A DNA stretch of 64,000 nucleotides, taken from Candidatus Omnitrophota bacterium. Lineage in GTDB: Bacteria > Omnitrophota > Gorgyraeia > Velamenicoccales > Velamenicoccaceae. The stretch spans positions 1 through 64,000 of the forward strand of contig JACRLT010000026.1 of NCBI GenBank assembly GCA_016235185.1, in the 5' to 3' direction. Position numbers and translations under genes: made by a program. The first letter of the stretch is position 1. The number at the start of each line of letters is the position of its first letter. The notes under the pieces are model-generated. The model saw nothing but the letters and a program-made list of their open reading frames with translations. It did not search any database and was not told where the DNA came from. Below, piece by piece: positions 1 through 64,000 of the stretch.

Positions 1-2
1 AT

Positions 3-75
3 GCCGATGTAGCTCAGCTGGTAGAGCAACGCTTTCGTAAAGCGAAGGTCGAGGGTTCGATTCCCCCCATCGGCT
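3..75 (+). tRNA. tRNA-Thr (anticodon CGT)
   Basis: The cloverleaf folds from the sequence: acceptor GCCGATG pairs with CATCGGC at 68-74, the D-stem is GCTC/GAGC, and the anticodon loop TTCGTAA (34-40) has U33 and A37 in place, giving anticodon CGT (threonine, ACG codons). There is an A-A mismatch at the top of the anticodon stem (29/45) and an A-C mismatch in the T-stem (52/66). CCA is not encoded (TTGACT follows), unlike the initiator tRNA at 11238. The discriminator base is T. Confidence 0.88.
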
Positions 76-89
76 TGACTTGTTTGTCG

Positions 90-165
90 GTTGTCTGTTC
101 GCCTGTTAACCGGTTGAATGTAGTTTTATTTATGCCTTCAACTGGCTAACTGGTAACTGGCCAAC
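90..165. repeat. Stutter-arm inverted repeat between tRNA-Thr and MFS gene
   Basis: Arms at 90-118 and 137-165 are inverted copies (about 20 of 29 positions pair) around an 18-nt loop. Each arm is itself made of imperfect short direct units (AACTGGCT AACTGGT AACTGGCC on the right). It may act as a terminator for the tRNA. The same architecture with unrelated sequence recurs at 6325, 47701 and 63349. Confidence 0.55.
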
Positions 166-172
166 TATTTAT

Positions 173-1486
173 ATGGGTAGATTCAGGAATGTCCTTGGAA
201 ACCGCAATTTTTCCCTTCTCTGGATAGGGCAGATCATCTCCCAGTTTGGAGACAGGCTCGACCAGATGGCGCTTATCGCGTTGATCTACCGCTTTGCTCC
301 AGGCTCAACCACACAGATGGCTAAAGTGATGAGCTTTACCATAATACCGGTTTTTCTTATAGGCCCTATTGCAGGTGTTTATGTGGATCGGTGGGATCGC
401 CGGCGCACCATGGTAGTTTGCGATATCTTGCGCGCTATTTTGATCTTATCCATACCTTTATATTTTATGAAACTGGGCTCTATGCTGCCTATTTATATAA
501 TCGTTTTTCTTGCTTTTTCAATAGCCCGTTTTTATGTGCCTGCCAAGATGTCCATAATCCCGGATCTGGTAAAGACCGACGATCTTCTTTTGGCCAATTC
601 TCTTGTGAATACAACCGGCATGGTGGCGGCAATGTTCGGTTTGGGCTTAGGCGGCATACTAGTAGGTATCGTAGGGGCCGAGGGCGGGTTTATGATAGAC
701 GGAGTCAGTTTCCTGATATCCGGCATCATGATATTCTTTTTAAGCACGCGGGCTTTACGCGAGCTCAAGAAAGAGCGCCCGCCACTAGAACTTTGTCGGG
801 CAGTCCGGCAAAGCTTTGGTGACGGACGCCTTATCGATGTTGGCAAGGGCATAGCAGATGTCATCCGGAAATCCGCCTTTGACGAGATGAAGGATGCGGT
901 CGCTTTCTTAAAGAACCAGAAACAGATCCGTTCGTGCCTGGGGGTCTTATTCCTATTGTGGGCATCTTTAGGCGCCATATACGTGGTGTCCATTATCTTT
1001 GTGCAGCAGGCCTTTTCATCTGTAACTAAGGACATAGGGCTATTGGTCGTGGGCCTGGGTTTAGGCCTTTTTGTCGGCTCCCTTGGTTATGGGCGGCTGG
1101 GCCACAAGAGAGACGGCTTTAGGACTATTTTTTCTTGTATTCTGGCATGCGGGGTGGTATTATCAATCTTTGTTTTGGCTGTTCTTAAGGCACCAAACTT
1201 ATTGATAGCTCTTGCGTTAGCCTTTATTTTGGGTTTGGTTGTGTCGCCTGTTATGGTCATCTCCAACACCCTGGTCCAGGAGTTGACAGACAGTACCATG
1301 AGGGGGAAGGTATTCAGCTCCCTTGAGATCGTAGTCCATTTTGCGTTCCTTGTAGCTATGCTTGTTTCAGCGCCGCTGGCGGACCGCATAGGCGCGGTTA
1401 AGATCCTGCTTTCAGTCAGTTCATTGCTTGTACTGATCGGCTTGGCAGGCCTGATAGGACAATATGGTAAAGTTAGAAGAACATAA
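173..1486 (+). CDS. MFS transporter, MFS_3/EntS-like exporter
   Basis: This 437-residue polytopic membrane protein has about 12 hydrophobic segments. It opens with a motif typical of the MFS_3 group (RNFSLLWIGQIISQFGDRL) and has the loop 2-3 signature DRWDRRR near residue 72. Relatives export siderophores or lipids or act as lysophospholipid flippases; the substrate cannot be read from the sequence. The 3' end overlaps rnfC by 23 bp, so it is probably cotranscribed with the rnf operon, although a functional link is not evident. ATG 173 is the first start in frame after the upstream inverted repeat. Confidence 0.8.
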   Translation: MGRFRNVLGNRNFSLLWIGQIISQFGDRLDQMALIALIYRFAPGSTTQMAKVMSFTIIPVFLIGPIAGVYVDRWDRRRTMVVCDILRAILILSIPLYFMKLGSMLPIYIIVFLAFSIARFYVPAKMSIIPDLVKTDDLLLANSLVNTTGMVAAMFGLGLGGILVGIVGAEGGFMIDGVSFLISGIMIFFLSTRALRELKKERPPLELCRAVRQSFGDGRLIDVGKGIADVIRKSAFDEMKDAVAFLKNQKQIRSCLGVLFLLWASLGAIYVVSIIFVQQAFSSVTKDIGLLVVGLGLGLFVGSLGYGRLGHKRDGFRTIFSCILACGVVLSIFVLAVLKAPNLLIALALAFILGLVVSPVMVISNTLVQELTDSTMRGKVFSSLEIVVHFAFLVAMLVSAPLADRIGAVKILLSVSSLLVLIGLAGLIGQYGKVRRT

Positions 1487-2756
1487 GCATCTGACAGAAA
1501 ATAAACCAATAGAGAAGGCCGAACTTCCTTCCAAAGTCTTTATCCCTCTTTTGCAGCATCTGGGTAAACCCCTTGATTTGATCAAGGTAAAAGCGGGGGA
1601 TGACGTTAAGCGCGGGACACTTCTTGCTACTTCCGACAAGGGCCTTTTTGCACCGGTCCATGCTTCAATATCAGGGAAAGTCACGACTATTGCCGACTAT
1701 CCTCATCCTGTCAGCGGTTTCGCCCGAGCCATAGCTATTGAAGGCGATGGCAAAGACGAGGCCTGCCCTGATATGGCGCCGCGAAGCGAGGAAGAGGCTG
1801 CAGCGCTCACCGCAGATGCCCTAAAAAAGATCATCTTTGAAGCCGGCATTGTAGGCCTGGGCGGAGCAACATTTCCTACCCATATCAAGCTTTCCCCATC
1901 TAAACCTATCGAAGATTTTATTTTAAACGGCGCAGAGTGCGAGCCGTACCTGACTTGCGATTATCGCCTTATGGTCGAGCGGGCTGACGAGATCATTAAA
2001 GGGATGAAACTTGTCACGAACATTTTAAAGCCGCGGAGCTGTTATATAGCCATAGAAGATAATAAGCCGGAGGCCATTAAATTGATGCAGGAGCGCGCCC
2101 GGATGTTCAACTGGGAAGTCGTGGTCTTGGCGACTGCCTATCCGCAGGGCGGAGAGAAACAGGTCATTAAATCCTGTATTGGCACAGAGGTCCCTTCAGG
2201 CAAGCTTCCTTTTGACATAGGTGTTGTTGTCCATAACGTTGCAACGGTCTATGCTATCTATGAGGCTGTTTATTTGAAAAAACCTCTTTATGAAAGGGCA
2301 GTAACAGTGTCGGGCTCCTGCCTTGCTAACCCTAAGAACCTTCTTGCGCGTATAGGCACGCCGGTCAAAGATCTGATAGGCCAATGCGGCCCGTTGGTCA
2401 AGGAACCAAAAAAGATCATTATGGGAGGGCCGATGATGGGTATTGCCCAGTATACGATGGACGGCCCTGTTATCAAAGGCACCAGCGGTATTATCCTTCT
2501 TGATGAGATCCAGGAGAGAGAGCAAGAAGAGACGTTTTGTGTACGCTGCGGAGAGTGTGTGCAGAATTGTCCCATGGGTTTGAACCCGGGCCTTATTGCT
2601 TTGGCTATTTCAAAAGATAAGCTCGAACTCGCCGAAGAGTACGGAATTATGGATTGCATAGAGTGCGGCCTCTGCGCCTACTTGTGCCCGTCGAGGCGCA
2701 ATATAGTGCAGGCAATAAAGGCCGCGAAGTTGAGGATCAGGGATGCTAAAAAGTAA
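1464..2756 (+). CDS. rnfC: Rnf complex subunit RnfC
   Basis: RnfC is the soluble NADH/flavin- and Fe-S-carrying subunit of the ferredoxin:NAD+ oxidoreductase (Rnf), a membrane ion pump. The 430-residue protein has the RnfC barrel-sandwich start, the flavin/NADH-binding NqrF/RnfC-type core (GLGGATFPTHIK, NGAECEPYL), and two [4Fe-4S] motifs near residues 359-369 (CVRCGECVQNC) and 398-408 (CIECGLCAYLC). It starts inside the MFS gene and overlaps rnfG by 14 bp. It lacks the long C-terminal repeat extension of gammaproteobacterial RnfC and resembles the short clostridial type. Confidence 0.95.
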   Translation: MVKLEEHKHLTENKPIEKAELPSKVFIPLLQHLGKPLDLIKVKAGDDVKRGTLLATSDKGLFAPVHASISGKVTTIADYPHPVSGFARAIAIEGDGKDEACPDMAPRSEEEAAALTADALKKIIFEAGIVGLGGATFPTHIKLSPSKPIEDFILNGAECEPYLTCDYRLMVERADEIIKGMKLVTNILKPRSCYIAIEDNKPEAIKLMQERARMFNWEVVVLATAYPQGGEKQVIKSCIGTEVPSGKLPFDIGVVVHNVATVYAIYEAVYLKKPLYERAVTVSGSCLANPKNLLARIGTPVKDLIGQCGPLVKEPKKIIMGGPMMGIAQYTMDGPVIKGTSGIILLDEIQEREQEETFCVRCGECVQNCPMGLNPGLIALAISKDKLELAEEYGIMDCIECGLCAYLCPSRRNIVQAIKAAKLRIRDAKK

Positions 2757-3342
2757 TTACCTTAAATACGCGGCGACATTGGCCATTATATGCCTGGCAG
2801 CTTCAGGCCTTTTGAGCGTAGTCTTTAATCTTACGCAGCCTAAGATCATTTACCAGAAAATGCTGGAAGAACAGGCTAGCTTAAAAGAGGTTTTGCCGCA
2901 GGCCGCAAATTTCGAACCGGTCAAAGAGGGCGAAGATATAATTTATTACAATGCTAAAGATGCGGGCGGCAATATCATCGGATACGCTTTTAAGGCTTCG
3001 AAAAAGGGATATTCCAGCGATATCGTTACCATGGTAGGCGTAGATACCGATGGTGTCATCTCTCACATTAAGATACTTTCGCAGAATGAGACCCCGGGAT
3101 TAGGCACGAGGATCTCCGAAGTTATCCAGAAAGAGACGCTTTGGGATATAGTGCTAAAAAAAGTCAAGCTTGGTTTGCCTCCGGCACCCTGGTTCCAGGG
3201 CCAATTCGACGGCAAAAGGGCCGAGGCCCTAAAAGGTTCTGTCAACGTCATCACCGGCGCGACGGTTTCTTCGCGCGCAGTCATCGATTCCATTGAAAAC
3301 AAGGCAAAAGAGATCATGGAGAAGGTCAAGCATGGACAATAA
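2743..3342 (+). CDS. rnfG: Rnf complex subunit RnfG (covalent FMN)
   Basis: This 199-residue protein has one N-terminal transmembrane helix (about 8-30) followed by an FMN-binding domain. The flavinylation motif TGATVS includes Thr174, the expected site of the phosphoester-linked FMN added by ApbE. No apbE gene is in the window. The gene sits second in the operon, before rnfD, whereas the common order is rnfC-D-G. It overlaps rnfC by 14 bp and rnfD by 11 bp, implying translational coupling. Confidence 0.94.
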   Translation: MLKSNYLKYAATLAIICLAASGLLSVVFNLTQPKIIYQKMLEEQASLKEVLPQAANFEPVKEGEDIIYYNAKDAGGNIIGYAFKASKKGYSSDIVTMVGVDTDGVISHIKILSQNETPGLGTRISEVIQKETLWDIVLKKVKLGLPPAPWFQGQFDGKRAEALKGSVNVITGATVSSRAVIDSIENKAKEIMEKVKHGQ

Positions 3343-4318
3343 ATTTTTTGTATCTTCCTCTCCGCATATAGCAAAGAAAGAAGACGTCTCGATAGTTATG
3401 TGGACGGTAAATCTTGCCCTGGCGCCTGCGGGTATCATAGGTATTTATATATTCGGCCTTCATTCTCTTTTACTTGTCGCAGCCTCCACCATTGCCGCGG
3501 TTTTGACAGAAGCTTTTATGCAGAATGCCCGGCGTCAGAAAGTGACAGTTTCCGACGGAAGCGCTTTCATGACAGGGCTTTTATTGGCGTACAACCTGCC
3601 GCCAAACTGTCCGCTTTGGATAGGTGTTATAGGCAGTTTTTTTGCAATTGCTATTGCCAAGCAGGCCTTCGGCGGCTTAGGAAGGAATATCTTCAACCCT
3701 GCCTTGGCTAGCCGAGCATTTCTTTTAGCGGCCTGGCCAAAGCATATGACTGTTTTTGCCAAACCTTTTGCCTATGGCGTTGATGCTGTTACACAGGCAA
3801 CGCCTTTGAGCCTTTTAAAAGAAGGCAAGGCTTCCGGTCTGGTTGATATGGGCTTGAGTTATTGGGATCTGTTTATCGGCAACAGGGGCGGCTCTTTGGG
3901 CGAGGTTTGCATATTAGCCTTGTTGTTAGGCGGCCTTTACTTATTATATAAGCGTATCATCACCTGGCATACGCCGTTGAGCTTTATTTTGACCGTAGGT
4001 ATTTTTACGTGGGCCTTTGGTTCAAAACAGGGGTTCTTCCAAGGAGATTTTTTATTTCACATACTTTCCGGCGGCCTGATGTTAGGCGCGATCTTTATGG
4101 CTACCGATTACGTGACCTCGCCTATTACCAAAAACGGCCAGGTTATTTTTGGCGTATGTTGCGGCTTATTGACCGGTATCATAAGGATCTGGGGCGGGTA
4201 TCCCGAAGGCGTATGCTATTCCATCCTCATCATGAATTCAGTTGTTCCTTTGATCGACCGCTTTGTTAAGCCCAGAAGATATGGCATTGTCAAGGTGAGA
4301 GAAGAGGGTAAATCGTGA
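3332..4318 (+). CDS. rnfD: Rnf complex subunit RnfD (membrane, covalent FMN)
   Basis: RnfD/NqrB-family integral membrane protein, 328 residues from ATG 3332. That start is preceded by GGAGAAGG and lies inside the end of rnfG; a start 39 bp further upstream is open but lacks this site. Family motifs are GRNIFNPALASR and the flavinylation site DAVTQATPL with Thr157 as the predicted FMN acceptor. Multiple transmembrane helices carry ions and electrons across the membrane. The stop overlaps the GTG start of rnfE. Confidence 0.94.
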   Translation: MDNKFFVSSSPHIAKKEDVSIVMWTVNLALAPAGIIGIYIFGLHSLLLVAASTIAAVLTEAFMQNARRQKVTVSDGSAFMTGLLLAYNLPPNCPLWIGVIGSFFAIAIAKQAFGGLGRNIFNPALASRAFLLAAWPKHMTVFAKPFAYGVDAVTQATPLSLLKEGKASGLVDMGLSYWDLFIGNRGGSLGEVCILALLLGGLYLLYKRIITWHTPLSFILTVGIFTWAFGSKQGFFQGDFLFHILSGGLMLGAIFMATDYVTSPITKNGQVIFGVCCGLLTGIIRIWGGYPEGVCYSILIMNSVVPLIDRFVKPRRYGIVKVREEGKS

Positions 4319-4908
4319 AGAAGCTCTGGTACGAATTTGTCAAAGGTATTTTTAGGGAAAATCCCATATTTTTTATCGTCTTAGGCCTTTGCCCGACGCT
4401 GGCTGTTTCGACATCAGTGAATAACGCCATCGGCATGGGGCTTGCAGCGACTTTCGTATTGGTCTGCTCTAACGCGTTTATTTCCATGATCCGGAATTTT
4501 ATACCGGATAAGATCAGGATTCCCTGTTATATCGTTGTCATCGCCGCATTTGTCAGCATCGTTGAGATGGTTATGAAGGCATACGCGCCGGCTTTGGATA
4601 GGGCGCTGGGTGTTTATGTGCCTCTGATCGTAGTTAACTGTATTATCCTGGGCCGGGCCGAGGCATTTGCTTCAAAAAATACCGTTGTGTCATCTATTGC
4701 CGACGGTTTAGGCATGGGCCTGGGTTTTACTCTTGCGCTTTTGATAATTTCTACTATCCGTGAGACTTTAGGGGCAGGAAAGCTTGCGGGTTTGAGCATT
4801 TCAAACACTTTTGAGCCTGCCATCATCTTATCTTTAGCCCCTGGGGCCCTTTTGATCTTAGGGCTCATCATGGGAGGGATTAAATGGATAAAATCCTCGC
4901 GATTATAA
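4315..4908 (+). CDS. rnfE: Rnf complex subunit RnfE
   Basis: This 197-residue RnfA/RnfE-family protein has six predicted membrane helices, starting at GTG 4315 within the rnfD stop. RnfE and RnfA pair as inverted homologues that bind a [2Fe-2S] cluster in the membrane core; conserved short motifs GLCPTLAV and VVNCIILGRAEAFA carry the cluster cysteines. The 25-bp overlap with rnfA supports one transcript. Confidence 0.93.
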   Translation: MKKLWYEFVKGIFRENPIFFIVLGLCPTLAVSTSVNNAIGMGLAATFVLVCSNAFISMIRNFIPDKIRIPCYIVVIAAFVSIVEMVMKAYAPALDRALGVYVPLIVVNCIILGRAEAFASKNTVVSSIADGLGMGLGFTLALLIISTIRETLGAGKLAGLSISNTFEPAIILSLAPGALLILGLIMGGIKWIKSSRL

Positions 4909-5486
4909 TAGCGAACCTGATCACTAACAATTACATTCTTTTCAAGTTTATGGGGCTTTGCCCATTTTTGGGAGTTTCCAAAGAGACAAAGCCGGCAATA
5001 AGCATGGGGGCGGCTGTAATTTTTGTCCTTATCCTGTCGTGCCTAATGACTTGGGCTTTGTACTCCTATGTGCTTTTGCCTTATCATATCGAGTATATGC
5101 GAACGGTTGTTTTCATCCTGGTAATTGCCGCGTCCGTACAATTTATCGAGATGGTTATCTTAAAAATATCGCCGGCACTTTACAAGGCTTTGGGTATTTA
5201 TCTTCCGCTTATTACGACCAACTGTGTTGTTCTCGGCGTTGCAGTCATAAACACCGATGATTTTTTTATTGCCGGCAAACCGATCGTCGGCAGTTTCGGC
5301 TATTCTATCCTACAAGCGCTTTTTGCCGGCCTCGGGTTTATGCTCATGCTTTTGCTTATGTCCGGCATACGGGAACGCCTTGAGTTAGCGGATGTCCCTG
5401 AATCAATGGATGGATTGCCTATTGCTTTCATCATAGCTTCGATCATGGGGTTTGCCTTTATGGGTTTCCTGGGTTTAAAAATATAA
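4884..5486 (+). CDS. rnfA: Rnf complex subunit RnfA
   Basis: This 200-residue six-helix protein is homologous to RnfE but distinguished by ANLITNNYILFKFMGLCPFLGVS and TTNCVVLGVAV, the usual RnfA signatures with the paired membrane cysteines. It is the partner of RnfE in the membrane core of Rnf. It starts inside rnfE and is followed after 15 bp by rnfB. Confidence 0.94.
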   Translation: MDKILAIIIANLITNNYILFKFMGLCPFLGVSKETKPAISMGAAVIFVLILSCLMTWALYSYVLLPYHIEYMRTVVFILVIAASVQFIEMVILKISPALYKALGIYLPLITTNCVVLGVAVINTDDFFIAGKPIVGSFGYSILQALFAGLGFMLMLLLMSGIRERLELADVPESMDGLPIAFIIASIMGFAFMGFLGLKI

Positions 5487-5501
5487 TTTTATCGACTAAT
5501 A

Positions 5502-6344
5502 ATGCATAATATTCTACCTCCGATCATAACTTTAGTAGGCCTTGGGATCTTGTTTGGCTTGACGCTTGCCTATGCAGCCAAGAAGTTCCATGTGCCCATA
5601 GACCCTTTGATAGAGAAGATCCTGGCCAAATTGCCAGGGGCAAATTGCGGGGCATGCGGCAAGGCAGGATGTTTGGGTTTTGCACAGGCATTGCTTGCCG
5701 GAGAATTGGATATACATTCTTGTGTTTCCGCTGCAGCAGAAAATAAAAAGAGTATTGCCGAGCTTCTGGGTTTAAACCTACAGGAAAAAGCGAAATTGGT
5801 TTCATCCCTACATTGCTGCGGCGGCAATCGCGCCAAGGACAAATATCTTTACGACGGTATGAAAGATTGCCTGGCAGCAAGCCTCATCTTAGGCGGGCAA
5901 AAGGAATGCAAGTACGGATGCCTGACTTATGGTACGTGCGTTAAGGCCTGCCCGTATGATGCGATCGAGATGACAGGGGATAGTTTCCCTAGGGTTATCG
6001 AGGAGAAGTGTACGGCATGCGGCATATGCGTCCACGTCTGCCCTAAAAAACTTTATGTATTGATACCTTTTTCCGCCAAAGGCGGACCCGCCTGCGGCGG
6101 GGAGGCGCCCAGTGCTAAGATCTATGTGGCATGCTCTTCACGCGATATCGGCAAAGTTGTAATGTCCGCCTGCCCTGCCGGTTGTATCGCCTGCCGGCGC
6201 TGTGAAAAGGCATGTACGCATGGCGCCATGCAGGTCGTGGATAACTTGGCCCGCATTGATTACGAAAAGTGCTCGGGTTGCATGGAGTGCGTCAAGGTGT
6301 GTCCGACGAAAGTTATAAAAGAGCGCATAGAGCATAGGGCGTAG
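5502..6344 (+). CDS. rnfB: Rnf complex subunit RnfB, with an in-frame palindromic insertion
   Basis: RnfB is the ferredoxin-accepting multi-cluster subunit. The 280-residue protein has an N-terminal membrane helix, a domain with a cysteine cluster (GANCGACGKAGC, C about 47-55), then several [4Fe-4S] ferredoxin motifs, ending with CSGCMECVKVCPT. Between the motif CPKKLYVLIP and the segment KIYVACSS it carries about 13 extra residues (SAKGGPACGGEAP) encoded by two adjacent GC-rich hairpins at 6072-6101. RnfB proteins normally run straight across this point, so this looks like a small palindromic repeat inserted in frame. It is the last gene of the operon. Confidence 0.94.
   Translation: MHNILPPIITLVGLGILFGLTLAYAAKKFHVPIDPLIEKILAKLPGANCGACGKAGCLGFAQALLAGELDIHSCVSAAAENKKSIAELLGLNLQEKAKLVSSLHCCGGNRAKDKYLYDGMKDCLAASLILGGQKECKYGCLTYGTCVKACPYDAIEMTGDSFPRVIEEKCTACGICVHVCPKKLYVLIPFSAKGGPACGGEAPSAKIYVACSSRDIGKVVMSACPAGCIACRRCEKACTHGAMQVVDNLARIDYEKCSGCMECVKVCPTKVIKERIEHRA
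6072..6101. repeat. Double-hairpin palindromic element inside rnfB
   Basis: Two abutting perfect hairpins, TCCGCC-AAA-GGCGGA (6072-6086) and CCCGCC-TGC-GGCGGG (6087-6101), lie within the rnfB reading frame. Their sequence type resembles short GC-rich palindromic repeats common in candidate-phylum genomes (recalled, not searched). The reading frame is preserved through the insertion. Confidence 0.75.
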
Positions 6345-6403
6345 GGCAGAGAGAAATAGGGCTAATGGTTTTTACCCTAAGCCCTTAGCCATAAGCTCTA
6401 AGC
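6325..6403. repeat. Stutter-arm inverted repeat after rnfB
   Basis: Arms 6325-6347 and 6381-6403 are inverted copies (18 of 23 positions). The left arm overlaps the last rnfB codons and is built from stuttered units (GCATAGAGCATAGGGC). It may act as a terminator between the rnf operon and purN, though no U-run follows. Confidence 0.5.
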
Positions 6404-6413
6404 AATTATTTTT

Positions 6414-7019
6414 ATGAAAAACATAGCCGTATTTGCTTCAGGCAATGGGACAAATCTGCAGGCGATCTTGGATAATATTGCCAAAGGTTCTTTAAAGGTC
6501 AGGCTTGCCCTGGTTGTGAGCGACAAGCAAAACGCATTTGCGCTCAAAAGGGCAAAGAAGGCAGGTATTAAAACTTTTTATCTTGATCCCAAAAAATTCG
6601 TTTCCAAGGAAGCATACGAGAGAGAGATCGCAGCACAATTAAAAAAAGAGAAAGTGGATCTCGTGGTACTGGCGGGTTTTATGAGGATATTGAGCCCATT
6701 TTTTGTCAGGGCCTACAGGAACAGGATATTAAATATCCATCCGGCGTTGTTGCCGGCATTTAAGGGTGGCAGAGCGATCAAAGATGCTTATAATTATGGC
6801 GCAAAGGCCACGGGTGTTACTGTCCACTTTGTCGACGAGCATGTTGACCACGGCCCCATCATTGCGCAGGAACCAGTTAAGGTATCAGATGCCGAGTCAG
6901 TAGTCCAGCTCGAGGCAAGGATACATAAAGTCGAGCACAAGGTATATTCAGAAGTGATAGGAAGGGTTGCATCGGGCCGCTTTACTGTCAAAGGCCGCAG
7001 GGTAATTTTTACCCCATAA
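6414..7019 (+). CDS. purN: Phosphoribosylglycinamide formyltransferase (PurN)
   Basis: PurN transfers the formyl group of 10-formyl-THF to GAR, the third step of purine synthesis. The 201-residue length is usual. The sequence has FASGNGTNLQAIL at the N-terminus, the catalytic block LAGFMRILSPFFV, and NIHPALLPAFKG with the catalytic Asn-His; the conserved active-site Asp is in VDEHVDHGP. It stands alone, not in a pur operon, and converges with the lipoprotein gene (3' ends overlap by 11 bp). Confidence 0.95.
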   Translation: MKNIAVFASGNGTNLQAILDNIAKGSLKVRLALVVSDKQNAFALKRAKKAGIKTFYLDPKKFVSKEAYEREIAAQLKKEKVDLVVLAGFMRILSPFFVRAYRNRILNIHPALLPAFKGGRAIKDAYNYGAKATGVTVHFVDEHVDHGPIIAQEPVKVSDAESVVQLEARIHKVEHKVYSEVIGRVASGRFTVKGRRVIFTP

Positions 7020-7861
7020 ATTCAGGCAGGTCTATTTTAATCTTCTTCAAAGCCGCAGCATCCAACACAGCCTTCTGGCCGGAAAACGTATCTTTGATCT
7101 CAAAGGCCTGGAAGTTCTTATAATCATAATTTCTGACGATCTCCGCCGCTATCATTTTAACGTAATCCAAAGGGTTGATCTTTTCCTCTTCCGGGGTCAA
7201 AAGATATGTTTTTTTCAGGAACTCAAAGTCTATTTTTATGACCCCGAATTTCTCGGCCAGCGACGTAGTCTTTAATTCAAATATCTTGCTCAATGTTTTG
7301 TCCTTGGCGAAAATGCTTTTGGCTCTGTGGACTACCTGGAGCCCCATGAAGTGGTCAAAAGCCATGTCGTAGTATTGCATTGATTCGCCTGTTACGTCGC
7401 CTACGGCCTTCGGGTTGACGGAAACGTCTTTTACGCTGCGCATAAAGAATTCTCCCCGCGAAAACCTTTCTAAGATCGCCTCACGCACATCCGGAAGATA
7501 TTCAAATGTGGTCAACTGGACCCCGAAATGCTTGATGTCGCTTGCGACTACTGCCGCAAAATCAAGCTTGGCGTCCGTGCTCAAGATAACGCGGTGGACA
7601 ATAGATAGGATCTGGCTCATTTTTTCCAGGCCAGGTTCATTCCAGCTCATATCTTTTTCTTTGATCAGGTCATCTAACGGCACGTAGACCCAGAGCGTCT
7701 TGCCTGCTATGTGGCTGCTGACTTGCAGTTCCTCTTCTTCTTTGGCGAGTTTGGCCAGCTGTTGGGCCATGGTCCTGGCAGGATAAGTGGCTTCACAGGA
7801 AGACATTACCCCGCCCAGAATTATCAGCGATAGAAATAGAAGGGATTTTTTGACAGGATTT

Positions 7862-7869
<8 letters not shown>
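7009..7869 (-). CDS. Putative lipoprotein coupled to FtsH-like protease
   Basis: The start is assigned at TTG 7869, which overlaps the ftsH-like stop by 8 bp; the frame is open further upstream inside the protease gene, but the signal sequence begins here. The 286-residue product starts with a basic stretch (PRNPVKKS), a hydrophobic core and a lipobox-like VMSSC near residue 25, so it is probably a lipid-anchored envelope protein. The rest is charged, mostly helical, with no domain I recognise. Translational coupling to a membrane protease suggests an accessory or substrate-presenting role, which is inference only. Confidence 0.7.
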
Positions 7870-10904
<3,035 letters not shown>

Positions 10905-10911
10905 CAAATAG

Positions 10912-11214
10912 ATGTTGAAAAATCTAAGGTTTTTCATTATCATATTCATACTCGTTGCTCTTTTCCTCCCGGGTTTTGCTAAGTTGCAGGAATTAAAAAG
11001 CAAGCTGGCAGACATGGAAGACGAGATAAGAAAGACACAGAGCCAGAACGCCCTCTTAGAAGAAAAGATAGCCAAGATGAGCAACCAGGCGTATTTGGAG
11101 ATCGTGGCCCGTGAAAAGATGGGTGTGGTAAAGAAGGGCGAGACAGTAATAAAGATAATACGCGAAGGCGAAGAAATGCCTGTCGCAGAAAATAGCACAC
11201 AAGCATTGCCGTAG
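10912..11214 (+). CDS. ftsB: FtsB/DivIC-family septum formation protein
   Basis: This 100-residue bitopic protein has one membrane helix (about 5-24), then a coiled coil (about 25-60) and the family signature YLEIVAREKMGVVKKGE. FtsB/DivIC forms the FtsQLB divisome subcomplex. The gene lies immediately downstream of eno, the same neighbourhood as in many bacteria. FtsB versus DivIC cannot be told apart by sequence alone. Confidence 0.85.
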   Translation: MLKNLRFFIIIFILVALFLPGFAKLQELKSKLADMEDEIRKTQSQNALLEEKIAKMSNQAYLEIVAREKMGVVKKGETVIKIIREGEEMPVAENSTQALP

Positions 11215-11271
11215 TAAGTTTGTTCTTTAGATATGATCGCGGGGTGGAGCAGCCTGGTAGCTCGCAAGGCT

Positions 11272-11911
11272 CGATGGACACAAAGCTCAAAGCTGATGTT
11301 GCGGAATCAGCAGTACAAACAGAACTTCTGAAAAGAGGTTTCAGAGTACTGCAACCTGTAGGGGATCGATTACCTTATGATTTAGGTGTTGATCTTTTAG
11401 GGAAACTCATCCGTATTCAGGTGAAGAGTGCTTGGTACAATAAAAAAGATGCGTGTTATGTTGTTGATGCGCGTCGAACCAAGACAAATCGCCGAAGGAT
11501 GTTGCGGCAACGTTACAATGCCGATGATTTCGATTTCGCAATAATCTATCTCGCTGACAGGCATGTGTTCTATGTTTTGCCTATATCTGAATTTGCTCGT
11601 TATGGCAGCACCATAACATTGGTAGAATCAGATAAAAGGCAGCGTAGGCCAAGGTCAGCAGAGTATAGAGAGCGGTGGGATTTGTTGTCTAATGGGTCCC
11701 TCAGCCGGTAACGGTTGATGGAAAACCTGTCAAATTCGGTGGAACCCTAGACGTTAAGTCAAGGCAATACCGAGCCAAGTCCACCAAGAAGTACGGTGGG
11801 AAGGTGTAGAGACTAGTTGGCAGGAGTCCTTTTAAAAAGGACTAAGGTATAGTCCAGACTACAAATCTGTCAGGGATTGTGACAGAGCAGCGAAAGCTGT
11901 AGTGAGTAAAG
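11272..11911 (+). mobile_element. Group I intron in tRNA-fMet
   Basis: The 640-nt intron ends in the terminal G at 11911. The catalytic core follows the internal reading frame: P7 is GACTA (11811-11815) with TAGTC (11850-11854) inside the hallmark AAGGTATAGTCC, and P8 is the hairpin 11825-11843. The reading frame fills the 5' half, and its ATG is only 2 nt into the intron. This is the same tRNA gene type and endonuclease type as the Synechocystis tRNA-fMet intron (recalled). The subgroup (IC-like) is not resolved. Confidence 0.9.
11274..11711 (+). CDS. Group I intron homing endonuclease, PD-(D/E)XK (I-Ssp6803I-like)
   Basis: A 145-residue protein starting at ATG 11274 just inside the 5' splice site. 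It has the PD-(D/E)XK layout of the I-Ssp6803I family: Glu11 in the first helix, Asp36 in PYDLGVD, and Gln49-x-Lys51 in IRIQVKSAW, followed by YVVDARRTKTNRR. The length matches the about 150 residues of I-Ssp6803I, which cuts intronless tRNA-fMet genes to drive homing. A longer open frame starts 54 bp upstream in exon 1, but that would place tRNA sequence in the protein. Confidence 0.88.
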   Translation: MDTKLKADVAESAVQTELLKRGFRVLQPVGDRLPYDLGVDLLGKLIRIQVKSAWYNKKDACYVVDARRTKTNRRRMLRQRYNADDFDFAIIYLADRHVFYVLPISEFARYGSTITLVESDKRQRRPRSAEYRERWDLLSNGSLSR

Positions 11912-11953
11912 CATAACCTTGAGGCCGTCCGTTCAAATCGGACCCCCGCAACC

Positions 11954-11989
11954 AAATTTAAGGCCACCCTTCTGGGTGGCTTTAAATTT
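11954..11989 (+). terminator. Strong hairpin directly after tRNA-fMet
   Basis: A 16-bp stem (11954-11969 with 11974-11989, one G-T wobble) closed by the loop TTCT starts at the final A of the tRNA CCA. The right arm ends TTTAAATTT. It fits an intrinsic terminator or 3' processing signal for the tRNA. The rest of 11990-12070 has no gene. Confidence 0.75.
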
Positions 11990-12043
11990 GTCCCCCCCTG
12001 GTTTGATTTTGCCATTTTTGCGAACGTTTGTGTCGGGGAAAAA

Positions 12044-12061
12044 GGGTCAGACCCTAAAACT
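12044..12061 (+). repeat. Left REP-like end of the RAYT element
   Basis: The palindrome GGGTCAGACCC (12044-12054) followed by TAAAACT matches, in inverted orientation, AGTTTTATGGTCTGACCCC at 13035-13053 just after the transposase stop. Paired inverted copies flanking a RAYT gene are how such transposases are usually arranged with their REP sequences. Confidence 0.7.
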
Positions 12062-12070
12062 AAAAACTAA

Positions 12071-12099
12071 TTGACAGAATCGGATATGCTTTTTATATT
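12071..12099 (+). promoter_or_regulatory. Consensus promoter for the RAYT gene, apparently leaderless
   Basis: TTGACA (12071-12076), a 17-bp spacer and TATATT (12094-12099). The expected transcription start coincides with the ATG at 12106, and no ribosome site precedes the ATG. Confidence 0.65.
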
Positions 12100-12105
12100 G
12101 TCCAC

Positions 12106-13035
12106 ATGGCCAGACCCTATAGATTGCAAGCAGAAGGTTGTCTTTATCACATCACCAGCCGCGGTGATGACCGCAAAAAGATATTCCTCAATGAAGCCGA
12201 CTACAGAAAATTCCTCGAATACCTCAAAATAGCAAAAGGGAAGTTTAATTTCTATCTATATGCTTATTGCTTGATGGGCAATCACTATCATTTGCTTATT
12301 GAAATTACTCAAGCCAACCTGTCCAGGATCATGCAGTGCTTCAATACGGCTTATACGGTTTATTACAACGTAAAGCGCAAACGATGCGGCCATCTTTTTC
12401 AGGGAAGGTTTAAATCGATTCTCGTGGAAGCAGATAGCTATTTCGCCGAACTTACCCGCTACATCCACTTGAATCCCTCGAGGGCCAAAATGGCATCAAA
12501 TCCGGCTGAATACCGCTGGTCTAGCTACAACGCCTACATTCATGGCAAGGATGACGTTTTCATCGATATAGACAGGGCAAGGCAATTTCTCGGCATGGAT
12601 TTGCAACAATATCGTAAATTTGTGGAAGACGTAAAAGATTGCTCTGACCCTTTTAAGAATGTTTATGCAGGTTTTATATTGGGAGGCGTTAAGTTTATCA
12701 AAGATAAGCTCCATCAAATCAAAGACGAAGTTGGATCAAAAGACTTTGCTCATAAACGGGCCATAAGAAATCTTATCGATCCGGATGAAATACTGAAGTC
12801 AGTTGCTGTTTTTTTTAAGATTGATAAAGAAGAGATGCGCACCAGCATCAGCCGTCCCATGACGGCAAAAAAAGCGGCCATTTATCTTTTACGCCAAAAA
12901 ACCGGATTAACAAATGCTCAAATCGGAGCCATGTTCAATATGACTTCCGCAGCGGCCGGCATGGCGGCCGCAAGCTTTGCCAAAGAGATCGATAGGGATA
13001 AGAAGTTAAGGGTGGCGATAGGGAGGATAGTTTAA
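12106..13035 (+). CDS. REP-associated tyrosine transposase (RAYT, Y1/HUH)
   Basis: 309-residue relative of IS200 TnpA. The Y1 domain has the HUH motif in GNHYHLLIE (His60, His62) and the catalytic Tyr119 in ELTRYIHLNP; GHLFQGRFKS is typical of RAYTs. A C-terminal helical domain (about 230-300) carries TNAQIGAMFNMTSAAAG, a DnaA-C-like or helix-turn-helix segment common in this group. It is flanked by inverted GGTCAGACC ends. RAYTs process and mobilise REP palindromes. Confidence 0.88.
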   Translation: MARPYRLQAEGCLYHITSRGDDRKKIFLNEADYRKFLEYLKIAKGKFNFYLYAYCLMGNHYHLLIEITQANLSRIMQCFNTAYTVYYNVKRKRCGHLFQGRFKSILVEADSYFAELTRYIHLNPSRAKMASNPAEYRWSSYNAYIHGKDDVFIDIDRARQFLGMDLQQYRKFVEDVKDCSDPFKNVYAGFILGGVKFIKDKLHQIKDEVGSKDFAHKRAIRNLIDPDEILKSVAVFFKIDKEEMRTSISRPMTAKKAAIYLLRQKTGLTNAQIGAMFNMTSAAAGMAAASFAKEIDRDKKLRVAIGRIV

Positions 13036-13053
13036 AGTTTTATGGTCTGACCC
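13035..13053 (-). repeat. Right REP-like end of the RAYT element
   Basis: Inverted counterpart of 12044-12061, with AGACC, TAAAACT and flanking bases conserved in order. It starts at the RAYT stop codon region. Confidence 0.65.
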
Positions 13054-13077
13054 CTAAGCCTCGCCCCTAAAGGCCTA

Positions 13078-13105
13078 TTGACATTCTCCTGAAATTATGT
13101 ATAAT
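13078..13105 (+). promoter_or_regulatory. Consensus promoter for mazEF
   Basis: TTGACA (13078-13083), a 16-bp spacer and TATAAT (13100-13105), with TG directly before the -10. A ribosome site GGAGGGA lies at 13122-13128. In characterised mazEF loci the complex represses its own promoter; no clear operator palindrome was identified here. Confidence 0.7.
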
Positions 13106-13133
13106 CATTGTAGATACATATGGAGGGATCTAT

Positions 13134-13376
13134 ATGAATACTACTGTTCAGAAATGGGGCAATAGCCTGGCGCTGAGAATTCCGAGTTCTCTCGCCAGGG
13201 ATATCCATGTACACCAGGGATCCATAGTTGAGGTTGCCGTGGTGGAGGGTGGGATCGTTGTAAAACCCAAGGGAAAGCACAAATACTCGTTGTCTCAGTT
13301 GCTCAAAAGGATTACTGTGGATAATCTCCATTCCGAGTCCGGTTGGGGCGGCGAGGTTGGACAGGAGATTTGGTAA
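13134..13376 (+). CDS. mazE: MazE-family antitoxin (AbrB fold)
   Basis: 80-residue swapped-hairpin AbrB-type DNA-binding protein with the family start TTVQKWGNSLALRIP and VEGGIVVKP. It is predicted to bind and neutralise MazF through its acidic or disordered C-terminus and to repress the operon. It has its own near-consensus promoter and a strong ribosome site. The stop TAA shares an A with the mazF ATG. Confidence 0.92.
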   Translation: MNTTVQKWGNSLALRIPSSLARDIHVHQGSIVEVAVVEGGIVVKPKGKHKYSLSQLLKRITVDNLHSESGWGGEVGQEIW

Positions 13377-13717
13377 TGCCTCATGCACATTGCCCCAGGC
13401 GCGGCGATATCGTCTGGCTCTCATTCACTCCTCAGGCCGGGCATGAGCAGGCGGGTCAGCGCCCGGCTTTAACTCTATCCCCTGAATCTTATAACAAGAA
13501 GGTTGGTTTGGCAATATTTTGCCCGATCACTTCTCGCATCAAAGGGTACCCGTTTGAGGTGGCCATTCCTTCTGGATTAAAAATCTCGGGCGTTGTGTTG
13601 TCGGATCAAGTTAAGAGTCTCGATTGGCGAGCCAGAAGCGCTCGATTCTGTTGTCAAGTTCCAGAAGCAACCGTATCCGATGTTCTTAACAAACTCAATG
13701 TTCTGTTAAGCGTATAA
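13376..13717 (+). CDS. mazF: MazF/PemK-family endoribonuclease toxin
   Basis: 113-residue mRNA interferase. Family blocks are RRGDIVWLSFTPQAGHEQAG, RPALTLSPESYN, and the segment FCPITSRIKGYPFEV with the conserved T-S-x-x-K-G-Y-P. The start at ATG 13376 overlaps the mazE stop (TAATG), the usual coupled arrangement. The toxin is expected to cleave single-stranded mRNA when MazE is degraded. This module probably stabilises the surrounding island. Confidence 0.92.
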   Translation: MPHAHCPRRGDIVWLSFTPQAGHEQAGQRPALTLSPESYNKKVGLAIFCPITSRIKGYPFEVAIPSGLKISGVVLSDQVKSLDWRARSARFCCQVPEATVSDVLNKLNVLLSV

Positions 13718-13797
13718 TCTGTCCAGAATGCATAGAATGGTGTCAGCATATTGATGAAATTCCCGGGATTTTCTATGCGGATGAGAAGGGATAATAG

Positions 13798-16188
13798 ATG
13801 AAGTTAAAGAAAGAGCATAAGAAAACGGTGAAACTTTCCCGGACGCACAAGCCGGATGAATTAACGGTCGAGGAATGGCAGAGGGCTCTTCGCCGGGAGT
13901 TTGGCGTAATCCAGAAGTTTCGCTTAAAGAACCTTGGCGGCGAAGAGGTTTTCTCTGAGTTTGCCGTCATGAATCCGGAGACAAAGCGTACATACCGCGT
14001 GGCTGTCCGCAGTGAGCGGCCGGGTGAGAATTTTTGTTCTTGCCCTGATTTCAGCGTCAATACGCTGGGGACATGCAAGCACGTTGAATTTGTTCTTTAC
14101 CGTTTGAGGAAAAACCGCAGGCGTCGGGAATTGCTCGCCGCCGGCGCTTCTTTGCCGTATTCCGAGGTTTTCTTGCGGTACGGGTCATCCCGGCGCGTCT
14201 TGTTTAAAGCCGGCGCCGGCGCCCCAACGGTATTGAAGAGTTTGGCCGCGGATTATTTTGACCGGGATCATGTCCTGCAACAGGATTCTTTTCAGCATTT
14301 TGATGCGTTCTTGGAAAAGGCCCGCGCGCTGGATCACGATATGCGTTGTTATGATGACGCCCTGGCCTTTATCGCGGAAATCCAGGAGGCACACCACAGG
14401 CGCACACGTCTTGCCGCCGTGTTTCCCGATGGGATCAAAAGCGCGGCCTTTGATAGTCTGTTGAAGGTGCCCCTGTATCCTTACCAGCGGGAAGGAGCGC
14501 TTTTTGCTGTCCACGCGGGGCGGGCGCTTATTGCCGATGAAATGGGTTTGGGGAAGACTGTGCAGGCCATTGCCGCGGCTGAGATATTCGCCCGGGAGTT
14601 TGGCGTCCGGAAGGCGCTGATTGTGTGCCCAACATCGTTGAAACATCAGTGGAAGGACGAGATCCAGAAGTTTTGCGGGCGTTCTGTGGCCGTGGTGGAA
14701 GGCATGATCCCGTCCCGCCGCGAGGTCTATCGCAGTGAAGCGTTTTTTGTCGTGGTTAATTATGACGTAGTATTTCGCGATAGTGATCTTATCAATCAGA
14801 TGTCCCCGGATATTGTTATCCTCGATGAGGCCCAGCGTATCAAGAATTGGAAGACGCGGACAGCCCGGAGTGTCAAGGGTATCCAGTCACCGCATGCCAT
14901 TGTCCTGACGGGTACCCCGTTGGAGAATCGTCTGGAGGAACTGCATTCTATTGTCGGTTTCGTTGATCGTTTCCGGCTGGGGCCGTTATTCCGTTTCCTG
15001 GGCAACCATCAGCAGACAGCCGCGGAAACCGGAAAAGTTACGGGTTACCGCGATCTTAAGGCCATTGGGCGGACGCTGCAATCGATCCTTATCCGCCGGA
15101 AGAAATCCGAAGTCCTTTTGCAGTTGCCCGAGCGCATGGACAAAAACTTCTTCGTTCCCATGACGCCTGAACAGATGAACATCCATGAGGAAAACCGGGA
15201 GATTGTGGCCAGGATCGCGGCCAAATGGAGCAAGTACCGGTTCCTTACGGAAGCCGACCAAAGGCGGATGACCATTGCCCTGCAGTTCATGCGGATGTCG
15301 TGCGACAACGCGTACCTTATTGATCGGAAGCTGCGTTCCGGCGGAAAGGTGGATGAACTGGTTACGCTTTTGGGAGAGATCTTTGAGGAGCGGGATGCCA
15401 AGGCCGTGGTCTTCAGCCAATGGGAGAGGATGACATCCCTGGTGTCCGAGGCGTTTCACCGCAAGTCTTGGGGGCATGTGCATCTGCATGGCGGTGTCCC
15501 GGGGCCCAAAAGGAAGGATTTAATCAAGGCGTTCAGGGATGATCCATCATGCCGCGTTTTTCTTTCAACAGACGCCGGTGGCGTGGGGCTTAATCTGCAG
15601 GCCGCTTCAACGGTAATCAATATGGATCTTCCGTGGAATCCGGCGGTGCTTGAACAGCGCATTGGCCGCGTCCACCGGCTTGGCCAACATCGGCCTGTCC
15701 GCGTAGTCAATTTTATCGCTGAGCGAACGATCGAACATCATATGCTTTCAATTTTGAAGTTCAAGAAGGCGCTCTTTGCCGGCGTTCTTGACGGGGGAGA
15801 GGACAGTATTTTTATCGGGAAGAGCCGGTTGAGCGCGTTCATGGAGTCGATCCAGGAATTGTCCAAGCCTTCGAATGGCGATTCGGATGTCGGTATAGAG
15901 GGCGCTTCTAAAGAAGCGATTCGGCCTTTATTGGTTGAAACCGCAAAAAAACCCGGGGGAGATGGTTTTCCCTATCAGGATATCTTCGCGGCTGGGGCAT
16001 CGTTTTTCAAGGTATTGGCTGCGGGGTTGGAAAAACAACCGGTCACTCTCGAGAAAGACGCGGCGACCGGCCGGTCGTGTTTGAAAGTGCCGCTTCCGGA
16101 TCAGGAGATCATGCGGGGAGCTCTGCCGGCTGTGGAATCTTTTTTGGGCGCGTTGAAGAGCTATATTAAAATGGGCGACGGCACATAG
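13798..16188 (+). CDS. SWIM-SNF2 helicase-like ATPase
   Basis: 796 residues. A SWIM zinc finger (Cys80, Cys82, Cys93, His95 in CSCPDF...GTCKH) precedes a full SNF2/SF2 motor: Walker A DEMGLGKT (about 247-254), DEAQ (about 343-346), TGTPLENR, then the C-terminal RecA lobe with STDAGGVGLNLQAA and QRIGRVHRLGQ. SWIM-SNF2 proteins bind and translocate on DNA. Base composition is clearly more GC-rich than the flanking core genes, indicating transfer. It is followed 76 bp later by a GHKL ATPase on the same strand, likely one operon. Confidence 0.93.
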   Translation: MKLKKEHKKTVKLSRTHKPDELTVEEWQRALRREFGVIQKFRLKNLGGEEVFSEFAVMNPETKRTYRVAVRSERPGENFCSCPDFSVNTLGTCKHVEFVLYRLRKNRRRRELLAAGASLPYSEVFLRYGSSRRVLFKAGAGAPTVLKSLAADYFDRDHVLQQDSFQHFDAFLEKARALDHDMRCYDDALAFIAEIQEAHHRRTRLAAVFPDGIKSAAFDSLLKVPLYPYQREGALFAVHAGRALIADEMGLGKTVQAIAAAEIFAREFGVRKALIVCPTSLKHQWKDEIQKFCGRSVAVVEGMIPSRREVYRSEAFFVVVNYDVVFRDSDLINQMSPDIVILDEAQRIKNWKTRTARSVKGIQSPHAIVLTGTPLENRLEELHSIVGFVDRFRLGPLFRFLGNHQQTAAETGKVTGYRDLKAIGRTLQSILIRRKKSEVLLQLPERMDKNFFVPMTPEQMNIHEENREIVARIAAKWSKYRFLTEADQRRMTIALQFMRMSCDNAYLIDRKLRSGGKVDELVTLLGEIFEERDAKAVVFSQWERMTSLVSEAFHRKSWGHVHLHGGVPGPKRKDLIKAFRDDPSCRVFLSTDAGGVGLNLQAASTVINMDLPWNPAVLEQRIGRVHRLGQHRPVRVVNFIAERTIEHHMLSILKFKKALFAGVLDGGEDSIFIGKSRLSAFMESIQELSKPSNGDSDVGIEGASKEAIRPLLVETAKKPGGDGFPYQDIFAAGASFFKVLAAGLEKQPVTLEKDAATGRSCLKVPLPDQEIMRGALPAVESFLGALKSYIKMGDGT

Positions 16189-16264
16189 CAATGTGGTGTG
16201 AAGTGAAAATTTGAAGACATTCAACTTCGGGGCAGGCGCGTCCGAACGAAAAGGGCATGACGGA

Positions 16265-18073
16265 ATGACATCCAAAACGAAAGCAAGCCAGGGGCGTCTT
16301 CGTATCGGCGACGATTGGAATGCGATTACTATTATCGCGCTCTCTCAGAATAATCCGTTGAAAGCCATCGCGGAATTTGTGGAGAACAGTATTGATGCCC
16401 AGGCCAGCCAGGTAACCATTATTCGGGGGAAGGAACACGGCCAGCATTATCTGAAAATTATCGATGACGGCAACGGCATTCCGTGCGCGCAGGATGGTAC
16501 GCCGAACTTCGCTTATGTCGCCACTCACATTTGCGATTCTATCAAGCGCAGGATGAAACAGGAAGGCGGTTTGAATATTCAGGGAGAATTTGGTATCGGG
16601 CTTTTGAGTTTCTGGACGGTGGGGCATAAGCTGACGATGCTTTCTTCCGGGGCCGGCGGGAAAATTTACCAAATGATTATGGAGAAGGGTAAGTCCGGCT
16701 ATAGCATCATGCCGCGCGCGCATCTCTTGCCGATGAAAGGCGCCCAATTGATCATTGCTCCCCTGCTCGCCGGTATTCGTTCTCTGAGCGGCGAAAAAAT
16801 ACAGCTTTATCTGGCGGCGGAATTGCGCGACCGTATCCGGCATTCAGGCGTGAAGATCAGGATCGTGGATCACGCCGGGCATGTGGAGCTTGATGTCGAG
16901 CCGCGCCGATACTCGGGACAACTGCTTCATAATCTGCCCGTAATATCAACGCCGCTGGGAGATGTTTATGCGGAAATCTATTTGAGCGAACGCAGTCCGG
17001 AAAATGCGATCAGCCTGTTTCGCTCCGGGACGCGCGTTCTGCCGGCAATAACGACGCTCGATATTTTCCAGGGTGAGCCATGGACGTCGGGGTATTTTCA
17101 GGGAATTATCGACGCTCCTTTTTTGCACTTGACGCCCGGCACCAGAGACGGCATCATTCATGACGAAAAATTAGCGCAGTTATGCGACGCTTTGAATCCT
17201 TTGCGCGGGAAGCTGGAGGAGATTGTGCTGGCACAGAGCAGCGCCGAAGAAGAACGCGCCAGCCGGAATATTCTTCGATCGGTGCATAAGGCATTCCAGG
17301 AAGCTCTGATGGTTTTGCCTCCCGAGGAGTATGATTGGTTTGATATTCACAAGCAGGGACCGCGCGGCCAGGCGAAGCCCGGCGCTGAAGCTTCCCTGTC
17401 TTCCGTTGAGGACGCGGAAACAAAGATTCCGGCGTTCCCCGAAGCAGAACGGAATGAACCGAAACAAAAACATTTTTTTGAATTTGCGGGCGCCCTTTTT
17501 TCGGTGAGGGCTTCTCCCTCCTCCGCCCTAGTCCCTGTTTCGGAAAAGAAGACATTGCGCGCCGTGGCCAGAGATAAGAGCCGCCGGCAAATAGAGACCG
17601 GAGTGTCGTTTTCCTGGAGTATCGCGGAGGGAACCGGTAGGCTCGAGAAGCAAGAGGGAGAAATGAATATTTTTTACGCCGCGGCAGAACCGGGATTGAC
17701 CCGCTTGACGGTTACCGCCGCACAGGGGGAAATTGTATGCGAAGCGGAGAGCTTGATCACGACGGTGGATTCATTGATCAAATCCGAGTCGGATATTGAC
17801 TTGTCGCGCAAGGGATTGCCGGGTTATACGCTGGAGAGCGCTCCGGGGCAGTCGTGGCGGGCGAAATACGATACAGGCAGGAATCTGATTATAATCAATA
17901 AGGGCCACCGCGATTATGTGTATGCCGTAAAGCAGAATGCGCGCAAGGTGCGCTATATTTGCCGTTTGTACGCGAAGGAACTTGTCAGCCATAATTTCAG
18001 GGGGCTACCGGTTGATCAGTTATTGGAACATATGGTGGAGTTATCGTTGTATGCGGAAGATCATTTGAAGTAA
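16265..18073 (+). CDS. GHKL (MORC/Hsp90-like) ATPase with Ig-like C-terminal region
   Basis: 602 residues from ATG 16265 (a TTG at 16211 would add 18). The GHKL ATP-binding fold shows the N box EFVENSIDAQ (37-46), G1 box IDDGNGI (66-72) and G2 box GEFGIGLLSF (107-116). A MutL/MORC-type transducer-like segment follows, then about residues 400-500 look like a beta-rich Ig-like domain, and a basic helical C-terminus. Bacterial MORC-like ATPases are known next to helicases in restriction-type loci, so a defence or DNA-clamp role with the SNF2 partner is a reasonable inference. GC-rich like its neighbour. Confidence 0.82.
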   Translation: MTSKTKASQGRLRIGDDWNAITIIALSQNNPLKAIAEFVENSIDAQASQVTIIRGKEHGQHYLKIIDDGNGIPCAQDGTPNFAYVATHICDSIKRRMKQEGGLNIQGEFGIGLLSFWTVGHKLTMLSSGAGGKIYQMIMEKGKSGYSIMPRAHLLPMKGAQLIIAPLLAGIRSLSGEKIQLYLAAELRDRIRHSGVKIRIVDHAGHVELDVEPRRYSGQLLHNLPVISTPLGDVYAEIYLSERSPENAISLFRSGTRVLPAITTLDIFQGEPWTSGYFQGIIDAPFLHLTPGTRDGIIHDEKLAQLCDALNPLRGKLEEIVLAQSSAEEERASRNILRSVHKAFQEALMVLPPEEYDWFDIHKQGPRGQAKPGAEASLSSVEDAETKIPAFPEAERNEPKQKHFFEFAGALFSVRASPSSALVPVSEKKTLRAVARDKSRRQIETGVSFSWSIAEGTGRLEKQEGEMNIFYAAAEPGLTRLTVTAAQGEIVCEAESLITTVDSLIKSESDIDLSRKGLPGYTLESAPGQSWRAKYDTGRNLIIINKGHRDYVYAVKQNARKVRYICRLYAKELVSHNFRGLPVDQLLEHMVELSLYAEDHLK

Positions 18074-18175
18074 TCCGAATGGCCGGTATTATTACCAGAT
18101 GGAATTAACAAAAACTGGTTTCATAAGTAAAAAATATTTTTTTTCGATTTTCTCATCGTTCAAAAGAGCCCGAAT

Positions 18176-18264
18176 TCAATTTTGAAGTGTAACACCCAAG
18201 GAGTTAGCGACCTCCAGTGGCGTTAGAAAACCGAGACATTTTCTCGGCCGGTGATTGAGCCAGC
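18176..18264 (-). pseudogene. IS30-family transposase C-terminal remnant
   Basis: The minus strand reads LNHRPRKCLGFLTPLEV then ANSLGVTLQN and a stop at 18176-18178, the characteristic end of IS30 transposases. Nothing of the upstream catalytic domain remains: at 18264 the sequence switches abruptly to a RAYT fragment. The remaining part of 18074-18400 is AT-rich and shows no other gene. Confidence 0.8.
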
Positions 18265-18325
18265 ATAAGAAGTTAAGGGCGGCGATAGGGAGGATAGTCT
18301 GTAGTTTTAGAGTGACCCTAAGCCC
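18265..18325 (+). pseudogene. Remnant of a second RAYT element 3' end
   Basis: This segment is closely similar to 12999-13060, the last codons of the intact RAYT gene plus its right end: it still reads KKLRAAIGRIV and continues into GAGTGACCCTAAGCC. It abuts the IS30 remnant exactly, so the two elements were joined by insertion and deletion. Confidence 0.8.
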
Positions 18326-18402
18326 CCTATATTATTTCCCACCTCCCCACTTAACTATATTCCCACCATATGCTATATTTTAATCTCACCAGGTTTAATT
18401 CC

Positions 18403-18418
18403 CCGCAGCAAGCTGCGG
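18403..18418. repeat. IS200-type left-end hairpin
   Basis: Perfect palindrome CCGCAGC-AA-GCTGCGG just upstream of the tnpA frame. It is inverted relative to the hairpin after the gene (18883-18902). Subterminal hairpins are recognised by TnpA in IS200/IS605 elements. Confidence 0.65.
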
Positions 18419-18438
18419 CTTGGTGATATAATGGCGGC

Positions 18439-18875
18439 GTGAGACGGTATATTCATAGAAGTCATAATGTTTCGGTTTTGTTGTATCATCTCGCTTGTCC
18501 AGCGAAGTATCGCAAGAAGATGAAGCTCTGCGGGATATCTGTTTCGAGATCGAGAAACGCTATCCCGTGATTTTCCTGGAGATCGGAACGGACAAAGATC
18601 ACGTGCATTTTCTAGTCCAGTCCATTCCAGCTTATAGCGTCTCAAGGTTAGCTAAGCTGATCAAGAGCATCACAGCCCGAGAGATCTTCTTCCGGTGTCC
18701 GCATGTCAAAAAGCAGCTTTGGGGTGGAGAATTCTGGTCTGACGGTTATTATGCGGGAACCGTTGGCAAACAAGGCAATGAGATGACTGTTGCGAAATAC
18801 GTCAAAGAACAGGGGCGCGAAGCAGAATATATCCAGCTGCACAAACGCCCACTCCAGCTTGAGTTGGATCTTTGA
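18439..18875 (+). pseudogene. tnpA: IS200/IS605-family TnpA, frameshifted
   Basis: The N-terminal part reads RRYIHRSHNVSVLLYHLACP from GTG 18439; at about 18505-18525 the homology moves to another frame, which continues RDICFEIEKRYPVIFLEIG to the TGA at 18873. The HUH motif (DHVHFLVQ) and a catalytic tyrosine (AKYVKEQG) survive in the second frame. About ten residues expected between KYRKK and RDIC are missing, so a small deletion is likely. Probably inactive unless translation shifts frame. Confidence 0.8.
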
Positions 18876-18882
18876 GGAGATA

Positions 18883-18902
18883 CCTCGCAGCTTGCTGCGG
18901 GG
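18883..18902. repeat. IS200-type right-end hairpin, adjacent to group II intron
   Basis: Hairpin CCTCGCAGC-TT-GCTGCGGGG with one T-G pair. It ends 9 nt before the presumed 5' end of the group II intron, consistent with intron classes that insert next to hairpins. Confidence 0.65.
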
Positions 18903-18911
18903 AGATTCAGC

Positions 18912-20768
18912 GTGACGGGCACGTGTAAACAGCTTGAGGGTGAAAGTCCCTTACCCAACCTGATGGAGGTGAAGGGTCGGCAAAGCGCAAGGGCATTTTT
19001 GCGAGGAAATGTCTGAAGGAAGCGCCGAGCAAATCACATGAGCCGATGAACAAGAACCGCATAGGAGGCGCACGCGCCGGTAGAGTTGGCTGGTTACAAC
19101 AAATACCATATCCATCAAGGGTGCAAAGCGTAGATGCGGCGGCTGTGTGTGGAAGGCGGTTTATACTTACCCCGTGAGGTCTGCGGCGTGTCGTCATCGA
19201 CTTAGCGTATCGTAAGATGCGCCCAATGCGCCGTAGAAGTCAGCAGAGAGCGTAGTACCGTAGACAACGGGAAGGCTCAAACGGTTAAAGGATAAGTAAG
19301 ACGCAGAACTTATGGACGAGCACAGGCAGAATATCCGTGAAAGGGACTTACGCAGGAATGGAAAGAGTGAAGCTTTGACCATCTTTGCGCAAGCGACCGA
19401 TACGTCCATAGCGGACTGCATATCTGAACGTCCGGCAGCAACGACGATGCTTATGGAACAAGTGTGTGCGAGTAGCAACATGGCTGGTGCGTTGAAACGG
19501 GTGCAGACGAACAAAGGGAGCTACGGAGTAGACGGTATGCACGTGGAAGAGGTAGCAGAGTACTTAAGAGAACAGTGGCCGCGGATACAGCACGAATTGT
19601 TCTCAGGTACGTATAAACCAAGTGCTGTCAGGCGCGTGGAAATACCCAAAGCATCAGGAGGGATACGTAAGCTTGGCATACCCACGGTGGTGGACAGAGT
19701 TATTCAGCAGGCGGTTTTGCAAGTGCTGCAGCCACTCTATGATAAGACATTTTCAGAGAACAGCTACGGTTTTCGTCCGGGCAGGTCAGCGCATCAGGCA
19801 GTGCTCAAGGCGCAGGAATATATACGCGCAGGGTACGCCTATGTCGTAGATATAGACCTTCAAAGCTTCTTTGATAAGGTCAACCACGACCGGCTGATGA
19901 GTCGATTGGCAAGACGGGTAGAAGATAAGCGGCTGCTAAAACTCGTCCGGGCGTATCTTAACGCTGGTATTATGGAAAACGGTCTGGTCAAACCCGCTAC
20001 CGAGGGCACTCCGCAGGGCGGTAATCTCTCGCCGCTGTTGTCAAATATCGTCTTGGATGAGCTTGACAAAGAACTCCTGGCACGAGGGCATAGGTTTGTA
20101 CGCTACGCCGACGACTGTAATATCTACGTTAAGAGTAAACGTGCAGGTGAACGGGTTATGACGGGAATAAGCCGTTTTATTACGAAACGGCTTAAGCTCA
20201 AAGTCAACCTCGCCAAGAGCGCGGTTGATATACTATCCAATCGCAAATTCCTCGGATACAGTTTTACCAAAGAGGCGGTACCCAGAATTAAAATCGCTCC
20301 TCTGGCGCTTGAGCGTTTTAAGAGACGGGTACGGGAGCTCACCAACCGGAACAAGAGGGTGAGCTTTGCAGTCTTGGTGAAAGGGCTGATGGTATATGTG
20401 CGGGGATGGATGGGTTATTACCGGCTGTGTCAGACACTATCGGTACTGACAGCCCTTGACTCATGGATACGTAGGCGTATCCGCTGTTGGTTGTGGAAGC
20501 AATGGGAAACGCTTGCCAACCGCACAGCGGAACTTGTCAAGCGAGGCGTAAGTAAGAAGGATGCACACATGACAGCGTGCAAAGGCAGAAGGTTATGGGC
20601 GACAACCAGAGATAAGTACGTGCAACTGGCGCTGCCCAATGCCTACCTGAAATCGCTGGGTATTAAGCCGTTAGCGTCGTTTATAACTGTATAATTAACC
20701 GAACCGCCGTATACGGAAAACCGTACGTACGGTGGTGTGACAGGGAAAGCGGGCGACCGCCTACCTAT
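18912..20768 (+). mobile_element. Group II intron
   Basis: The 5' end is placed at GTGAC 18912 and is followed by the typical domain I segment GCTTGAGGGTGAAAGTCCC. A reverse transcriptase lies in domain IV. Domain V is the about 34-nt hairpin around 20704-20737 (ACCGCCGT ... GGAAAACC ... ACGGTGGT), and domain VI follows, ending CTACCTAT near 20768. The exact 3' boundary is ambiguous because the domain V/VI end is duplicated in tandem. The region 18912-19311 before the ORF is intron RNA and holds no other gene. Confidence 0.82.
19312..20694 (+). CDS. ltrA: Group II intron reverse transcriptase/maturase
   Basis: 460 residues. The RT blocks run in order: YGVDGMHVEE, IPKASGGIRKLGIPTVVDRV, SYGFRPGRSAHQAV, YVVDIDLQSFFDKVNHD, GTPQGGNLSPLLSN and the catalytic RYADD (Asp267, Asp268). 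A maturase X domain (VRGWMGYYRLCQ) and a short tail follow; no HNH endonuclease is visible, so mobility would be endonuclease-independent. This, with insertion next to a hairpin, suggests a class C-like intron, not proven. Confidence 0.92.
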   Translation: MDEHRQNIRERDLRRNGKSEALTIFAQATDTSIADCISERPAATTMLMEQVCASSNMAGALKRVQTNKGSYGVDGMHVEEVAEYLREQWPRIQHELFSGTYKPSAVRRVEIPKASGGIRKLGIPTVVDRVIQQAVLQVLQPLYDKTFSENSYGFRPGRSAHQAVLKAQEYIRAGYAYVVDIDLQSFFDKVNHDRLMSRLARRVEDKRLLKLVRAYLNAGIMENGLVKPATEGTPQGGNLSPLLSNIVLDELDKELLARGHRFVRYADDCNIYVKSKRAGERVMTGISRFITKRLKLKVNLAKSAVDILSNRKFLGYSFTKEAVPRIKIAPLALERFKRRVRELTNRNKRVSFAVLVKGLMVYVRGWMGYYRLCQTLSVLTALDSWIRRRIRCWLWKQWETLANRTAELVKRGVSKKDAHMTACKGRRLWATTRDKYVQLALPNAYLKSLGIKPLASFITV

Positions 20769-20823
20769 GTCGATCGTACGGTGGTGTGACAGGGAAAGCG
20801 GGCGACCGCCTACCTATGTCGAT
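20726..20823 (+). repeat. Perfect 49-bp tandem duplication of the intron 3' end
   Basis: 20726-20774 and 20775-20823 are identical over 49 bp, covering the 3' strand of domain V, all of domain VI and 6 bp of exon (GTCGAT). Only the first copy can pair with the intact 5' half of domain V. The second copy leaves a spare domain VI and a second candidate 3' splice site. Confidence 0.92.
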
Positions 20824-21146
20824 CTTTGATAATATTGATTTTTCAAACCCTTGGTTCGCTGAAGTCGAAGTAATTCGGCTGTACGGTAAGCAATTATCTG
20901 GGATCTTCTGTCGTCGTAAGATAATCTTTCAAAATTGGCTATTTTACTTTGTTCAGAGTAAGTCCTAAGAATCCATGCAACATGGATCTCTGCATCGCCG
21001 ATGTGGTATTTATTTTTGACATATTCAATATCTTTATCACAGCTTTTCCAGTATTGTACGGGGATTGATACACCAGCTAAAACAAAATGGGAAGTGTTGC
21101 CAGGAATATCAGGTGTGCCCGATTCGTCTATGTAACAGATATACAT
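20814..21146 (-). pseudogene. DUF3800 protein, 3' part lost at the group II intron
   Basis: The N-terminus MYICYIDESGTPDIPG and the segment HFVLAGVSIP identify a DUF3800 protein, whose members are typically well over 200 residues. Homology ends at about residue 107; the frame then hits a TAG created by the intron 3' end. The missing part is not found on the other side of the intron, where an IS200 remnant lies, so it was deleted. A structured RNA precedes the gene. Confidence 0.82.
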
Positions 21147-21170
21147 ATTCGTTCTCGAAATGCGATGGGT

Positions 21171-21238
21171 AAAAAAAAGCGACTGGGTTTAGGGCTAAAA
21201 GCCCCAAGACGAGACGCTAGGCGACTCATCCCAGACGC
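21171..21238 (-). ncRNA. Three-way-junction RNA with U-tail upstream of the DUF3800 gene
   Basis: On the minus strand an outer stem (21230-21238 with 21179-21187, GCG and CTGGG blocks separated by an A-A mismatch) encloses two hairpins (21211-21227 and 21192-21204) and is followed directly by eight T. The last T is 24 nt before the DUF3800 ATG. This could be a leader of the DUF3800 family of RNA motifs described upstream of such genes, or an elaborate terminator for the PilZ gene 130 bp upstream. The remainder of 21147-21368 shows no gene. Confidence 0.6.
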
Positions 21239-21368
21239 AAAGCAAATTTAACATACAGATTTTGTTTTGTCAAGTTTTTTATCAGAATCCAGTATAAGCA
21301 ATGATTTTATTCCTGAAAACTTAGTTTGCGGGGGCGGTAAAGTGGATTTATGGAGATTTTTTTCGAAA

Positions 21369-22262
21369 CTAAAGATCCAGCTTTTTCTTTAGGAAATCGG
21401 CCAGCCTGTTTTGGTTTTCTTCGGTTAAAAAGTTGAAGAAAGCGCCTACCTCATAGAAATAAAAGGTCGGGCTATCATCACCGAATACGGTATTGGTCAT
21501 CCTGATAGATTCACAGCGCGAAACTTCAACGATTCCTGCAACAGACATATTGGTCCCGAGTGCGAGGTTGACAGTCATCTGCATGCCTTTGGGGATGGCT
21601 ACATTGGATTCAAACAGTAGGCCGCCCATGCTCATGTTAAGGACCTTCGTCTTTATGGTATGCGGGTAGGCATAATATTCAAGGTCCAACTCGCAATATA
21701 GCCTGCGGTACATGCGGCGGTTAGGGCCTTTATAATAGTTGGTCGAGATCTCTTGCTTATAAAAAATATCTCGTAATATCCTGTCATCTTTGAATTTGAC
21801 GAGTTCAAAATCGACGAATGGTTTACCATAACATTTTTCTATTGTTTGTTTTACTTCGCCGCGCGAGCTGATAAAAATTACGATCTCGCAATGGCTTACA
21901 CGGCGAAGCATTTCAATAACGCCTTTATTTAAGGGGTCCGCCATGACAACAGTCAGGATCTTGTCGGTTTTTTCTATAGGGACAACACAATAGTTGTAGG
22001 CGTATTCCGGCGGAATGGCATTAATCGCAGCGTCTTCTATTGAATAGGATTTTAAGGGCAGGTAACAATAGCCGTATTGGCATGTTAGGCATGTGGTAAA
22101 GTCCGTGTCTTTGATATAACCGGCTCTAACCAGGTGCTGGCTTAAGTAGCCTCCTTTTATCTTCTGTTGATCGAGACATTCCTGAAGTTGATCTTTGTTG
22201 ATCAGCTTTTTTTCAAGAAGCATTGAGCCGATGTCTATATCCGTGTTTGCATCAAGGGGCAT
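21369..22262 (-). CDS. MshEN-PilZ two-domain c-di-GMP receptor candidate
   Basis: 297 residues. Residues about 8-150 match the MshEN/T2SSE N-terminal fold (IGSMLLEKKLINKDQLQECL, then the segment AINAIPPEYAYNYCVVPI and VMADPLN), a c-di-GMP-binding module usually fused to secretion ATPases. A C-terminal PilZ domain follows, with an RxxxR-type motif in NRRMYRRLY and NMSMGGLLFE in place of DxSxxG. No ATPase is attached. It probably converts c-di-GMP level into control of a surface or secretion function. The ribosome site AGGAG precedes the ATG. The interval 22263-22393 has no gene. Confidence 0.82.
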   Translation of the reverse strand: MPLDANTDIDIGSMLLEKKLINKDQLQECLDQQKIKGGYLSQHLVRAGYIKDTDFTTCLTCQYGYCYLPLKSYSIEDAAINAIPPEYAYNYCVVPIEKTDKILTVVMADPLNKGVIEMLRRVSHCEIVIFISSRGEVKQTIEKCYGKPFVDFELVKFKDDRILRDIFYKQEISTNYYKGPNRRMYRRLYCELDLEYYAYPHTIKTKVLNMSMGGLLFESNVAIPKGMQMTVNLALGTNMSVAGIVEVSRCESIRMTNTVFGDDSPTFYFYEVGAFFNFLTEENQNRLADFLKKKLDL

Positions 22263-22393
22263 TGTAACTCCTGTGAAAAATATCGCTCATCCGCCGGTAC
22301 AACTATAAATAACGCCTATGTCTTTATTAAGTATATCATAGAAATAGGCTTTTTTAAACATTTTAGATTTTTAACCCTTTATGCAGCAAGGCA

Positions 22394-23269
22394 TTATAAA
22401 AATGCAATTGAGCCTATGAGCAATAAGCCAAAAAGAAAAGCCGCTTGAGAGGTTCTTGCATCAGCATCTTGGGGGATATCTTTAAAAAATAATTGAGCCA
22501 ATTTTATGTTGAGAGGCAAGACAAGAAAAACTATTGCACAAGTCCATTTTAAGACGCCAGTTCCAATAAAAAGAACGAGCAGGGCATATGGCAATAAGGA
22601 TAGCAAAACATAAAGTTTCAATCCACAATTTTTTCCCAAAAGCGTGCAGATTGTTTTTATTCCGCTTGCAGCATCAAATTTGACGTCCCTTATATTATTG
22701 GCCAGAAGCACAAGTGCGGCAAAAAGCCCTATTGGGATCGAAATTAAAAAGGCTTTAAAAGACAGGCCTGCGCGCTGTATGCAGTATGCCCCCTCTACCA
22801 GAAGCGGGCCGAATGCGGCAAAGACCGCAAGTTCTCCAAGTGCCAAGTATTTCAGCCCTTTGGCCGTTGCAGTGTAAAAAACGGCTAGCAAAAAACCGCA
22901 AACTAAAAGCAGCCATATCAGCGACGATATAAAAATAGCAAAAAGCGAACCGATGATCAAGGCGCCTGCGAACAGGGATATGCAAAATGTGAGCTGCTTT
23001 TTCGGTGTAAGGATGTTTGCAAATACCGGATGAGGACGGTACAGGGCCGTAGGCGCTTGCGGTGTATCTACTTTATATTTTAGGTCAAAATAGTCATTTA
23101 GCATATGGGCAGCTGCGTGTATGACTATGGCGCTAAAAAGAGTCAGGGCATATAAAGCAGGTGAGATCCTTCCGTCCTTGGCAGCCAGGACTGTGCCTAA
23201 TGTGACGGAGACGAAGGTGATCGTAAAAGACCAGGCGCGGGTTATGTTGGCGAGGTTTTTTAGGATTAT
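22394..23269 (-). CDS. UbiA-family prenyltransferase lacking a canonical start codon
   Basis: The polytopic UbiA fold has the Asp motifs NDYFDLKYKVD and NIRDVKFDA, which bind the prenyl diphosphate through Mg2+. Homology extends upstream of the first ATG (23104) through a first helix (NLANITRAWSFTITFVSVTL) to residues directly after the rpoD stop. Between that TAG (23276-23278) and the first helix there is no ATG, GTG or TTG in frame; the start is drawn at ATA 23269 only as the most likely point. Product could be a menaquinone-, quinone- or lipid-type prenyl ether; substrate unknown. Confidence 0.75.
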   Translation of the reverse strand: MILKNLANITRAWSFTITFVSVTLGTVLAAKDGRISPALYALTLFSAIVIHAAAHMLNDYFDLKYKVDTPQAPTALYRPHPVFANILTPKKQLTFCISLFAGALIIGSLFAIFISSLIWLLLVCGFLLAVFYTATAKGLKYLALGELAVFAAFGPLLVEGAYCIQRAGLSFKAFLISIPIGLFAALVLLANNIRDVKFDAASGIKTICTLLGKNCGLKLYVLLSLLPYALLVLFIGTGVLKWTCAIVFLVLPLNIKLAQLFFKDIPQDADARTSQAAFLFGLLLIGSIAFL

Positions 23270-23275
23270 TACACC

Positions 23276-24832
23276 CTAATATTCACGCTCATGGGCAAGC
23301 GTCATGTCAAGGAAAGTCCGCAGTTTCCTGGAACGCGTTGGGTGCCTTAATTTTCTTAATGCCTTTGCTTCAATTTGGCGCACGCGTTCGCGGGTGACTT
23401 TAAAGACATTGCCAACCTCTTCTAAAGTTTTTGCTGACCCGTCGGAAATGCCGAAACGCAGCATTAGTATTTTTTTCTCTCTATCTGTCAGCGTGCCTAA
23501 TGCGCTGTTCATTTCGTCTTTGAGCATGACATGGACAGTGGCATTGGCAGGAGAAACGGCTTTTTTATCTTCTATAAAATCACCGAAATGGGTGTCCCCC
23601 TCATCGCCGATGGGGGTCTGCAGGGAAATAGGTTCCTGGGCGATCTTAAGGATATTTTTTATCTTATCCTGCGGCATGTGCATGGATTTGGCGATCTCTT
23701 CGGGAGACGGCTCCCTGCCGTATTCTTGGACGAAGATCCTAGATATCCGTATTATCTTGTTTATTGTCTCGGTCATGTGCACGGGTATGCGTATAGTGCG
23801 CGCCTGGTCGGCGATCGAGCGGGTTATGGCCTGCCTGATCCACCAAGTGGCGTATGTGCTGAACTTGTAGCCCCTTTGATATTCGAACTTTTCAACAGCG
23901 CGCATCAAGCCGATATTCCCTTCCTGTATAAGGTCTAAGAAAGACAGGCCGCGATTTGTGTAGCGTTTGGCGATGCTGACTACAAGCCTTAGATTAGCCT
24001 CGACGAGCGCTTTTTTAGCTTTTTGGAACCGCGTGTGGCGGATCTTTATGAGCTTGAGTTGCTCTTTGAATTTAGCCACCGGCATTCCAAGGCCGCGCAG
24101 GATCTTGCGCTTCTTTTTATTTAATGATCTGATATCGCCTTTGGCCCTTTTTTCCCTGATCCTTTTGCACTCTCGTTCTATTGCATCCAGTTGTTTGATG
24201 AAACCGGACATGTCAGAGACGATGTCTTCCAATGACGGTGTAGCCAGGTTCAATTCGCCCAGAAGGCTTGAAACAGTCGAGTCATTTTTAGTCTTGCTCA
24301 ATTTCCTTAAAATAAGCGAGAATTTTTTTATTGTTTTTTCCCTGCGGATAGCGATATCCTCTTTGACAACATTTTCTATGTGAATCTCATTGTTGATCAC
24401 TTTTTTAATAAGCCCTGCGATCTCCCGCTTGACGAATTTGCTCGATAACACAAGCGCGCGGAAGTTATTCTCGGTCTCTTCTATCTTTTTGGCCAGTTTT
24501 AGTTCGTCTTCGCGGGATAACAGCGAAATGCGCCCCATCTGTTTTAAATACATTTTCACCGGGTCATCCAGAGGCAGGAGCCTGTCCTGGACCTCATCAA
24601 GGTCTTTGGGTTCTTCCGCCTTGGAAATGTCCTCCAGTTTGTCTTCCGTCAATTCATTATCGACGATCTGTATGTCTTCGTCGTTTAACATCTCAAATAC
24701 TTCGTCGATGTCGTCGCTCGAGACTATATCTTCAGGCAGGACATCGTTGACTTCGTCGTAAGTCAGGTATCCTTTCTTTTTGCCTATGGCGATCAGTTTA
24801 TCTAAGCTTTTCTTAATAACCGGTTTATCCAT
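23276..24832 (-). CDS. rpoD: Primary sigma factor RpoD (sigma-70)
   Basis: 518 residues. Region 1.1 is at the N-terminus ([22 protein letters not shown]). Region 1.2 [21 protein letters not shown], region 2 with [22 protein letters not shown] and [19 protein letters not shown], region 3, and region 4 [24 protein letters not shown] are complete. It lies downstream of dnaG with an 8-bp overlap, the classical macromolecular-synthesis arrangement. The housekeeping sigma would recognise the TTGACA/TATAAT boxes seen throughout the window. Confidence 0.97.
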
Positions 24833-26666
24833 GGACTAAACTCCTGGTTAGGTGATCTTTCCCTTGTTTATCGAGGGAATTATATTCCTTATTTAGATTA
24901 TCGAGTTGGCGCATAAGCCTGTTTACGGCTTCGTCATCGCCTGTTTTTTGCGCCGCCAGTATTTCTTTATGGATCTCATGGCGCAAGTATAGGATCTTGT
25001 CACGCTTAAGCCTTTTGACGCAGTCTTCAATAAGCTTTTCCTTGTCCGGGCAATCGTGTATTTCCAAAGCTGACAGTTCAGAGATCAGGTTTATGGCTTC
25101 TTCATCGTCTATGTAATTCATAAGGATATTAGGTTTGCACTCCTGGCCCTTGGCGAAAAAATCAAAAATGAACTTGACGATCTTTCTTAATTTCTCCTCT
25201 ACAAAATCCGATGGTTCGATCATGTTTTTAAGTTTGTCCACGATGTGCAGCTCTTCAAGCATGAGCTTTACCAGCATTCTTTCTGTTATAGGGAATTCTT
25301 TCAAGCGGTAGTGTTCGACAGCTGTAGTGGAGGCATTTTGGTCCGGCTCTTGTGTATATTCGTAGTCATAACTAGTGTCTTCCAGGTCTTTGAACAATGC
25401 GCCAAGATCGAGATCAAGTTTTTCTGATATACGTTTGATGTATTCCGCGCGCATAGTTTGGTTTTTGAATTTTTTTATAGTCGGCAGTATCTCCCGTACT
25501 ATCTTGTCTTTTCCAGTAGTCGTGTTCACCTCGTGTCTTGAAAGCAAGAGATCGAACTTGTAATCAAAAATGTTTTTGGCACAAGCCACCATCTTTAAAA
25601 AATCTTCTTGCCCGTGTTTGCGGGCAAATGAGTCAGGGTCATCGCCCTTTGGGAGTATTGCAATGCGAACGTTCATGTCTTCTTTTATCAGCAGTTCCAG
25701 CGCCCTAAGGGTCGCCAGTTCTCCGGCAAGGTCCGAGTCGTAAAGCATGACAACATTGGATGTAAAGCGCCTGATGAGCTTTATCTGGTCGCCGGTCAGG
25801 GCAGTTCCAAGCGAGGCTACGATGTTCTTTATCCCTGATTCGAACGGCACAATCATATCCAGGTATCCTTCGACTACGATAACCTGGTCAAGGCTGCGTA
25901 TAAAATCACGGGCGAGATTTAAACCAAAAAGGTTCTTGCCCTTTGTGTAAATAGCTGTTTCAGGCGAGTTGATATATTTTGGCAGGGAGTTGTCCAGGAC
26001 TCGCGCGCCGAAGCCAACCACCCTGTCTTTAGTGTCTGATATAGGAAAAATGATCCTGTTCCTGAAACGGTCATAGTAGCCGCCTTCGTCTTTTGCCACT
26101 ACCAGCCCGGATTTTTCGATCAAAGCCAAAGATGCCTTGTGGGCCTTCAAATATTGGATAAGCGTATCCCATCCCGGCAGAGAATAGCCTAATTTGAAAT
26201 GCTGCGCCGTTTCTTTGGAGATGCCTCTTTTTTGTAAATATGCACGCGCAGCTTGAGCCTCGGGTGAAACCATGAGGTTCGCATGATAGTATCCGCGAGC
26301 CTTATCGTAAAGCGAAAAAATATTTTTTGAAAAGTCTTCTTTGGACTTCTGGAAATCAGATTTTTCCGGCTCCGGCAGCGGGATCCCGCTGCGCTGTGCC
26401 AGGATCTCCAAGGCTTCGCGGAAGTTTACCTTCTCATATTGCATGACGAAGGTCAGCGCATTGCCTCCTACGCCGCAGCCAAAGCAGTGGAAGATCTGTT
26501 TGTCTGCGCTGACGATGAACGATGCTGTTTTCTCCGGGTGAAAAGGGCAACAGGCCCTGTGGTTCCTACCCGCCCTTTTAAGGGGCAAATAGGAGCTGAC
26601 TAGCTCTACGATATTGCTGCGGTCAAGGACTTCGTTTATGACCGTATCTGAAAATAATTTGGGCAT
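24825..26666 (-). CDS. dnaG: DNA primase
   Basis: 613-residue primase. The CHC2 zinc finger has Cys40, His43, Cys61 and Cys64; the catalytic core includes [18 protein letters not shown] and the TOPRIM segment [11 protein letters not shown]; a C-terminal helicase-binding domain follows. It synthesises RNA primers for replication. The start overlaps the stop of the Nif3-like gene by one base, and the end overlaps rpoD. Confidence 0.96.
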
Positions 26667-27622
26667 CAGTGTTTAATTCTTCTAAAACCAGAACAAGATA
26701 GGATGTTAAGCCAGGAAATTTTCTCGAGCTTATCGAAGATAAGATTCATACCCAGATTGTCCGAAGCTATGTGGCCTGCGATCACAACGTTGATATTTTT
26801 TTCCTGGTATTTTTTGTAGTGCTCTTCGCTTGAGTGCATACCGACGATAGTGCCGATCCCCGCCATAGATAAGTTGTCGATGATATCCTTAGGCCCCTCG
26901 GTACCCCCTGTCATATCCACAAAGATCTTGCCGCAGCGGCTATTGGGCGACCCTGATAGGATGACAGGGCCTGCGCCTTCCTTTTTTGCGGTCTTGTACT
27001 CCTCGATATTCATGAGGATGTCCATGATGTTTTTTAAGGTCGCTGGCTTTTTTTGGGAAAAAAGCTTGTCCAGATGTGTTGCAACATGGTTATCCGCAGG
27101 TGTGTGTATGCACATTAGGTTTAATGCAAGCAATTTGGCTGCATCTGTGGCGCGATGGTGGTTTGCCGCATGTATCTTCCTGCCGACTTCTTTTTTGCGG
27201 GTTTCTACCAGTTTATCGCAAATATTGACAGGGATGCCAAGGCCGGCAAAGATGTCTGCCTGCATATCCATGACTTCGTAAAAGTTGGCGTAAGCTTGGC
27301 CCTGCGGATGGTGAGAAATGACAAGGTCGATCTTTGCTTTATTTTTAGAATTGAGGCGGTCAGCCAAAAGCAGCTCGGAGGCGTCGATATCGATGCCTGC
27401 AAGGATAGTCTTGACCTCTTTCGTTGGGTCCCCGGCCAGTATCCTTGAGTCGTCATATGGGTTGGACAGAAGCTCGCGGTCAAAGTATTCTTTTTCTTCC
27501 GGACGCAAGGATTCGAAGCGCTCTTTTGCCTTTTTTAGTTCATCTGATACGAGTTTTTTGCCGCGTGGATCGACAGCTATGCCTTCCTGGATCACCAGGT
27601 CATAAATTTTTTTTAGTTTCAT
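26666..27622 (-). CDS. Nif3/DUF34-like dinuclear metal protein
   Basis: 318 residues. Candidate metal ligands occur in the order of the Nif3 family: VISHHP, then CIHTPADNHVATHLDK, and near the C-terminus HSSEEHYKKYQE plus VVIAGHIASDN. The sequence is divergent and has an extra N-terminal helical region of about 70 residues. Nif3 genes (yqfO) sit in the dnaG-sigA neighbourhood of Bacillus, which supports the call. The biochemical function of the family is poorly defined. Confidence 0.72.
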   Translation of the reverse strand: MKLKKIYDLVIQEGIAVDPRGKKLVSDELKKAKERFESLRPEEKEYFDRELLSNPYDDSRILAGDPTKEVKTILAGIDIDASELLLADRLNSKNKAKIDLVISHHPQGQAYANFYEVMDMQADIFAGLGIPVNICDKLVETRKKEVGRKIHAANHHRATDAAKLLALNLMCIHTPADNHVATHLDKLFSQKKPATLKNIMDILMNIEEYKTAKKEGAGPVILSGSPNSRCGKIFVDMTGGTEGPKDIIDNLSMAGIGTIVGMHSSEEHYKKYQEKNINVVIAGHIASDNLGMNLIFDKLEKISWLNILSCSGFRRIKH

Positions 27623-27651
27623 TTGTTTTCTCCGAAGAGCGGTTTATATGG

Positions 27652-28218
27652 TTAACGTTCGAGGGCTTTGTCCACTTCGGGGTTAACCTCTATATTAGGT
27701 ATAAATTTAGAGATGAGGCCGTTGAAACTGCCTTTGTACACCGTGGGAGCAAATTGTAGGACCTTGTGTCCGAAGAGAGATGATTTGGCGCTGATCTCAA
27801 GGTATCCGACTGTGGAGATCGTCATTATGTAAAGGGCTATGCTTGAGATCCATACACCTCTTAAAAGCCCTATAAGGAATCCACCTAATTTATTGAATGT
27901 ATTTTGAGCTTCAATTTTTACCAAGAGAAAAAATGATTCCCGGATTATCCGGATGACAATTGTGACTACAGTAATGATAACGGCAAAAACAAATACGTCC
28001 CCGGCATCTAAAGGCAGCGCCGGTAATTTGGTGTTAAGGTAATCGGATAAAGGAGTGGTATATGTCTGGAATGCTATGACTGTCGCCAGCCAAAGGCCCA
28101 GTAGCTTAAAGAGCTCTATGCCTATGCCGGTATTAAAACCGATAAAGCACATCCTGGCGGCGATGGCGATAATAAGAAAATCAGCCCAGTTGATCCCGAT
28201 GAAGTATTTTGCTAGCAT
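27652..28218 (-). CDS. CvpA-family membrane protein
   Basis: 188 residues from ATG 28218; the frame is open another 34 codons, but that would run through the promoter. Four predicted membrane helices and the CvpA signature NWADFLIIAIAARMCFIGFNTG followed by KLLGLWLATVIAF and LGGFLIGLLRGVWI. CvpA proteins affect colicin V production and envelope homeostasis; the mechanism is unsettled. It appears to be the first gene of the nif3-dnaG-rpoD-ubiA run. Confidence 0.85.
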   Translation of the reverse strand: MLAKYFIGINWADFLIIAIAARMCFIGFNTGIGIELFKLLGLWLATVIAFQTYTTPLSDYLNTKLPALPLDAGDVFVFAVIITVVTIVIRIIRESFFLLVKIEAQNTFNKLGGFLIGLLRGVWISSIALYIMTISTVGYLEISAKSSLFGHKVLQFAPTVYKGSFNGLISKFIPNIEVNPEVDKALER

Positions 28219-28257
28219 GCCGTTTCTATAGATTAACGTACTTGAAAAATTTTTGAA

Positions 28258-28286
28258 AGTATAACATACCAGAGGGGTTATGTCAA
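28258..28286 (-). promoter_or_regulatory. Promoter for the cvpA-nif3-dnaG-rpoD-ubiA operon
   Basis: On the minus strand TTGACA (28281-28286), a 17-bp spacer and TATACT (28258-28263), 40 bp upstream of cvpA. It is divergent from the promoter of the CHASE2 gene 24 bp away. Confidence 0.7.
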
Positions 28287-28309
28287 GGTCGGCCCAAGAA
28301 AATGATGAA

Positions 28310-28338
28310 TTGACAACCACTATTTCTTACTCTAAAAT
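28310..28338 (+). promoter_or_regulatory. Promoter for the CHASE2 gene, nearly leaderless
   Basis: TTGACA (28310-28315), a 17-bp spacer and TAAAAT (28333-28338). The predicted transcription start is only a few bases before ATG 28349, and no ribosome site fits between. Confidence 0.65.
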
Positions 28339-28348
28339 CATCTCTATC

Positions 28349-29530
28349 ATGAAATTCCTTCATAGAAAACTCTGCATTACCCTATTTAGTGTAGTCCTCT
28401 CGCTTTGCCTTTTTTCAATAGCGCCTTTTATTCCACAGGTTAAGGATTCCCATTGGAAACTTTATGATATCCTGCTTAGGACAAAAAATGTATTCCAGCC
28501 TGTGCCTGCGGTTATTAAAGATATTGTTCTTGTCACCATTGATAATGAAACCCTTAAAAATATGTCCCATAGCTGGCCATATCCTCGTTCCGCATTTGCC
28601 GGTGTTATTGAACAACTGATACGGGTAAAGGCCAAAGTTATTGCTATCGATTTTGTCTTTTTAGGTAAGACAACAGAATCAGAAGACGGTATTTTAACAT
28701 CTGTGTTTAAAAATATAAATATGATCGTCCTGGCCATGGGTCTTGGCGAAGACGGTTCTATGGGGCTTGCGACACCTCTTGAATTAGCTAAAGGGATATC
28801 CGCGGGAGTCGTAACAAAGATGCAGGATCATGACGGCGTGATCCGCAGGAATTTGACTTATCTTGTCAGTGAGCGTGATCCAAGGAAGGGATTCCTCTCC
28901 TGGGGTATGGGCATCCTAAAATCAACAGATCATATCGATCTCTCCACTCTGGCTGCCGAGGATTCCATAGTTTCTTTCCGTACTGCAGACAGCCAAGATT
29001 GGGCCATCCCGGTAGAACCAGTTACAAAATCATATCTGATCAATTACCGCGCGAATACATCTGATTTTGAAAGGGTATCATTTTACAATATTTTAAATGG
29101 AGATTTTAACCCTGCGAGTTTTAGAAATAAGATCATACTTATTGGTATTACTTCGGCGGTCCTGGGGGATCTGCATAACACGCCTATTGGCTGGCTGCCT
29201 GGCTTAACAGTCAATGCGAACGCCTTTTTGACTCTCTACACGAGGGATTTTTTAAAAGAGCTGCCGAGGGCAATAGAATTATTAGTAATTATACTTGGCG
29301 TTGTTTTGTCTTCCTTTTTTGCGGCTGCGTTTAAATTAAGACAAGCTTTGGCCGGCATAGCTTGTATAGTCATAGTTTTTTTTATCGCTAGCTACATTCT
29401 TCTTTCGAAGGGATTTGTTTGGAATTATGCTCTCTTTCCCCTCATTATTTTTGTCTGTCCTTTGGCAAGTAGAAAAATCTATTTTCTCTGGCAGGGTTAT
29501 GTCTACGCTTCGGAGAATTATTTGATTTAA
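28349..29530 (+). CDS. CHASE2-domain membrane protein without an effector domain
   Basis: 393 residues from ATG 28349, the first start downstream of the promoter (an upstream ATG at 28280 would precede it). One N-terminal helix, an extracytoplasmic CHASE2 domain (DIVLVTIDNETLKNM, WPYPRSAFAGVIEQL, VKAKVIAIDFVF, later NKIILIGIT...PGLTVNANAF), then three C-terminal helices and a stop. CHASE2 sensors usually continue into an adenylate cyclase, kinase or GGDEF domain; none is present. The next gene is a lipoprotein 2 bp downstream. Confidence 0.85.
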   Translation: MKFLHRKLCITLFSVVLSLCLFSIAPFIPQVKDSHWKLYDILLRTKNVFQPVPAVIKDIVLVTIDNETLKNMSHSWPYPRSAFAGVIEQLIRVKAKVIAIDFVFLGKTTESEDGILTSVFKNINMIVLAMGLGEDGSMGLATPLELAKGISAGVVTKMQDHDGVIRRNLTYLVSERDPRKGFLSWGMGILKSTDHIDLSTLAAEDSIVSFRTADSQDWAIPVEPVTKSYLINYRANTSDFERVSFYNILNGDFNPASFRNKIILIGITSAVLGDLHNTPIGWLPGLTVNANAFLTLYTRDFLKELPRAIELLVIILGVVLSSFFAAAFKLRQALAGIACIVIVFFIASYILLSKGFVWNYALFPLIIFVCPLASRKIYFLWQGYVYASENYLI

Positions 29531-29532
29531 CA

Positions 29533-30006
29533 GTGATAATGTGGTTAAATAAGTTAATGGACGAAACAGTGTATTTCAAAAGCAGTATCTTACCTAAAAA
29601 GCCCATAATAGTTGTATTATCATTCCTTTTATTTCTTATTATGTCGGCGTGCGGTGCCATCTTAAAGACGGAAATTACTTTAACGTCTGCGAAGATGGCA
29701 AAGTCAGTAGACGAACAGCTCATGCCGGTGGCCGTTACTAATATATTCCCTTCTGGAACCTCGAAAGTTTACTGTTGGTTTTCATGGAAGAATGCCAAGA
29801 AAAATATAACCCTTGCGGCACGTTGGACTTTTGTGACGGATGATATCGATATCCTTGATTCGAGTTTTACAATTCAACGCAAGGCCGGAACAGGAAGTGT
29901 CTCTATATCAATGCCTGAATCAAAAACTTTGCCTTCAGGAGAATATAGAGTTGATCTATTGTTGGGTAAGCGTATTTTAAGATCGCTGGCCTTTTCTGTG
30001 CGGTAA
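29533..30006 (+). CDS. Putative lipoprotein downstream of the CHASE2 protein
   Basis: 157 residues from GTG 29533 (an ATG two codons later is an alternative). A hydrophobic stretch ends in the lipobox-like LIMSAC near residue 40, after an unusually long N-terminal region (a later start is possible). The remaining beta-rich domain (YCWFSWKNAKKNITLAARW, SGEYRVDLLLGKRILRSL) resembles small extracellular beta-sandwiches. Cotranscription with the CHASE2 gene is likely; it converges on tpsA. Confidence 0.65.
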   Translation: MIMWLNKLMDETVYFKSSILPKKPIIVVLSFLLFLIMSACGAILKTEITLTSAKMAKSVDEQLMPVAVTNIFPSGTSKVYCWFSWKNAKKNITLAARWTFVTDDIDILDSSFTIQRKAGTGSVSISMPESKTLPSGEYRVDLLLGKRILRSLAFSVR

Positions 30007-30010
30007 TCCT

Positions 30011-33000
30011 CTATCGCCTTCCTTTTATCCCTGCCTCTATCTTTGTCTCTAAAATAGGTTTCTCGGCGCCCAGCGGTATGCCAAGGTCATATGTGGGTAT
30101 GACCTTTTGGCCTTCGGGGAAGGCTACCTTAATATTAGCAGAGTCTGATAGTTCCTCAAAAGATATCGGGCTTGTAGTCATCCGTATTGTTGAGGTGACG
30201 CCTTCAAACATCGAATCTACTGATGTCGGTAAAAGATCCTGTGTATTGGCGCCTAAAAATGTCTCTTTGGTCAAAGGTGTCGATGTCTGGGCTGACGGTA
30301 GAATGCCTGTAAAGCTTTCGGTTATATCTTGCGGCACTGCGGCCTCTGATGTGACACCGCTAAAGTTTTCGGGTTGCTTGGCCTGGGATGTTGTTGCTAT
30401 GCCCTCAAAGACTTCAGGGGTGATGCTTTCAGGCAAGGCCTGTGAGCCTTGAGCGCCTTCAAAAGAAGCTCGAGGCAGGACAACTGGTACTTGAGGCATT
30501 GTAATGGGTATTGCTACTGGCGCCGGGCCCATGGGTGTTGCGAGCATAGAGATGAGGTTCAAGGGCGGCGGTGTCAAAAGGCTTTGGGGCATGGCAGGCA
30601 TTGAATTATAAAGGTTGCTCTCCCCCTGCTCCAAAGAGCTTCTGATAGCTGCCTGGCCTACATGCGGCGAGAGGCCGCCATTTACAAATACAAATCCCGG
30701 TATAGAGTTTGAGAAGCTGTAGTTACCCGAGCCTGATATTGATACAGAGACATTGTCCTGCATCTGTGATGCCGAGATAGTCAATGTGCCTGATACAGAA
30801 GTTATGACAGGGCTGCCTAAAGAGCCTACAGAGCCGTTTACCGCAAGTATGACGTCCTCGCCCTCCAGGATGCCTGTGGATGAGCCTGTCAAGTCGCCTG
30901 ATATGGTTATTGTAGAGCTTCCTGCGTTAAGTGTGCCGTTTAAGGCAACGTCGCCTGTTACTGTCAGAGGTTGTCCCCCTGTTGAAACACTCCCGCCTTC
31001 TTGAACTGTCAACTCTGTCAGGGTCTCTGAACCACCTAACACAGGCTCAAAAGGTGTACCGCTAGGTATCACTACTGTGTCTGTTGAGGAAGGTACTAAA
31101 CCTAAGTCCCAATTGGCTGCGTTGTTCCAGTCGCCTGATACAGTGCCTGTCCACGTATAGACTGTGCCGTTAGCGCTCAATATCCAGTTAGTGGTAGTGC
31201 CGTTCAATGTTGAACCTGTGCCTTTTGCTACCAACGCTAGGCCTAAAGACGCATCGTTATTGGTGACTGTGACATTGTCCAGGTTTTGGGTTGCCCCTGC
31301 CTGTAACGTTAACTTAGGCACAGCCCCTGCACCAGTATCGTTTAAGACGATAGGATTGCCTGATGTACCTGTTAAGGTCAAGTCATGCGTGATCGTCTGG
31401 GTCGTGCCGCGCGTTAGACTTAAAGTCTTACCTGCTGTTATTGAAGCCAGATTATAGAAGGTGGTTGAGCCAGAGATGACAGAGGTGCCGGTGCCGCTAA
31501 AAGTGACGGTTGACGTTGACGGCGTGAAGCTCGTGACGCCCGACCAGTTACCGACGATGTTAATCGCGGCTGCGCCTGTTGCGGTTAAGGTGCCGACGGT
31601 GAAGTTGCCGTCAATGTCTAAGGTACCTGTTGAGATCGTGATGGTGCCGGAATTAGCGGCATTGCCTGTGACGCTTAAGGTATTGGCGCCTATGGCAAGG
31701 GTACTTGAGGCGTTATTGGTTAAGGCGCCTGAGACAGTTGTTGTGCCTGTGCCGAGCGTATACGTAGGTGTGCCTGAAGCAGGCGTGAGTGTTAAGTTTT
31801 GGTAATTGACCGCAGCTACAGTAGCCGATGTGCTATTGGTATAGACCACGGTGGAACCTGTGCCTTTGTTAAAGGCACCGGAAGAGTTGATAGTCAGAGG
31901 TGTTCCTGTGCCTGTCAAGGTTAAGGTATAAGACCCTGCGCCCAAGTTAAAGGTTGTGCCATTACCTATATTTAGCGAGGAAACCGTCAAATCATCCGTC
32001 ATGGTGACAGTGGTTGTGCCTGAAGTGGCTACAGCACCCAGGTCATTAGGCGTAGCATTGGCATCAGAGGCGTTCTGTGTGGTACCGTCAAAGGTAAGCG
32101 TGCCTGTGCCTTTGGTCCACGTAGCGCCTGAACTAATAGAGAGATTGCCGGAGATATTGAAATTGGCCTTGTTTGCTGTAACTGTACCGATTGAGAACGT
32201 CAAATTACCATTGACATCTATTGTGCCTGCTGTGCTGCTGGGGCCGGTGATAGTGCCGCCGGAAATCGTCAGGCCGCCATTGAAGCTTGCGCCAGTACCA
32301 CCGCCATAGCTTGAAATAGCCAAGCTGCCGCCGCTGACAGTGGCAAGGCCTGTCACTGTGAGGCCTGTTCCTGAATTTTGAAAATCAATAGTGCCGGAAG
32401 AATTCGTAAATGTACCGGTTACCGAGAGGTCATCAATAGGACGCATCGTGCTTGCACCGGAATGAGCCAGGTTATAAAAGTTTTGGTAATTGTTAGTTAT
32501 ATCCTGGAAGCCGGAGGACTTATTAAAATCAACTGTTGAGGATCCGGCGGTGAAGGTATCATTGTTCGTCCAGTTGCCGCCTACATACCATGTAGATGTA
32601 TTAGCGGTGATGGAATTATTTCCGGAGCCATTGTAAATCGTGACATTGCCGTTTATATCTATTGTGGATGAGCCGCAGATTAGTTTGCCGTAAAAGGTAT
32701 TGGGGTCTCCTATAACTAAAGCGCCGGCAGTAATACTAAGATTATTGGTATTGAGCGTCCCGTAAAACCCAAAATTCCCGTTTTTGTCGTAAATATACAG
32801 GGTCTTACTGCCTAAATTAAGGCTGGTCCCGCCACCTAAAACACCGGTGGCTGAGGCGGTTGCACCGTTTACAGCCAAATCACAGTCATAAGTGCGGGCA
32901 GTTACCGGAGCAGCTGTGCTTCCGCTAACCGCAAAATATTCAAAATATCCTGCGCCAGTGATTGTGCCGGTAGTGGAAATATGCGGGCTGCTGTCATTAA

Positions 33001-36000
33001 TCATCCGAACAAGGTTGGCGTTGGTTGGAATGGTAAGCGTGGCGCCTGTTCCTAAGGTTAAATTTCCGGCAGTGGCACTGTTTCCATTTGGAGTCATGAA
33101 GGTATGACTATAAAGAGTAAGGCTAGCGTTAGTCCCAAGAACTATATCATTGGCAATAAGAATGGGTATGCTCCCTGCGCCGTGCACGAAAGTAACACTT
33201 GCCCCATCACCTATAGTAAGATTATAAACCTGGGGTACGCTCCAACTGCCCTTATAGGTAAAGGTCTTACTACTGCCAGTCATCTTCACCGTACTCGTCC
33301 CATACGTAAACGTGCCTGCGCTTGAATCCCAGTTACCGCCTACGGTGATGGTTGAGCTGTTGGCCGTAAACGTGCCTGCAATTGTGACATTGCCAGTCAC
33401 AGATAGGTTCCTGTCTGTAGTGCCGCTGTCTTTGGTAGTGAAGGTGCCAGCGGTTAAGGCATAGTTGCCGCCTACGGTAAGGTTAGCTGTAGGCAATCTG
33501 AATGTATCTGTAGCGCCGTCCGTTGAATTAATGGTAAGGTTATTATAAGACCAGTTCTTTATATCATAGGTATCTGCCGCTGAATCACCGTCTCCTGTAT
33601 AGGTGACTGTTCCGCCTATTGATTGAGGCGCGCTGCCTGGGATGGACACTGATTCAGAGCCTCTAAGCTTTAAGGTGCCGTTATTGGTCAATGTTGTTGA
33701 GACGGTCAGGCCTTGACCAGCAAGGCTTAAAGTGGCGTTGGAGTTGATGGTCAATGTCCCTGATACCGTTAGAGCACCAGCTAAAGACACGTCAGCTGAC
33801 GTGTTAGCGATGGTCAAGTTATTGAAAGATTGAGCATTGGGAGTTATGGCCTGGGTTGAGGTGCCGTTGAAGGTGACGGTGGAGGTGTTGGCAGTAAAGG
33901 TGTCATTATTGGTCCAGTTGCCGGAGACATACCATGTAGAAGAGCCGGCTGTTATGGAGTTAGTGCCGCTGGCGTCAGAAGCATAAATGGTAACATTGCC
34001 ATTGATAGTAATGGTGCCGGAGCCGGCGATGAGTTGGGAATACTGACTGGTATAGCCCGAATCACCCACAACCAAGGCACCTGCTGTAATATTTCGATTT
34101 TCCTGGCTGTTATCCAGAATAACAGTAAAATTACTATATGTAAGGCCAGTTTTAATAGTTAATGTTCCCCCGACCGTCAAGTTTCCCCCGGTAATATAGG
34201 TATAATTTATAGTAGTATTTCCAGTGGTCAAGATCGTTAAATCTCCTTGATAATTCGCGGCTGTGATAGGAACTCCGGGAGCGCCACCATCACTATTAAA
34301 GAGGTCGAAAATATAGGTTGCTATTGAAATAGTGCCGTCTAAGATAACAACTCGAGCAGGAGTAGTAACACTATTAACGCGTTGCCTAAATGTTCCGGAC
34401 CCGCTTAATACCCCGCCTGCATTTAAGGTAAAATTTGCGTTCGATAAGATTAATACCTTGGATGCCGCGACATTAAGCGTGCCGGAGATAATAAGAGTGC
34501 CGCCACTCGCCACACCAAAACTACTTTGTGCGGTAATAACCGCTCCTGTATCTATGGTAAGCTTGTAAAAGTTGCTTGCGGTAGTAAGGTTGTTGCTTGT
34601 TCCCGTCATCTTCACCGTGCTCGTCCCATTCGTGAACGTGCCTGTACTTGAATCCCAGTTGCCTGGGACGGTAATGGTATAGCTTCCTGCAGACAAGGTT
34701 CCGCCTGTACCTATGGTGAGATTGCCAGTAGCGCCCAAAGAGGTATCTAACGTCAGATTCCCGCCAAGCGTTAAACTGCAGGTCTGGGTGCCTCCGATAG
34801 TCAGGGAACCAATGGTGTAAGTGGTGGACGTTGTGACTGCGGCTGAAGCCAGATCGATCGTCACTACGTAATTAGCGTCATTAGGTACGTTGCCGCCTGA
34901 CCAGTTGGCGCCTGTACCCCAGCTATTGCCTGAACCGCCTATCCAGGAGACAGAGATCGTGTCATCGGGGTTATAGATAAAGCCGCCATTTTTGGAAATA
35001 ATGGTGGCCTGTCTGACATCGATATTGCCGCATGTCCAGAGGGTAACATCGCCTTCTGGGGCGGTAATTGTGCCAAAAACGTCAATATTGCCTTTGTTTG
35101 TTTTGAGGGTAACAGAACCGCTTGTTGAGGCAAGCGTCGTATTCGAGGCTAAACTGATAGAACCATTGGGAGCTTCTAACGTGAGGGAGGTATTTGCAGA
35201 ATAAATTATCGCGCCAAATCCTTCCGGAGGCCCACGCACCAGGACCTGTGAGCCAAAGACCTGTGAATAAACGATATCTATGTTGCCGGCTAATCTGTTT
35301 AGGTATGTGGTATCTGCCAATAGGTATAGAGGATTTTCTATTGTGCCGAATTTATTGGCCTCTATTCTAATACTCTTTGCCTGCAATACCACGCCTGGTT
35401 CTGTGGTTATGGTGTTATTGCTTTTTAAGGTTAAGGCTGTTGTTACAGGATAGACTAATGATAGCCCATCCCCTTCCAAAGTGACGAAGCCGTCTTCTTG
35501 AGATGATCGCGTCAGATGAAGGTTATCGGCATTACGCCATACAGAGATAACAGGGCTGTCCACCTGCGTATCGATGTTTTGAGCTTTTAAGCTCACATCA
35601 GGGCCGCGTATCGGCGCACCTGAAGAGTTTGTAATATTGCCCAAAGGCGCATATAAGGCCAGGCTGCCTCCTGAATGAACAATCGAAGCCTGGATCAGGA
35701 TATCTTTTTCTATCGAGTTCAACGCAGTCGTCCCTATTAAGGTAAGGCTTAGAGGAACTGCTACATTGCCTTGTGTGGATTCAACAGTAATTGTGCCGTT
35801 GTTCTGGGCCTCTAATGTGCCGGATACTTTAATGTCTTTATTGGCTGTTATTCTTATCGTGCCGCCTTCTTGGACAAAACCTGTGGCACGGACAACACCT
35901 GTTGTATTGACCGCGCTTTCAAATATATCAGAAGCTGTCTGTGTTGTCATTACCACGTGAGCGGCTTCTATTGAGCCTGAATTTGCCACAGCATCTTTGA

Positions 36001-36673
36001 CTGATACGCCGTTTAAGTCATATACATTGCCTGAAGTCTCTTCATTTACTTCAACCTGTATTAAGCCGCGCGCATCAAAGCTTACTGTGGTCTTATCTCC
36101 AGAAGCCAAGTGTACTGTGCCTGCTGTTGCAACAATGACACCGGAATTATTGGCAGAACTGCCAATGAGCGCTACGTTGTCTGCTGTGATAGAGCCTTCA
36201 TTGGATACTTGGGCGAAAGGAGAATTTGCGGAGTGTTCAAAGATATAGTTGCCTGCTAAAAAGTTGTTGGTGGATATGTCAAGAGTTGAAGCCACAAGGC
36301 CCGCGGCATTGACTTGCGCGCTTTGGGCAAAGTAAATACCATTAGGATTGACCAAGAACAAAATACCATTGGCATTGAGGCCTCCCCAAATTGAGGTCCC
36401 ATTGAGGCCTGTGATACGGCTCAATACTGTGGAAGTTGATGTTGGCTGGAAGAAGTTCACTGTTTCATTAAGCGCTATGTCAAAAGAAGAAAAATTAATG
36501 ACTGCTTTGTCATCTGCTGTGATATTTAAAGTATTCGGGTCCGGTTGTTCAAAAGAAGCTGACCCTGACTCTACAGTTGGGTCAGAAGGCAAAGCAAGAA
36601 GACCCTGTGGCATGGTTAGCAGCAGAGAAAAAATAAAACCAAATGCTACTAAAATATATTTATTCTTGTGCAT
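30011..36673 (-). CDS. Giant two-partner secretion exoprotein (TpsA, FHA-like)
   Basis: 2220 residues from ATG 36673, preceded by GGAG; another ATG lies 18 bp upstream. A signal peptide (about 1-28) is followed by a TPS secretion domain with SSFDIALNETVNFFQP and the NPNGI motif (ILFLVNPNGIYFAQ). From about residue 590 to 1950 it is built of beta-strand repeats rich in Thr, Ser, Asn and Gly, recurring as STVTFNGTST, FYNLxI and TVSGTLTI variants, the pattern of a long beta-helix. The C-terminus is less repetitive and ends basic. Probably an adhesin or filament secreted through the TpsB at 37086. Confidence 0.88.
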   Translation of the reverse strand: MHKNKYILVAFGFIFSLLLTMPQGLLALPSDPTVESGSASFEQPDPNTLNITADDKAVINFSSFDIALNETVNFFQPTSTSTVLSRITGLNGTSIWGGLNANGILFLVNPNGIYFAQSAQVNAAGLVASTLDISTNNFLAGNYIFEHSANSPFAQVSNEGSITADNVALIGSSANNSGVIVATAGTVHLASGDKTTVSFDARGLIQVEVNEETSGNVYDLNGVSVKDAVANSGSIEAAHVVMTTQTASDIFESAVNTTGVVRATGFVQEGGTIRITANKDIKVSGTLEAQNNGTITVESTQGNVAVPLSLTLIGTTALNSIEKDILIQASIVHSGGSLALYAPLGNITNSSGAPIRGPDVSLKAQNIDTQVDSPVISVWRNADNLHLTRSSQEDGFVTLEGDGLSLVYPVTTALTLKSNNTITTEPGVVLQAKSIRIEANKFGTIENPLYLLADTTYLNRLAGNIDIVYSQVFGSQVLVRGPPEGFGAIIYSANTSLTLEAPNGSISLASNTTLASTSGSVTLKTNKGNIDVFGTITAPEGDVTLWTCGNIDVRQATIISKNGGFIYNPDDTISVSWIGGSGNSWGTGANWSGGNVPNDANYVVTIDLASAAVTTSTTYTIGSLTIGGTQTCSLTLGGNLTLDTSLGATGNLTIGTGGTLSAGSYTITVPGNWDSSTGTFTNGTSTVKMTGTSNNLTTASNFYKLTIDTGAVITAQSSFGVASGGTLIISGTLNVAASKVLILSNANFTLNAGGVLSGSGTFRQRVNSVTTPARVVILDGTISIATYIFDLFNSDGGAPGVPITAANYQGDLTILTTGNTTINYTYITGGNLTVGGTLTIKTGLTYSNFTVILDNSQENRNITAGALVVGDSGYTSQYSQLIAGSGTITINGNVTIYASDASGTNSITAGSSTWYVSGNWTNNDTFTANTSTVTFNGTSTQAITPNAQSFNNLTIANTSADVSLAGALTVSGTLTINSNATLSLAGQGLTVSTTLTNNGTLKLRGSESVSIPGSAPQSIGGTVTYTGDGDSAADTYDIKNWSYNNLTINSTDGATDTFRLPTANLTVGGNYALTAGTFTTKDSGTTDRNLSVTGNVTIAGTFTANSSTITVGGNWDSSAGTFTYGTSTVKMTGSSKTFTYKGSWSVPQVYNLTIGDGASVTFVHGAGSIPILIANDIVLGTNASLTLYSHTFMTPNGNSATAGNLTLGTGATLTIPTNANLVRMINDSSPHISTTGTITGAGYFEYFAVSGSTAAPVTARTYDCDLAVNGATASATGVLGGGTSLNLGSKTLYIYDKNGNFGFYGTLNTNNLSITAGALVIGDPNTFYGKLICGSSTIDINGNVTIYNGSGNNSITANTSTWYVGGNWTNNDTFTAGSSTVDFNKSSGFQDITNNYQNFYNLAHSGASTMRPIDDLSVTGTFTNSSGTIDFQNSGTGLTVTGLATVSGGSLAISSYGGGTGASFNGGLTISGGTITGPSSTAGTIDVNGNLTFSIGTVTANKANFNISGNLSISSGATWTKGTGTLTFDGTTQNASDANATPNDLGAVATSGTTTVTMTDDLTVSSLNIGNGTTFNLGAGSYTLTLTGTGTPLTINSSGAFNKGTGSTVVYTNSTSATVAAVNYQNLTLTPASGTPTYTLGTGTTTVSGALTNNASSTLAIGANTLSVTGNAANSGTITISTGTLDIDGNFTVGTLTATGAAAINIVGNWSGVTSFTPSTSTVTFSGTGTSVISGSTTFYNLASITAGKTLSLTRGTTQTITHDLTLTGTSGNPIVLNDTGAGAVPKLTLQAGATQNLDNVTVTNNDASLGLALVAKGTGSTLNGTTTNWILSANGTVYTWTGTVSGDWNNAANWDLGLVPSSTDTVVIPSGTPFEPVLGGSETLTELTVQEGGSVSTGGQPLTVTGDVALNGTLNAGSSTITISGDLTGSSTGILEGEDVILAVNGSVGSLGSPVITSVSGTLTISASQMQDNVSVSISGSGNYSFSNSIPGFVFVNGGLSPHVGQAAIRSSLEQGESNLYNSMPAMPQSLLTPPPLNLISMLATPMGPAPVAIPITMPQVPVVLPRASFEGAQGSQALPESITPEVFEGIATTSQAKQPENFSGVTSEAAVPQDITESFTGILPSAQTSTPLTKETFLGANTQDLLPTSVDSMFEGVTSTIRMTTSPISFEELSDSANIKVAFPEGQKVIPTYDLGIPLGAEKPILETKIEAGIKGRR

Positions 36674-36884
36674 TGTTCGTTTGCTCCACATCAGGCACCA
36701 GGCGCAACCCAGTCAAAAACTTGGAACGTATGCCGTTCTTGTCTTCAATGAATAAGCGGCACAGATAGTTTATGACCTCGCTAATATCCTTATTATGCTG
36801 GCTGCAGATGCCCTTCATCGTCATCTCTATTGTTTTTGGTGTCCTGCAACCTAAGAATCCGTCACAATGTTTCTTCTTTGGCAT
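36660..36884 (-). CDS. Small RHH-like protein upstream of tpsA
   Basis: 74 residues; a basic N-terminus and TPKTIEMTMKGICSQHNKD followed by ISEVINYLCRLFIED look like the strand-helix-helix of a ribbon-helix-helix DNA-binding protein. Its 3' end overlaps tpsA by 14 bp, so the two are translationally coupled. It could regulate the tps operon; no function is established. Its leader contains the structured element at 36891-36994. Confidence 0.6.
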   Translation of the reverse strand: MPKKKHCDGFLGCRTPKTIEMTMKGICSQHNKDISEVINYLCRLFIEDKNGIRSKFLTGLRLVPDVEQTNNAQE

Positions 36885-36890
36885 TTAAAG

Positions 36891-36994
36891 CTCCTTGATT
36901 TTGCAATTTTTGGTTCTATTCCTTACAAAATCAACCCCGAAGTCTATACCGAAAATATCGTAAGAAATTTTCGGTATGTGTAGACAAGGGGCCC
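36891..36994 (-). promoter_or_regulatory. Structured leader element, copy A (RHH gene/tpsA)
   Basis: Minus strand, 5' to 3': CCCC-TT-GTCTA, a variable hairpin (ATACCGAAAAT paired), TAGAC-TTC-GGGG, then TTGATTTTG, a 20-nt loop starting TAAGGAATA, CAAAATCAA and GGAG, then the ATG. Both stems (P1 and P2) differ in sequence from copies B-D at 45593, 48973 and 60323 but keep pairing. It lies between a promoter (37030-37057) and the gene, so it is a true 5' leader. Confidence 0.75.
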
Positions 36995-37029
36995 GGTTTT
37001 GGTTCTTTCCATTCCCTACCCACAATATA

Positions 37030-37057
37030 AGTATAACATATGTTGAACAGAAGTCAA
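37030..37057 (-). promoter_or_regulatory. Promoter for the RHH gene-tpsA transcript
   Basis: On the minus strand TTGACT (37052-37057), a 16-bp spacer and TATACT (37030-37035). It would start transcription near 37023 and give a leader of about 140 nt containing element A. It makes tpsA expression separable from tpsB. Confidence 0.65.
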
Positions 37058-37085
37058 TAAATTTTATTTGTGTAAGTAAAAAGAG

Positions 37086-38759
37086 CTAAAATTCGGCCTG
37101 GAGGGCGAAGTGAAAGGTAGAATGGCCTGCGCCTGCGGTTGGGTCGTCGCCGATAGGCGTTGCCCATTCCAGGCTAATGTAAACATGTGAATTCAAGCGG
37201 GCGCGCAAGCCTCCGCCTGCTCCAGCCAAAAATTTGTTTTTCTTTTCTCCGGGCATTATCTTTTTCAAGCTGCCTCCCCCTACATCGGCAAAGGCAACTA
37301 TTTCTAATTGTTTTATCAAAGGGAACGCCCATTCAAAATTTACAAAGCCTCCTGAATCGGCAAGGTAATCTCCTTCCGGATAGCCTCTTACTGAATTGGC
37401 GCCGCCCAATTGAAATTGTTCCGAAGAAGCAAGCGTGTGGGATGCCCCTTGTATTTGCGATCGAAGTATGATGTAGCTATTAAAAGGCATTTTCTGGAGC
37501 CGCTGCAACGTCTGTTCATATTTTGCAAAGAAACCGCCTGTGTCAGCGCGGCTTGAAGTCTGATGGTTGCGGCTGGAAGCGCCCAAAAAATTCTCTGTCC
37601 CGAAAACTATGCGCGGTGAAAAAGTTGTTTGTCCGCCAAGCCGCCAAGAATCGATCTTTGAATAGTTGAGATCAATGTATGGCAGCCGCATCTGGTCATT
37701 GGATGTTGTCGACCTTCCGCTCTTTTTCTTGATGGTTTTTATTTCAAGGCCGGCCTCTATAGTGCTTTGAGCGTTTTCTGTCAACAAAAGTTCTTTTGAA
37801 ATATGCGGAGTATAGACTTGTGTCGTGCCTGTCAAATCGAGGTTGGTGAATTCTTTCATTGAACGCATTTCAAAATAGGCAATATCAATGCCTAATTTTG
37901 TGCCGTAGGTATCAATGGGTAAAGAATAGCTTAAGTATTGACCTGAAGAGCTTTTACTGGTAAGCATACTTACGTAGAAGGGATCAAGGCGGCCTGAAAG
38001 ATTCGAACTGCGCAGTGAAGTCGAGCCTCTGAATTTTCCTGTAAGGCGAGTGCCCTGGTTGTCTACAGAAAAACCGGCATGAGCGGGTAATTTATCTTTG
38101 ACTTTTAGCGTGATATCCGAAGTTTCAGGGGCAACGCCTGCTGCGATGATCGTTTTGACTTCCAGGTCAGGGTTAAGGTTCAATCTTAAGAGATCTCTTT
38201 GGAGGATCCTAATGTTTAAAACTTCATTTTTTTTTGAGTGGAAATATTTTCTTAATAATCCGGAAGAAAACCATTTGTTCCCTTCGATCAACACAACCCC
38301 CACTTTGCCTTCAATGATCTTAATTATTACTACCCCATCTTTTATTTCTTGTTCGGGGATAAAGGCTGAAGTGGTCAGGTGTCCTTTTTCTTTGTATTTA
38401 GTTTTTATTTTTGTTGTGATCTCCCGGAGGTCTTTAAAGGTGACTTGTTGGCCAAGATATGACTGATAAATTGGCTTAAAGTCTTCAGTCGCAAAGATCG
38501 TGGCTCCGGTCGTCTGGATATTTTTTAATATAAAAGAAATGCCTTCTTCGGCAGGTTTTTCTTCCTCCTCTTTTATCTCTATTTCCGGGGCTTTGATCTT
38601 CTTTGTTTCAAGCTCTATTTTCCTTTTTTCAGTTTCTTTCTTGAAGCGTTCTGCCTGGGCTCCGGGTTCATCGCCAGGAGGCGTCGTCTGGGCGAAAATA
38701 AAAAAAGGACAAACGTATAGAAAGATGAATACAATTCCAAGTATATATATCTTCCTCAT
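37086..38759 (-). CDS. Two-partner secretion outer-membrane pore (TpsB, ShlB/FhaC family)
   Basis: 557 residues from ATG 38759, which has AAGGAT before it and lies downstream of a promoter; the further upstream ATG lies inside that promoter. Signal peptide (about 1-22), a Lys/Glu-rich linker, two POTRA domains (about 70-220) and a 16-stranded barrel with the family motif SVRGYPEGDYLADSGG; the last residue is Phe, as in most barrel proteins. It recognises the TPS domain of TpsA and translocates it. Confidence 0.93.
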   Translation of the reverse strand: MRKIYILGIVFIFLYVCPFFIFAQTTPPGDEPGAQAERFKKETEKRKIELETKKIKAPEIEIKEEEEKPAEEGISFILKNIQTTGATIFATEDFKPIYQSYLGQQVTFKDLREITTKIKTKYKEKGHLTTSAFIPEQEIKDGVVIIKIIEGKVGVVLIEGNKWFSSGLLRKYFHSKKNEVLNIRILQRDLLRLNLNPDLEVKTIIAAGVAPETSDITLKVKDKLPAHAGFSVDNQGTRLTGKFRGSTSLRSSNLSGRLDPFYVSMLTSKSSSGQYLSYSLPIDTYGTKLGIDIAYFEMRSMKEFTNLDLTGTTQVYTPHISKELLLTENAQSTIEAGLEIKTIKKKSGRSTTSNDQMRLPYIDLNYSKIDSWRLGGQTTFSPRIVFGTENFLGASSRNHQTSSRADTGGFFAKYEQTLQRLQKMPFNSYIILRSQIQGASHTLASSEQFQLGGANSVRGYPEGDYLADSGGFVNFEWAFPLIKQLEIVAFADVGGGSLKKIMPGEKKNKFLAGAGGGLRARLNSHVYISLEWATPIGDDPTAGAGHSTFHFALQAEF

Positions 38760-38777
38760 AGGCTTATCCTTGTACAT

Positions 38778-38806
38778 ATAATAATAAAAATAACCTTTAA
38801 AATCAA
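38778..38806 (-). promoter_or_regulatory. Promoter for tpsB
   Basis: On the minus strand TTGATT (38801-38806), a 17-bp spacer and TATTAT (38778-38783), giving a leader of about 12 nt with AAGGAT. It is divergent from the GGDEF gene promoter. Confidence 0.6.
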
Positions 38807-38840
38807 GCATTATAGATTAAGTTTTTATGACGGCCGTCCC

Positions 38841-38869
38841 TTGACTTCTGCGTATGGATGTGATAGATT
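38841..38869 (+). promoter_or_regulatory. Promoter for the GAF-GGDEF gene, leaderless
   Basis: TTGACT (38841-38846), a 17-bp spacer and TAGATT (38864-38869) with an extended TGA. The predicted transcription start falls on or next to ATG 38877. Confidence 0.6.
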
Positions 38870-38876
38870 TAGCACC

Positions 38877-40064
38877 ATGGAAAAACCAGCGCGCGAAGAA
38901 ACAATTCTAGAGCAGTTGACCAAAGTCCGGCAGGAGCTTTCTACGCTGTTTGAGATCTCCAATGCTATGCATAAGACCTTGGAGCTAGAACAGATACTTT
39001 TTGTTATTTTGACCGGCGTTACCTCTCATACAGGGCTAGGGTTTAACCGCGCAATGCTCCTATTGCTCGACAGCCAGGGAAAGTGCCTGGAAGGCAAGAT
39101 GGGTATCGGTCCTGATAACGGCGAAGAGGCTAAGCGCATCTGGTCGCTTATTGATGATCAGAAGATGGATCTGGATGATCTCGTCAATTCTTACTCACTT
39201 TCCAAGCAAGTCTTGAATAACTCGCGCTTCTTCAATCAGGTAAAGAACTTTAAGATCTCTGTCAAAGAGCCGGATGGCGGCATCTTAGCCAAGGCGTTCG
39301 GCGACGGCATGCCTTTCCATATAAGGCGAGAGAGTTACGGAACTTTTCCCGGTGACCCGCTCATCTCTATCTTTAATTCAGACGAATTTGTGGTGGTGCC
39401 TTTGAAAGCCAAAGACAGGGCAATTGGCCTGATAGTCGCCGACAATGTCTTTACCAGGCATCCTATAACAAAGGATGATATCCGCATCCTTTTGACATTT
39501 GCCAACCAGGCGGGAATGGCTATCGAGAACTCCCAGCTTTATGAGAAGGCTGTGGTAAGGGCGCATAAGGATTCTTTGACGGATCTATGGAATCACGGGT
39601 ACTTCCAGTACTTTTTTGAGGAGAAACTAAAACAGGCGAAAGACCACGTATCCTACATGAGCATAATAATGGTAGATATAGATAATTTTAAGAATTATAA
39701 CGATACATGGGGCCATCAGAAAGGCGATGATATACTGTCTAAGATCTCAAGGATCATCGCTGATTCTTCGCGCAAGATCGACTGTGTCTGCCGTTATGGC
39801 GGCGAGGAGTTTGCCATTATCCTACCAGATGCCACAAAAAAAGACGCTGTCGTCATTGCCGAAAGGATCCGCGCCAATATCGAGCAGCATAGTTTTATTT
39901 CAGAATCAGGCCATCCGCACCAGAATCTCACCGTCAGCCTGGGAGTCGCCTCTTTTCCCGAAGACGGGACCAATAAAGATGAATTGATACGCGCCGCGGA
40001 CTCCGCCCTTTACGAAGCCAAACGCGCCGGCAAGAATAAAGTCTGCACCGCCTACCTTAAATGA
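38877..40064 (+). CDS. GAF-GGDEF diguanylate cyclase
   Basis: 395 residues from ATG 38877. Residues about 15-210 form a GAF sensor domain (LSTLFEISNAMHKTLELEQI ... NQAGMAIENSQLYEKA); residues about 220-390 are a GGDEF domain with the active-site loop G308-GEEF312, the preceding SIIMVDIDNFKNYND and SLGVASFPEDG. It makes c-di-GMP from two GTP; no I-site RxxD was recognised. It is divergent from tpsB, and a MshEN-PilZ receptor is 16 kb away. The stop codon lies at the beginning of a two-hairpin repeat. Confidence 0.92.
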   Translation: MEKPAREETILEQLTKVRQELSTLFEISNAMHKTLELEQILFVILTGVTSHTGLGFNRAMLLLLDSQGKCLEGKMGIGPDNGEEAKRIWSLIDDQKMDLDDLVNSYSLSKQVLNNSRFFNQVKNFKISVKEPDGGILAKAFGDGMPFHIRRESYGTFPGDPLISIFNSDEFVVVPLKAKDRAIGLIVADNVFTRHPITKDDIRILLTFANQAGMAIENSQLYEKAVVRAHKDSLTDLWNHGYFQYFFEEKLKQAKDHVSYMSIIMVDIDNFKNYNDTWGHQKGDDILSKISRIIADSSRKIDCVCRYGGEEFAIILPDATKKDAVVIAERIRANIEQHSFISESGHPHQNLTVSLGVASFPEDGTNKDELIRAADSALYEAKRAGKNKVCTAYLK

Positions 40065-40158
40065 GCACGTGACTTATGGAGCGAAGTGCTCATAAGTCAC
40101 TGTGCGAATTTATCCTGTGCCTGCGAAGCGATTAGGCATCAGGATCTGGTTCAGGTGT
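40059..40158 (+). repeat. Two-hairpin repeat, copy 1 (after GGDEF gene)
   Basis: It begins AAATGAGCACG, the TGA being the GGDEF stop. Hairpin 1 is 40065-40105 (GCACgTGACTTATG paired with CATAAGTCACtGTGC, loop with GAGCGAAGTG); hairpin 2 is 40112-40145 (ATCCTGTGCCT with AGGCATCAGGAT). A shared GAATTTATCC linker follows hairpin 1. Related copies lie at 50764, 55377 and 57481. Confidence 0.75.
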
Positions 40159-40284
40159 TTTTTCTTCAAAAGCTAAACTATATAGTTCTTCTGTAACACA
40201 ACATCCCCGTTCGCAAACTAGGAGTATAGTTGCTTTTAGCATTTTCTTTGCTCAGGTTGGTTTCTTCACGCCAAAGGTCTTATT

Positions 40285-40552
40285 GCACTGCGGTATCCCT
40301 GTTTGCCGACGAAGTTTTTTGTCCCGTGGAATTTTTTCGTAGAAAAATCCCAGGGATAAAATCCCCGCAATCCTCTGGATTGCAGGGGACCGTCTGCTTC
40401 GGTTTGCATTTAATTAAACCGAGGTCCGACCTCGGCCCCGATTGTCGAGGTCGGACCTCGAGCACAAGGGCGTGTCGCTACAGCCAAAATGCAATCCCTC
40501 GCAGACTTTTGCCAAATTCTGATTGTCGGCTTAAACAGGGATACCGCAGTGC
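40285..40552. repeat. 268-bp nest of inverted repeats, MITE-like
   Basis: Outer arms 40285-40310 and 40525-40552 share 20 perfectly inverted bases (GCACTGCGGTATCCCTGTTT) plus GCCGAC. Inside are further hairpins: CCCCGCAATCC/GGATTGCAGGGG, CGGTTT/AAACCG, and GAGGTCCGACCTCG facing CGAGGTCGGACCTCG. No protein-coding pattern is seen. The 608-bp space 40065-40672 otherwise holds only the repeats listed here. Confidence 0.7.
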
Positions 40553-40606
40553 TTGAATATATGCCCATAGATTTGCTTTTGCCGTTTTTGGAGCGAATGT
40601 CGATTT

Positions 40607-40626
40607 CCTGCCTGCCGGCAGGCAGG
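40607..40626. repeat. Perfect 20-bp GC-rich palindrome
   Basis: CCTGCCTGCCGGCAGGCAGG, a perfect palindrome about 50 bp beyond the end of smc. It is the same style of GC-rich palindrome as the one inserted in rnfB. Confidence 0.75.
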
Positions 40627-40672
40627 GACCCCGTTACAATAATATTGTCTGCATTGCAGGAGTTAGTGAATA

Positions 40673-43600
40673 TTAACTTGTGGTAGCTGTTTCGGAAGAG
40701 GGCTCTTCTTTTATGGGGTTTTCTTGCGGGAGTTGTTCTTTTGCCGGTTCTGCGGACTGTTTTACGTGTTCGTTTTCGTGGAGTTTTACGGATACTATTT
40801 TTGACATGCCGGAGCGCTCCATCGTTATGCCGTACATGACGTTTGCGCGCGCTATTGTTTTCTTATTGTGCGTGATAACGATAAATTGCGAAGTTTTTGA
40901 GAAATCAGACAACATGCGGCTGAAACGGTCTATATTCGATTCATCAAGCGCCGCGTCTATCTCATCTAATACGCAGAACGGCGAAGGCTTGGTCTTGAAA
41001 ATGGCGAATATAAGCGCGATAGCCGAAAGCGTTTTTTCTCCTCCGGATAATAGCGTTATATTCTGCAGTTTCTTTCCCGGCGGCCTGCAAATGATCTCAA
41101 TGCCGGACTCCAGCACATCCTCTTCATCAAGCAAAAAAAGCTTTGCCTCTCCCCCGCCAAAAAGAAGTTTAAAATAATTTTTAAATTCTTCGGCAACTAT
41201 CTGAAAAGTCTCTAAAAACATTTTGCGCGTTGTGCGGTTGATCTTTAGTATCGCGTTTTTAAGAGACTCTTTGCCTAAATTGAGGTCGTTCTGCTGCTGT
41301 GTCAGGAAATCGTGCCTGTTTTTAAGTTCTTCGAGCTCTTCGATAGCTACCAGGTTGACGGTGCCGAAAGATTCCACCTTTTCTTTTAGCGTTGCAATTT
41401 CCTGGGCCAACGCCTCCATATTGATCTCTACCTCGGGTTCAGGCATAGGCGTTTCATCTAGATCCACGCCGTAGGATTGCAAGATCCTGTTTTTCAGGCT
41501 CGTATGTTTAAAGGTAAGCTCCTGTTCTTGCATCTGGAAATGGTGATTATCCTCTTTGGCCTTGTCTATTTTTTCTTCCAGATCAATGATCTGTTTCTGG
41601 GTGAAATCAAGGCTGTTGATCTCTTCAGTACGGATCGAGCTAAGGCGGCTATGTTCTTTTGTTTTGTCGTCTATCGATTGTCCGTTTGCTTGTATTTGGA
41701 TCTCCAATTCGGAAATTTCAGCGTTGAGCTCGGTGATCTTTTGCTGGGAATCATTGACTTCATTATCATGAATATTTAAAGCCCCTGTATCCTGATCGTA
41801 GGCGTTTTTGAAGAATTCAAGATTTGAGGCCAGCCTGTCCTCCGCGGCTTTCTGATTGGCCAGTTCTGTCTTTAGCTGTGCTATCTCGACAACAATATTT
41901 TCGCGTTTACCATTGTTCTCACCTGTTGCATGGATGTTATGGTTTATGCGTTCATCTATTTGCGCTAATTCCGTTTTTAAGGCAGCTGCCTGGGTTTTTA
42001 AATTTTCTCCCTTTTCCTGGCTGTTTTTTAAACTGACGTTTACCTCGGAAAGTTCGAGGGTTATTAAGGATAATTCATCCTGAATACGCTTAGCATTGTC
42101 TGATAAGTTTGCGCAGACCGCTTCTTTATTGGTCAATATGTATTTTTCAGCCAGGAGCTCTTCTTCCGTTGTTCCAAGGCTTTTTAGAAGATCCATCAGC
42201 TCTTTTTCTTTTTCGTCCATAGCGCGGATACAATCTTCTATATTATGCGAGATCTCTTCGATCCTGGCTTCAAGGTTGGCAAGGTCAAACGAGATGAACT
42301 TCAATTCGCAGGCGATGCGGTAGGTTTTTGAAGCCTCGTCAAAATGTACGTCATGGGCATGGGCGATAATCCCTGTTATCTTGTCCTGGGGGACTTCGGA
42401 AATCTCGAGCACGCCGTCGCGGGCCTGTGGCATGTTATCATAGGTCAGTTTCAGTTCTTTTAAGAATTCAGCCTGTGAGCGCAGGCTCAATTTTTCGTTT
42501 TCAAGCTTCCTTAAGTGTTCTTCCTGGGTTTTTAGCGCTGATTCGAGGTTAGTTTTCTGCAGCTTTAAGGTATCCAGGCGGTTGGTTATACTTGAAATTT
42601 TTTCCTTTTGGGAAGCGATCTCAAGGAAAGTGCTCGAAAGATTCTGGGAAAGCGCATTATTCTCTTCGCCTGTTTTGAGCTGTTCTGTCTCCAGGCGGCG
42701 CTGCCTGTTTAAAAGTGTATGAATTGCGGAGTTATTTTCGTTAAGCTGGTTATTGAGCTGTGTTTCGGACAGGTTAATATCAAAGATCCTCGCCTTTAAG
42801 GACTTAGTATCATTTTGCGCTGTCTCAATCTCCTGTATCAGGCCGTTTAATTGTTTAACTTTATCTGTGAGGCTGGCCTCTTTGTTTGAAAAAATCTCCT
42901 GCAGGGACACAAGCTGGTCAGAAAGTTCCGTTATGTTTTTTTCATGGCTGGAGATCTTTTGCTTTAGTTGTTCTTTTTGGGCCGTTAAGAGCTCGACGTG
43001 GCCAGTCAAGTCAATGATGCGGTCCTGGTTTAAGGTTATGTGCTGGTGGTTCCTTTCGTTGGTATTTTCAAGGCTCAAGATCTCTTCTTTGAACTCGGTT
43101 AATTTTGAATCGAGCTCCTGGAGTTCATTTTTCTGCAGTATAAGCCTTCTGTCTAATTCCTGCAGGGAATTATTGAGTGCGATCTCTTCCTCGTAGGATC
43201 TTTTGGCCTCCTCCGTCAATATCGCCAGTTCACCTTTGACATCTTTAATTTCGCGGCTTGAAAATTTAAGTTCTGACTCTTTTAATTTATCAAAGACTTC
43301 TTTATATCTTCTGGCTTTGCTGGCCTGGCGTTCAATGGAACCTATCTGGCGCTTTACCTCTGTAATGATATCATTGACGCGCAAAAGGTTATTGTCCGTC
43401 TCTTCCAGTTTCTTCATTGCTTCTTTTTTCTTGGCTTTGTATCTGCTTACGCCTGTTGCCTCGTCAAATACCAGGCGCCTGTCTTCGGGTTTGGAGCTTA
43501 TGACAAGGTCTATCTTTCCCTGCTCAACCAGAGAATATGATTCGGCGCCTATGCCTGTGCCCATCAAAAGCTCATTGATATCTTTGAGCCTGACTACGTT

Positions 43601-45592
43601 ATTATTAATAAGGTATTCGCTGTCGCCTGAACGAAATAGCCTGCGGGTGATCGTGACTTCTTCGTAATCTATCGGCAGGATCTTGGCTTCGTTTGAGATC
43701 GACAGCGATACTTCCGCCATATTCTGCGGCAGGACGGTCTCTGTGCCATTAAAGATCACGTCTATTGATTGAGAGCCGCGCAGGGATTTTATGGATTGTT
43801 CACCCAGGCACCATCGGATAGAATCGAAGATGTTGCTGTTATGAGCGATGATATCTTGCGCGACAAAGTTATGCGTATCCAAGATAGACAGGTCATAAAC
43901 CCATTCTTTAGCAGCAACCTTTTTTATGCTGGTTACCTCATCCCAGTAAATATCTGATTGGGCTAAGGTTTTAAGATAATCAAATATTGACCTCGCAAAG
44001 CCTGTCAGTTTGCCATGTTCGGCGATAATGGTTAACGTTTCAAGCAGCCCTTGTCGGCTCGGCAGGCACCTGTTTTCATAATAAGCTGAAAGGCGCGGGC
44101 ATATTTTTTGCAGCCGCTTCACATTGATCCCCGACGCCTTGACTAAATCCCTAAAGATATGATTGACGCCGGGGATCAAGTCTAGGTTAAGGTTTGTCTT
44201 ATGGTTTAATTTCTTTACCTCCTCAAGCGCCTCCGACTTTTTTCCTGCAAAACGCAAAAACCCTGCCATTTTTTTTACATTTTCTATGCCATAGATAAAA
44301 ACCGAATAATAGACTCGTTTTTTCTTAGCGCGAGTGTTTGACGCGTATTTTCTTTTGGCCCGTATCACCGAAAATACTCCAAAACGCAGTAACAGGCTGC
44401 TTATTCCTTCAGCTAAAGTTTTTGAGGCGGTCGCGTATTCAAAATAATTACCGCTGCCTTTCCTGTTGACCGACACATAGCCGTCGCCTTCAAATAGGGC
44501 GGATAAAAATTCGGCAACAATATTGTTTTCGCTTCTAAAAATTAATTCCGGTACTGTTTTATTATTGGATAAGCCGCCTAATTTAAAATCAAAGGCGTTC
44601 TCCAAAAATTTGCATAAGGCGGAGGAAAAAATAAGCACATCTTTGGCGCACGCCTTATAGTTAAAGACCCTTGCTTCTACGCCAAAGCCGTCACGAGCGC
44701 TCGCGATAAAATCATTTACTACCTTCGTGTCTTCATTAACAAACCAAACTTGGTTCTCTTTTGTGGTTCTGCCTTCGGAGATCAAATATCCTAAGAATCT
44801 TGCGATAGGTTTTGTTATCCGGCACGGAAGGGTAATTTCCCCCGAGCTGCGGGATTTAAGCGTTTTGACAAATGTGGGAATTGCTCTGATGCCGGCCTCG
44901 TCCAATAATGCCGTAAAATGAGCTATATTCATTGACTGTCCGCCTAAGGCCGATTTGACCGCGCCAGAAATGTTCGCCATCGCAGGTGCCCCAGCATTAT
45001 TTAAGAATTCCGACAATTCTTCAGAATACGGAAGATACATCAAATTTTCGTTTTTGAAACGCTTAAGGATATTCAATAAATCTATATCCGAGTCTTGAAT
45101 AGATAAGGTTAAAGCGCGCGGAACGGCAATGCGCACGCCTTTTTTCAACTCTTCAGCCTTTAGATCAGAAATCTGACCGTCTCTAATAGTGAAGAAAGGG
45201 TGATAATGCGTAGTAAAAATATTTTTTCCTGATTTTGTCCTGATTTCTAAAAGATAGGCAGGGGATTTTCTTTTGATGAAGGCGTATATAGGTTTTGGTT
45301 CAATCTTAAGCGTTTGAGGGTTTAAAGAAAGGATATTTATGTTTTTGGGATTATCGAAACTCATTACACCGTCACCAAGATGTGTTAGAGATGACGAGTT
45401 TTGTAAGGCAGATTCAACAAGCAGGCCTATTTCAATTTTTGAGCCGTCGCTCAAAGTAACCAATGAATCGTATCTAAGGCATTTTCCACATCCATTTGGG
45501 CCTACGATGGCGGTGATACCGGGTTCAAAGTGCAGGATAGTCCGTTCCGCGAAGGATTTAAAGCCGGAGATATCAAGTTTTTTAAAGTACAT
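40673..45592 (-). CDS. smc: SMC chromosome-partition ATPase with intein and reduced hinge
   Basis: The 1639-residue precursor minus a 548-residue intein leaves a 1091-residue SMC. N-terminal MYFKKLDISGFKSFAERTIL leads to the P-loop GPNGCGK-SN, split by the intein. Two long coiled-coil arms flank a very short centre (about 42277-42430, DGVLEISEVPQDKITGIIAH onward, about 50 residues) where SMCs have a hinge of about 150-200 residues. The C-terminal lobe has LLSGGEKTLSAIAL and the Walker B FCVLDEIDAALDE. SMC organises and segregates chromosomes. Element B directly precedes the ATG. Confidence 0.93.
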   Translation of the reverse strand: MYFKKLDISGFKSFAERTILHFEPGITAIVGPNGCGKCLRYDSLVTLSDGSKIEIGLLVESALQNSSSLTHLGDGVMSFDNPKNINILSLNPQTLKIEPKPIYAFIKRKSPAYLLEIRTKSGKNIFTTHYHPFFTIRDGQISDLKAEELKKGVRIAVPRALTLSIQDSDIDLLNILKRFKNENLMYLPYSEELSEFLNNAGAPAMANISGAVKSALGGQSMNIAHFTALLDEAGIRAIPTFVKTLKSRSSGEITLPCRITKPIARFLGYLISEGRTTKENQVWFVNEDTKVVNDFIASARDGFGVEARVFNYKACAKDVLIFSSALCKFLENAFDFKLGGLSNNKTVPELIFRSENNIVAEFLSALFEGDGYVSVNRKGSGNYFEYATASKTLAEGISSLLLRFGVFSVIRAKRKYASNTRAKKKRVYYSVFIYGIENVKKMAGFLRFAGKKSEALEEVKKLNHKTNLNLDLIPGVNHIFRDLVKASGINVKRLQKICPRLSAYYENRCLPSRQGLLETLTIIAEHGKLTGFARSIFDYLKTLAQSDIYWDEVTSIKKVAAKEWVYDLSILDTHNFVAQDIIAHNSNIFDSIRWCLGEQSIKSLRGSQSIDVIFNGTETVLPQNMAEVSLSISNEAKILPIDYEEVTITRRLFRSGDSEYLINNNVVRLKDINELLMGTGIGAESYSLVEQGKIDLVISSKPEDRRLVFDEATGVSRYKAKKKEAMKKLEETDNNLLRVNDIITEVKRQIGSIERQASKARRYKEVFDKLKESELKFSSREIKDVKGELAILTEEAKRSYEEEIALNNSLQELDRRLILQKNELQELDSKLTEFKEEILSLENTNERNHQHITLNQDRIIDLTGHVELLTAQKEQLKQKISSHEKNITELSDQLVSLQEIFSNKEASLTDKVKQLNGLIQEIETAQNDTKSLKARIFDINLSETQLNNQLNENNSAIHTLLNRQRRLETEQLKTGEENNALSQNLSSTFLEIASQKEKISSITNRLDTLKLQKTNLESALKTQEEHLRKLENEKLSLRSQAEFLKELKLTYDNMPQARDGVLEISEVPQDKITGIIAHAHDVHFDEASKTYRIACELKFISFDLANLEARIEEISHNIEDCIRAMDEKEKELMDLLKSLGTTEEELLAEKYILTNKEAVCANLSDNAKRIQDELSLITLELSEVNVSLKNSQEKGENLKTQAAALKTELAQIDERINHNIHATGENNGKRENIVVEIAQLKTELANQKAAEDRLASNLEFFKNAYDQDTGALNIHDNEVNDSQQKITELNAEISELEIQIQANGQSIDDKTKEHSRLSSIRTEEINSLDFTQKQIIDLEEKIDKAKEDNHHFQMQEQELTFKHTSLKNRILQSYGVDLDETPMPEPEVEINMEALAQEIATLKEKVESFGTVNLVAIEELEELKNRHDFLTQQQNDLNLGKESLKNAILKINRTTRKMFLETFQIVAEEFKNYFKLLFGGGEAKLFLLDEEDVLESGIEIICRPPGKKLQNITLLSGGEKTLSAIALIFAIFKTKPSPFCVLDEIDAALDESNIDRFSRMLSDFSKTSQFIVITHNKKTIARANVMYGITMERSGMSKIVSVKLHENEHVKQSAEPAKEQLPQENPIKEEPSSETATTS
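43838..45481 (-). mobile_element. LAGLIDADG intein in the SMC P-loop
   Basis: 548 residues from Cys (block A: CLRYDSLVTLSDG) to the terminal His-Asn followed by Ser of the extein (block G: FVAQDIIAHN). Block B has the TxxH in TTHYHPFF. A two-motif LAGLIDADG endonuclease is present (LGYLISEG and FLSALFEGDG). All residues for splicing are in place, so the host protein should be restored. Insertion is between the invariant Lys and Ser of the Walker A motif, a position essential in every SMC. Confidence 0.93.
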
Positions 45593-45694
45593 TAACTTTG
45601 CCTATCGTAGGTAGTTATTCTTAACAAAGTTAACTCCGAAGTCTGCCGAGTAAAATGTACGAAGTAGATTTTACCGGCGTTTAGACAAGGAGTC
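45593..45694 (-). promoter_or_regulatory. Structured leader element, copy B (smc)
   Basis: Minus strand: ACTCC-TT-GTCT, a hairpin (GCCGGTAAAAT paired with ATTTTACTCGGC), AGAC-TTC-GGAGT, then TTAACTTTG, a 22-nt loop with AAGAATA, CAAAGTTAA running into the smc ATG. There is no ribosome site; the 3' arm of stem P2 abuts the start codon. The etfA stop lies 4 nt upstream of the element. Confidence 0.75.
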
Positions 45695-45697
45695 CGT

Positions 45698-46891
45698 TCA
45701 TCTATTTAACGCTTCTTTGATTTTTTTTGTCAGAAGCGGTACAACTTCAAAAAGATCGCCTACGATGCCGAATGTAGCTACGCTAAAAATAGGCGCGTGC
45801 GGATCGTTGTTTATGGCGATGATCGTATCCGATGATTGCATGCCTACCAAGTGCTGTATTTGCCCTGATATGCCGCAGGCTATGTATATTTTAGGGCATA
45901 CGGTCTTTCCTGTCTGTCCGACCTGGTGTGAATAAGGCATCCATCCGCTGTCAACGGCCGCTCTCGAAGAACCCACAGCGGCATTTAAAACTTTGGCAAG
46001 GTCTTCTAAGATCTTGAAGTTCTCCGGGCCTTTCATACCGCGGCCTCCGGAAACGATGATATCAGCCTCGGCGATATTGACCGTAGAAGTGATCTCCTCA
46101 ATAACGTCCAAAACTTTTGTCCTGGACTTATAAACATCTTCTTCAAAGGTTTCTTTGATTATTTTACCTTTATGTTCGGCGTTATGAGGCGCTTCTTTCA
46201 TGACTTTATGGCGCACCGTTGCCATCTGCGGCCTGTGGTTAGGCGTTATGATGGTAGCCATTATATTTCCGCCGAAAGCCGGCCTGGTCTGCAAAAGTAT
46301 CTTTTTATGCTCATCGATATCTAAACCAGTGCAGTCTGCAGTCAGGCCCGTATAGATCTTGACCGCTACTCTAGATATAAGTGAGCGTCCGATGGATGTG
46401 GCTCCGCAGAGCACGATCTCGGGTTTATGTTTTTTGACAAGATTTACCAAAATATTCGTGTAAGGGTCATCTAAAAAGTTTTTCAGGCCCGGGTGGTCTA
46501 CAACGTAGACGATGTCGGCTCCGCGATGGACTAAACCAATAGCTTTGGATTCTATGTCGTGGCCTATTAAGACGCCGCATAAAGGGCTTTTTAGTTTATT
46601 TGCCAACTCGCGGCCTTTGCCCAGCAGTTCATAACTTATGGATTGTATTACACCGCGTTTTTGTTCGCAGAAGACCCATACGCCTTTTGCTTCTAGATCT
46701 GCCTTTGCAGTTTGTTCCCGTTTTAACGTGATGGCGCTAAATTTGCACGCATCCAGGCAGGCTCCGCAAAGCGTGCATAGTTCAACTTTTACGATCGCCT
46801 TCTTCTCGTGCATGGAAAGCGCGCCAAACGGGCAGACTTTGACGCAGAGTGTGCAACCAACGCATTTTTCCTTACTTATGTGCAGCGACAT
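45698..46891 (-). CDS. etfA: Electron transfer flavoprotein alpha subunit fused to a 2[4Fe-4S] ferredoxin
   Basis: 397 residues. The N-terminal ferredoxin has Cys10, 13, 16, 20 and Cys39, 42, 45, 49. The EtfA part ends in the FAD domain (SGGRGMKGPENF, GSSRAAVDSGWMP, HQVGQTGKTV, GISGQIQHLVGM). Ferredoxin-fused EtfA occurs in bifurcating complexes such as caffeyl-CoA reductase, where NADH oxidation drives both enoyl-CoA and ferredoxin reduction. It lies 10 bp after etfB and downstream of acyl-CoA dehydrogenase. Confidence 0.94.
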   Translation of the reverse strand: MSLHISKEKCVGCTLCVKVCPFGALSMHEKKAIVKVELCTLCGACLDACKFSAITLKREQTAKADLEAKGVWVFCEQKRGVIQSISYELLGKGRELANKLKSPLCGVLIGHDIESKAIGLVHRGADIVYVVDHPGLKNFLDDPYTNILVNLVKKHKPEIVLCGATSIGRSLISRVAVKIYTGLTADCTGLDIDEHKKILLQTRPAFGGNIMATIITPNHRPQMATVRHKVMKEAPHNAEHKGKIIKETFEEDVYKSRTKVLDVIEEITSTVNIAEADIIVSGGRGMKGPENFKILEDLAKVLNAAVGSSRAAVDSGWMPYSHQVGQTGKTVCPKIYIACGISGQIQHLVGMQSSDTIIAINNDPHAPIFSVATFGIVGDLFEVVPLLTKKIKEALNR

Positions 46892-46901
46892 AGGTACTAC
46901 C

Positions 46902-47687
46902 TTAATGAATTTCGTTCTTTAAAATGTTGACTAATTTTTCGACTGCTTCTTCTGCCGGACAGGTGAATATCTCGCCGCTTTTTCTGCGCTCCGGAGAGAA
47001 TATTTTAACAACTTGCGTAGGCGAGCCTTTTAAACCAAGCCTGTCGGCTTCTAAGTCTAGGTGTGTAGCGTTTAAGAGTTGGATCTTGGCGCTCTTGGAG
47101 CGCATTATGCCCTTTAAAGACGGCAGGCGCGGTTCATTTATCTCTTTTACGACTGTTAATAGGCATGGCAACGGCACTTCCAGTATCTCAAACCCTTCTT
47201 CTGTCATGCGCTCAACCCGCGCGATATTATCTTTTATGTCTTCTATCTTTTTGACATATGTTACCTGGGGTATGTCTAAATGCGTTGATATGCCGGGCCC
47301 TACTTGCGCTGTATCTCCGTCAGAAGCCTGCTTGCCGCACAAAATGACCGAAAATTCACCGGTTTTCTTTATAGCTTTAGACAGAGTGTAGCTCGTTGCC
47401 CACGTGTCAGAGCCGGCAAAAGCCCTGTCGCTGACCAGATAGGCTTCATCTATCCCCATGGATATCGCCTCTTTTAAAGCGGTTTCTGCCTGTGGAGGGC
47501 CCATAGTGATGACTATCGTTTTGGCTCCTGTTTTTTCTTTCAGCCGTATAGCCTCTTCGATGGCATACATGTCAAAAGGGTTGATGATGGATTTAACCCC
47601 TTCTCTGACTAAAGTATTGGTCTCCGGGTTTATTTTGACGTCCGCCGTATCAGGGACCTGTTTTATGCAGACTATTATGTTGTTCAT
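46902..47687 (-). CDS. etfB: Electron transfer flavoprotein beta subunit
   Basis: 261 residues, usual length. Start IIVCIKQVPDTADVKINPET, nucleotide-binding segments VITMGPPQAETALKEAISMG and CGKQASDGDTAQVGPG, and the family signature VEVPLPCLLTV-like region (EVPLPCLLTVVKEINEPRLP). It pairs with EtfA to carry the bifurcating FAD. Upstream to the dehydrogenase is a 122-bp inverted-repeat interval. Confidence 0.95.
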   Translation of the reverse strand: MNNIIVCIKQVPDTADVKINPETNTLVREGVKSIINPFDMYAIEEAIRLKEKTGAKTIVITMGPPQAETALKEAISMGIDEAYLVSDRAFAGSDTWATSYTLSKAIKKTGEFSVILCGKQASDGDTAQVGPGISTHLDIPQVTYVKKIEDIKDNIARVERMTEEGFEILEVPLPCLLTVVKEINEPRLPSLKGIMRSKSAKIQLLNATHLDLEADRLGLKGSPTQVVKIFSPERRKSGEIFTCPAEEAVEKLVNILKNEIH

Positions 47688-47700
47688 AATTTTTCAATGG

Positions 47701-47806
47701 CAAATGTCTAAACTCAAATGACAAATTAATGTCAAATTTCCAATAGCCAATGTAAATTGGTTATTCGGATTTTGTATTTAATTTGAAATTTGGATTTTGA
47801 CATTTG
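47701..47806. repeat. AT-rich stutter-arm inverted repeat between etfB and acyl-CoA dehydrogenase
   Basis: Arms 47701-47727 and 47780-47806 pair over about 22 of 27 positions and are built of CAAATGTC/CAAATGAC/CAAATT units. The pairing continues inward (CCAATAGCCAAT with ATTGGTTATTCGG). Confidence 0.6.
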
Positions 47807-47809
47807 TTT

Positions 47810-48964
47810 TTATTTAGCCATCTCCTTGATGAGTTGAAGGGCGATTATGCTGCGCTGGATCTGGTTCGTCCCTTCGTAGATCTGCGTTATCTTTGCATCG
47901 CGCATGCGTTTTTCAGCAGGGTACTCTTTCATATAACCGTAACCGCCGAATATCTGGACGGCATCTGTCGTGACCTTCATGGCCACATCAGAAGCAAAGA
48001 GCTTGGCCATTGCGGATTCTTTTGAAACATTTTTGACGCCTGCGTCTATCATGCGTGCCGTGGCATAAATGAGGGCGCGCGCGGCCTCCACCTCGGTTGC
48101 CATATCCGCCAGCATCCACTGTATGCCCTGGAAACTCGATATCGGCTTGTCGAATTGGATCCTTTCTTTTGCATATTTTGTGGCTGCTTCAAGCGCCCCG
48201 GCAGCAATGCCGAGCGCCTGTGAAGCAACGCCGGGCCTTGACACATCAAAGGTCTTCATTGTTATGATAAAACCCATGCCTTCGCGTGCTAATATATTTT
48301 CTTTCGGGACCTCGCAGTCTGTAAAGACTAATTCACGTGTCGAGGATGCGCGAATACCGAGCTTATCTTCTTTTTTGCCGAACGTAAAGCCTTTCATGCC
48401 CTTTTCCAGTATGAACGCAGTAGCTCCGCGCGCACCTTTGGTCTTATCTGACATGGCGATGACGACATATGTATCGGCGTCCCCGCCGTTTGTTATAAAG
48501 TGTTTTGTGCCGTTCAGGATGTAATGGTCACCCTTCTTTTTTGCGGTTGTCTGTATTGCGCTTGCATCCGATCCGGCTGCCGGTTCTGTTACGGCAAAGG
48601 CAGCTAATTTTTTCCCTGCGGCCAAGTCAGGCAGGTATTTCTTCTTTTGTTCCTCGTTACCGAATAATAAGATCGGGTCAAGGCCAAGGTATGAAGCTGC
48701 AAAGCAAAGGGTAATGCCTCCGCATGCTTTTGATAATTCTTCGGTCGCGATGCAAGTCTCGAGAACGCCGCCGCCCAATCCGCCGTATTCTACCGGTATA
48801 GAGACTCCGAAAATATCTGCTTGTGCAAGGGCCTTGACAATAGGCCAAGGGAATTCTTCGGTCTTATCATATTCTGCGGCTACAGGCGCGATTTTTTCTT
48901 GAGCTACCTGTCTGCAGAGGTCCCTGATCATGATCTGCTGTTCGTTCAACAAATAATCCATCAT
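47810..48964 (-). CDS. Acyl-CoA dehydrogenase (butyryl-CoA dehydrogenase-like)
   Basis: 384 residues of the short-chain acyl-CoA dehydrogenase family. FAD/substrate motifs are FAVTEPAAGSDA, the segment YILNGTKHFITNGGDAD and RIQFDKPISSFQ; the catalytic Glu is in QIYEGTNQIQR. With EtfAB next door it is likely the crotonyl-CoA-reducing partner of a bifurcating complex rather than a beta-oxidation enzyme, an inference from context. The start carries element C. Confidence 0.93.
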   Translation of the reverse strand: MMDYLLNEQQIMIRDLCRQVAQEKIAPVAAEYDKTEEFPWPIVKALAQADIFGVSIPVEYGGLGGGVLETCIATEELSKACGGITLCFAASYLGLDPILLFGNEEQKKKYLPDLAAGKKLAAFAVTEPAAGSDASAIQTTAKKKGDHYILNGTKHFITNGGDADTYVVIAMSDKTKGARGATAFILEKGMKGFTFGKKEDKLGIRASSTRELVFTDCEVPKENILAREGMGFIITMKTFDVSRPGVASQALGIAAGALEAATKYAKERIQFDKPISSFQGIQWMLADMATEVEAARALIYATARMIDAGVKNVSKESAMAKLFASDVAMKVTTDAVQIFGGYGYMKEYPAEKRMRDAKITQIYEGTNQIQRSIIALQLIKEMAK

Positions 48965-48972
48965 TATGTAAG

Positions 48973-49078
48973 CCTCCTTAACTTTGCTTAATTAGGTTTA
49001 TTCATAACAAAGTTAACTCCGCAGTCTGCACAGGAAAATTTCCGAAAGGAAATTTCCAAGCGCTTAGACAAGGAGTCA
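48973..49078 (-). promoter_or_regulatory. Structured leader element, copy C (acyl-CoA dehydrogenase)
   Basis: Minus strand: ACTCC-TT-GTCT, a hairpin with GGAAATTTCC paired, AGAC-TGC-GGAGT, then TTAACTTTG, a 21-nt loop with TATGAATA, CAAAGTTAA overlapping AAGGAGG, then the ATG. Its first bases are the stop codon of the upstream GNAT gene. Confidence 0.75.
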
Positions 49079-49537
49079 ACATATCTTTTTTATTAGAGCG
49101 ATCTCGCCGCAATTGGGAAATTTAGGGCAATTGCAGCATTCAGCCCAGACTTTATGGGGCAGTTTTGATTTTGAAATAATACTAAACCCTAATTTTCTAA
49201 AAAATTTAGGTTTATACGATAAGGCAAATACATTTTTTAGCCGTAGGCTTTTGGCTTCGCTAAGCGCGGCTTCTATGAGCTGGCTGCCTATGCCTTTTCT
49301 CTGGTGGTTCTTTTCAACTGCAAGCGATTTTATCTCTGCAAGATTGTTCCAGCCTACTATGTGAAGAGCAACGCACCCGTTGATATTTTTGCCTTTTTCA
49401 TCCAAGATTACCCAGAAATCCCTGATGTTCTCGTAAATTTCGTTGAGTGAACGCGGCATCATTAGGTCGCGCTGCGCGTAGCAATTTATAAGGCTATGGA
49501 TAAATTTGGCGTCTTTTATCTGCGCTTTTCTGATCAC
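49076..49537 (-). CDS. GNAT acetyltransferase, N-acetylglutamate synthase-like
   Basis: 153 residues. GNAT acetyl-CoA loop in NHQRKGIGSQLIEAAL, preceded by AEIKSLAV. The N-terminus MIRKAQIKDAKFIHSLINCYA and the tail HKVWAECCNCPKFPNCGEIALI match short stand-alone ArgA-type enzymes that acetylate glutamate for arginine synthesis. No other arg genes are in the window, so the substrate is not certain. It overlaps the glgC stop by 4 bp. Confidence 0.75.
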   Translation of the reverse strand: MIRKAQIKDAKFIHSLINCYAQRDLMMPRSLNEIYENIRDFWVILDEKGKNINGCVALHIVGWNNLAEIKSLAVEKNHQRKGIGSQLIEAALSEAKSLRLKNVFALSYKPKFFRKLGFSIISKSKLPHKVWAECCNCPKFPNCGEIALIKKIC

Positions 49538-50757
49538 GATACCTGTGTCCCTTTGGCTACGACGACTATGCCGCCTTCTGAAACATCAAAGCGTTTTTTA
49601 TCGTCTTTTAAGTTATAACCGATAACTGTTCTTGGTGGTATATTGACGTCTTTATCTATTATGGCGCGCCTAACTTTTGCGTATCGGCCGACATTTACTC
49701 CGTCCATCAGTATGGAATCGTATATTTCGCTGTAGCTGTTTATACGCACATTCGGAGACAAGATAGAACGCTGAACCCTGCCTCCCGATACAATACAGCC
49801 GCCGGAAATAAGTGAATCAAGGACCAGGCCTATGCGTTCGGGGTTTTCGTCTCCGGCAAATACCGTCTTTGCCGCAGGGTATTGTTCCTGATAAGTGCGT
49901 ATGGGCCAATCTTTGTCATATAGGTTGAAGATTGGTGTTACCTGGATCAGGTCCATGTTCGCTTCATAATAGGCATCCAGAGTACCTATGTCCCTCCAGT
50001 AAAGCGCCTCTTTTTTATTCTCATCCTTGAAATTGTAAGCGAATACCCTTCTTTTTTTCTTTAGCATCTGCGGTATGATGTCTTTCCCGAAATCATGGGA
50101 GGTACTTTTAGAGGCATCTTCGGCGACCTCTTCCTGGAGGGCCGGCCTGTTAAAGACATAGATGCCCATAGAGGCGTAGACCATATCCGGTTTTCCCGGG
50201 AGGCACTTTGGATCTTTCGGTTTTTCCTGGAAGCCAAGCACTCTTTTGGATTCGTCTGTCTGGATAACACCGAGGCTGTGCGCCATCTCCTTATTGAGTT
50301 CTACAACGGCGACCGTCATGTCAGCGTTATTTTGGCGGTGAAAGTCTATCATTGTGCAATAATTCATCTTGTAGATGTGGTCGCCTGCCAAGATCAGGAT
50401 CTCCTGCGGTTTTTCCTGTTCTATGGTGTAAATATTCTGGTAGATGGCATCAGCTGTGCCCTGGTACCAGGTAGAGCCGACGCGTTGCTGGGCCGGTATG
50501 ACATCGATATATTCGCCGAGTTCGGAATTGAACACATTCCAGCCCTGGCGCATATGCCTTTGAAGAGAGATGGATTTGTACTGTATGAGGGTGTGTATTT
50601 TACGCAGGCCGGAATTGATACAATTGGAAAGTGTTATGTCAATTATGCGATAAATACCGCCGAAAGGGACTGCGGGTTTGGCCCTGTCGCGGGTTAAGGG
50701 GTACAGGCGTTCACCCTTGCCTCCCGCTAAAATAAAAGTAATGACTCGGTTATCCAT
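49534..50757 (-). CDS. glgC: Glucose-1-phosphate adenylyltransferase
   Basis: 407 residues. It makes ADP-glucose for glycogen. Motifs: AGGKGERLYPLTRDRAKPAVPFGG, split as AGGKGERLYPLT and RAKPAVPFGGIYR; the segment ILAGDHIYKMNY; GFQEKPKDPKC; YWRDIGTLDAYYEANMDL; then left-handed beta-helix repeats at the C-terminus. The gene is with malQ and glycolytic genes on the same strand, suggesting glycogen storage. Its 5' side carries a two-hairpin repeat. Confidence 0.95.
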   Translation of the reverse strand: MDNRVITFILAGGKGERLYPLTRDRAKPAVPFGGIYRIIDITLSNCINSGLRKIHTLIQYKSISLQRHMRQGWNVFNSELGEYIDVIPAQQRVGSTWYQGTADAIYQNIYTIEQEKPQEILILAGDHIYKMNYCTMIDFHRQNNADMTVAVVELNKEMAHSLGVIQTDESKRVLGFQEKPKDPKCLPGKPDMVYASMGIYVFNRPALQEEVAEDASKSTSHDFGKDIIPQMLKKKRRVFAYNFKDENKKEALYWRDIGTLDAYYEANMDLIQVTPIFNLYDKDWPIRTYQEQYPAAKTVFAGDENPERIGLVLDSLISGGCIVSGGRVQRSILSPNVRINSYSEIYDSILMDGVNVGRYAKVRRAIIDKDVNIPPRTVIGYNLKDDKKRFDVSEGGIVVVAKGTQVS

Positions 50758-50763
50758 TTTTAA

Positions 50764-50868
50764 AATGTAAAAACCTGTATAGATCCCGATGGCTCAAAAA
50801 CAGCCACGGGATAAATTCGACCAGCAGACTTACGTTCACTAATCGTTCCGTAAGTCTGGGTCTCATTT
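50764..50868 (-). repeat. Two-hairpin repeat, copy 2 (between marC and glgC)
   Basis: On the minus strand it begins AAATGAGACCC, where TGA is the marC stop. Hairpin 1 pairs CAGACTTACG with CGTAAGTCTG around a GAACGATTAGTGAA loop; hairpin 2 pairs ATCCCGTGGCT with AGCCATCGGGAT; CTATACAGGTTTTTACATTT ends it. The same end recurs in copy 4. Confidence 0.8.
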
Positions 50869-51471
50869 AAAGGAAGATATGATCCCCGCTATGCCTTCGC
50901 GGATGATCATAACACCGATGGCTGCCAGAAAAATATAGCTGATCTTTGAAAAGGCCTTTACTCCGGAGCTGCCTATTATTCTTATCAGTACGTTTGAATA
51001 TCTCAAAACAAGCCATGCCAAGGCCATATTTACGATAAGGGATGTCAGGGTAACCAGTAAGCCAAAGGAATTAAGAAGCATCATGGTCGTGACAAGTACT
51101 GCCGGGCCGGTTATCAGGGGAGTTGCCAGCGGGAATACTCCAATGTCTTCTGTCAGAGACATCGATACGAAATCTCTAGATTTTCCTGGCATAAGAAGAT
51201 AGACGGACAGGATGAAAAGTAGTATGCCCCCTGCCACCCTAAAATCGTCTATGGTTATGCCTAATCCCCTTAAAATAAGTTTTCCAAGAAAGATGAATAC
51301 AACAGCTAAAACAGTGGCTATGACAACGGAATCGGTTAAGATCTTGTTTTTTTGCCTATTGTTCAAGCTTTCAGTCAGCCCGAGAAAGATAGGTATCGTG
51401 CCTATGATATCCACCGCCAAAAAGATCGGGATGAACGTTATCAAATATGGCTTTAAAATGGTTATTAACAT
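50863..51471 (-). CDS. MarC-family integral membrane protein
   Basis: 202 residues, six membrane helices; signature blocks FIPIFLAVDIIGTIPIFLGLT and PLATPLITGPAVLVTTMML. The MarC family has no agreed function (the name derives from the mar locus, but a drug-resistance role was not supported). Stand-alone gene; its stop codon forms the start of a two-hairpin repeat. Confidence 0.88.
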   Translation of the reverse strand: MLITILKPYLITFIPIFLAVDIIGTIPIFLGLTESLNNRQKNKILTDSVVIATVLAVVFIFLGKLILRGLGITIDDFRVAGGILLFILSVYLLMPGKSRDFVSMSLTEDIGVFPLATPLITGPAVLVTTMMLLNSFGLLVTLTSLIVNMALAWLVLRYSNVLIRIIGSSGVKAFSKISYIFLAAIGVMIIREGIAGIISSFK

Positions 51472-51517
51472 AGTGTTATATTATACAGAAATACGGTTTA
51501 AAAACAAGAAAAAACTG

Positions 51518-53752
51518 CTATTTTGTCCCTATTTTTTCGATCAATGCCTCATTCGAACTGTCATATTCATAGGCGCTCTGCCATTCTTTTTTTGCTCCCG
51601 CCGGATCACGGTATTGCGCCAGCAAATCCCCTAATTCCGCATGGTAACGTGGTTCTTCGGGTGCGAGTTTTGATGCCTGGCGCAGTAATTCTTCTGCTGT
51701 TTTCTGATTTTTTTTCTTTAGGATAAGCGCCTTTACGTAAAATGCTCTGGCGAATTTGGGCTGTTTTTTAATTATAGCATTGATCACCTTAAGCGCTTTA
51801 TCCTCGTCGTTAAGATGGTGATAAATAAGCGCTAGTTTTGCGCGCTGGACTAAGTCGCCGGGCGTATATAGAAGGCAATTTCTTGCATAAATAAATGCCT
51901 TTTTATAATCCTTATTTTCGAAATAATAATCGGACAGGAATTTAAATGCTTCGCCGTTATTGGGCATCAGATCCAAAATAACTCTGGCTTCTTTAGCCGC
52001 AGCTTCGTAAAATCCATGCCTGTGTAGGAAGCGGGCGCGGTAAACATATGGCATCGGGTAGCGCAAAGATATCCCGATTTTCAGGAAATCGGGTTCGGGG
52101 GGCTCCCAGGTTTTCAAGTCGATCCTGAATTTTTTGATAAGTCCTTTATTTTCCGGAATGTCTTTTAAAAAGATAACAGCGCCTTCGTCAAAATAAACCA
52201 GGGTCCAAGCAGGGTTATGTAAAAAATAGCGCGTGAGCCCTACGTGGAGATCGTTCGTTGAAGCCGTTAAAAAGCTGCCTCTTATGTCGTATTTTTCCAG
52301 AGTTTCCTTGATTACATCTTTTTTGCCTTCTGCCAAACTGACATATCTTGAAAAAAAGTCCGGGCCGTATAGCTCTGTCCTGCCGTCGATAAATACCTGT
52401 CTTTTGGGAAATGCGCGGCCTATAAGGTAGGACCCGGAATTAAAATCATTTAACATATGACTCGGAAGATCGTGTTTGAGCAGGAAATCCACTGCCTTTT
52501 GCGGGAAACGGGCATGCGAAACCCCGAGCATGCCGGATTTAAGCTCATATGTATCGAAGTCATACGTGGCGCTATCTAAATATTTTTGGGCCCCTTTAAA
52601 AGGGGAATAAAAAAGAAAAGCCAGAAGCAGATAGCAGAAAATTGAGCGCATTCTTTTGTTCTGAAACCATCCGGGCAGCGTTTTTTTATTCTCTAATGCC
52701 AATTCAATATTATTAAAAGTAACGAAGGCTGCGGCAAAGGCAAAATAGGCGACGTTCCTTATGGCGATGAAGGAGAAACCTGTGAACAGAAGCCAGATCG
52801 CCAGATCGGAAATGTTGACGTGGCGCTGGTTGAACCTGAAAGAAAACAATGATACGAGGATAAAAGCCTTGTAGAATGGGAAGAAATTAATATCGAAGAT
52901 ATTTTTGAGAGTAATGGGCCTGGCCAATTCCTGGATGTATTGGAAGATTATTTTGCCTTTGCCGGATATCTGCCCCAATACTGAAAATGGATAAGCGGCC
53001 CCTTTTAGGCCGTAAGGGTTAATGAACGAAGCAAGTATTATCAAGCCGAGAATGATGAGTAATTGGAGCATCTGTCTATTGTCGATGCGGCGTGTCTGGT
53101 TCCAGGATGCAGGCAGCTTGACCGTTCTTTTTAGGATCTCGGCAAAAAGGAAGACAAGTATTATTAAAGGCCCTGTGAAGAAAAAACCGTGCATATTGAC
53201 CCAGGCTATTTGACATATCGTCAAAACAAGCGCAAACGGGAAAAAGGAAGTTTTTCTTTCGATAAAACTTTTGATCAAACACAGATAAACGGTCAGGAAA
53301 AATAGGCTGAAAATGTCCGGCCTTATGGTGAAGCGGTAAGCGCATGTCAGAAGCGTAAGATAGAGTACGATAAACAGGAAGATATGATTATTTTTGCGCC
53401 GCGCCGAAAAAAACAAGAACAGGAAGGTCGTAATAAGGATGATATTTTGCATTAAGATAAGGCCGTCGGCGCCTGTTGATGCGTAGAACAGATATGCAAA
53501 AGCCTGGAAGAACCATTCGTGGTTGATCCACGGCCTGCCGTAGATGGTAAAAGAAAATATATCAGCCGAAGGAATGAAACGGTGGTGTATTATGTATTCG
53601 CCGGTCTTTAAGTGGAGCCAGAGATCAAGGTCTGCGATCTCGCGGGAAGCGTAGACTACCAAAATACAGAAGAAAAAAACGATGAGCAGGCGGTTTAAGA
53701 TATAATCAACAGCCTCTCCTATTCTTTTTGTGCCTATAGCAGATAGAAACAT
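51518..53752 (-). CDS. Polytopic membrane protein with C-terminal TPR repeats (GT-C-like)
   Basis: 744 residues. About the first 400 hold ten or more membrane helices with an early luminal-loop motif DLWLHLKTGEYIIHHRFIP and WINHEWFFQAFAYLFY, resembling GT-C glycosyltransferase or oligosaccharyltransferase-like proteins. A soluble domain (HMLNDFNSGSYLIGRAFP, IDGRTELYG) and TPR repeats (about 600-744) follow. Probably acts in envelope polysaccharide or protein glycosylation; substrate unknown. A short palindrome lies within the coding sequence at 52073-52093. Confidence 0.72.
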   Translation of the reverse strand: MFLSAIGTKRIGEAVDYILNRLLIVFFFCILVVYASREIADLDLWLHLKTGEYIIHHRFIPSADIFSFTIYGRPWINHEWFFQAFAYLFYASTGADGLILMQNIILITTFLFLFFSARRKNNHIFLFIVLYLTLLTCAYRFTIRPDIFSLFFLTVYLCLIKSFIERKTSFFPFALVLTICQIAWVNMHGFFFTGPLIILVFLFAEILKRTVKLPASWNQTRRIDNRQMLQLLIILGLIILASFINPYGLKGAAYPFSVLGQISGKGKIIFQYIQELARPITLKNIFDINFFPFYKAFILVSLFSFRFNQRHVNISDLAIWLLFTGFSFIAIRNVAYFAFAAAFVTFNNIELALENKKTLPGWFQNKRMRSIFCYLLLAFLFYSPFKGAQKYLDSATYDFDTYELKSGMLGVSHARFPQKAVDFLLKHDLPSHMLNDFNSGSYLIGRAFPKRQVFIDGRTELYGPDFFSRYVSLAEGKKDVIKETLEKYDIRGSFLTASTNDLHVGLTRYFLHNPAWTLVYFDEGAVIFLKDIPENKGLIKKFRIDLKTWEPPEPDFLKIGISLRYPMPYVYRARFLHRHGFYEAAAKEARVILDLMPNNGEAFKFLSDYYFENKDYKKAFIYARNCLLYTPGDLVQRAKLALIYHHLNDEDKALKVINAIIKKQPKFARAFYVKALILKKKNQKTAEELLRQASKLAPEEPRYHAELGDLLAQYRDPAGAKKEWQSAYEYDSSNEALIEKIGTK

Positions 53753-53818
53753 GTAGCTACCATTATAGCAGAGAACAATATGATAATTCTATCTGAAATT
53801 TTACTGTTTAGCTACCAC

Positions 53819-54970
53819 TTAGGCGGTGATCCTGTTGATAAGAAAAAGACACATAAAACTCGCCGCCGCAGAAATGACTATGAGCCATTGAAGCCCTATC
53901 AAGGGCAGTAAATAGGCTCCGGAAAAATTGCTGGCCACAAGAGCAAGGTTGCTTATGCTGGCCAACAAGGCAAACGAGGCAGCCTCAAGGCCAGGAATTG
54001 AATTTTTAGCCATAAAATCCATGATCATTAAAAAAATAAACATGCACATGAGGCTATAGACTATATCGTAGGCAATGGCTGTGGCAGGTGTGTAATATAG
54101 GTAGCTTAAAGATGCCAATGCGCCAACGAAGACCGAGAAAAACAGCCATTTTTTGATATTTATTTTTTGGCTGAACTTATAATAGAGCAATGCGCCTATG
54201 ATCGCAAAAACAGTGCCTATCGTACTTAAACCGCCGATCCAGATCTTACTCCATTTGAATACATCTCTTTGTATGAAAAAAAGCGGCGTGCCGAAAGACG
54301 GGGAATATTTATAGAGGAAGACAAATAAGCCCGCTGTAAGCAGCCTCTTATCGCCGAACATCTTTTTTAGATCAAGGATAAATTTTGATGCGGTTTCGCT
54401 TCGCATCGGGTCTTTAGTCCTATAAAAATATGCGAAGATCCCGGCCATTATATAAATGGGGACCAAGAGCAGGAAGCCGGCCTTGTAGCCCCATCTCTCG
54501 GCAATATAGCCCCCTCCTATTCCCGAGACTAACGTTGCCACAGAAATAGACATCCATTGTACGCTCTGGATTTTTCCGGTGGCATTGTACTTTTTGCCCT
54601 CTACACACATGATGCCGTCCACAGCAACATCCCTGAAGGCTGCGCAAGCTGAACTTATAATGAGTATACCGATTAAGAAGGCAAGCGGCAGATGGTTTGA
54701 TCCCGCTATAAAGGCCAGGATCATGCTAAAGATCAGCGATATAAAGATCCAGGCTCTTTTGTTTAAAAAATTATCTATTATGTAGCCAATGACGGGTTTG
54801 ATCAGCCAGGCAAATGTGATCAGGCTTGAGATGACCATGATCTTCTCGGGGGAAAATTTCAGGGATTCTTTAAGATAATAGAACAAGCCCTGGGAAGGAA
54901 GGGCTTCGATCCCCTGGGTAAAGTAAATAGCGCTGCTTAGCGCAAAAACCCAGAGTAATTTATCCTTCAA
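53819..54970 (-). CDS. MFS transporter, BT1/folate-biopterin-like
   Basis: 383 residues, about 12 membrane helices. The N-terminal LSSAIYFTQGIEALPSQGLF and the DVAVDGIMCVEG block are typical of the BT1/PCFT-like or AmpG-like MFS branch, whose members move folates, pterins or muropeptides. Substrate not deduced. The ATG overlaps the secG stop by 4 bp. Confidence 0.75.
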   Translation of the reverse strand: MKDKLLWVFALSSAIYFTQGIEALPSQGLFYYLKESLKFSPEKIMVISSLITFAWLIKPVIGYIIDNFLNKRAWIFISLIFSMILAFIAGSNHLPLAFLIGILIISSACAAFRDVAVDGIMCVEGKKYNATGKIQSVQWMSISVATLVSGIGGGYIAERWGYKAGFLLLVPIYIMAGIFAYFYRTKDPMRSETASKFILDLKKMFGDKRLLTAGLFVFLYKYSPSFGTPLFFIQRDVFKWSKIWIGGLSTIGTVFAIIGALLYYKFSQKINIKKWLFFSVFVGALASLSYLYYTPATAIAYDIVYSLMCMFIFLMIMDFMAKNSIPGLEAASFALLASISNLALVASNFSGAYLLPLIGLQWLIVISAAASFMCLFLINRITA

Positions 54971-55356
54971 GGCGTTGAAGCGGTTTGCGTAGTCTGCGGA
55001 GTTGTTGTGGTGGTCTGAACAGGCGAAGGTGCCTGTTCTGTCGTGTCAGAGGTTGTTACAGGTTTAGTTTGAGCCTGTGTTTGAGATTGGGACGCTGCCG
55101 TAAGCTTATAGGATGTTTCGATAAGGGATTTGCTCTTTTGCATGGAAAGAAAGGCCAGGCTCAAGCAGGTAATAAAAAAGACAACCGCTAAAACTGAAGT
55201 CGATTTGACTAGAAAAGTGTTGGTCTTTGTGCCGAAGATCGATTCTGCCGATGAAAGAGAATCGATCAGCCCGCCGCCCCTTCCCTGCTGTACTAACACG
55301 ATAAGGATAAGCAGCGCGCAGGTAATGACGTGAATGGTTATGACTAAGGCAAACAT
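54967..55356 (-). CDS. secG: Preprotein translocase subunit SecG
   Basis: 129 residues: two membrane helices flanking the conserved VLVQQGRGGGL and FGTKTNTFLVKST segments, as in SecG. A Thr/Gln-rich tail of about 40 residues is an extension. SecG assists SecYEA-dependent export. It sits directly after tpiA-pgk on the same strand, a linkage common in bacteria. Confidence 0.93.
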   Translation of the reverse strand: MFALVITIHVITCALLILIVLVQQGRGGGLIDSLSSAESIFGTKTNTFLVKSTSVLAVVFFITCLSLAFLSMQKSKSLIETSYKLTAASQSQTQAQTKPVTTSDTTEQAPSPVQTTTTTPQTTQTASTP

Positions 55357-55376
55357 TTAATTAGGCTCCTTTATGA

Positions 55377-55518
55377 GCACGTGGCTTATGAAGCGAAGCG
55401 CTCATAAGTCACTGTGCGAGTTAATCCTTTACATCTACCTTCTTAAATCTTAATGGTAAATGTAAAGGATAAATTTAGCCATTCAACTTATGTTCACTTC
55501 GTTCCACAAGTTGAGGCT
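55377..55518. repeat. Two-hairpin repeat, copy 3: composite palindrome between secG and tpiA
   Basis: Hairpin 1 (55377-55417, GCAC...GTGC with CTTATG/CATAAG), a central hairpin (55424-55439 with 55455-55470, 15 pairs), then a second hairpin-1 unit in opposite orientation (55477-55518, AGCC...GGCT with CAACTT/AAGTTG, loop GTTCACTTCGTTC). The last hairpin encodes the final residues of TpiA. The locus is thus symmetric. Confidence 0.75.
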
Positions 55519-56264
55519 GCATTTACGATCTCTGAAAAGTTTTTGACATCAAGGCTGGCTCCTCCGACAAGCGCACCATCGATATCAATTTGGTTGACAA
55601 GCTCTTTTGTGTTGCCTGGTTTGACGCTTCCGCCGTAAAGGATGACGATCTCTTCAGCAAGCACTTCCGAATACTTCTTTTTCAAAAGATCTCTTATGAA
55701 CTTGTGCACTTCCTGCGCCTGCTCGGGCGAAGCTGTCTTGCCTGTTCCTATGGCCCATACGGGCTCATAAGCGATGATTATCTTAGCCAACTCCTCTTCC
55801 GTCAGATCTTTTAAACTATTATAGACATGGTCCTGGATAACTTCAAATGTTTTTCCGGCTTCTCTCTCTTGCAGGGTTTCTCCTACGCAGACAATAGGTG
55901 TCAGGCCGGCCTTTAAGGCAGCCTTGGTTTTTTTGTTTACCGTGTCATTTGTTTCATGAAAGTAAAGGCGCCTTTCAGAGTGGCCAAGGATGACAAACTC
56001 ACACCCCAGGTCTTTGAGCATCATTGGGGCTATCTCACCTGTAAAAGCGCCGCTTTCTTCCCAATGCATATTTTGAGCGCCTAATTTTATATTGGATTCG
56101 TAGGTGGCTTCCGAGACTTCTTCTAAGGCCGTAAAAGGCGGGCAGACTACGATGTCCACGTCATCTATTTTATAAAGCTCCCTTTTTAATCCGTTGGCAA
56201 GCTCAATGGCTTCGGCTGTTATTTTGTTCATTTTCCAGTTGCCTGCGATCATTTTTCTTCGCAT
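55494..56264 (-). CDS. tpiA: Triosephosphate isomerase
   Basis: 256 residues. Catalytic Lys in AGNWKMNK, His in LGHSERR, Glu in the signature AYEPVWAIGTG, phosphate loop LYGGSVKPGN. The end (NAASTCGTK) is encoded by a repeat hairpin. It is 15 bp after pgk; gap lies further upstream. Confidence 0.97.
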   Translation of the reverse strand: MRRKMIAGNWKMNKITAEAIELANGLKRELYKIDDVDIVVCPPFTALEEVSEATYESNIKLGAQNMHWEESGAFTGEIAPMMLKDLGCEFVILGHSERRLYFHETNDTVNKKTKAALKAGLTPIVCVGETLQEREAGKTFEVIQDHVYNSLKDLTEEELAKIIIAYEPVWAIGTGKTASPEQAQEVHKFIRDLLKKKYSEVLAEEIVILYGGSVKPGNTKELVNQIDIDGALVGGASLDVKNFSEIVNAASTCGTK

Positions 56265-56279
56265 ATTTTTTCCCTCAAA

Positions 56280-57470
56280 TTATTCTTTATCGTTTAAAGC
56301 TGCAATGCCTGGCAATACTTTGCCTTCCATATATTCCAGGGAAGCTCCGCCACCGGTGGATATATGTGTCATTTTCTTCTCTAAGCCAAACTTTGCCACA
56401 GCGCTGGCAGTGTCTCCGCCACCGATGATCGTTACGGCTCTGGTGGTTGTGATAAAATCACCGATCTCTTTTGTCCCCTTGGCGTATTTATCATTCTCGA
56501 AGATCCCTAAGGGGCCATTCCAACATATAGTTTTTGCGTCTTTTAAAGCTTTTTTGAATAGCTCAATGGTTTTTGGGCCGATATCCACAGCGATCATGCC
56601 ATCCGGGATCGACTGGCCATTTGTGGTCTCTAACCTAGTAGGCGCGTCGATGTTATCAACAATGAGATGGTCGACTGGCAGCACCACCGAGACATTTTTC
56701 TCTTTGGCCTTTTCCAAAGTTTCTTTGGCTAGATCGATCTTATCCTTTTCGAGCTTAGAGTTGCCGATCGGCACGCCTTGGGCTTTAAGGAACGTATATG
56801 CCATTCCTCCCCCGATAACCAGAGTATTTGTTTTATCAAGCAGGTTCTCAATAACTCCAATTTTGTCCGAAACTTTGGAACCGCCCAAAATTACAGCGAA
56901 AGGTTTTTGCGGAGTTTCCAGGGATTTCCCTAAGTATTCTATCTCTTTGTCCAAAAGTAATCCTGAAACGGACGGTATGTAATGCGCAATACCTTCTGTT
57001 GATGCGTGCGCCCTGTGCGCAGTCCCAAAAGCGTCATTGACGTAGATATCGGCCATGGATGCGAGTTTTTTGGCAAAATTAACGTCATTCTCCTCTTCTT
57101 CAGAGTGAAATCGTAAATTTTCAAGCAGTACGACCTGGTCCTTTGAGGAGGCGATCGCGGCCTTTATGTTGTCACCTACGCAGTCATTTAGCTTTGTAAC
57201 AGGGGTTTTAAGCAATTCCTGCAGCCTGTTTGCTACGGGGCCAAGCCGTAGTTCTTCTTTTATCTGTCCGTCAGGCCTGCCTAGGTGCGTCATCAGGATA
57301 AGTTTCTTCGGGGATTTTTTTAAAATGTATTCAATTGTTGGCAAGGCCGCCTTAATGCGTGTATCGTCAGTAATTGCCAGGGTTTTTTTGTCGAGCGGGA
57401 CGTTAAAATCAACTCGCATGATGATCGACTTGCCTTTTATGGGTATATCTTTTATGCTCTTTTTATTCAT
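56280..57470 (-). CDS. pgk: Phosphoglycerate kinase
   Basis: 396 residues, usual length. RVDFNVPLD near the start, LMTHLGRPDG, VLLENLRFHSEEE, FGTAHRAHAST, GGSKVSDKIGVI, the nucleotide motif GPLGIFEND and the C-terminal IIGGGDTASAVAKFG. It makes ATP from 1,3-bisphosphoglycerate. Cotranscribed with tpiA and secG; a two-hairpin repeat directly precedes its ribosome site. Confidence 0.97.
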   Translation of the reverse strand: MNKKSIKDIPIKGKSIIMRVDFNVPLDKKTLAITDDTRIKAALPTIEYILKKSPKKLILMTHLGRPDGQIKEELRLGPVANRLQELLKTPVTKLNDCVGDNIKAAIASSKDQVVLLENLRFHSEEEENDVNFAKKLASMADIYVNDAFGTAHRAHASTEGIAHYIPSVSGLLLDKEIEYLGKSLETPQKPFAVILGGSKVSDKIGVIENLLDKTNTLVIGGGMAYTFLKAQGVPIGNSKLEKDKIDLAKETLEKAKEKNVSVVLPVDHLIVDNIDAPTRLETTNGQSIPDGMIAVDIGPKTIELFKKALKDAKTICWNGPLGIFENDKYAKGTKEIGDFITTTRAVTIIGGGDTASAVAKFGLEKKMTHISTGGGASLEYMEGKVLPGIAALNDKE

Positions 57471-57480
57471 ATCCGCCTCT

Positions 57481-57592
57481 AAATGAGACCCAGGCTTACG
57501 GAACGATTAGTGAACGTAAGTCTGTTGGTCGAATTTATCCCGTGCCAGCGGAGCGATTTGGCATCGGGATCTATTTAGGTCTTTACATTTCC
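57481..57592 (+). repeat. Two-hairpin repeat, copy 4 (upstream of pgk)
   Basis: Plus strand starts AAATGAGACCC. Hairpin 1 pairs CAGGCTTACG with CGTAAGTCTG around GAACGATTAGTGAA; hairpin 2 pairs ATCCCGTGCCA with TGGCATCGGGAT; it ends CTATTTAGGTCTTTACATTT. Nearly identical to copy 2 but opposite in orientation relative to the neighbouring gene start. Confidence 0.8.
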
Positions 57593-57623
57593 ATTCTCTC
57601 TATTAATTCATTGGCGTATTATA

Positions 57624-58847
57624 TCAAACTTTTATTTTTTGTAAAGTCATTAAGGAGATCAAGCCATGCGATAATCCAAGCATTGTCCAGAAAAGCAAAG
57701 CGCCTTGCGATGTGTAAATGCTTGATTCAAGTATGCCATGCGTTAAATAAGCCGCCATCCCTGCGGTTAAGCCCAATGATAGCGCTTTCATAAACGAGGT
57801 GGATGAAGCGGATTTGAAAATATTAAATAATTTTTTGAACGTAAAGGCAAGGATCCAGATAAAAACGCCAAGCCCGAGCAAGCCGATCTCGGCTGCCATC
57901 TGCAAGTACATATTATGCGCGTAAGGCGCCCCTGCGCCGCAATGCGGCTGGCCAGGCAGGCAGAAGTTCTCGTAATTTATTGAAAAACTGTGCAGGCCGC
58001 TTCCTATGAACGGATGGACCTGTATTATTTTTAAGGCTGTCTTCCACATGTTTATCCGTCCGGCTATAGACGTGAAGAATCCACCATGGGGCCAGCTGGT
58101 TAAAGACTCGGGCAACAGGAAAAAACCGAATATAAGGCCTACCAAAAGTAGCGCAACAAGCCACCATTTTCTCTTACAAATAGCCATAATGATGATAGCT
58201 GCGTAGAGACCAAGGGCCGCTCCCGGCGCATAAGTAAGAATCAGGACAGGAAGCATCAGACAAATACTTATACCTAAAAGCCACTTTGTAAGCCTTGAAG
58301 AATAAAACAGGAATAAACTTAAAGCCAGCGGCAATACTAATCCTATGTATATGCCCAGGCTGCCGGCCTGATGGAATGATGAGGTGATCCGTTTTATATC
58401 CAGTTGTGGATAGCTCATAAGGGCGCGGCCGCTAAACCAGTCCTTCCCTTGCATCAGCTGGTATAGTCCGTCAACAGAGACGATCGCAGCTGAAAAAACA
58501 AGGATAAATACGAATCCCTTTATTCGTTTTTCGTCATGCAAGCTTTTGATAACTGAAAAATAAAGTAAAACATATAGCGCAAGTTTCTTCAGGCCTTTTA
58601 AAGTTATTGGCAAGTTAGTGGTGTTGAATATGGAAAGAACGCAAAAGATAAAAAAAAGGATCAATGGTATTTTGGCAGAGAGCGGCCTATTGACTGATCG
58701 GTCAAGAAAAAGCGTCAGTATTAAGAAAAAAACAGAAAATCCGATACAGATGCTTGTCAAAGAATTGTAGATGGGAATAAAAAAGATCGTAGAAAGGATC
58801 GAGAAAAAAAGGAGCTTTCCTGGGGGGAAAAAGCTGTTTTCGGTCAC
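57624..58847 (-). CDS. O-antigen ligase/polymerase-family membrane protein (Wzy_C)
   Basis: 407 residues, about 11 membrane helices. A large extracytoplasmic loop carries INMWKTALKIIQVHPFIGSG followed by HNMYLQMAAEIGLLGLGVFI, the pattern of the Wzy_C domain with the conserved Arg and His. The family ligates or polymerises O-antigen or other glycans. It overlaps the preceding gene by 4 bp. A second member of the same pathway may be the protein at 58844. Confidence 0.85.
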   Translation of the reverse strand: MTENSFFPPGKLLFFSILSTIFFIPIYNSLTSICIGFSVFFLILTLFLDRSVNRPLSAKIPLILFFIFCVLSIFNTTNLPITLKGLKKLALYVLLYFSVIKSLHDEKRIKGFVFILVFSAAIVSVDGLYQLMQGKDWFSGRALMSYPQLDIKRITSSFHQAGSLGIYIGLVLPLALSLFLFYSSRLTKWLLGISICLMLPVLILTYAPGAALGLYAAIIIMAICKRKWWLVALLLVGLIFGFFLLPESLTSWPHGGFFTSIAGRINMWKTALKIIQVHPFIGSGLHSFSINYENFCLPGQPHCGAGAPYAHNMYLQMAAEIGLLGLGVFIWILAFTFKKLFNIFKSASSTSFMKALSLGLTAGMAAYLTHGILESSIYTSQGALLFWTMLGLSHGLISLMTLQKIKV

Positions 58848-59866
58848 GATGATGAGTGCGTGGATTTACAAAGTTTTATGATCACGGCTGTAGTTAATGC
58901 CAAATATGCCATATTGCCGAAAAAGGAAGCTATGAACTCAAGTTTGAAAGATATAAGCAGCGCGCATAAAAACAACAGGGCTATAAATAAGATAACGCAT
59001 TTATCGGAGAATTCAGAAGCCAGGAACCATTTAACGGCGCGGTGCCCTATGAGTTGTTTAGTATATCTTTTGACATCAGCTATAACGCCTGCGCGGTGCC
59101 CTATGAGTTGCTTGGTATATCCTTTGACATCGGTTACAAGGCCTGTATGGACACGACTCTCCCTAAGAATCAAAAAAAACATGGCCGGCAATTGAAAGAT
59201 AAGTATCAAAAACGCGCAAATGCCAAAATAACTATTCTTAAGGAAGTAGAGGTTAATGGGAAGTAAGTTATTTATTTGGCGCAGAAAGCAAAAAAACAGG
59301 ATACAAGGCAAAAAAGAGGCGGCCTGTGCTATAAAGACCTTATTAAAAGGCAGACTAAAAAGAGATGAAAAAACGTAACAACTGAATAAACCTATCGCGG
59401 AAAAAAACAGCATAAAAGAAACAAACAGTCCCGGGGCAGCCATGATTTTTTTTATCTGGCTGTTCTTGAAGGCAATAACGCCAAAATCGGCTGTCACAAT
59501 ATTATTTCTTACCACAAAGCTGTATCGCATGCCAGGACCGGCAGTTAAGGTGTTCTCGCCAGTCTTTGTTGTTCCGGCGGGCAACAGGTAATAAAATTCT
59601 TTAAGTGTCGTTCTGCGGCGGTATATGGTATGTATCAAAGGCAGCCCATTTAAATATGCCTTTTCAATAATATCGTCTCCCCATATCTTCAAGAGATATG
59701 TTTGTTGGACTGGCAAATTAAAAGTTTTTTGTCCTCTCATATCCCTGATTTTTATGTTAAAGCCATTGAATTCCTGCAAGGCCAGTTCAGTATAGAAAAA
59801 GGCGAAAATATACCCCATGACCATAAAGAAAAGAATAAGAGGAAGAAAAAAGAGTTTTAATTTCAT
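58844..59866 (-). CDS. Unknown membrane protein with an 18-residue tandem duplication
   Basis: 340 residues: N-terminal helix, an extracytoplasmic region (about 30-150), then several helices. Not recognised as a known family. Between two C-terminal helices it contains VTDVKGYTKQLIGHRAG followed by VIADVKRYTKQLIGHRA, from a 54-bp tandem repeat (59037-59144). The stop overlaps the ligase-like gene, so a role in the same envelope glycan pathway is possible. Confidence 0.6.
   Translation of the reverse strand: MKLKLFFLPLILFFMVMGYIFAFFYTELALQEFNGFNIKIRDMRGQKTFNLPVQQTYLLKIWGDDIIEKAYLNGLPLIHTIYRRRTTLKEFYYLLPAGTTKTGENTLTAGPGMRYSFVVRNNIVTADFGVIAFKNSQIKKIMAAPGLFVSFMLFFSAIGLFSCYVFSSLFSLPFNKVFIAQAASFLPCILFFCFLRQINNLLPINLYFLKNSYFGICAFLILIFQLPAMFFLILRESRVHTGLVTDVKGYTKQLIGHRAGVIADVKRYTKQLIGHRAVKWFLASEFSDKCVILFIALLFLCALLISFKLEFIASFFGNMAYLALTTAVIIKLCKSTHSSS
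59037..59144 (+). repeat. 54-bp tandem repeat inside a coding sequence
   Basis: 59037-59090 and 59091-59144 are direct repeats differing at a few positions. The duplication is in frame and adds 18 residues to the membrane protein. Confidence 0.9.
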
Positions 59867-59875
59867 GGGATAAAG

Positions 59876-60316
59876 TTATAGGTTTTTTTCTGCCATCCAG
59901 TAGCCGTGAATATTACAGCGCTCGACAGCAGTCAAAATCCCTGCGTTAACATTAAGGTGCAGGGCTGCAGCAGGGTGAAGTCTCTCCGGGGTCAGATATA
60001 CCCGTGATAGGTACTGTTTGTTGATATAGAAGTCGATAAAGGTGATGTAGTGCTCTTTTAACATCGGGTGCTCTGTCTCTCCTACCTTGACATGGACATC
60101 CATGCATCCCTGGGGTATAAGGCCGCATGTCTTGACAAGCACGATCTTCGGGATGTGTTTTTTTTCAGGTTCAGTGAAGTTAGTCGCTTCTCCCGGCCTG
60201 TGGATCAAGTCCGGCTTATCTTCAAAGCTTGTTTTTGGAGCACCGCAAACAGGGCAATTTGCAGTTATTTCATTGAATTCGATGTGGCCGCAAACTTTAC
60301 AGATGAACGTTTTCAT
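59876..60316 (-). CDS. Superoxide reductase with N-terminal rubredoxin-like domain
   Basis: 146 residues. A rubredoxin-type iron site (Cys6, Cys9, Cys21, Cys24) is followed by a desulfoferrodoxin/neelaredoxin domain with GETEHPMLKEHYITFI and the C-terminal CNIHGYW, the His4-Cys iron centre that reduces superoxide to peroxide. The N-terminal domain is of the rubrerythrin-rubredoxin type rather than desulforedoxin type and may deliver the electrons. Fits an anaerobe exposed to oxygen. Its leader carries element D. Confidence 0.85.
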   Translation of the reverse strand: MKTFICKVCGHIEFNEITANCPVCGAPKTSFEDKPDLIHRPGEATNFTEPEKKHIPKIVLVKTCGLIPQGCMDVHVKVGETEHPMLKEHYITFIDFYINKQYLSRVYLTPERLHPAAALHLNVNAGILTAVERCNIHGYWMAEKNL

Positions 60317-60322
60317 AGCCCC

Positions 60323-60395
60323 CTCCTTGATTTTGCCTATGCATGAGTATTCTTACTTTACAAAAACAACTCCGAAGCGGTTAAGCAAGGAGTCA
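60323..60395 (-). promoter_or_regulatory. Structured leader element, copy D (superoxide reductase)
   Basis: Minus strand: TGACTCC-TTG-C with a minimal hairpin, then CTTC-GGAGT, TTGTTTTTG, a 23-nt loop with AAGAATA, CAAAATCAA overlapping AAGGAGG, then the ATG. The shortest copy, it lacks the long variable hairpin. The first TGA is the malQ stop codon. Confidence 0.7.
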
Positions 60396-62225
60396 ATTTA
60401 TCCTGCCGCTGTCATGATTGATCTTTTTAATAACTTCATTTACAGGTAATTCTAGCATATCTTCCAGTGAAATTGGCAGAATAAGTGTCCAGTTTTTTTC
60501 GCTCAAAGTCCCGGGAAAATTTATGCGCAATTCCCACGGGTCGAAATCAAAAAGAGAATCCAAAGAGAGCCAATCGTGGATGAGTTGTACGCTGAAAATA
60601 GATGCGCTTTCGGTGATCTTCTGTAAGGCTTTCGCGACAAGCATCGGCGGGTAAGCTTCGTTTCCGGCTTGATCAAGCCTTAAGAATTTGGCAAATTTTT
60701 CTTTTTCGCCAAAAGAACCTTTATACAGGTCTACGATGTCTTTTGCGGCATGCTCGTCTAAACCTATGCGGCTAGCCAGAACCCCCTGGTCGGAAATATT
60801 GTTTTTCCAGCGCAATCGGCCGTGTTGCGAAGCACGTAGATCAAAAAGGGCAGTCTTTACGTTTTCGAATGATACATTTTTTTCCGTGCATTTACGTTTA
60901 AATAACTCTTCGTCAACTGTCCCTGCTTCGAAATTCCACCAGGCGCAAAGGCTCGACATATCGTGTGTTGCTATTGTGGCAAGCGAGTTCTTTCTGTACT
61001 CATCCGGTTTTTTGAAGTCAAAAGTTTTACCCCAGTCTCTCATCCATCTCTGAATATCAATTCCCGGGATACCTAATTCTTCCAAGACTCTGTAGGAGCA
61101 CGCCGGGACTACGCCTAGATCTTCCGCACACGCAAGCATGCTTGAATTTTTCAACATGATCGACAGAAGGCTGCGGCCGTGTTCTTCCCAAACATTCTCC
61201 TCTTTTGGGTCAAAGGAACCGTTTAAGCCGCCATTTTCCAGCGGTTCGGAAAGCCCAATAGTCCAAACCCGGAAAATGCCCACTACGTGATCAATGCGGT
61301 ACATGTCATAAAAATTCTGGGCGTATTTTAATTTTTCAACAATGTAATCAAAATTATTCCTTTTGATGTTTTCCCAGTTATAAGGCGGCATGCCCCAACG
61401 CTGCCCTTTTGAATATAACATATCAGGCGGAGCGCCTGCCGCTAACATAAGTTTGAAATGATCCTGGTGTGCCCAGACATCAGCGCTGTCTCGTGATACA
61501 AGAAAAGGCAGATCACCCAAGAGGATAACACCGTGCTCATTAGCATAGCTTTTGGCGGACTTGAACTGTTGAAAAAGTTGCCACTGCATCCATTTATGGA
61601 ACAGTAAATTTTGCGCGTAGGTCGTCTTAAAGACGCATATTGTCTCTTCTTTCTTGGTTTTCAAGTCTTCGCTCCATCCTTCCCATGTCATTTCATTGTT
61701 TTTTTCTTTGATGACTTTGAAAAGGGCATAATCTTGGAGCCAGAAATTGTTCCCGGAGACAAAGTTTTCGAACGAGGGACTGCTTTCGATGGACCCGGAG
61801 TCAAAGATCTTCCACAAAAGATGTAGCTTGGCTGCTTTTATGCCATAATCTACTCTTTTTTGGCCTAAAGGAAAATCTTTCTTTATTTTCTTTATGTCGC
61901 CTTTGAAAGGTTTCAGATCTACGCCGATCAGGCCTTCAAAACACAGATACATCGGGTCAAGAGCAAATGTGCTCTGCGCATCATACGGCCTGAAATTAAA
62001 ACCCACATCATTCATGGGCAAGAGCTCTACGATGCTCATGCCTGTTTTGTTGCACCAGTCTACCAGGAGTTTGATATCGGAAAAATCCCCTATGCCTACG
62101 CTTTCAGAGGAATAGACTGCAAAAAGCGGAGCTACAACACCGCTGCGCCTCTTGGTTCCGATACGGTTCCATTGCTCGCGGGATAATGTTTGGAGGAAAC
62201 GGCTATAGTCGTAGTTTTGAGTCAT
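60393..62225 (-). CDS. malQ: 4-alpha-glucanotransferase (amylomaltase)
   Basis: 610 residues from ATG 62225; an upstream in-frame start would lie within a strong hairpin. GH77 blocks are SIVELLPMNDVGFNFRPYDA, RIDHVVGIFRVW (nucleophile region), CAEDLGVVP (acid/base) and ATHDMSSLCAWW. MalQ rearranges maltodextrins and works with GlgC in glycogen turnover. Its stop codon starts element D. Confidence 0.93.
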   Translation of the reverse strand: MTQNYDYSRFLQTLSREQWNRIGTKRRSGVVAPLFAVYSSESVGIGDFSDIKLLVDWCNKTGMSIVELLPMNDVGFNFRPYDAQSTFALDPMYLCFEGLIGVDLKPFKGDIKKIKKDFPLGQKRVDYGIKAAKLHLLWKIFDSGSIESSPSFENFVSGNNFWLQDYALFKVIKEKNNEMTWEGWSEDLKTKKEETICVFKTTYAQNLLFHKWMQWQLFQQFKSAKSYANEHGVILLGDLPFLVSRDSADVWAHQDHFKLMLAAGAPPDMLYSKGQRWGMPPYNWENIKRNNFDYIVEKLKYAQNFYDMYRIDHVVGIFRVWTIGLSEPLENGGLNGSFDPKEENVWEEHGRSLLSIMLKNSSMLACAEDLGVVPACSYRVLEELGIPGIDIQRWMRDWGKTFDFKKPDEYRKNSLATIATHDMSSLCAWWNFEAGTVDEELFKRKCTEKNVSFENVKTALFDLRASQHGRLRWKNNISDQGVLASRIGLDEHAAKDIVDLYKGSFGEKEKFAKFLRLDQAGNEAYPPMLVAKALQKITESASIFSVQLIHDWLSLDSLFDFDPWELRINFPGTLSEKNWTLILPISLEDMLELPVNEVIKKINHDSGRIN

Positions 62226-62241
62226 GGTTATAGCAGACTCA

Positions 62242-62278
62242 CGTTCCCGCATCGGAATTTATTTCCGATGCGGGAACG
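62242..62278. terminator. 16-bp perfect hairpin between gap and malQ
   Basis: CGTTCCCGCATCGGAA pairs perfectly with TTCCGATGCGGGAACG around TTTAT. It lies between the gap stop and the malQ start; no T-run follows on the minus strand, so it could equally be an mRNA-stabilising or processing hairpin. Confidence 0.6.
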
Positions 62279-62309
62279 GAAAGGTACAGGAAGGTAGAAT
62301 TGCAGCAAA

Positions 62310-63341
<1,032 letters not shown>

Positions 63342-63348
63342 TTATTTT

Positions 63349-63400
63349 GTCTCAAGTCTCAAGTTTCAAATTTTTTTTCTTGTGACTTGTGACGTGCGAC
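63349..63400. repeat. Stutter-arm inverted repeat between galT and gap
   Basis: Left arm (63349-63369) is GTCTCAA, GTCTCAA, GTTTCAA in tandem; the right arm (63380-63400) is its imperfect inverse (16 of 21). Loop is T-rich. Same design as 90-165, 6325-6403 and 47701-47806. Confidence 0.6.
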
Positions 63401-63407
63401 TATTATT

Positions 63408-64000
63408 TTATATCCTTGCCTCTTTTAAATATCTTATAGCTACTTCAGGCGGTGTGGCCACTGCGTAGAAACCCGTTCCCCATTCAAAACCCGCGATACG
63501 GCTCAAGCGCGGCATGACTTCTATATGCCAATGATAACCTGGCCTCTCTTCACTGTTTATGGGTGCTGTGTGAAGAATGAAATTATAGGACGGATCGCCA
63601 AGCGCGACTTTCATCCGGCGTAAAACTTCCTTGAGCATCTTTGCCAGGTCACCTATCTCTTCTTTGGAGATCTCACAATATGATAATTTGTGGGCGCGAG
63701 GCATGATCCAGGTTTCAAAAGGAGACCTGGAAACATAAGGACAGAATGAAATAAAGTTCTTATTCTGTGATAATATCCTTTCCTTTTCTTCCAGCTCCTG
63801 ACGGATGATATCGCAAAAAATACACCTGTCCCTGTATTCGTAGTATTTGCTTGCGCCTGTGATCTCTTCTAAAACATTCTTAGGGATCATCGGGAGAGCG
63901 ATAAGCTGCGTATGGTTATGATCGATCGTGGCGCCAGCGCTTGAGCCGAAATTTTTAAAAAGCATTATGTATTTAAAACGTTTGTCCTTTTCCAGGTCTT
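63408..64000 (-). CDS. galT: Galactose-1-phosphate uridylyltransferase-like protein (5' end outside window)
   Basis: The reading frame continues past the window edge (DLEKDKRFKYIMLFKNFG), so only the C-terminal 196 residues are seen. The histidine-triad active site is HNHTQLIALP, and a second half-domain has GYHWHIEVMPRLSRIAGFEWG with metal or substrate histidines. GalT exchanges UMP between UDP-glucose and galactose-1-phosphate; related enzymes act on other sugar phosphates. It precedes gap on the same strand. Confidence 0.85.
   Translation of the reverse strand, partial: DLEKDKRFKYIMLFKNFGSSAGATIDHNHTQLIALPMIPKNVLEEITGASKYYEYRDRCIFCDIIRQELEEKERILSQNKNFISFCPYVSRSPFETWIMPRAHKLSYCEISKEEIGDLAKMLKEVLRRMKVALGDPSYNFILHTAPINSEERPGYHWHIEVMPRLSRIAGFEWGTGFYAVATPPEVAIRYLKEARI

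Follow-up and report, generated by a model that had tools for sequence, protein, structure and literature searches.

Group I introns in bacterial tRNA-Leu, tRNA-Ile and tRNA-Arg genes are small, reside in the anticodon loop and follow a 5' exon ending in U. For the initiator tRNA gene (tRNA-fMet), an intron with the homing endonuclease I-Ssp6803I was reportedly described from Synechocystis PCC 6803 by Biniszkiewicz in 1994 and by Bonocora & Shub in 2001, and 2OST is the solved structure of the enzyme. To our knowledge, this single cyanobacterium is the only source from which the system has been described experimentally so far. Here, we analysed a stretch of 64,000 nt of DNA from a Candidatus Omnitrophota bacterium (referred to as the window), in which a tRNA-fMet gene is interrupted by an insert. 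The tRNA is the same as in Synechocystis PCC 6803, and the intron, 640 nt in length, is similar in size to the 655 nt listed for that organism (PMC1995217, table). The predicted enzyme is homologous to I-Ssp6803I over its length, and its ORF likewise sits in P1 and overlaps P1/P2. The layout is therefore the known one, since the Synechocystis ORF has the same location, with an overlap of 61 nt with P1/P2 (PMC3073962, Table 1) as compared to about 19 nt from guide sequence to stop codon here. Further differences concern the protein, which is 53% identical to I-Ssp6803I and belongs to another phylum and another clade, and the anticodon stem, which reads CAAGG/CCUUG instead of the stem with three G-C pairs. 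As compared to the introns of tRNA-Leu, tRNA-Ile and tRNA-Arg, the location in the anticodon loop and the U at the end of the 5' exon are alike, whereas the tRNA and the site are others. At the level of the protein family PF11645 (PDDEXK_5), of which the enzyme is a member, there is no difference.

That the element is a real, intact member of a known system and not a new system is well supported. We put at roughly 94% the probability that a mobile self-splicing group I intron with its homing enzyme has been found in one initiator tRNA gene, and that it circulates mainly among Omnitrophota. The anatomy of the locus, covariation, homology, distribution, empty sites, ORF-less copies and the congruence of intron and enzyme, all read directly, underlie this estimate.

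The split tRNA-fMet gene and its insert

Joining of the two exons (Table 1) yields a complete 77-nt tRNA according to ARAGORN, and inspection of the letters together with the ARAGORN output reveals the anticodon CAU, a C1-A72 mismatch and an encoded CCA end. The unspliced gene was missed when ARAGORN was run on the window. Initiator tRNAs normally contain three G-C pairs at positions 29-41, 30-40 and 31-39 (PMC11497404). The tRNA-fMet of the window departs from this pattern, as its pair 29-41 is A-U. The same A29-U41 pair is present in 158 of those 215 genomes of the Omnitrophota sample in which pattern matching revealed an intact initiator tRNA gene; it is common in Omnitrophota, independent of the presence of an intron.

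When the own genome (an assembly of 1.79 Mb, 91.6% complete) was probed with the spliced tRNA, just the two halves were matched and no second initiator tRNA was found. The sole other tRNA-Met(CAU) gene detected in this genome has a G1-C72 pair and is therefore an elongator rather than an initiator. As no second initiator tRNA was found, splicing would be needed for viability; that is, the cell depends on removal of the insert unless an intact copy sits in the portion of the genome that the assembly lacks. That an intact second tRNA-fMet could be absent from the assembly is also one of the points that speak against our preferred explanation.

Table 1. Features of the split tRNA-fMet gene in the window, followed by related loci elsewhere (positions with a locus prefix).
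Feature	Position	Strand	Basis or remark
5' exon of tRNA-fMet	11238..11271	+	ends in U33; 100% match to first part of spliced-tRNA query
Group I intron of 640 nt; omega G, its last nucleotide, at 11911	11272..11911	+	RF00028; boundaries shared by 49 ORF-bearing loci
P1 5' strand (GGCU of the exon, CG of the intron); U11271 precedes the splice site	11268..11273	+	P1 pair counts
Homing endonuclease ORF (predicted), 145 aa, I-Ssp6803I type, in P1 loop	11274..11711	+	PF11645, 2OST
P1 3' strand UGGGUC (internal guide sequence), part of the coding region	11693..11698	+	GGG kept in all alignment rows; P1 counts
P2 hairpin UCAGCCG-GUAA-CGGUUGA	11701..11718	+	93.9% paired; changes on both sides at 7/7 pairs
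P3	11726-11731 with 11819-11824	+	94.5-100% of cells paired (range for P3, P4, P6a)
P4	11735-11740 with 11769-11774	+	94.5-100% of cells paired (range for P3, P4, P6a)
P6a	11780-11785 with 11795-11800	+	94.5-100% of cells paired (range for P3, P4, P6a)
P7 pseudoknot	GACUA 11811-11815 with UAGUC 11850-11854	+	100% of cells paired
P8	11825-11831 with 11837-11843	+	84.8% paired; changes on both sides at 7/7 pairs
P9	11866-11872 with 11880-11886	+	81.8% paired over 6/7 pairs; seventh in gappy column
P9.1 hairpin, GAAA-capped	11888-11891 with 11896-11899	+	100% of cells paired
3' exon of tRNA-fMet	11912..11954	+	C34 to encoded CCA; 100% match to query 35-77
tRNA-Arg(UCU) group I intron with second, diverged PF11645 nuclease	L002:1320-2045, contig C7		E 2e-29; split U34/C35
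tRNA-Asn(GUU) intron, ORF-less	L095:1322-1650, contig C44	-	RF00028, 76.4 bits; split U35/U36
23S rRNA group I intron, LAGLIDADG-type-looking ORF	L096:1329-1667, contig C6	-	ORF judged by eye
Example of nuclease gene outside the intron	L055:2484-3440		read base by base

The insertion point lies between U33 and C34. The Rfam model RF00028, which has a gathering cut-off of 50 bits, matched positions 11674-11873 with 63.7 bits (E 7.9e-14). Helices P2 to P9.1 of the window sequence were assigned manually, and their pairs were then scored in 40 aligned introns from many phyla, that of the window among them. Standard pairs filled 93.5% of the pair cells in this alignment as compared to 30–44% when the partners were slid by one to three columns, and 38 of the 50 pairs exhibited changes on both sides. 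In P1, U33 faced G in 67/67 cases, C32 paired with G in 67/67, G31 paired with C or U in 67/67 and the pair at +1 formed in 67/67. An alternative P1, in which exon GGCU pairs with AGCC (11703-11706), was rejected: it competes with P2, and its segment is not the conserved one. The segment GGGC/GGGU is present in all relatives. A total of 49 loci with and 18 loci without the ORF share this insertion site, and both the U33|C34 boundaries and the terminal G are identical across the 49 ORF-bearing loci. Judged by its sequence and covariation, the insert in tRNA-fMet is a group I intron.

The initial annotation had placed the split gene at 11238-11954, and these coordinates proved correct. It also had proposed an intron between U33 and C34 with P7/P8 core elements, which could have failed if a search with RF00028 did not recover the core helices; the search did recover the core, P7 is paired throughout and P8 covaries. 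The exons had been said to rebuild a perfect initiator tRNA with the C1-A72 mismatch. The full tRNA, its CAU anticodon and the mismatch hold, but the word 'perfect' has to be dropped in view of the A-U pair at 29-41. The claims regarding the enzyme hold: the 145-residue PD-(D/E)XK protein does contain E11, D36, Q49 and K51, and it groups with I-Ssp6803I and not with an unrelated nuclease family.

The ORF in the P1 loop

The product of the ORF matches PF11645 over its full length with E 5.7e-43 (Pfam), far above the cut-off, and the crystal sequence of I-Ssp6803I (2OST) is matched over residues 2-139 with E 2.6e-45. With the catalytic positions numbered as in the initial annotation, 14 diverse homologues, once aligned, show no variation at D36, Q49 and K51; the window protein also has E11, where the 2OST chain has Q. 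On this basis, the ORF is predicted to encode an I-Ssp6803I-type PD-(D/E)XK homing enzyme.

The ORF occupies the loop of P1. The start codon follows the 5' splice site by 2 nt, the last codons double as internal guide sequence and 5' strand of P2, and the stop codon UAA (11709-11711) is located inside the GUAA tetraloop of P2. Because the start codon lies 2 nt inside the intron and no clear ribosome-binding site of its own was found for it, it is uncertain how, and how well, the enzyme is expressed. The motif AAGG of the exon might come into question as a Shine-Dalgarno sequence, but its distance of 4 nt from the start codon looks too short to assert such a role. According to the 'core creep' idea, the overlap of the ORF with the ribozyme is predicted to vary (PMC3073962). 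Indeed, in 48 of the 49 ORF-bearing loci the guide sequence is read through by the ORF and the stop codon lies about 9 to 135 nt past its start, at positions ranging from P1/P2 to well past P3. These varied stop positions fit the prediction.

Splicing, DNA cleavage and homing are extrapolated from the known family and would proceed as follows. The precursor would fold such that exon GGCU pairs with the internal guide sequence, with U33 opposite G. The ribozyme would then cleave 3' of U33 as well as at the terminal G, and ligate the exons to a functional tRNA-fMet. In tRNA-fMet genes that lack the intron, the PD-(D/E)XK enzyme encoded in the P1 loop would make a cut across the anticodon, and repair of this cut would copy the intron together with the ORF into the gene. 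That intron and enzyme travel together is shown by the data below.

Distribution, empty sites and phylogeny

The enzyme is encoded in 37 of the 384 sampled Omnitrophota genomes; the sample includes seven further members of the window's family, and 7/7 lack it. Its closest counterpart in the Omnitrophota sample, at 85% identity, belongs to another family, and its best ten relatives in public genomes, at 74–79% identity, are mainly Omnitrophota as well. Empty sites were detected in a member of the same genus (G117) and in G055, G166 and G226 of the same family, in which the anticodon region continues uninterrupted beside an ftsB-like gene. The empty site of G117 adjoins a scaffold gap, with the sequence across the insertion point being continuous. 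These empty sites in the own genus and family point to recent spread within Omnitrophota. In yet another member of the family, G075, the insertion site is occupied by an ORF-less intron of 252 nt, which falls into the same small intron clade as that of the window.

The latter copy bears on the strongest competing explanation, namely that the element has decayed to a ribozyme that still splices and an enzyme that no longer homes. Decay does happen: among the relatives, the ORF is interrupted by in-frame stops in G320, G162 and G126 and is broken in L015, and G075 lost its ORF or never had one. However, the ORF of the window is intact with all catalytic residues kept, and the coexistence of empty and occupied sites within one genus suggests recent movement. 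We therefore regard decay of the window copy as rather improbable, albeit as the only rival of some weight.

Phylogenetic analysis placed the window enzyme in a clade of 37 rows that is dominated by Omnitrophota (support 100/99), and I-Ssp6803I as well as the cyanobacterial copies fall outside of it. The tree of the intron cores agrees in outline with the enzyme tree, and enzyme and intron-core distances are correlated (Mantel r 0.74, p 0.0005, 67 loci). A single Omnitrophota enzyme clade was neither rejected by the AU test (p 0.152) nor demonstrated; in view of this value the enzyme sequences alone cannot prove particular jumps between phyla. The family as such occurs at the tRNA-fMet site in more than a dozen phyla. 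The simplest account is that the element moves chiefly among Omnitrophota, with older exchange between phyla.

The initial annotation had suggested transfer of a matched intron and enzyme between distant phyla at the same site, to be checked by a phylogeny of both. The match is borne out by the correlated distances and the broadly agreeing trees. The transfer survives in part: presence of the family at this site in so many phyla speaks for it, but the window copy belongs to the Omnitrophota-dominated clade and not with the cyanobacterial copies. If Omnitrophota had recently received the tRNA-fMet intron and the gene for I-Ssp6803I directly from cyanobacteria, as this scenario would imply, this could explain the same tRNA, the same enzyme family and the same P1 position of the ORF as in Synechocystis (PMC3073962, Table 1). 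However, enzyme and intron of the window both reside in Omnitrophota-dominated clades apart from I-Ssp6803I and the cyanobacterial copies, and the identity of 53% to I-Ssp6803I contrasts with 74–85% to other Omnitrophota, which makes this scenario very unlikely. Direct long-distance transfer is not needed to explain the window copy. Finally, an assembly chimera, or a chance ORF near a tRNA fragment, can practically be dismissed: although this is a draft assembly (55 contigs) and the genomes of close relatives were assembled from metagenomes, the intron follows the enolase and ftsB-like genes on a contig of 96 kb, dozens of independent genomes contain the same intron with the same boundaries, and the order ftsB, tRNA-fMet is common to the related genomes wherever it was read.

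Nuclease genes outside the intron and further introns

At 18 loci, the intron in tRNA-fMet is ORF-less and the nuclease gene is found just downstream of the tRNA, roughly 50–240 nt away and often after a terminator-like hairpin. Such loci occur in cyanobacteria (e.g. L036, L038 and L039), Bacteroidota, Margulisbacteria and Omnitrophota; in addition to the example in Table 1, they include L027, L032 and L034. On the tree, at least six changes between the inside and the outside layout are needed. Three viral contigs (L083, L084 and L085, around positions 3001-3500) contain a stand-alone gene of the I-Ssp6803I type, followed at a distance of approximately 40 nt by the phage's own CAU tRNA, which is uninterrupted and has an anticodon stem unlike that of the usual target. 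ORF-less introns of Nostocales exhibit apparent remnants of the 3' end of the ORF, a similarity that base pairing could explain. Our literature search, which was incomplete, returned no report of such introns in Omnitrophota or of the layout with the gene outside.

These arrangements raise a tentative idea, against which we consider the odds to be somewhat stacked: the I-Ssp6803I-type family might switch repeatedly between a location inside P1 of the tRNA-fMet intron and a separate gene downstream, with phage copies residing beside their own CAU tRNA. The enzymes would then be hunters of anticodon loops on different tRNAs, and the outside copies, provided that they still mobilize the neighbouring intron, would form split homing units with it.

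The own genome contains three further group I introns, in tRNA-Asn, 23S rRNA and tRNA-Arg (Table 1), so that four were found in total. The location in the anticodon loop and the U at the end of the 5' exon are also seen for the tRNA-Arg and tRNA-Asn introns. The tRNA-Arg(UCU) intron, which was not detected by the RF00028 model, carries its enzyme in another part of the intron than the P1 used in tRNA-fMet. Close relatives of its nuclease occupy tRNA-Arg introns elsewhere in Omnitrophota (L161-L165); one genome, L166, has a gene of this type just downstream of a split tRNA-Arg. The same two arrangements exist here as in the tRNA-fMet family.

Several side observations concern other elements. 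A small GIY-YIG-like ORF (judged by eye) at L002:790-1130 comes after a sequence that repeats part of the 5' end of the neighbouring tRNA-Pro, as though the ORF had been inserted at this tRNA. In several Omnitrophota families, a PD-(D/E)XK-like gene occupies a conserved place just before tRNA-Thr (L168-L174); NCBIfam matches were below threshold for the one gene examined. Within the window, a group II intron is located at 18995-20774 (matches to RF02001, RF01998 and RF00029), and ARAGORN called an 88-nt tRNA-Asn at 31834-31921 that lacks support from the Rfam tRNA model. The latter is probably a false call, as the real tRNA-Asn appears split on contig C44.

For annotation, our data mean that tRNA finders miss the tRNA-fMet here and at least two more tRNAs of this genome. 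With the locus described here and its relatives, the system is extended from one cyanobacterium to an uncultured phylum and to more than a dozen others. The comparative set, which comprises empty sites, ORF-less introns, ORF-bearing introns and introns with the gene outside, makes it testable how enzymes and introns join and part.

Follow-up and report, generated by a model that had tools for sequence, protein, structure and literature searches.

GHKL ATPases of the MORC and paraMORC type were predicted in 2008, from gene neighbourhoods, to be associated with SF2 helicases, and a DNA role in restriction-like conflict was suggested for these sporadic, laterally mobile systems (Iyer, Abhiman, Aravind; PMC2292703). 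Members of the MORC family carry an S5 domain signature, GhXhhpXXRhl (PMC2292703). VcSduA (Shedu type I-D, paraMORC3) is a single-gene GHKL-nuclease shown to block phages, in which an N-terminal GHKL ATPase and a middle domain proposed to be clamp-like precede a DUF4263 PD-(D/E)xK nuclease at the C-terminus (PMC12137116). In eukaryotes, MORC2 and MORC-1 are ATP-gated DNA clamps that compact or entrap DNA (PMC12216690, PMC8277788). On the side of the motors, SWIM-associated SNF2 ATPases of the SsoRad54/SSO1653 type have been described (PMC5512222; PDB 1z63). A family that keeps a clamp and a motor without a nuclease would split DNA capture from DNA cutting, and would allow testing whether a bacterial clamp silences DNA as the eukaryotic MORC proteins do.

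In this work, we analysed a stretch of 64,000 nucleotides of an Omnitrophota genome (the window; source assembly of 1.79 Mb in 55 contigs), where a gene for a predicted SWIM-SNF2 translocase is followed by one for a predicted GHKL-S5 ATPase. The two tandem open reading frames given in a preliminary description of this DNA were both present at those positions, with about 76 bp on the same strand between the SNF2 stop and the GHKL start (ATG 16265), and no terminator-like or promoter-like site was found on the + strand of this gap. The features are the following:

13134..13376, + strand: MazE-like antitoxin (context; by inspection)
13376..13717, + strand: MazF/PemK toxin (context)
13798..16188, + strand: predicted SWIM-SNF2 double-stranded DNA translocase, 796 aa (Pfam domains, homologues)
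13993..14103, + strand: SWIM zinc finger, residues 66-102 (Pfam)
14482..15684, + strand: SNF2 motor, two RecA-like lobes, residues 229-629 (Pfam, model)
16265..18073, + strand: predicted GHKL-S5 ATPase, from the likely ATG start (620 aa if read from TTG 16211, the start first proposed)
16286..16900, + strand: GHKL ATP-binding domain, residues 26-230 (homologues, model)
16943..17170, + strand: S5/transducer-like domain, residues 245-320 (homologues, model)
17195..17347, + strand: long helix and near-invariant EEYDWFDI motif, residues 329-379 (homologues, model)
17501..17767, + strand: Ig-like beta-sandwich, residues 431-519 (AlphaFold2 model)
17822..18070, + strand: small alpha/beta C-terminal domain, residues 538-620 (AlphaFold2 model)

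The surrounding island had been reported to contain mazEF, transposases and introns, and MazF, Y1/IS200 transposases, a group II intron and a tRNA with a group I intron were confirmed. Both genes had also been called GC-rich; their G+C contents (0.54 for SNF2, 0.53 for GHKL) do lie above the window mean of 0.46 (sd 0.034 in 1-kb windows), but only moderately. In a sister genome, the left flank (eno-tRNA) and the right flank (PilZ) are found on separate contigs, so that no clean empty site marking the insertion boundaries was obtained from it.

The closest published precedent is the proposal of MORC/paraMORC-helicase systems (PMC2292703), which, like the present genes, pair a GHKL-S5 ATPase with a helicase of the SWI2/SNF2 type and are sporadic and laterally mobile; among proteins tested by experiment, VcSduA (PMC12137116), likewise with an N-terminal GHKL ATPase, comes nearest. 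However, the predicted MORC/paraMORC operons include nucleases and methylases, whereas the present pair has none conserved and its genes are mostly unlinked; furthermore, the GHKL protein differs in its Ig-like and alpha/beta C-terminus and in the MORC S5 signature, which was absent from all 63 GHKL homologues in a regular-expression search run without a MORC positive control. The family label MORC-like, used in the preliminary description, is therefore unsupported. The GHKL-S5 fold does resemble that of eukaryotic MORCs (Z about 17-19), from which the protein is remote in sequence and differs in having neither the CW finger nor the MORC signature. The SNF2-GHKL pair is real and without a name, and its function is what we infer below from sequence.

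Sequence and predicted structure of the two proteins

The SNF2 gene has a ribosome-site-like sequence, AGAAGGGA, directly 5' of its ATG. Its product matched the Pfam models PF00176 (E 9e-42), PF00271 (helicase C; E 2e-25) and SWIM PF04434 (22.3 bits, above the cut-off of 19.6), as expected from the initial reading of a DNA translocase bearing a SWIM zinc finger. Among 21 homologues, the SWIM zinc ligands C80, C82, C93 and H95 are invariant, and conservation extends to the motor motifs DEMGLGKT (its GKT), DEAQ and QRIGR (its QR, in motif VI). The predicted model (pLDDT 79.7) matches remodeller motors (SRCAP, Z 26.2, 4.1 A, 435 residues), and nothing was recognised in it outside the motor. The best PDB sequence match was 1z63 (E 4e-56), and the protein has both the SWIM finger and the SNF2 motor of the SsoRad54/SSO1653 type; it departs from that type through a conserved C-terminal tail peculiar to this subfamily, and through the subfamily's co-occurrence with the GHKL family.

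Translation of the GHKL gene probably starts at ATG 16265 (position 19 in the 620-aa version), since homologues align only from about residue 19-28; a purine-rich AAAGGG stands 5' of this ATG. The protein matched Pfam HATPase_c_3 (39.5 bits, cut-off 25), as did all 63 homologues tested, and the N, G1 and G2 motifs of the GHKL ATPase superfamily are invariant among them (E55, N59, D85-x-G87-x-G89 and G125-E-F-G-I-G130), as are R271, R275, W291 and R312 in the S5-like domain, while N558, N563, H566, D568, R581, K589 and E590 are conserved in the C-terminal domain. Strong purifying selection was observed along the whole length.

An AlphaFold2 model built from 63 sequences (mean pLDDT 75.9, pTM 0.45) places in order the GHKL domain, the S5-like domain, the long helix ending in EEYDWFDI, a disordered linker, the Ig-like beta-sandwich and the alpha/beta C-terminus, in accordance with the clamp-type ATPase with an Ig-like C-terminal region proposed at the outset, to which a separate small C-terminal domain is now added. 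The first 350 residues of the model matched Hsp90 (Z 19.3, 3.8 A, 290 residues), MORC3 (Z 18.9, 3.4 A, 276 residues) and SMCHD1 (Z 18.8, 4.1 A, 293 residues), a tie within 1 Z. Against viral models, Foldseek returned generic matches only (Hsp90, topoisomerase, RIIA), and a profile of the C-terminal 195 residues found no PDB sequence match.

Profile searches, which a too-divergent nuclease could escape, found no nuclease in the SNF2 or the GHKL protein. A hidden nuclease in the GHKL C-terminus was thus rejected, as none was found by Pfam in the window protein or recurring among the 63 homologues; this includes the DUF4263 domain of VcSduA, so membership of Shedu type I-D/paraMORC3 was set aside. 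With no nuclease or methylase adjacent either, the pair stands alone as initially described. Other named families were tried and rejected. The GHKL protein scored 35.6 bits over only 44 residues for MutL (NCBIfam equivalog cut-off 180 bits), and the score for MzaB of MZA was 12.8 bits (NCBIfam cut-off 850 bits). Matches of the SNF2 protein were limited to the motor region for Zorya ZorD (128.5 bits, equivalog cut-off 1500), DISARM DrmD (152.5 and 140.8 bits, cut-offs 950 and 610) and Dpd DpdE (124.2 bits, cut-off 500). The earlier statement that this is not a nameable defence system thus agrees with the results for MORC, Shedu I-D, MutL, Zorya, DISARM, Dpd and MZA.

Distribution, pairing and neighbours of the two genes

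The GHKL family is compact, with 47-62% full-length identity to the window protein, and occurs in Omnitrophota, Pseudomonadota, Acidobacteriota, Nitrospirota-type genomes, Deferribacterota, Spirochaetota, Kiritimatiellota and Verrucomicrobiota, as well as in MAGs labelled Thermodesulfobacteriota and Myxococcota. Such identity across many phyla excludes a chance open reading frame. Carriers were found via peptide patterns from the window's protein, and the sample is therefore biased to its near kin. The gene is present in 2 of 99 class relatives, the window's own genome counted, and in 1 of 298 other Pseudomonadota; by its sequences, the family is a tight group without a name, sporadic over many bacterial phyla. 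Acidobacteriota and Pseudomonadota sequences are intermixed in its tree, pointing to lateral transfer. Searches of 72,556 plasmids, of 50,697 phages and of IMG/VR gave no close GHKL homologue. The SNF2 protein had no match at E<=1e-80 in the same plasmids, and its IMG/VR matches were only generic SNF2 motors (26-33% identity). A phage or plasmid origin of the pair was dropped on these grounds.

Of about 84 GHKL loci, 6 have the SNF2 gene next to the GHKL gene, which is normally solo. The adjacent loci comprise the window (tandem), three with divergent genes (L025, L053, L067), one with GHKL first (L044) and one with SNF2 first (L068); by phylum, they are tandem in Omnitrophota, divergent in Alphaproteobacteria and in both orders in Acidobacteriota. 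Across three phyla, adjacency has arisen in three or more arrangements. Neighbour clustering of the about 84 loci gave no partner other than SNF2, nor any conserved nuclease or methylase neighbour, and a conserved operon was rejected.

At the genome level, the partner count was restricted to the close subfamily of SNF2 (45-63% identity), because SWIM-SNF2 proteins of a divergent tier (36-42% identity) occur commonly in Desulfobacteria (51/192) whether GHKL is present or not; counting every SNF2 match was abandoned. The close subfamily was found in 20 of 79 GHKL-carrying genomes; in sampled genomes, it occurred in 2/298 Pseudomonadota, 0/191 of the Desulfobacteria class and 1/97 class relatives. 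Enrichment in GHKL carriers was strong in Pseudomonadota (13/30 vs 2/298 others, Fisher p 2e-13) and in Burkholderiales (5/7 vs 8/299, Fisher p 1e-6), these p values being indicative only, since relatedness among genomes is ignored by the tests and taxa were counted by hand from record titles. A control defence gene, the BREX marker PglZ, was not enriched (3/50 carriers vs 12/299, p 0.46), and the association of SNF2 with GHKL appears non-random. Moreover, SNF2 and GHKL protein distances covary (Mantel r 0.59, 17 genomes, 0/5000 permutations as high), a correlation for which common organism history accounts in part.

Conversely, about 75% of GHKL genomes are without the close SNF2 subfamily, and none of about 18 Desulfobacteria-type carriers clearly has it; the pair is therefore not obligatory, and GHKL evidently also works without this subfamily in most carriers. 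Given these genomes and only six adjacent loci among about 84, the proposed conserved two-gene cassette did not hold up. The preliminary description had also set rare co-occurrence against its own proposal: this applies to adjacency, whereas co-occurrence across genomes is strongly enriched.

Neighbours were compared in 140 proteins from 46 GHKL loci, 128 proteins from 20 SNF2 loci and a control of 123 proteins encoded on other contigs of genomes that carry GHKL. At E<=1e-20, GHKL neighbours matched 75 PADLOC families (including type I restriction-modification, AbiE, Fic and PsyrA), SNF2 neighbours 81 (including Wadjet JetA/JetB, AbiE, type IIG and the TOTE primase-helicase) and the control 5, so that known defence genes do lie nearby, a point the preliminary description had left to be checked. 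Because PADLOC models are redundant, distinct defence proteins were also estimated, by our own reading of the tallies, at about 9 per neighbour set, against no clear case in the control (p about 0.004). The neighbours also include many ordinary housekeeping genes.

Possible roles of the pair

The reading that we tentatively favour, at somewhat less than an even chance, is that of a translocase loosely coupled to an ATP-gated clamp, both acting on DNA, probably for defence or silencing, with no nuclease of their own. It draws on the intact ATPase, motor and zinc motifs, the predicted folds, the patchy distribution over phyla, the genome-level co-occurrence, the repeated adjacency, the covarying protein distances and the defence genes nearby. 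Under this scheme, we infer physical interaction, DNA clamping and a biological role as follows. The SWIM-SNF2 protein, from its fold, would be an ATP-driven translocase tracking double-stranded DNA; the GHKL-S5 protein would dimerise upon ATP binding, as Hsp90, MORC and MutL do, and close as a clamp round DNA or a DNA-bound partner, with the Ig-like and C-terminal domains possibly serving as contact surfaces. The pair would then act on foreign or aberrant DNA by marking, holding or compacting it, and cutting, if any, would be left to an unlinked host enzyme. Because neither gene has a fused or linked nuclease, DNA may end up held or compacted, or it may be handed to such an enzyme. A more specific version, in which SNF2 would load the ATP-gated GHKL clamp and the clamp would then entrap or compact foreign DNA, seems decidedly improbable; it would make the two mostly unlinked genes a nuclease-free system that functions in bacteria as MORC silencing does in eukaryotes. 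Several observations count against the favoured reading: most GHKL carriers are without the close SNF2 subfamily, no nuclease or other effector was found with the pair, its sequence conservation is higher than we would expect of defence genes, and the lack of GHKL matches in plasmids, phages and IMG/VR, and of SNF2 matches in plasmids, is unusual for a mobile defence system.

The same selection over the full GHKL length and the same lack of phage or plasmid carriage agree with the main rival, accessory genome maintenance, where GHKL would be a MutL-like sliding clamp licensing the motor and SNF2 would remodel stalled or damaged DNA complexes. The best sequence matches of the GHKL core are MutL, in two genomes SNF2 is directly followed by a DinG-type helicase gene, and the SNF2 neighbours include RecA and RmuC genes. 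However, both genes are very rare and patchy, which this explanation accommodates by making them an optional repair module, and defence genes are enriched round both relative to same-genome controls; we consider it rather unlikely. Far less probable is that GHKL serves a protein partner as chaperone or regulator, in the manner of Hsp90, and that SNF2 acts on RNA polymerase as does RapA, a member of the SNF2 family (PMC8501970). In structural searches, the GHKL-S5 part did match Hsp90s best; against this, MORC3 and SMCHD1 score within 1 Z of them, no Hsp90-type C-terminal dimerisation domain was recognised in the GHKL protein, and the SNF2 protein reached only 80 bits with the RapA model (cut-off 576), for which RapA itself was rejected.

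Finally, the two could be independent accessory genes gathering in the same types of islands, their association then being a product of the ecology of these islands and not of a joint function. For the most part the genes are unlinked, each is often solo, both lie near integrase-like, PIN, DUF4143 and restriction genes, and two loci (L015 and L019) have GHKL proteins 99% identical yet differing SNF2 proteins. This alternative is nonetheless unlikely, a little more so than genome maintenance, as PglZ shows no such enrichment in GHKL carriers, adjacency recurs in different arrangements and the protein trees correlate. Since the pair shows mainly as genome-level co-occurrence, searches confined to operons can miss functional partners.

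Mobile elements flanking the gene pair

Comparison with relatives of the same family showed that the halves of the tRNA-Met(CAT) gene are directly joined in two of them; in the window, the anticodon loop of this gene (11238-11954) is interrupted by a 640-bp group I intron with its own ORF. A Y1 transposase is also encoded in the window, and a complete-looking group II intron (18995-20774) lies just 3' of the GHKL ATPase gene.

11220-11711, PDDEXK_5 (PF11645) homing-endonuclease-like ORF, encoded by the group I intron
12106-13035, Y1 (IS200-like) transposase with a C-terminal DnaA-type helix-turn-helix (PF08299)
19312-20694, reverse transcriptase ORF inside the group II intron

Gene neighbours of homologues in other genomes

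Genes of one DUF4143/AAA_14 ATPase family turn up repeatedly in the vicinity of GHKL as well as SNF2 genes (9 of ~105 loci).

L127:1674-2804, DUF4143/AAA_14 ATPase gene
L044:7308-8507, DUF4143/AAA_14 ATPase gene
Seven further loci, DUF4143/AAA_14 ATPase genes

At L121:1958-4786 and L126:10474-14652, SNF2 copies unlinked to GHKL adjoin a TOTE-conflict primase-helicase and a Wadjet-like JetABC set.
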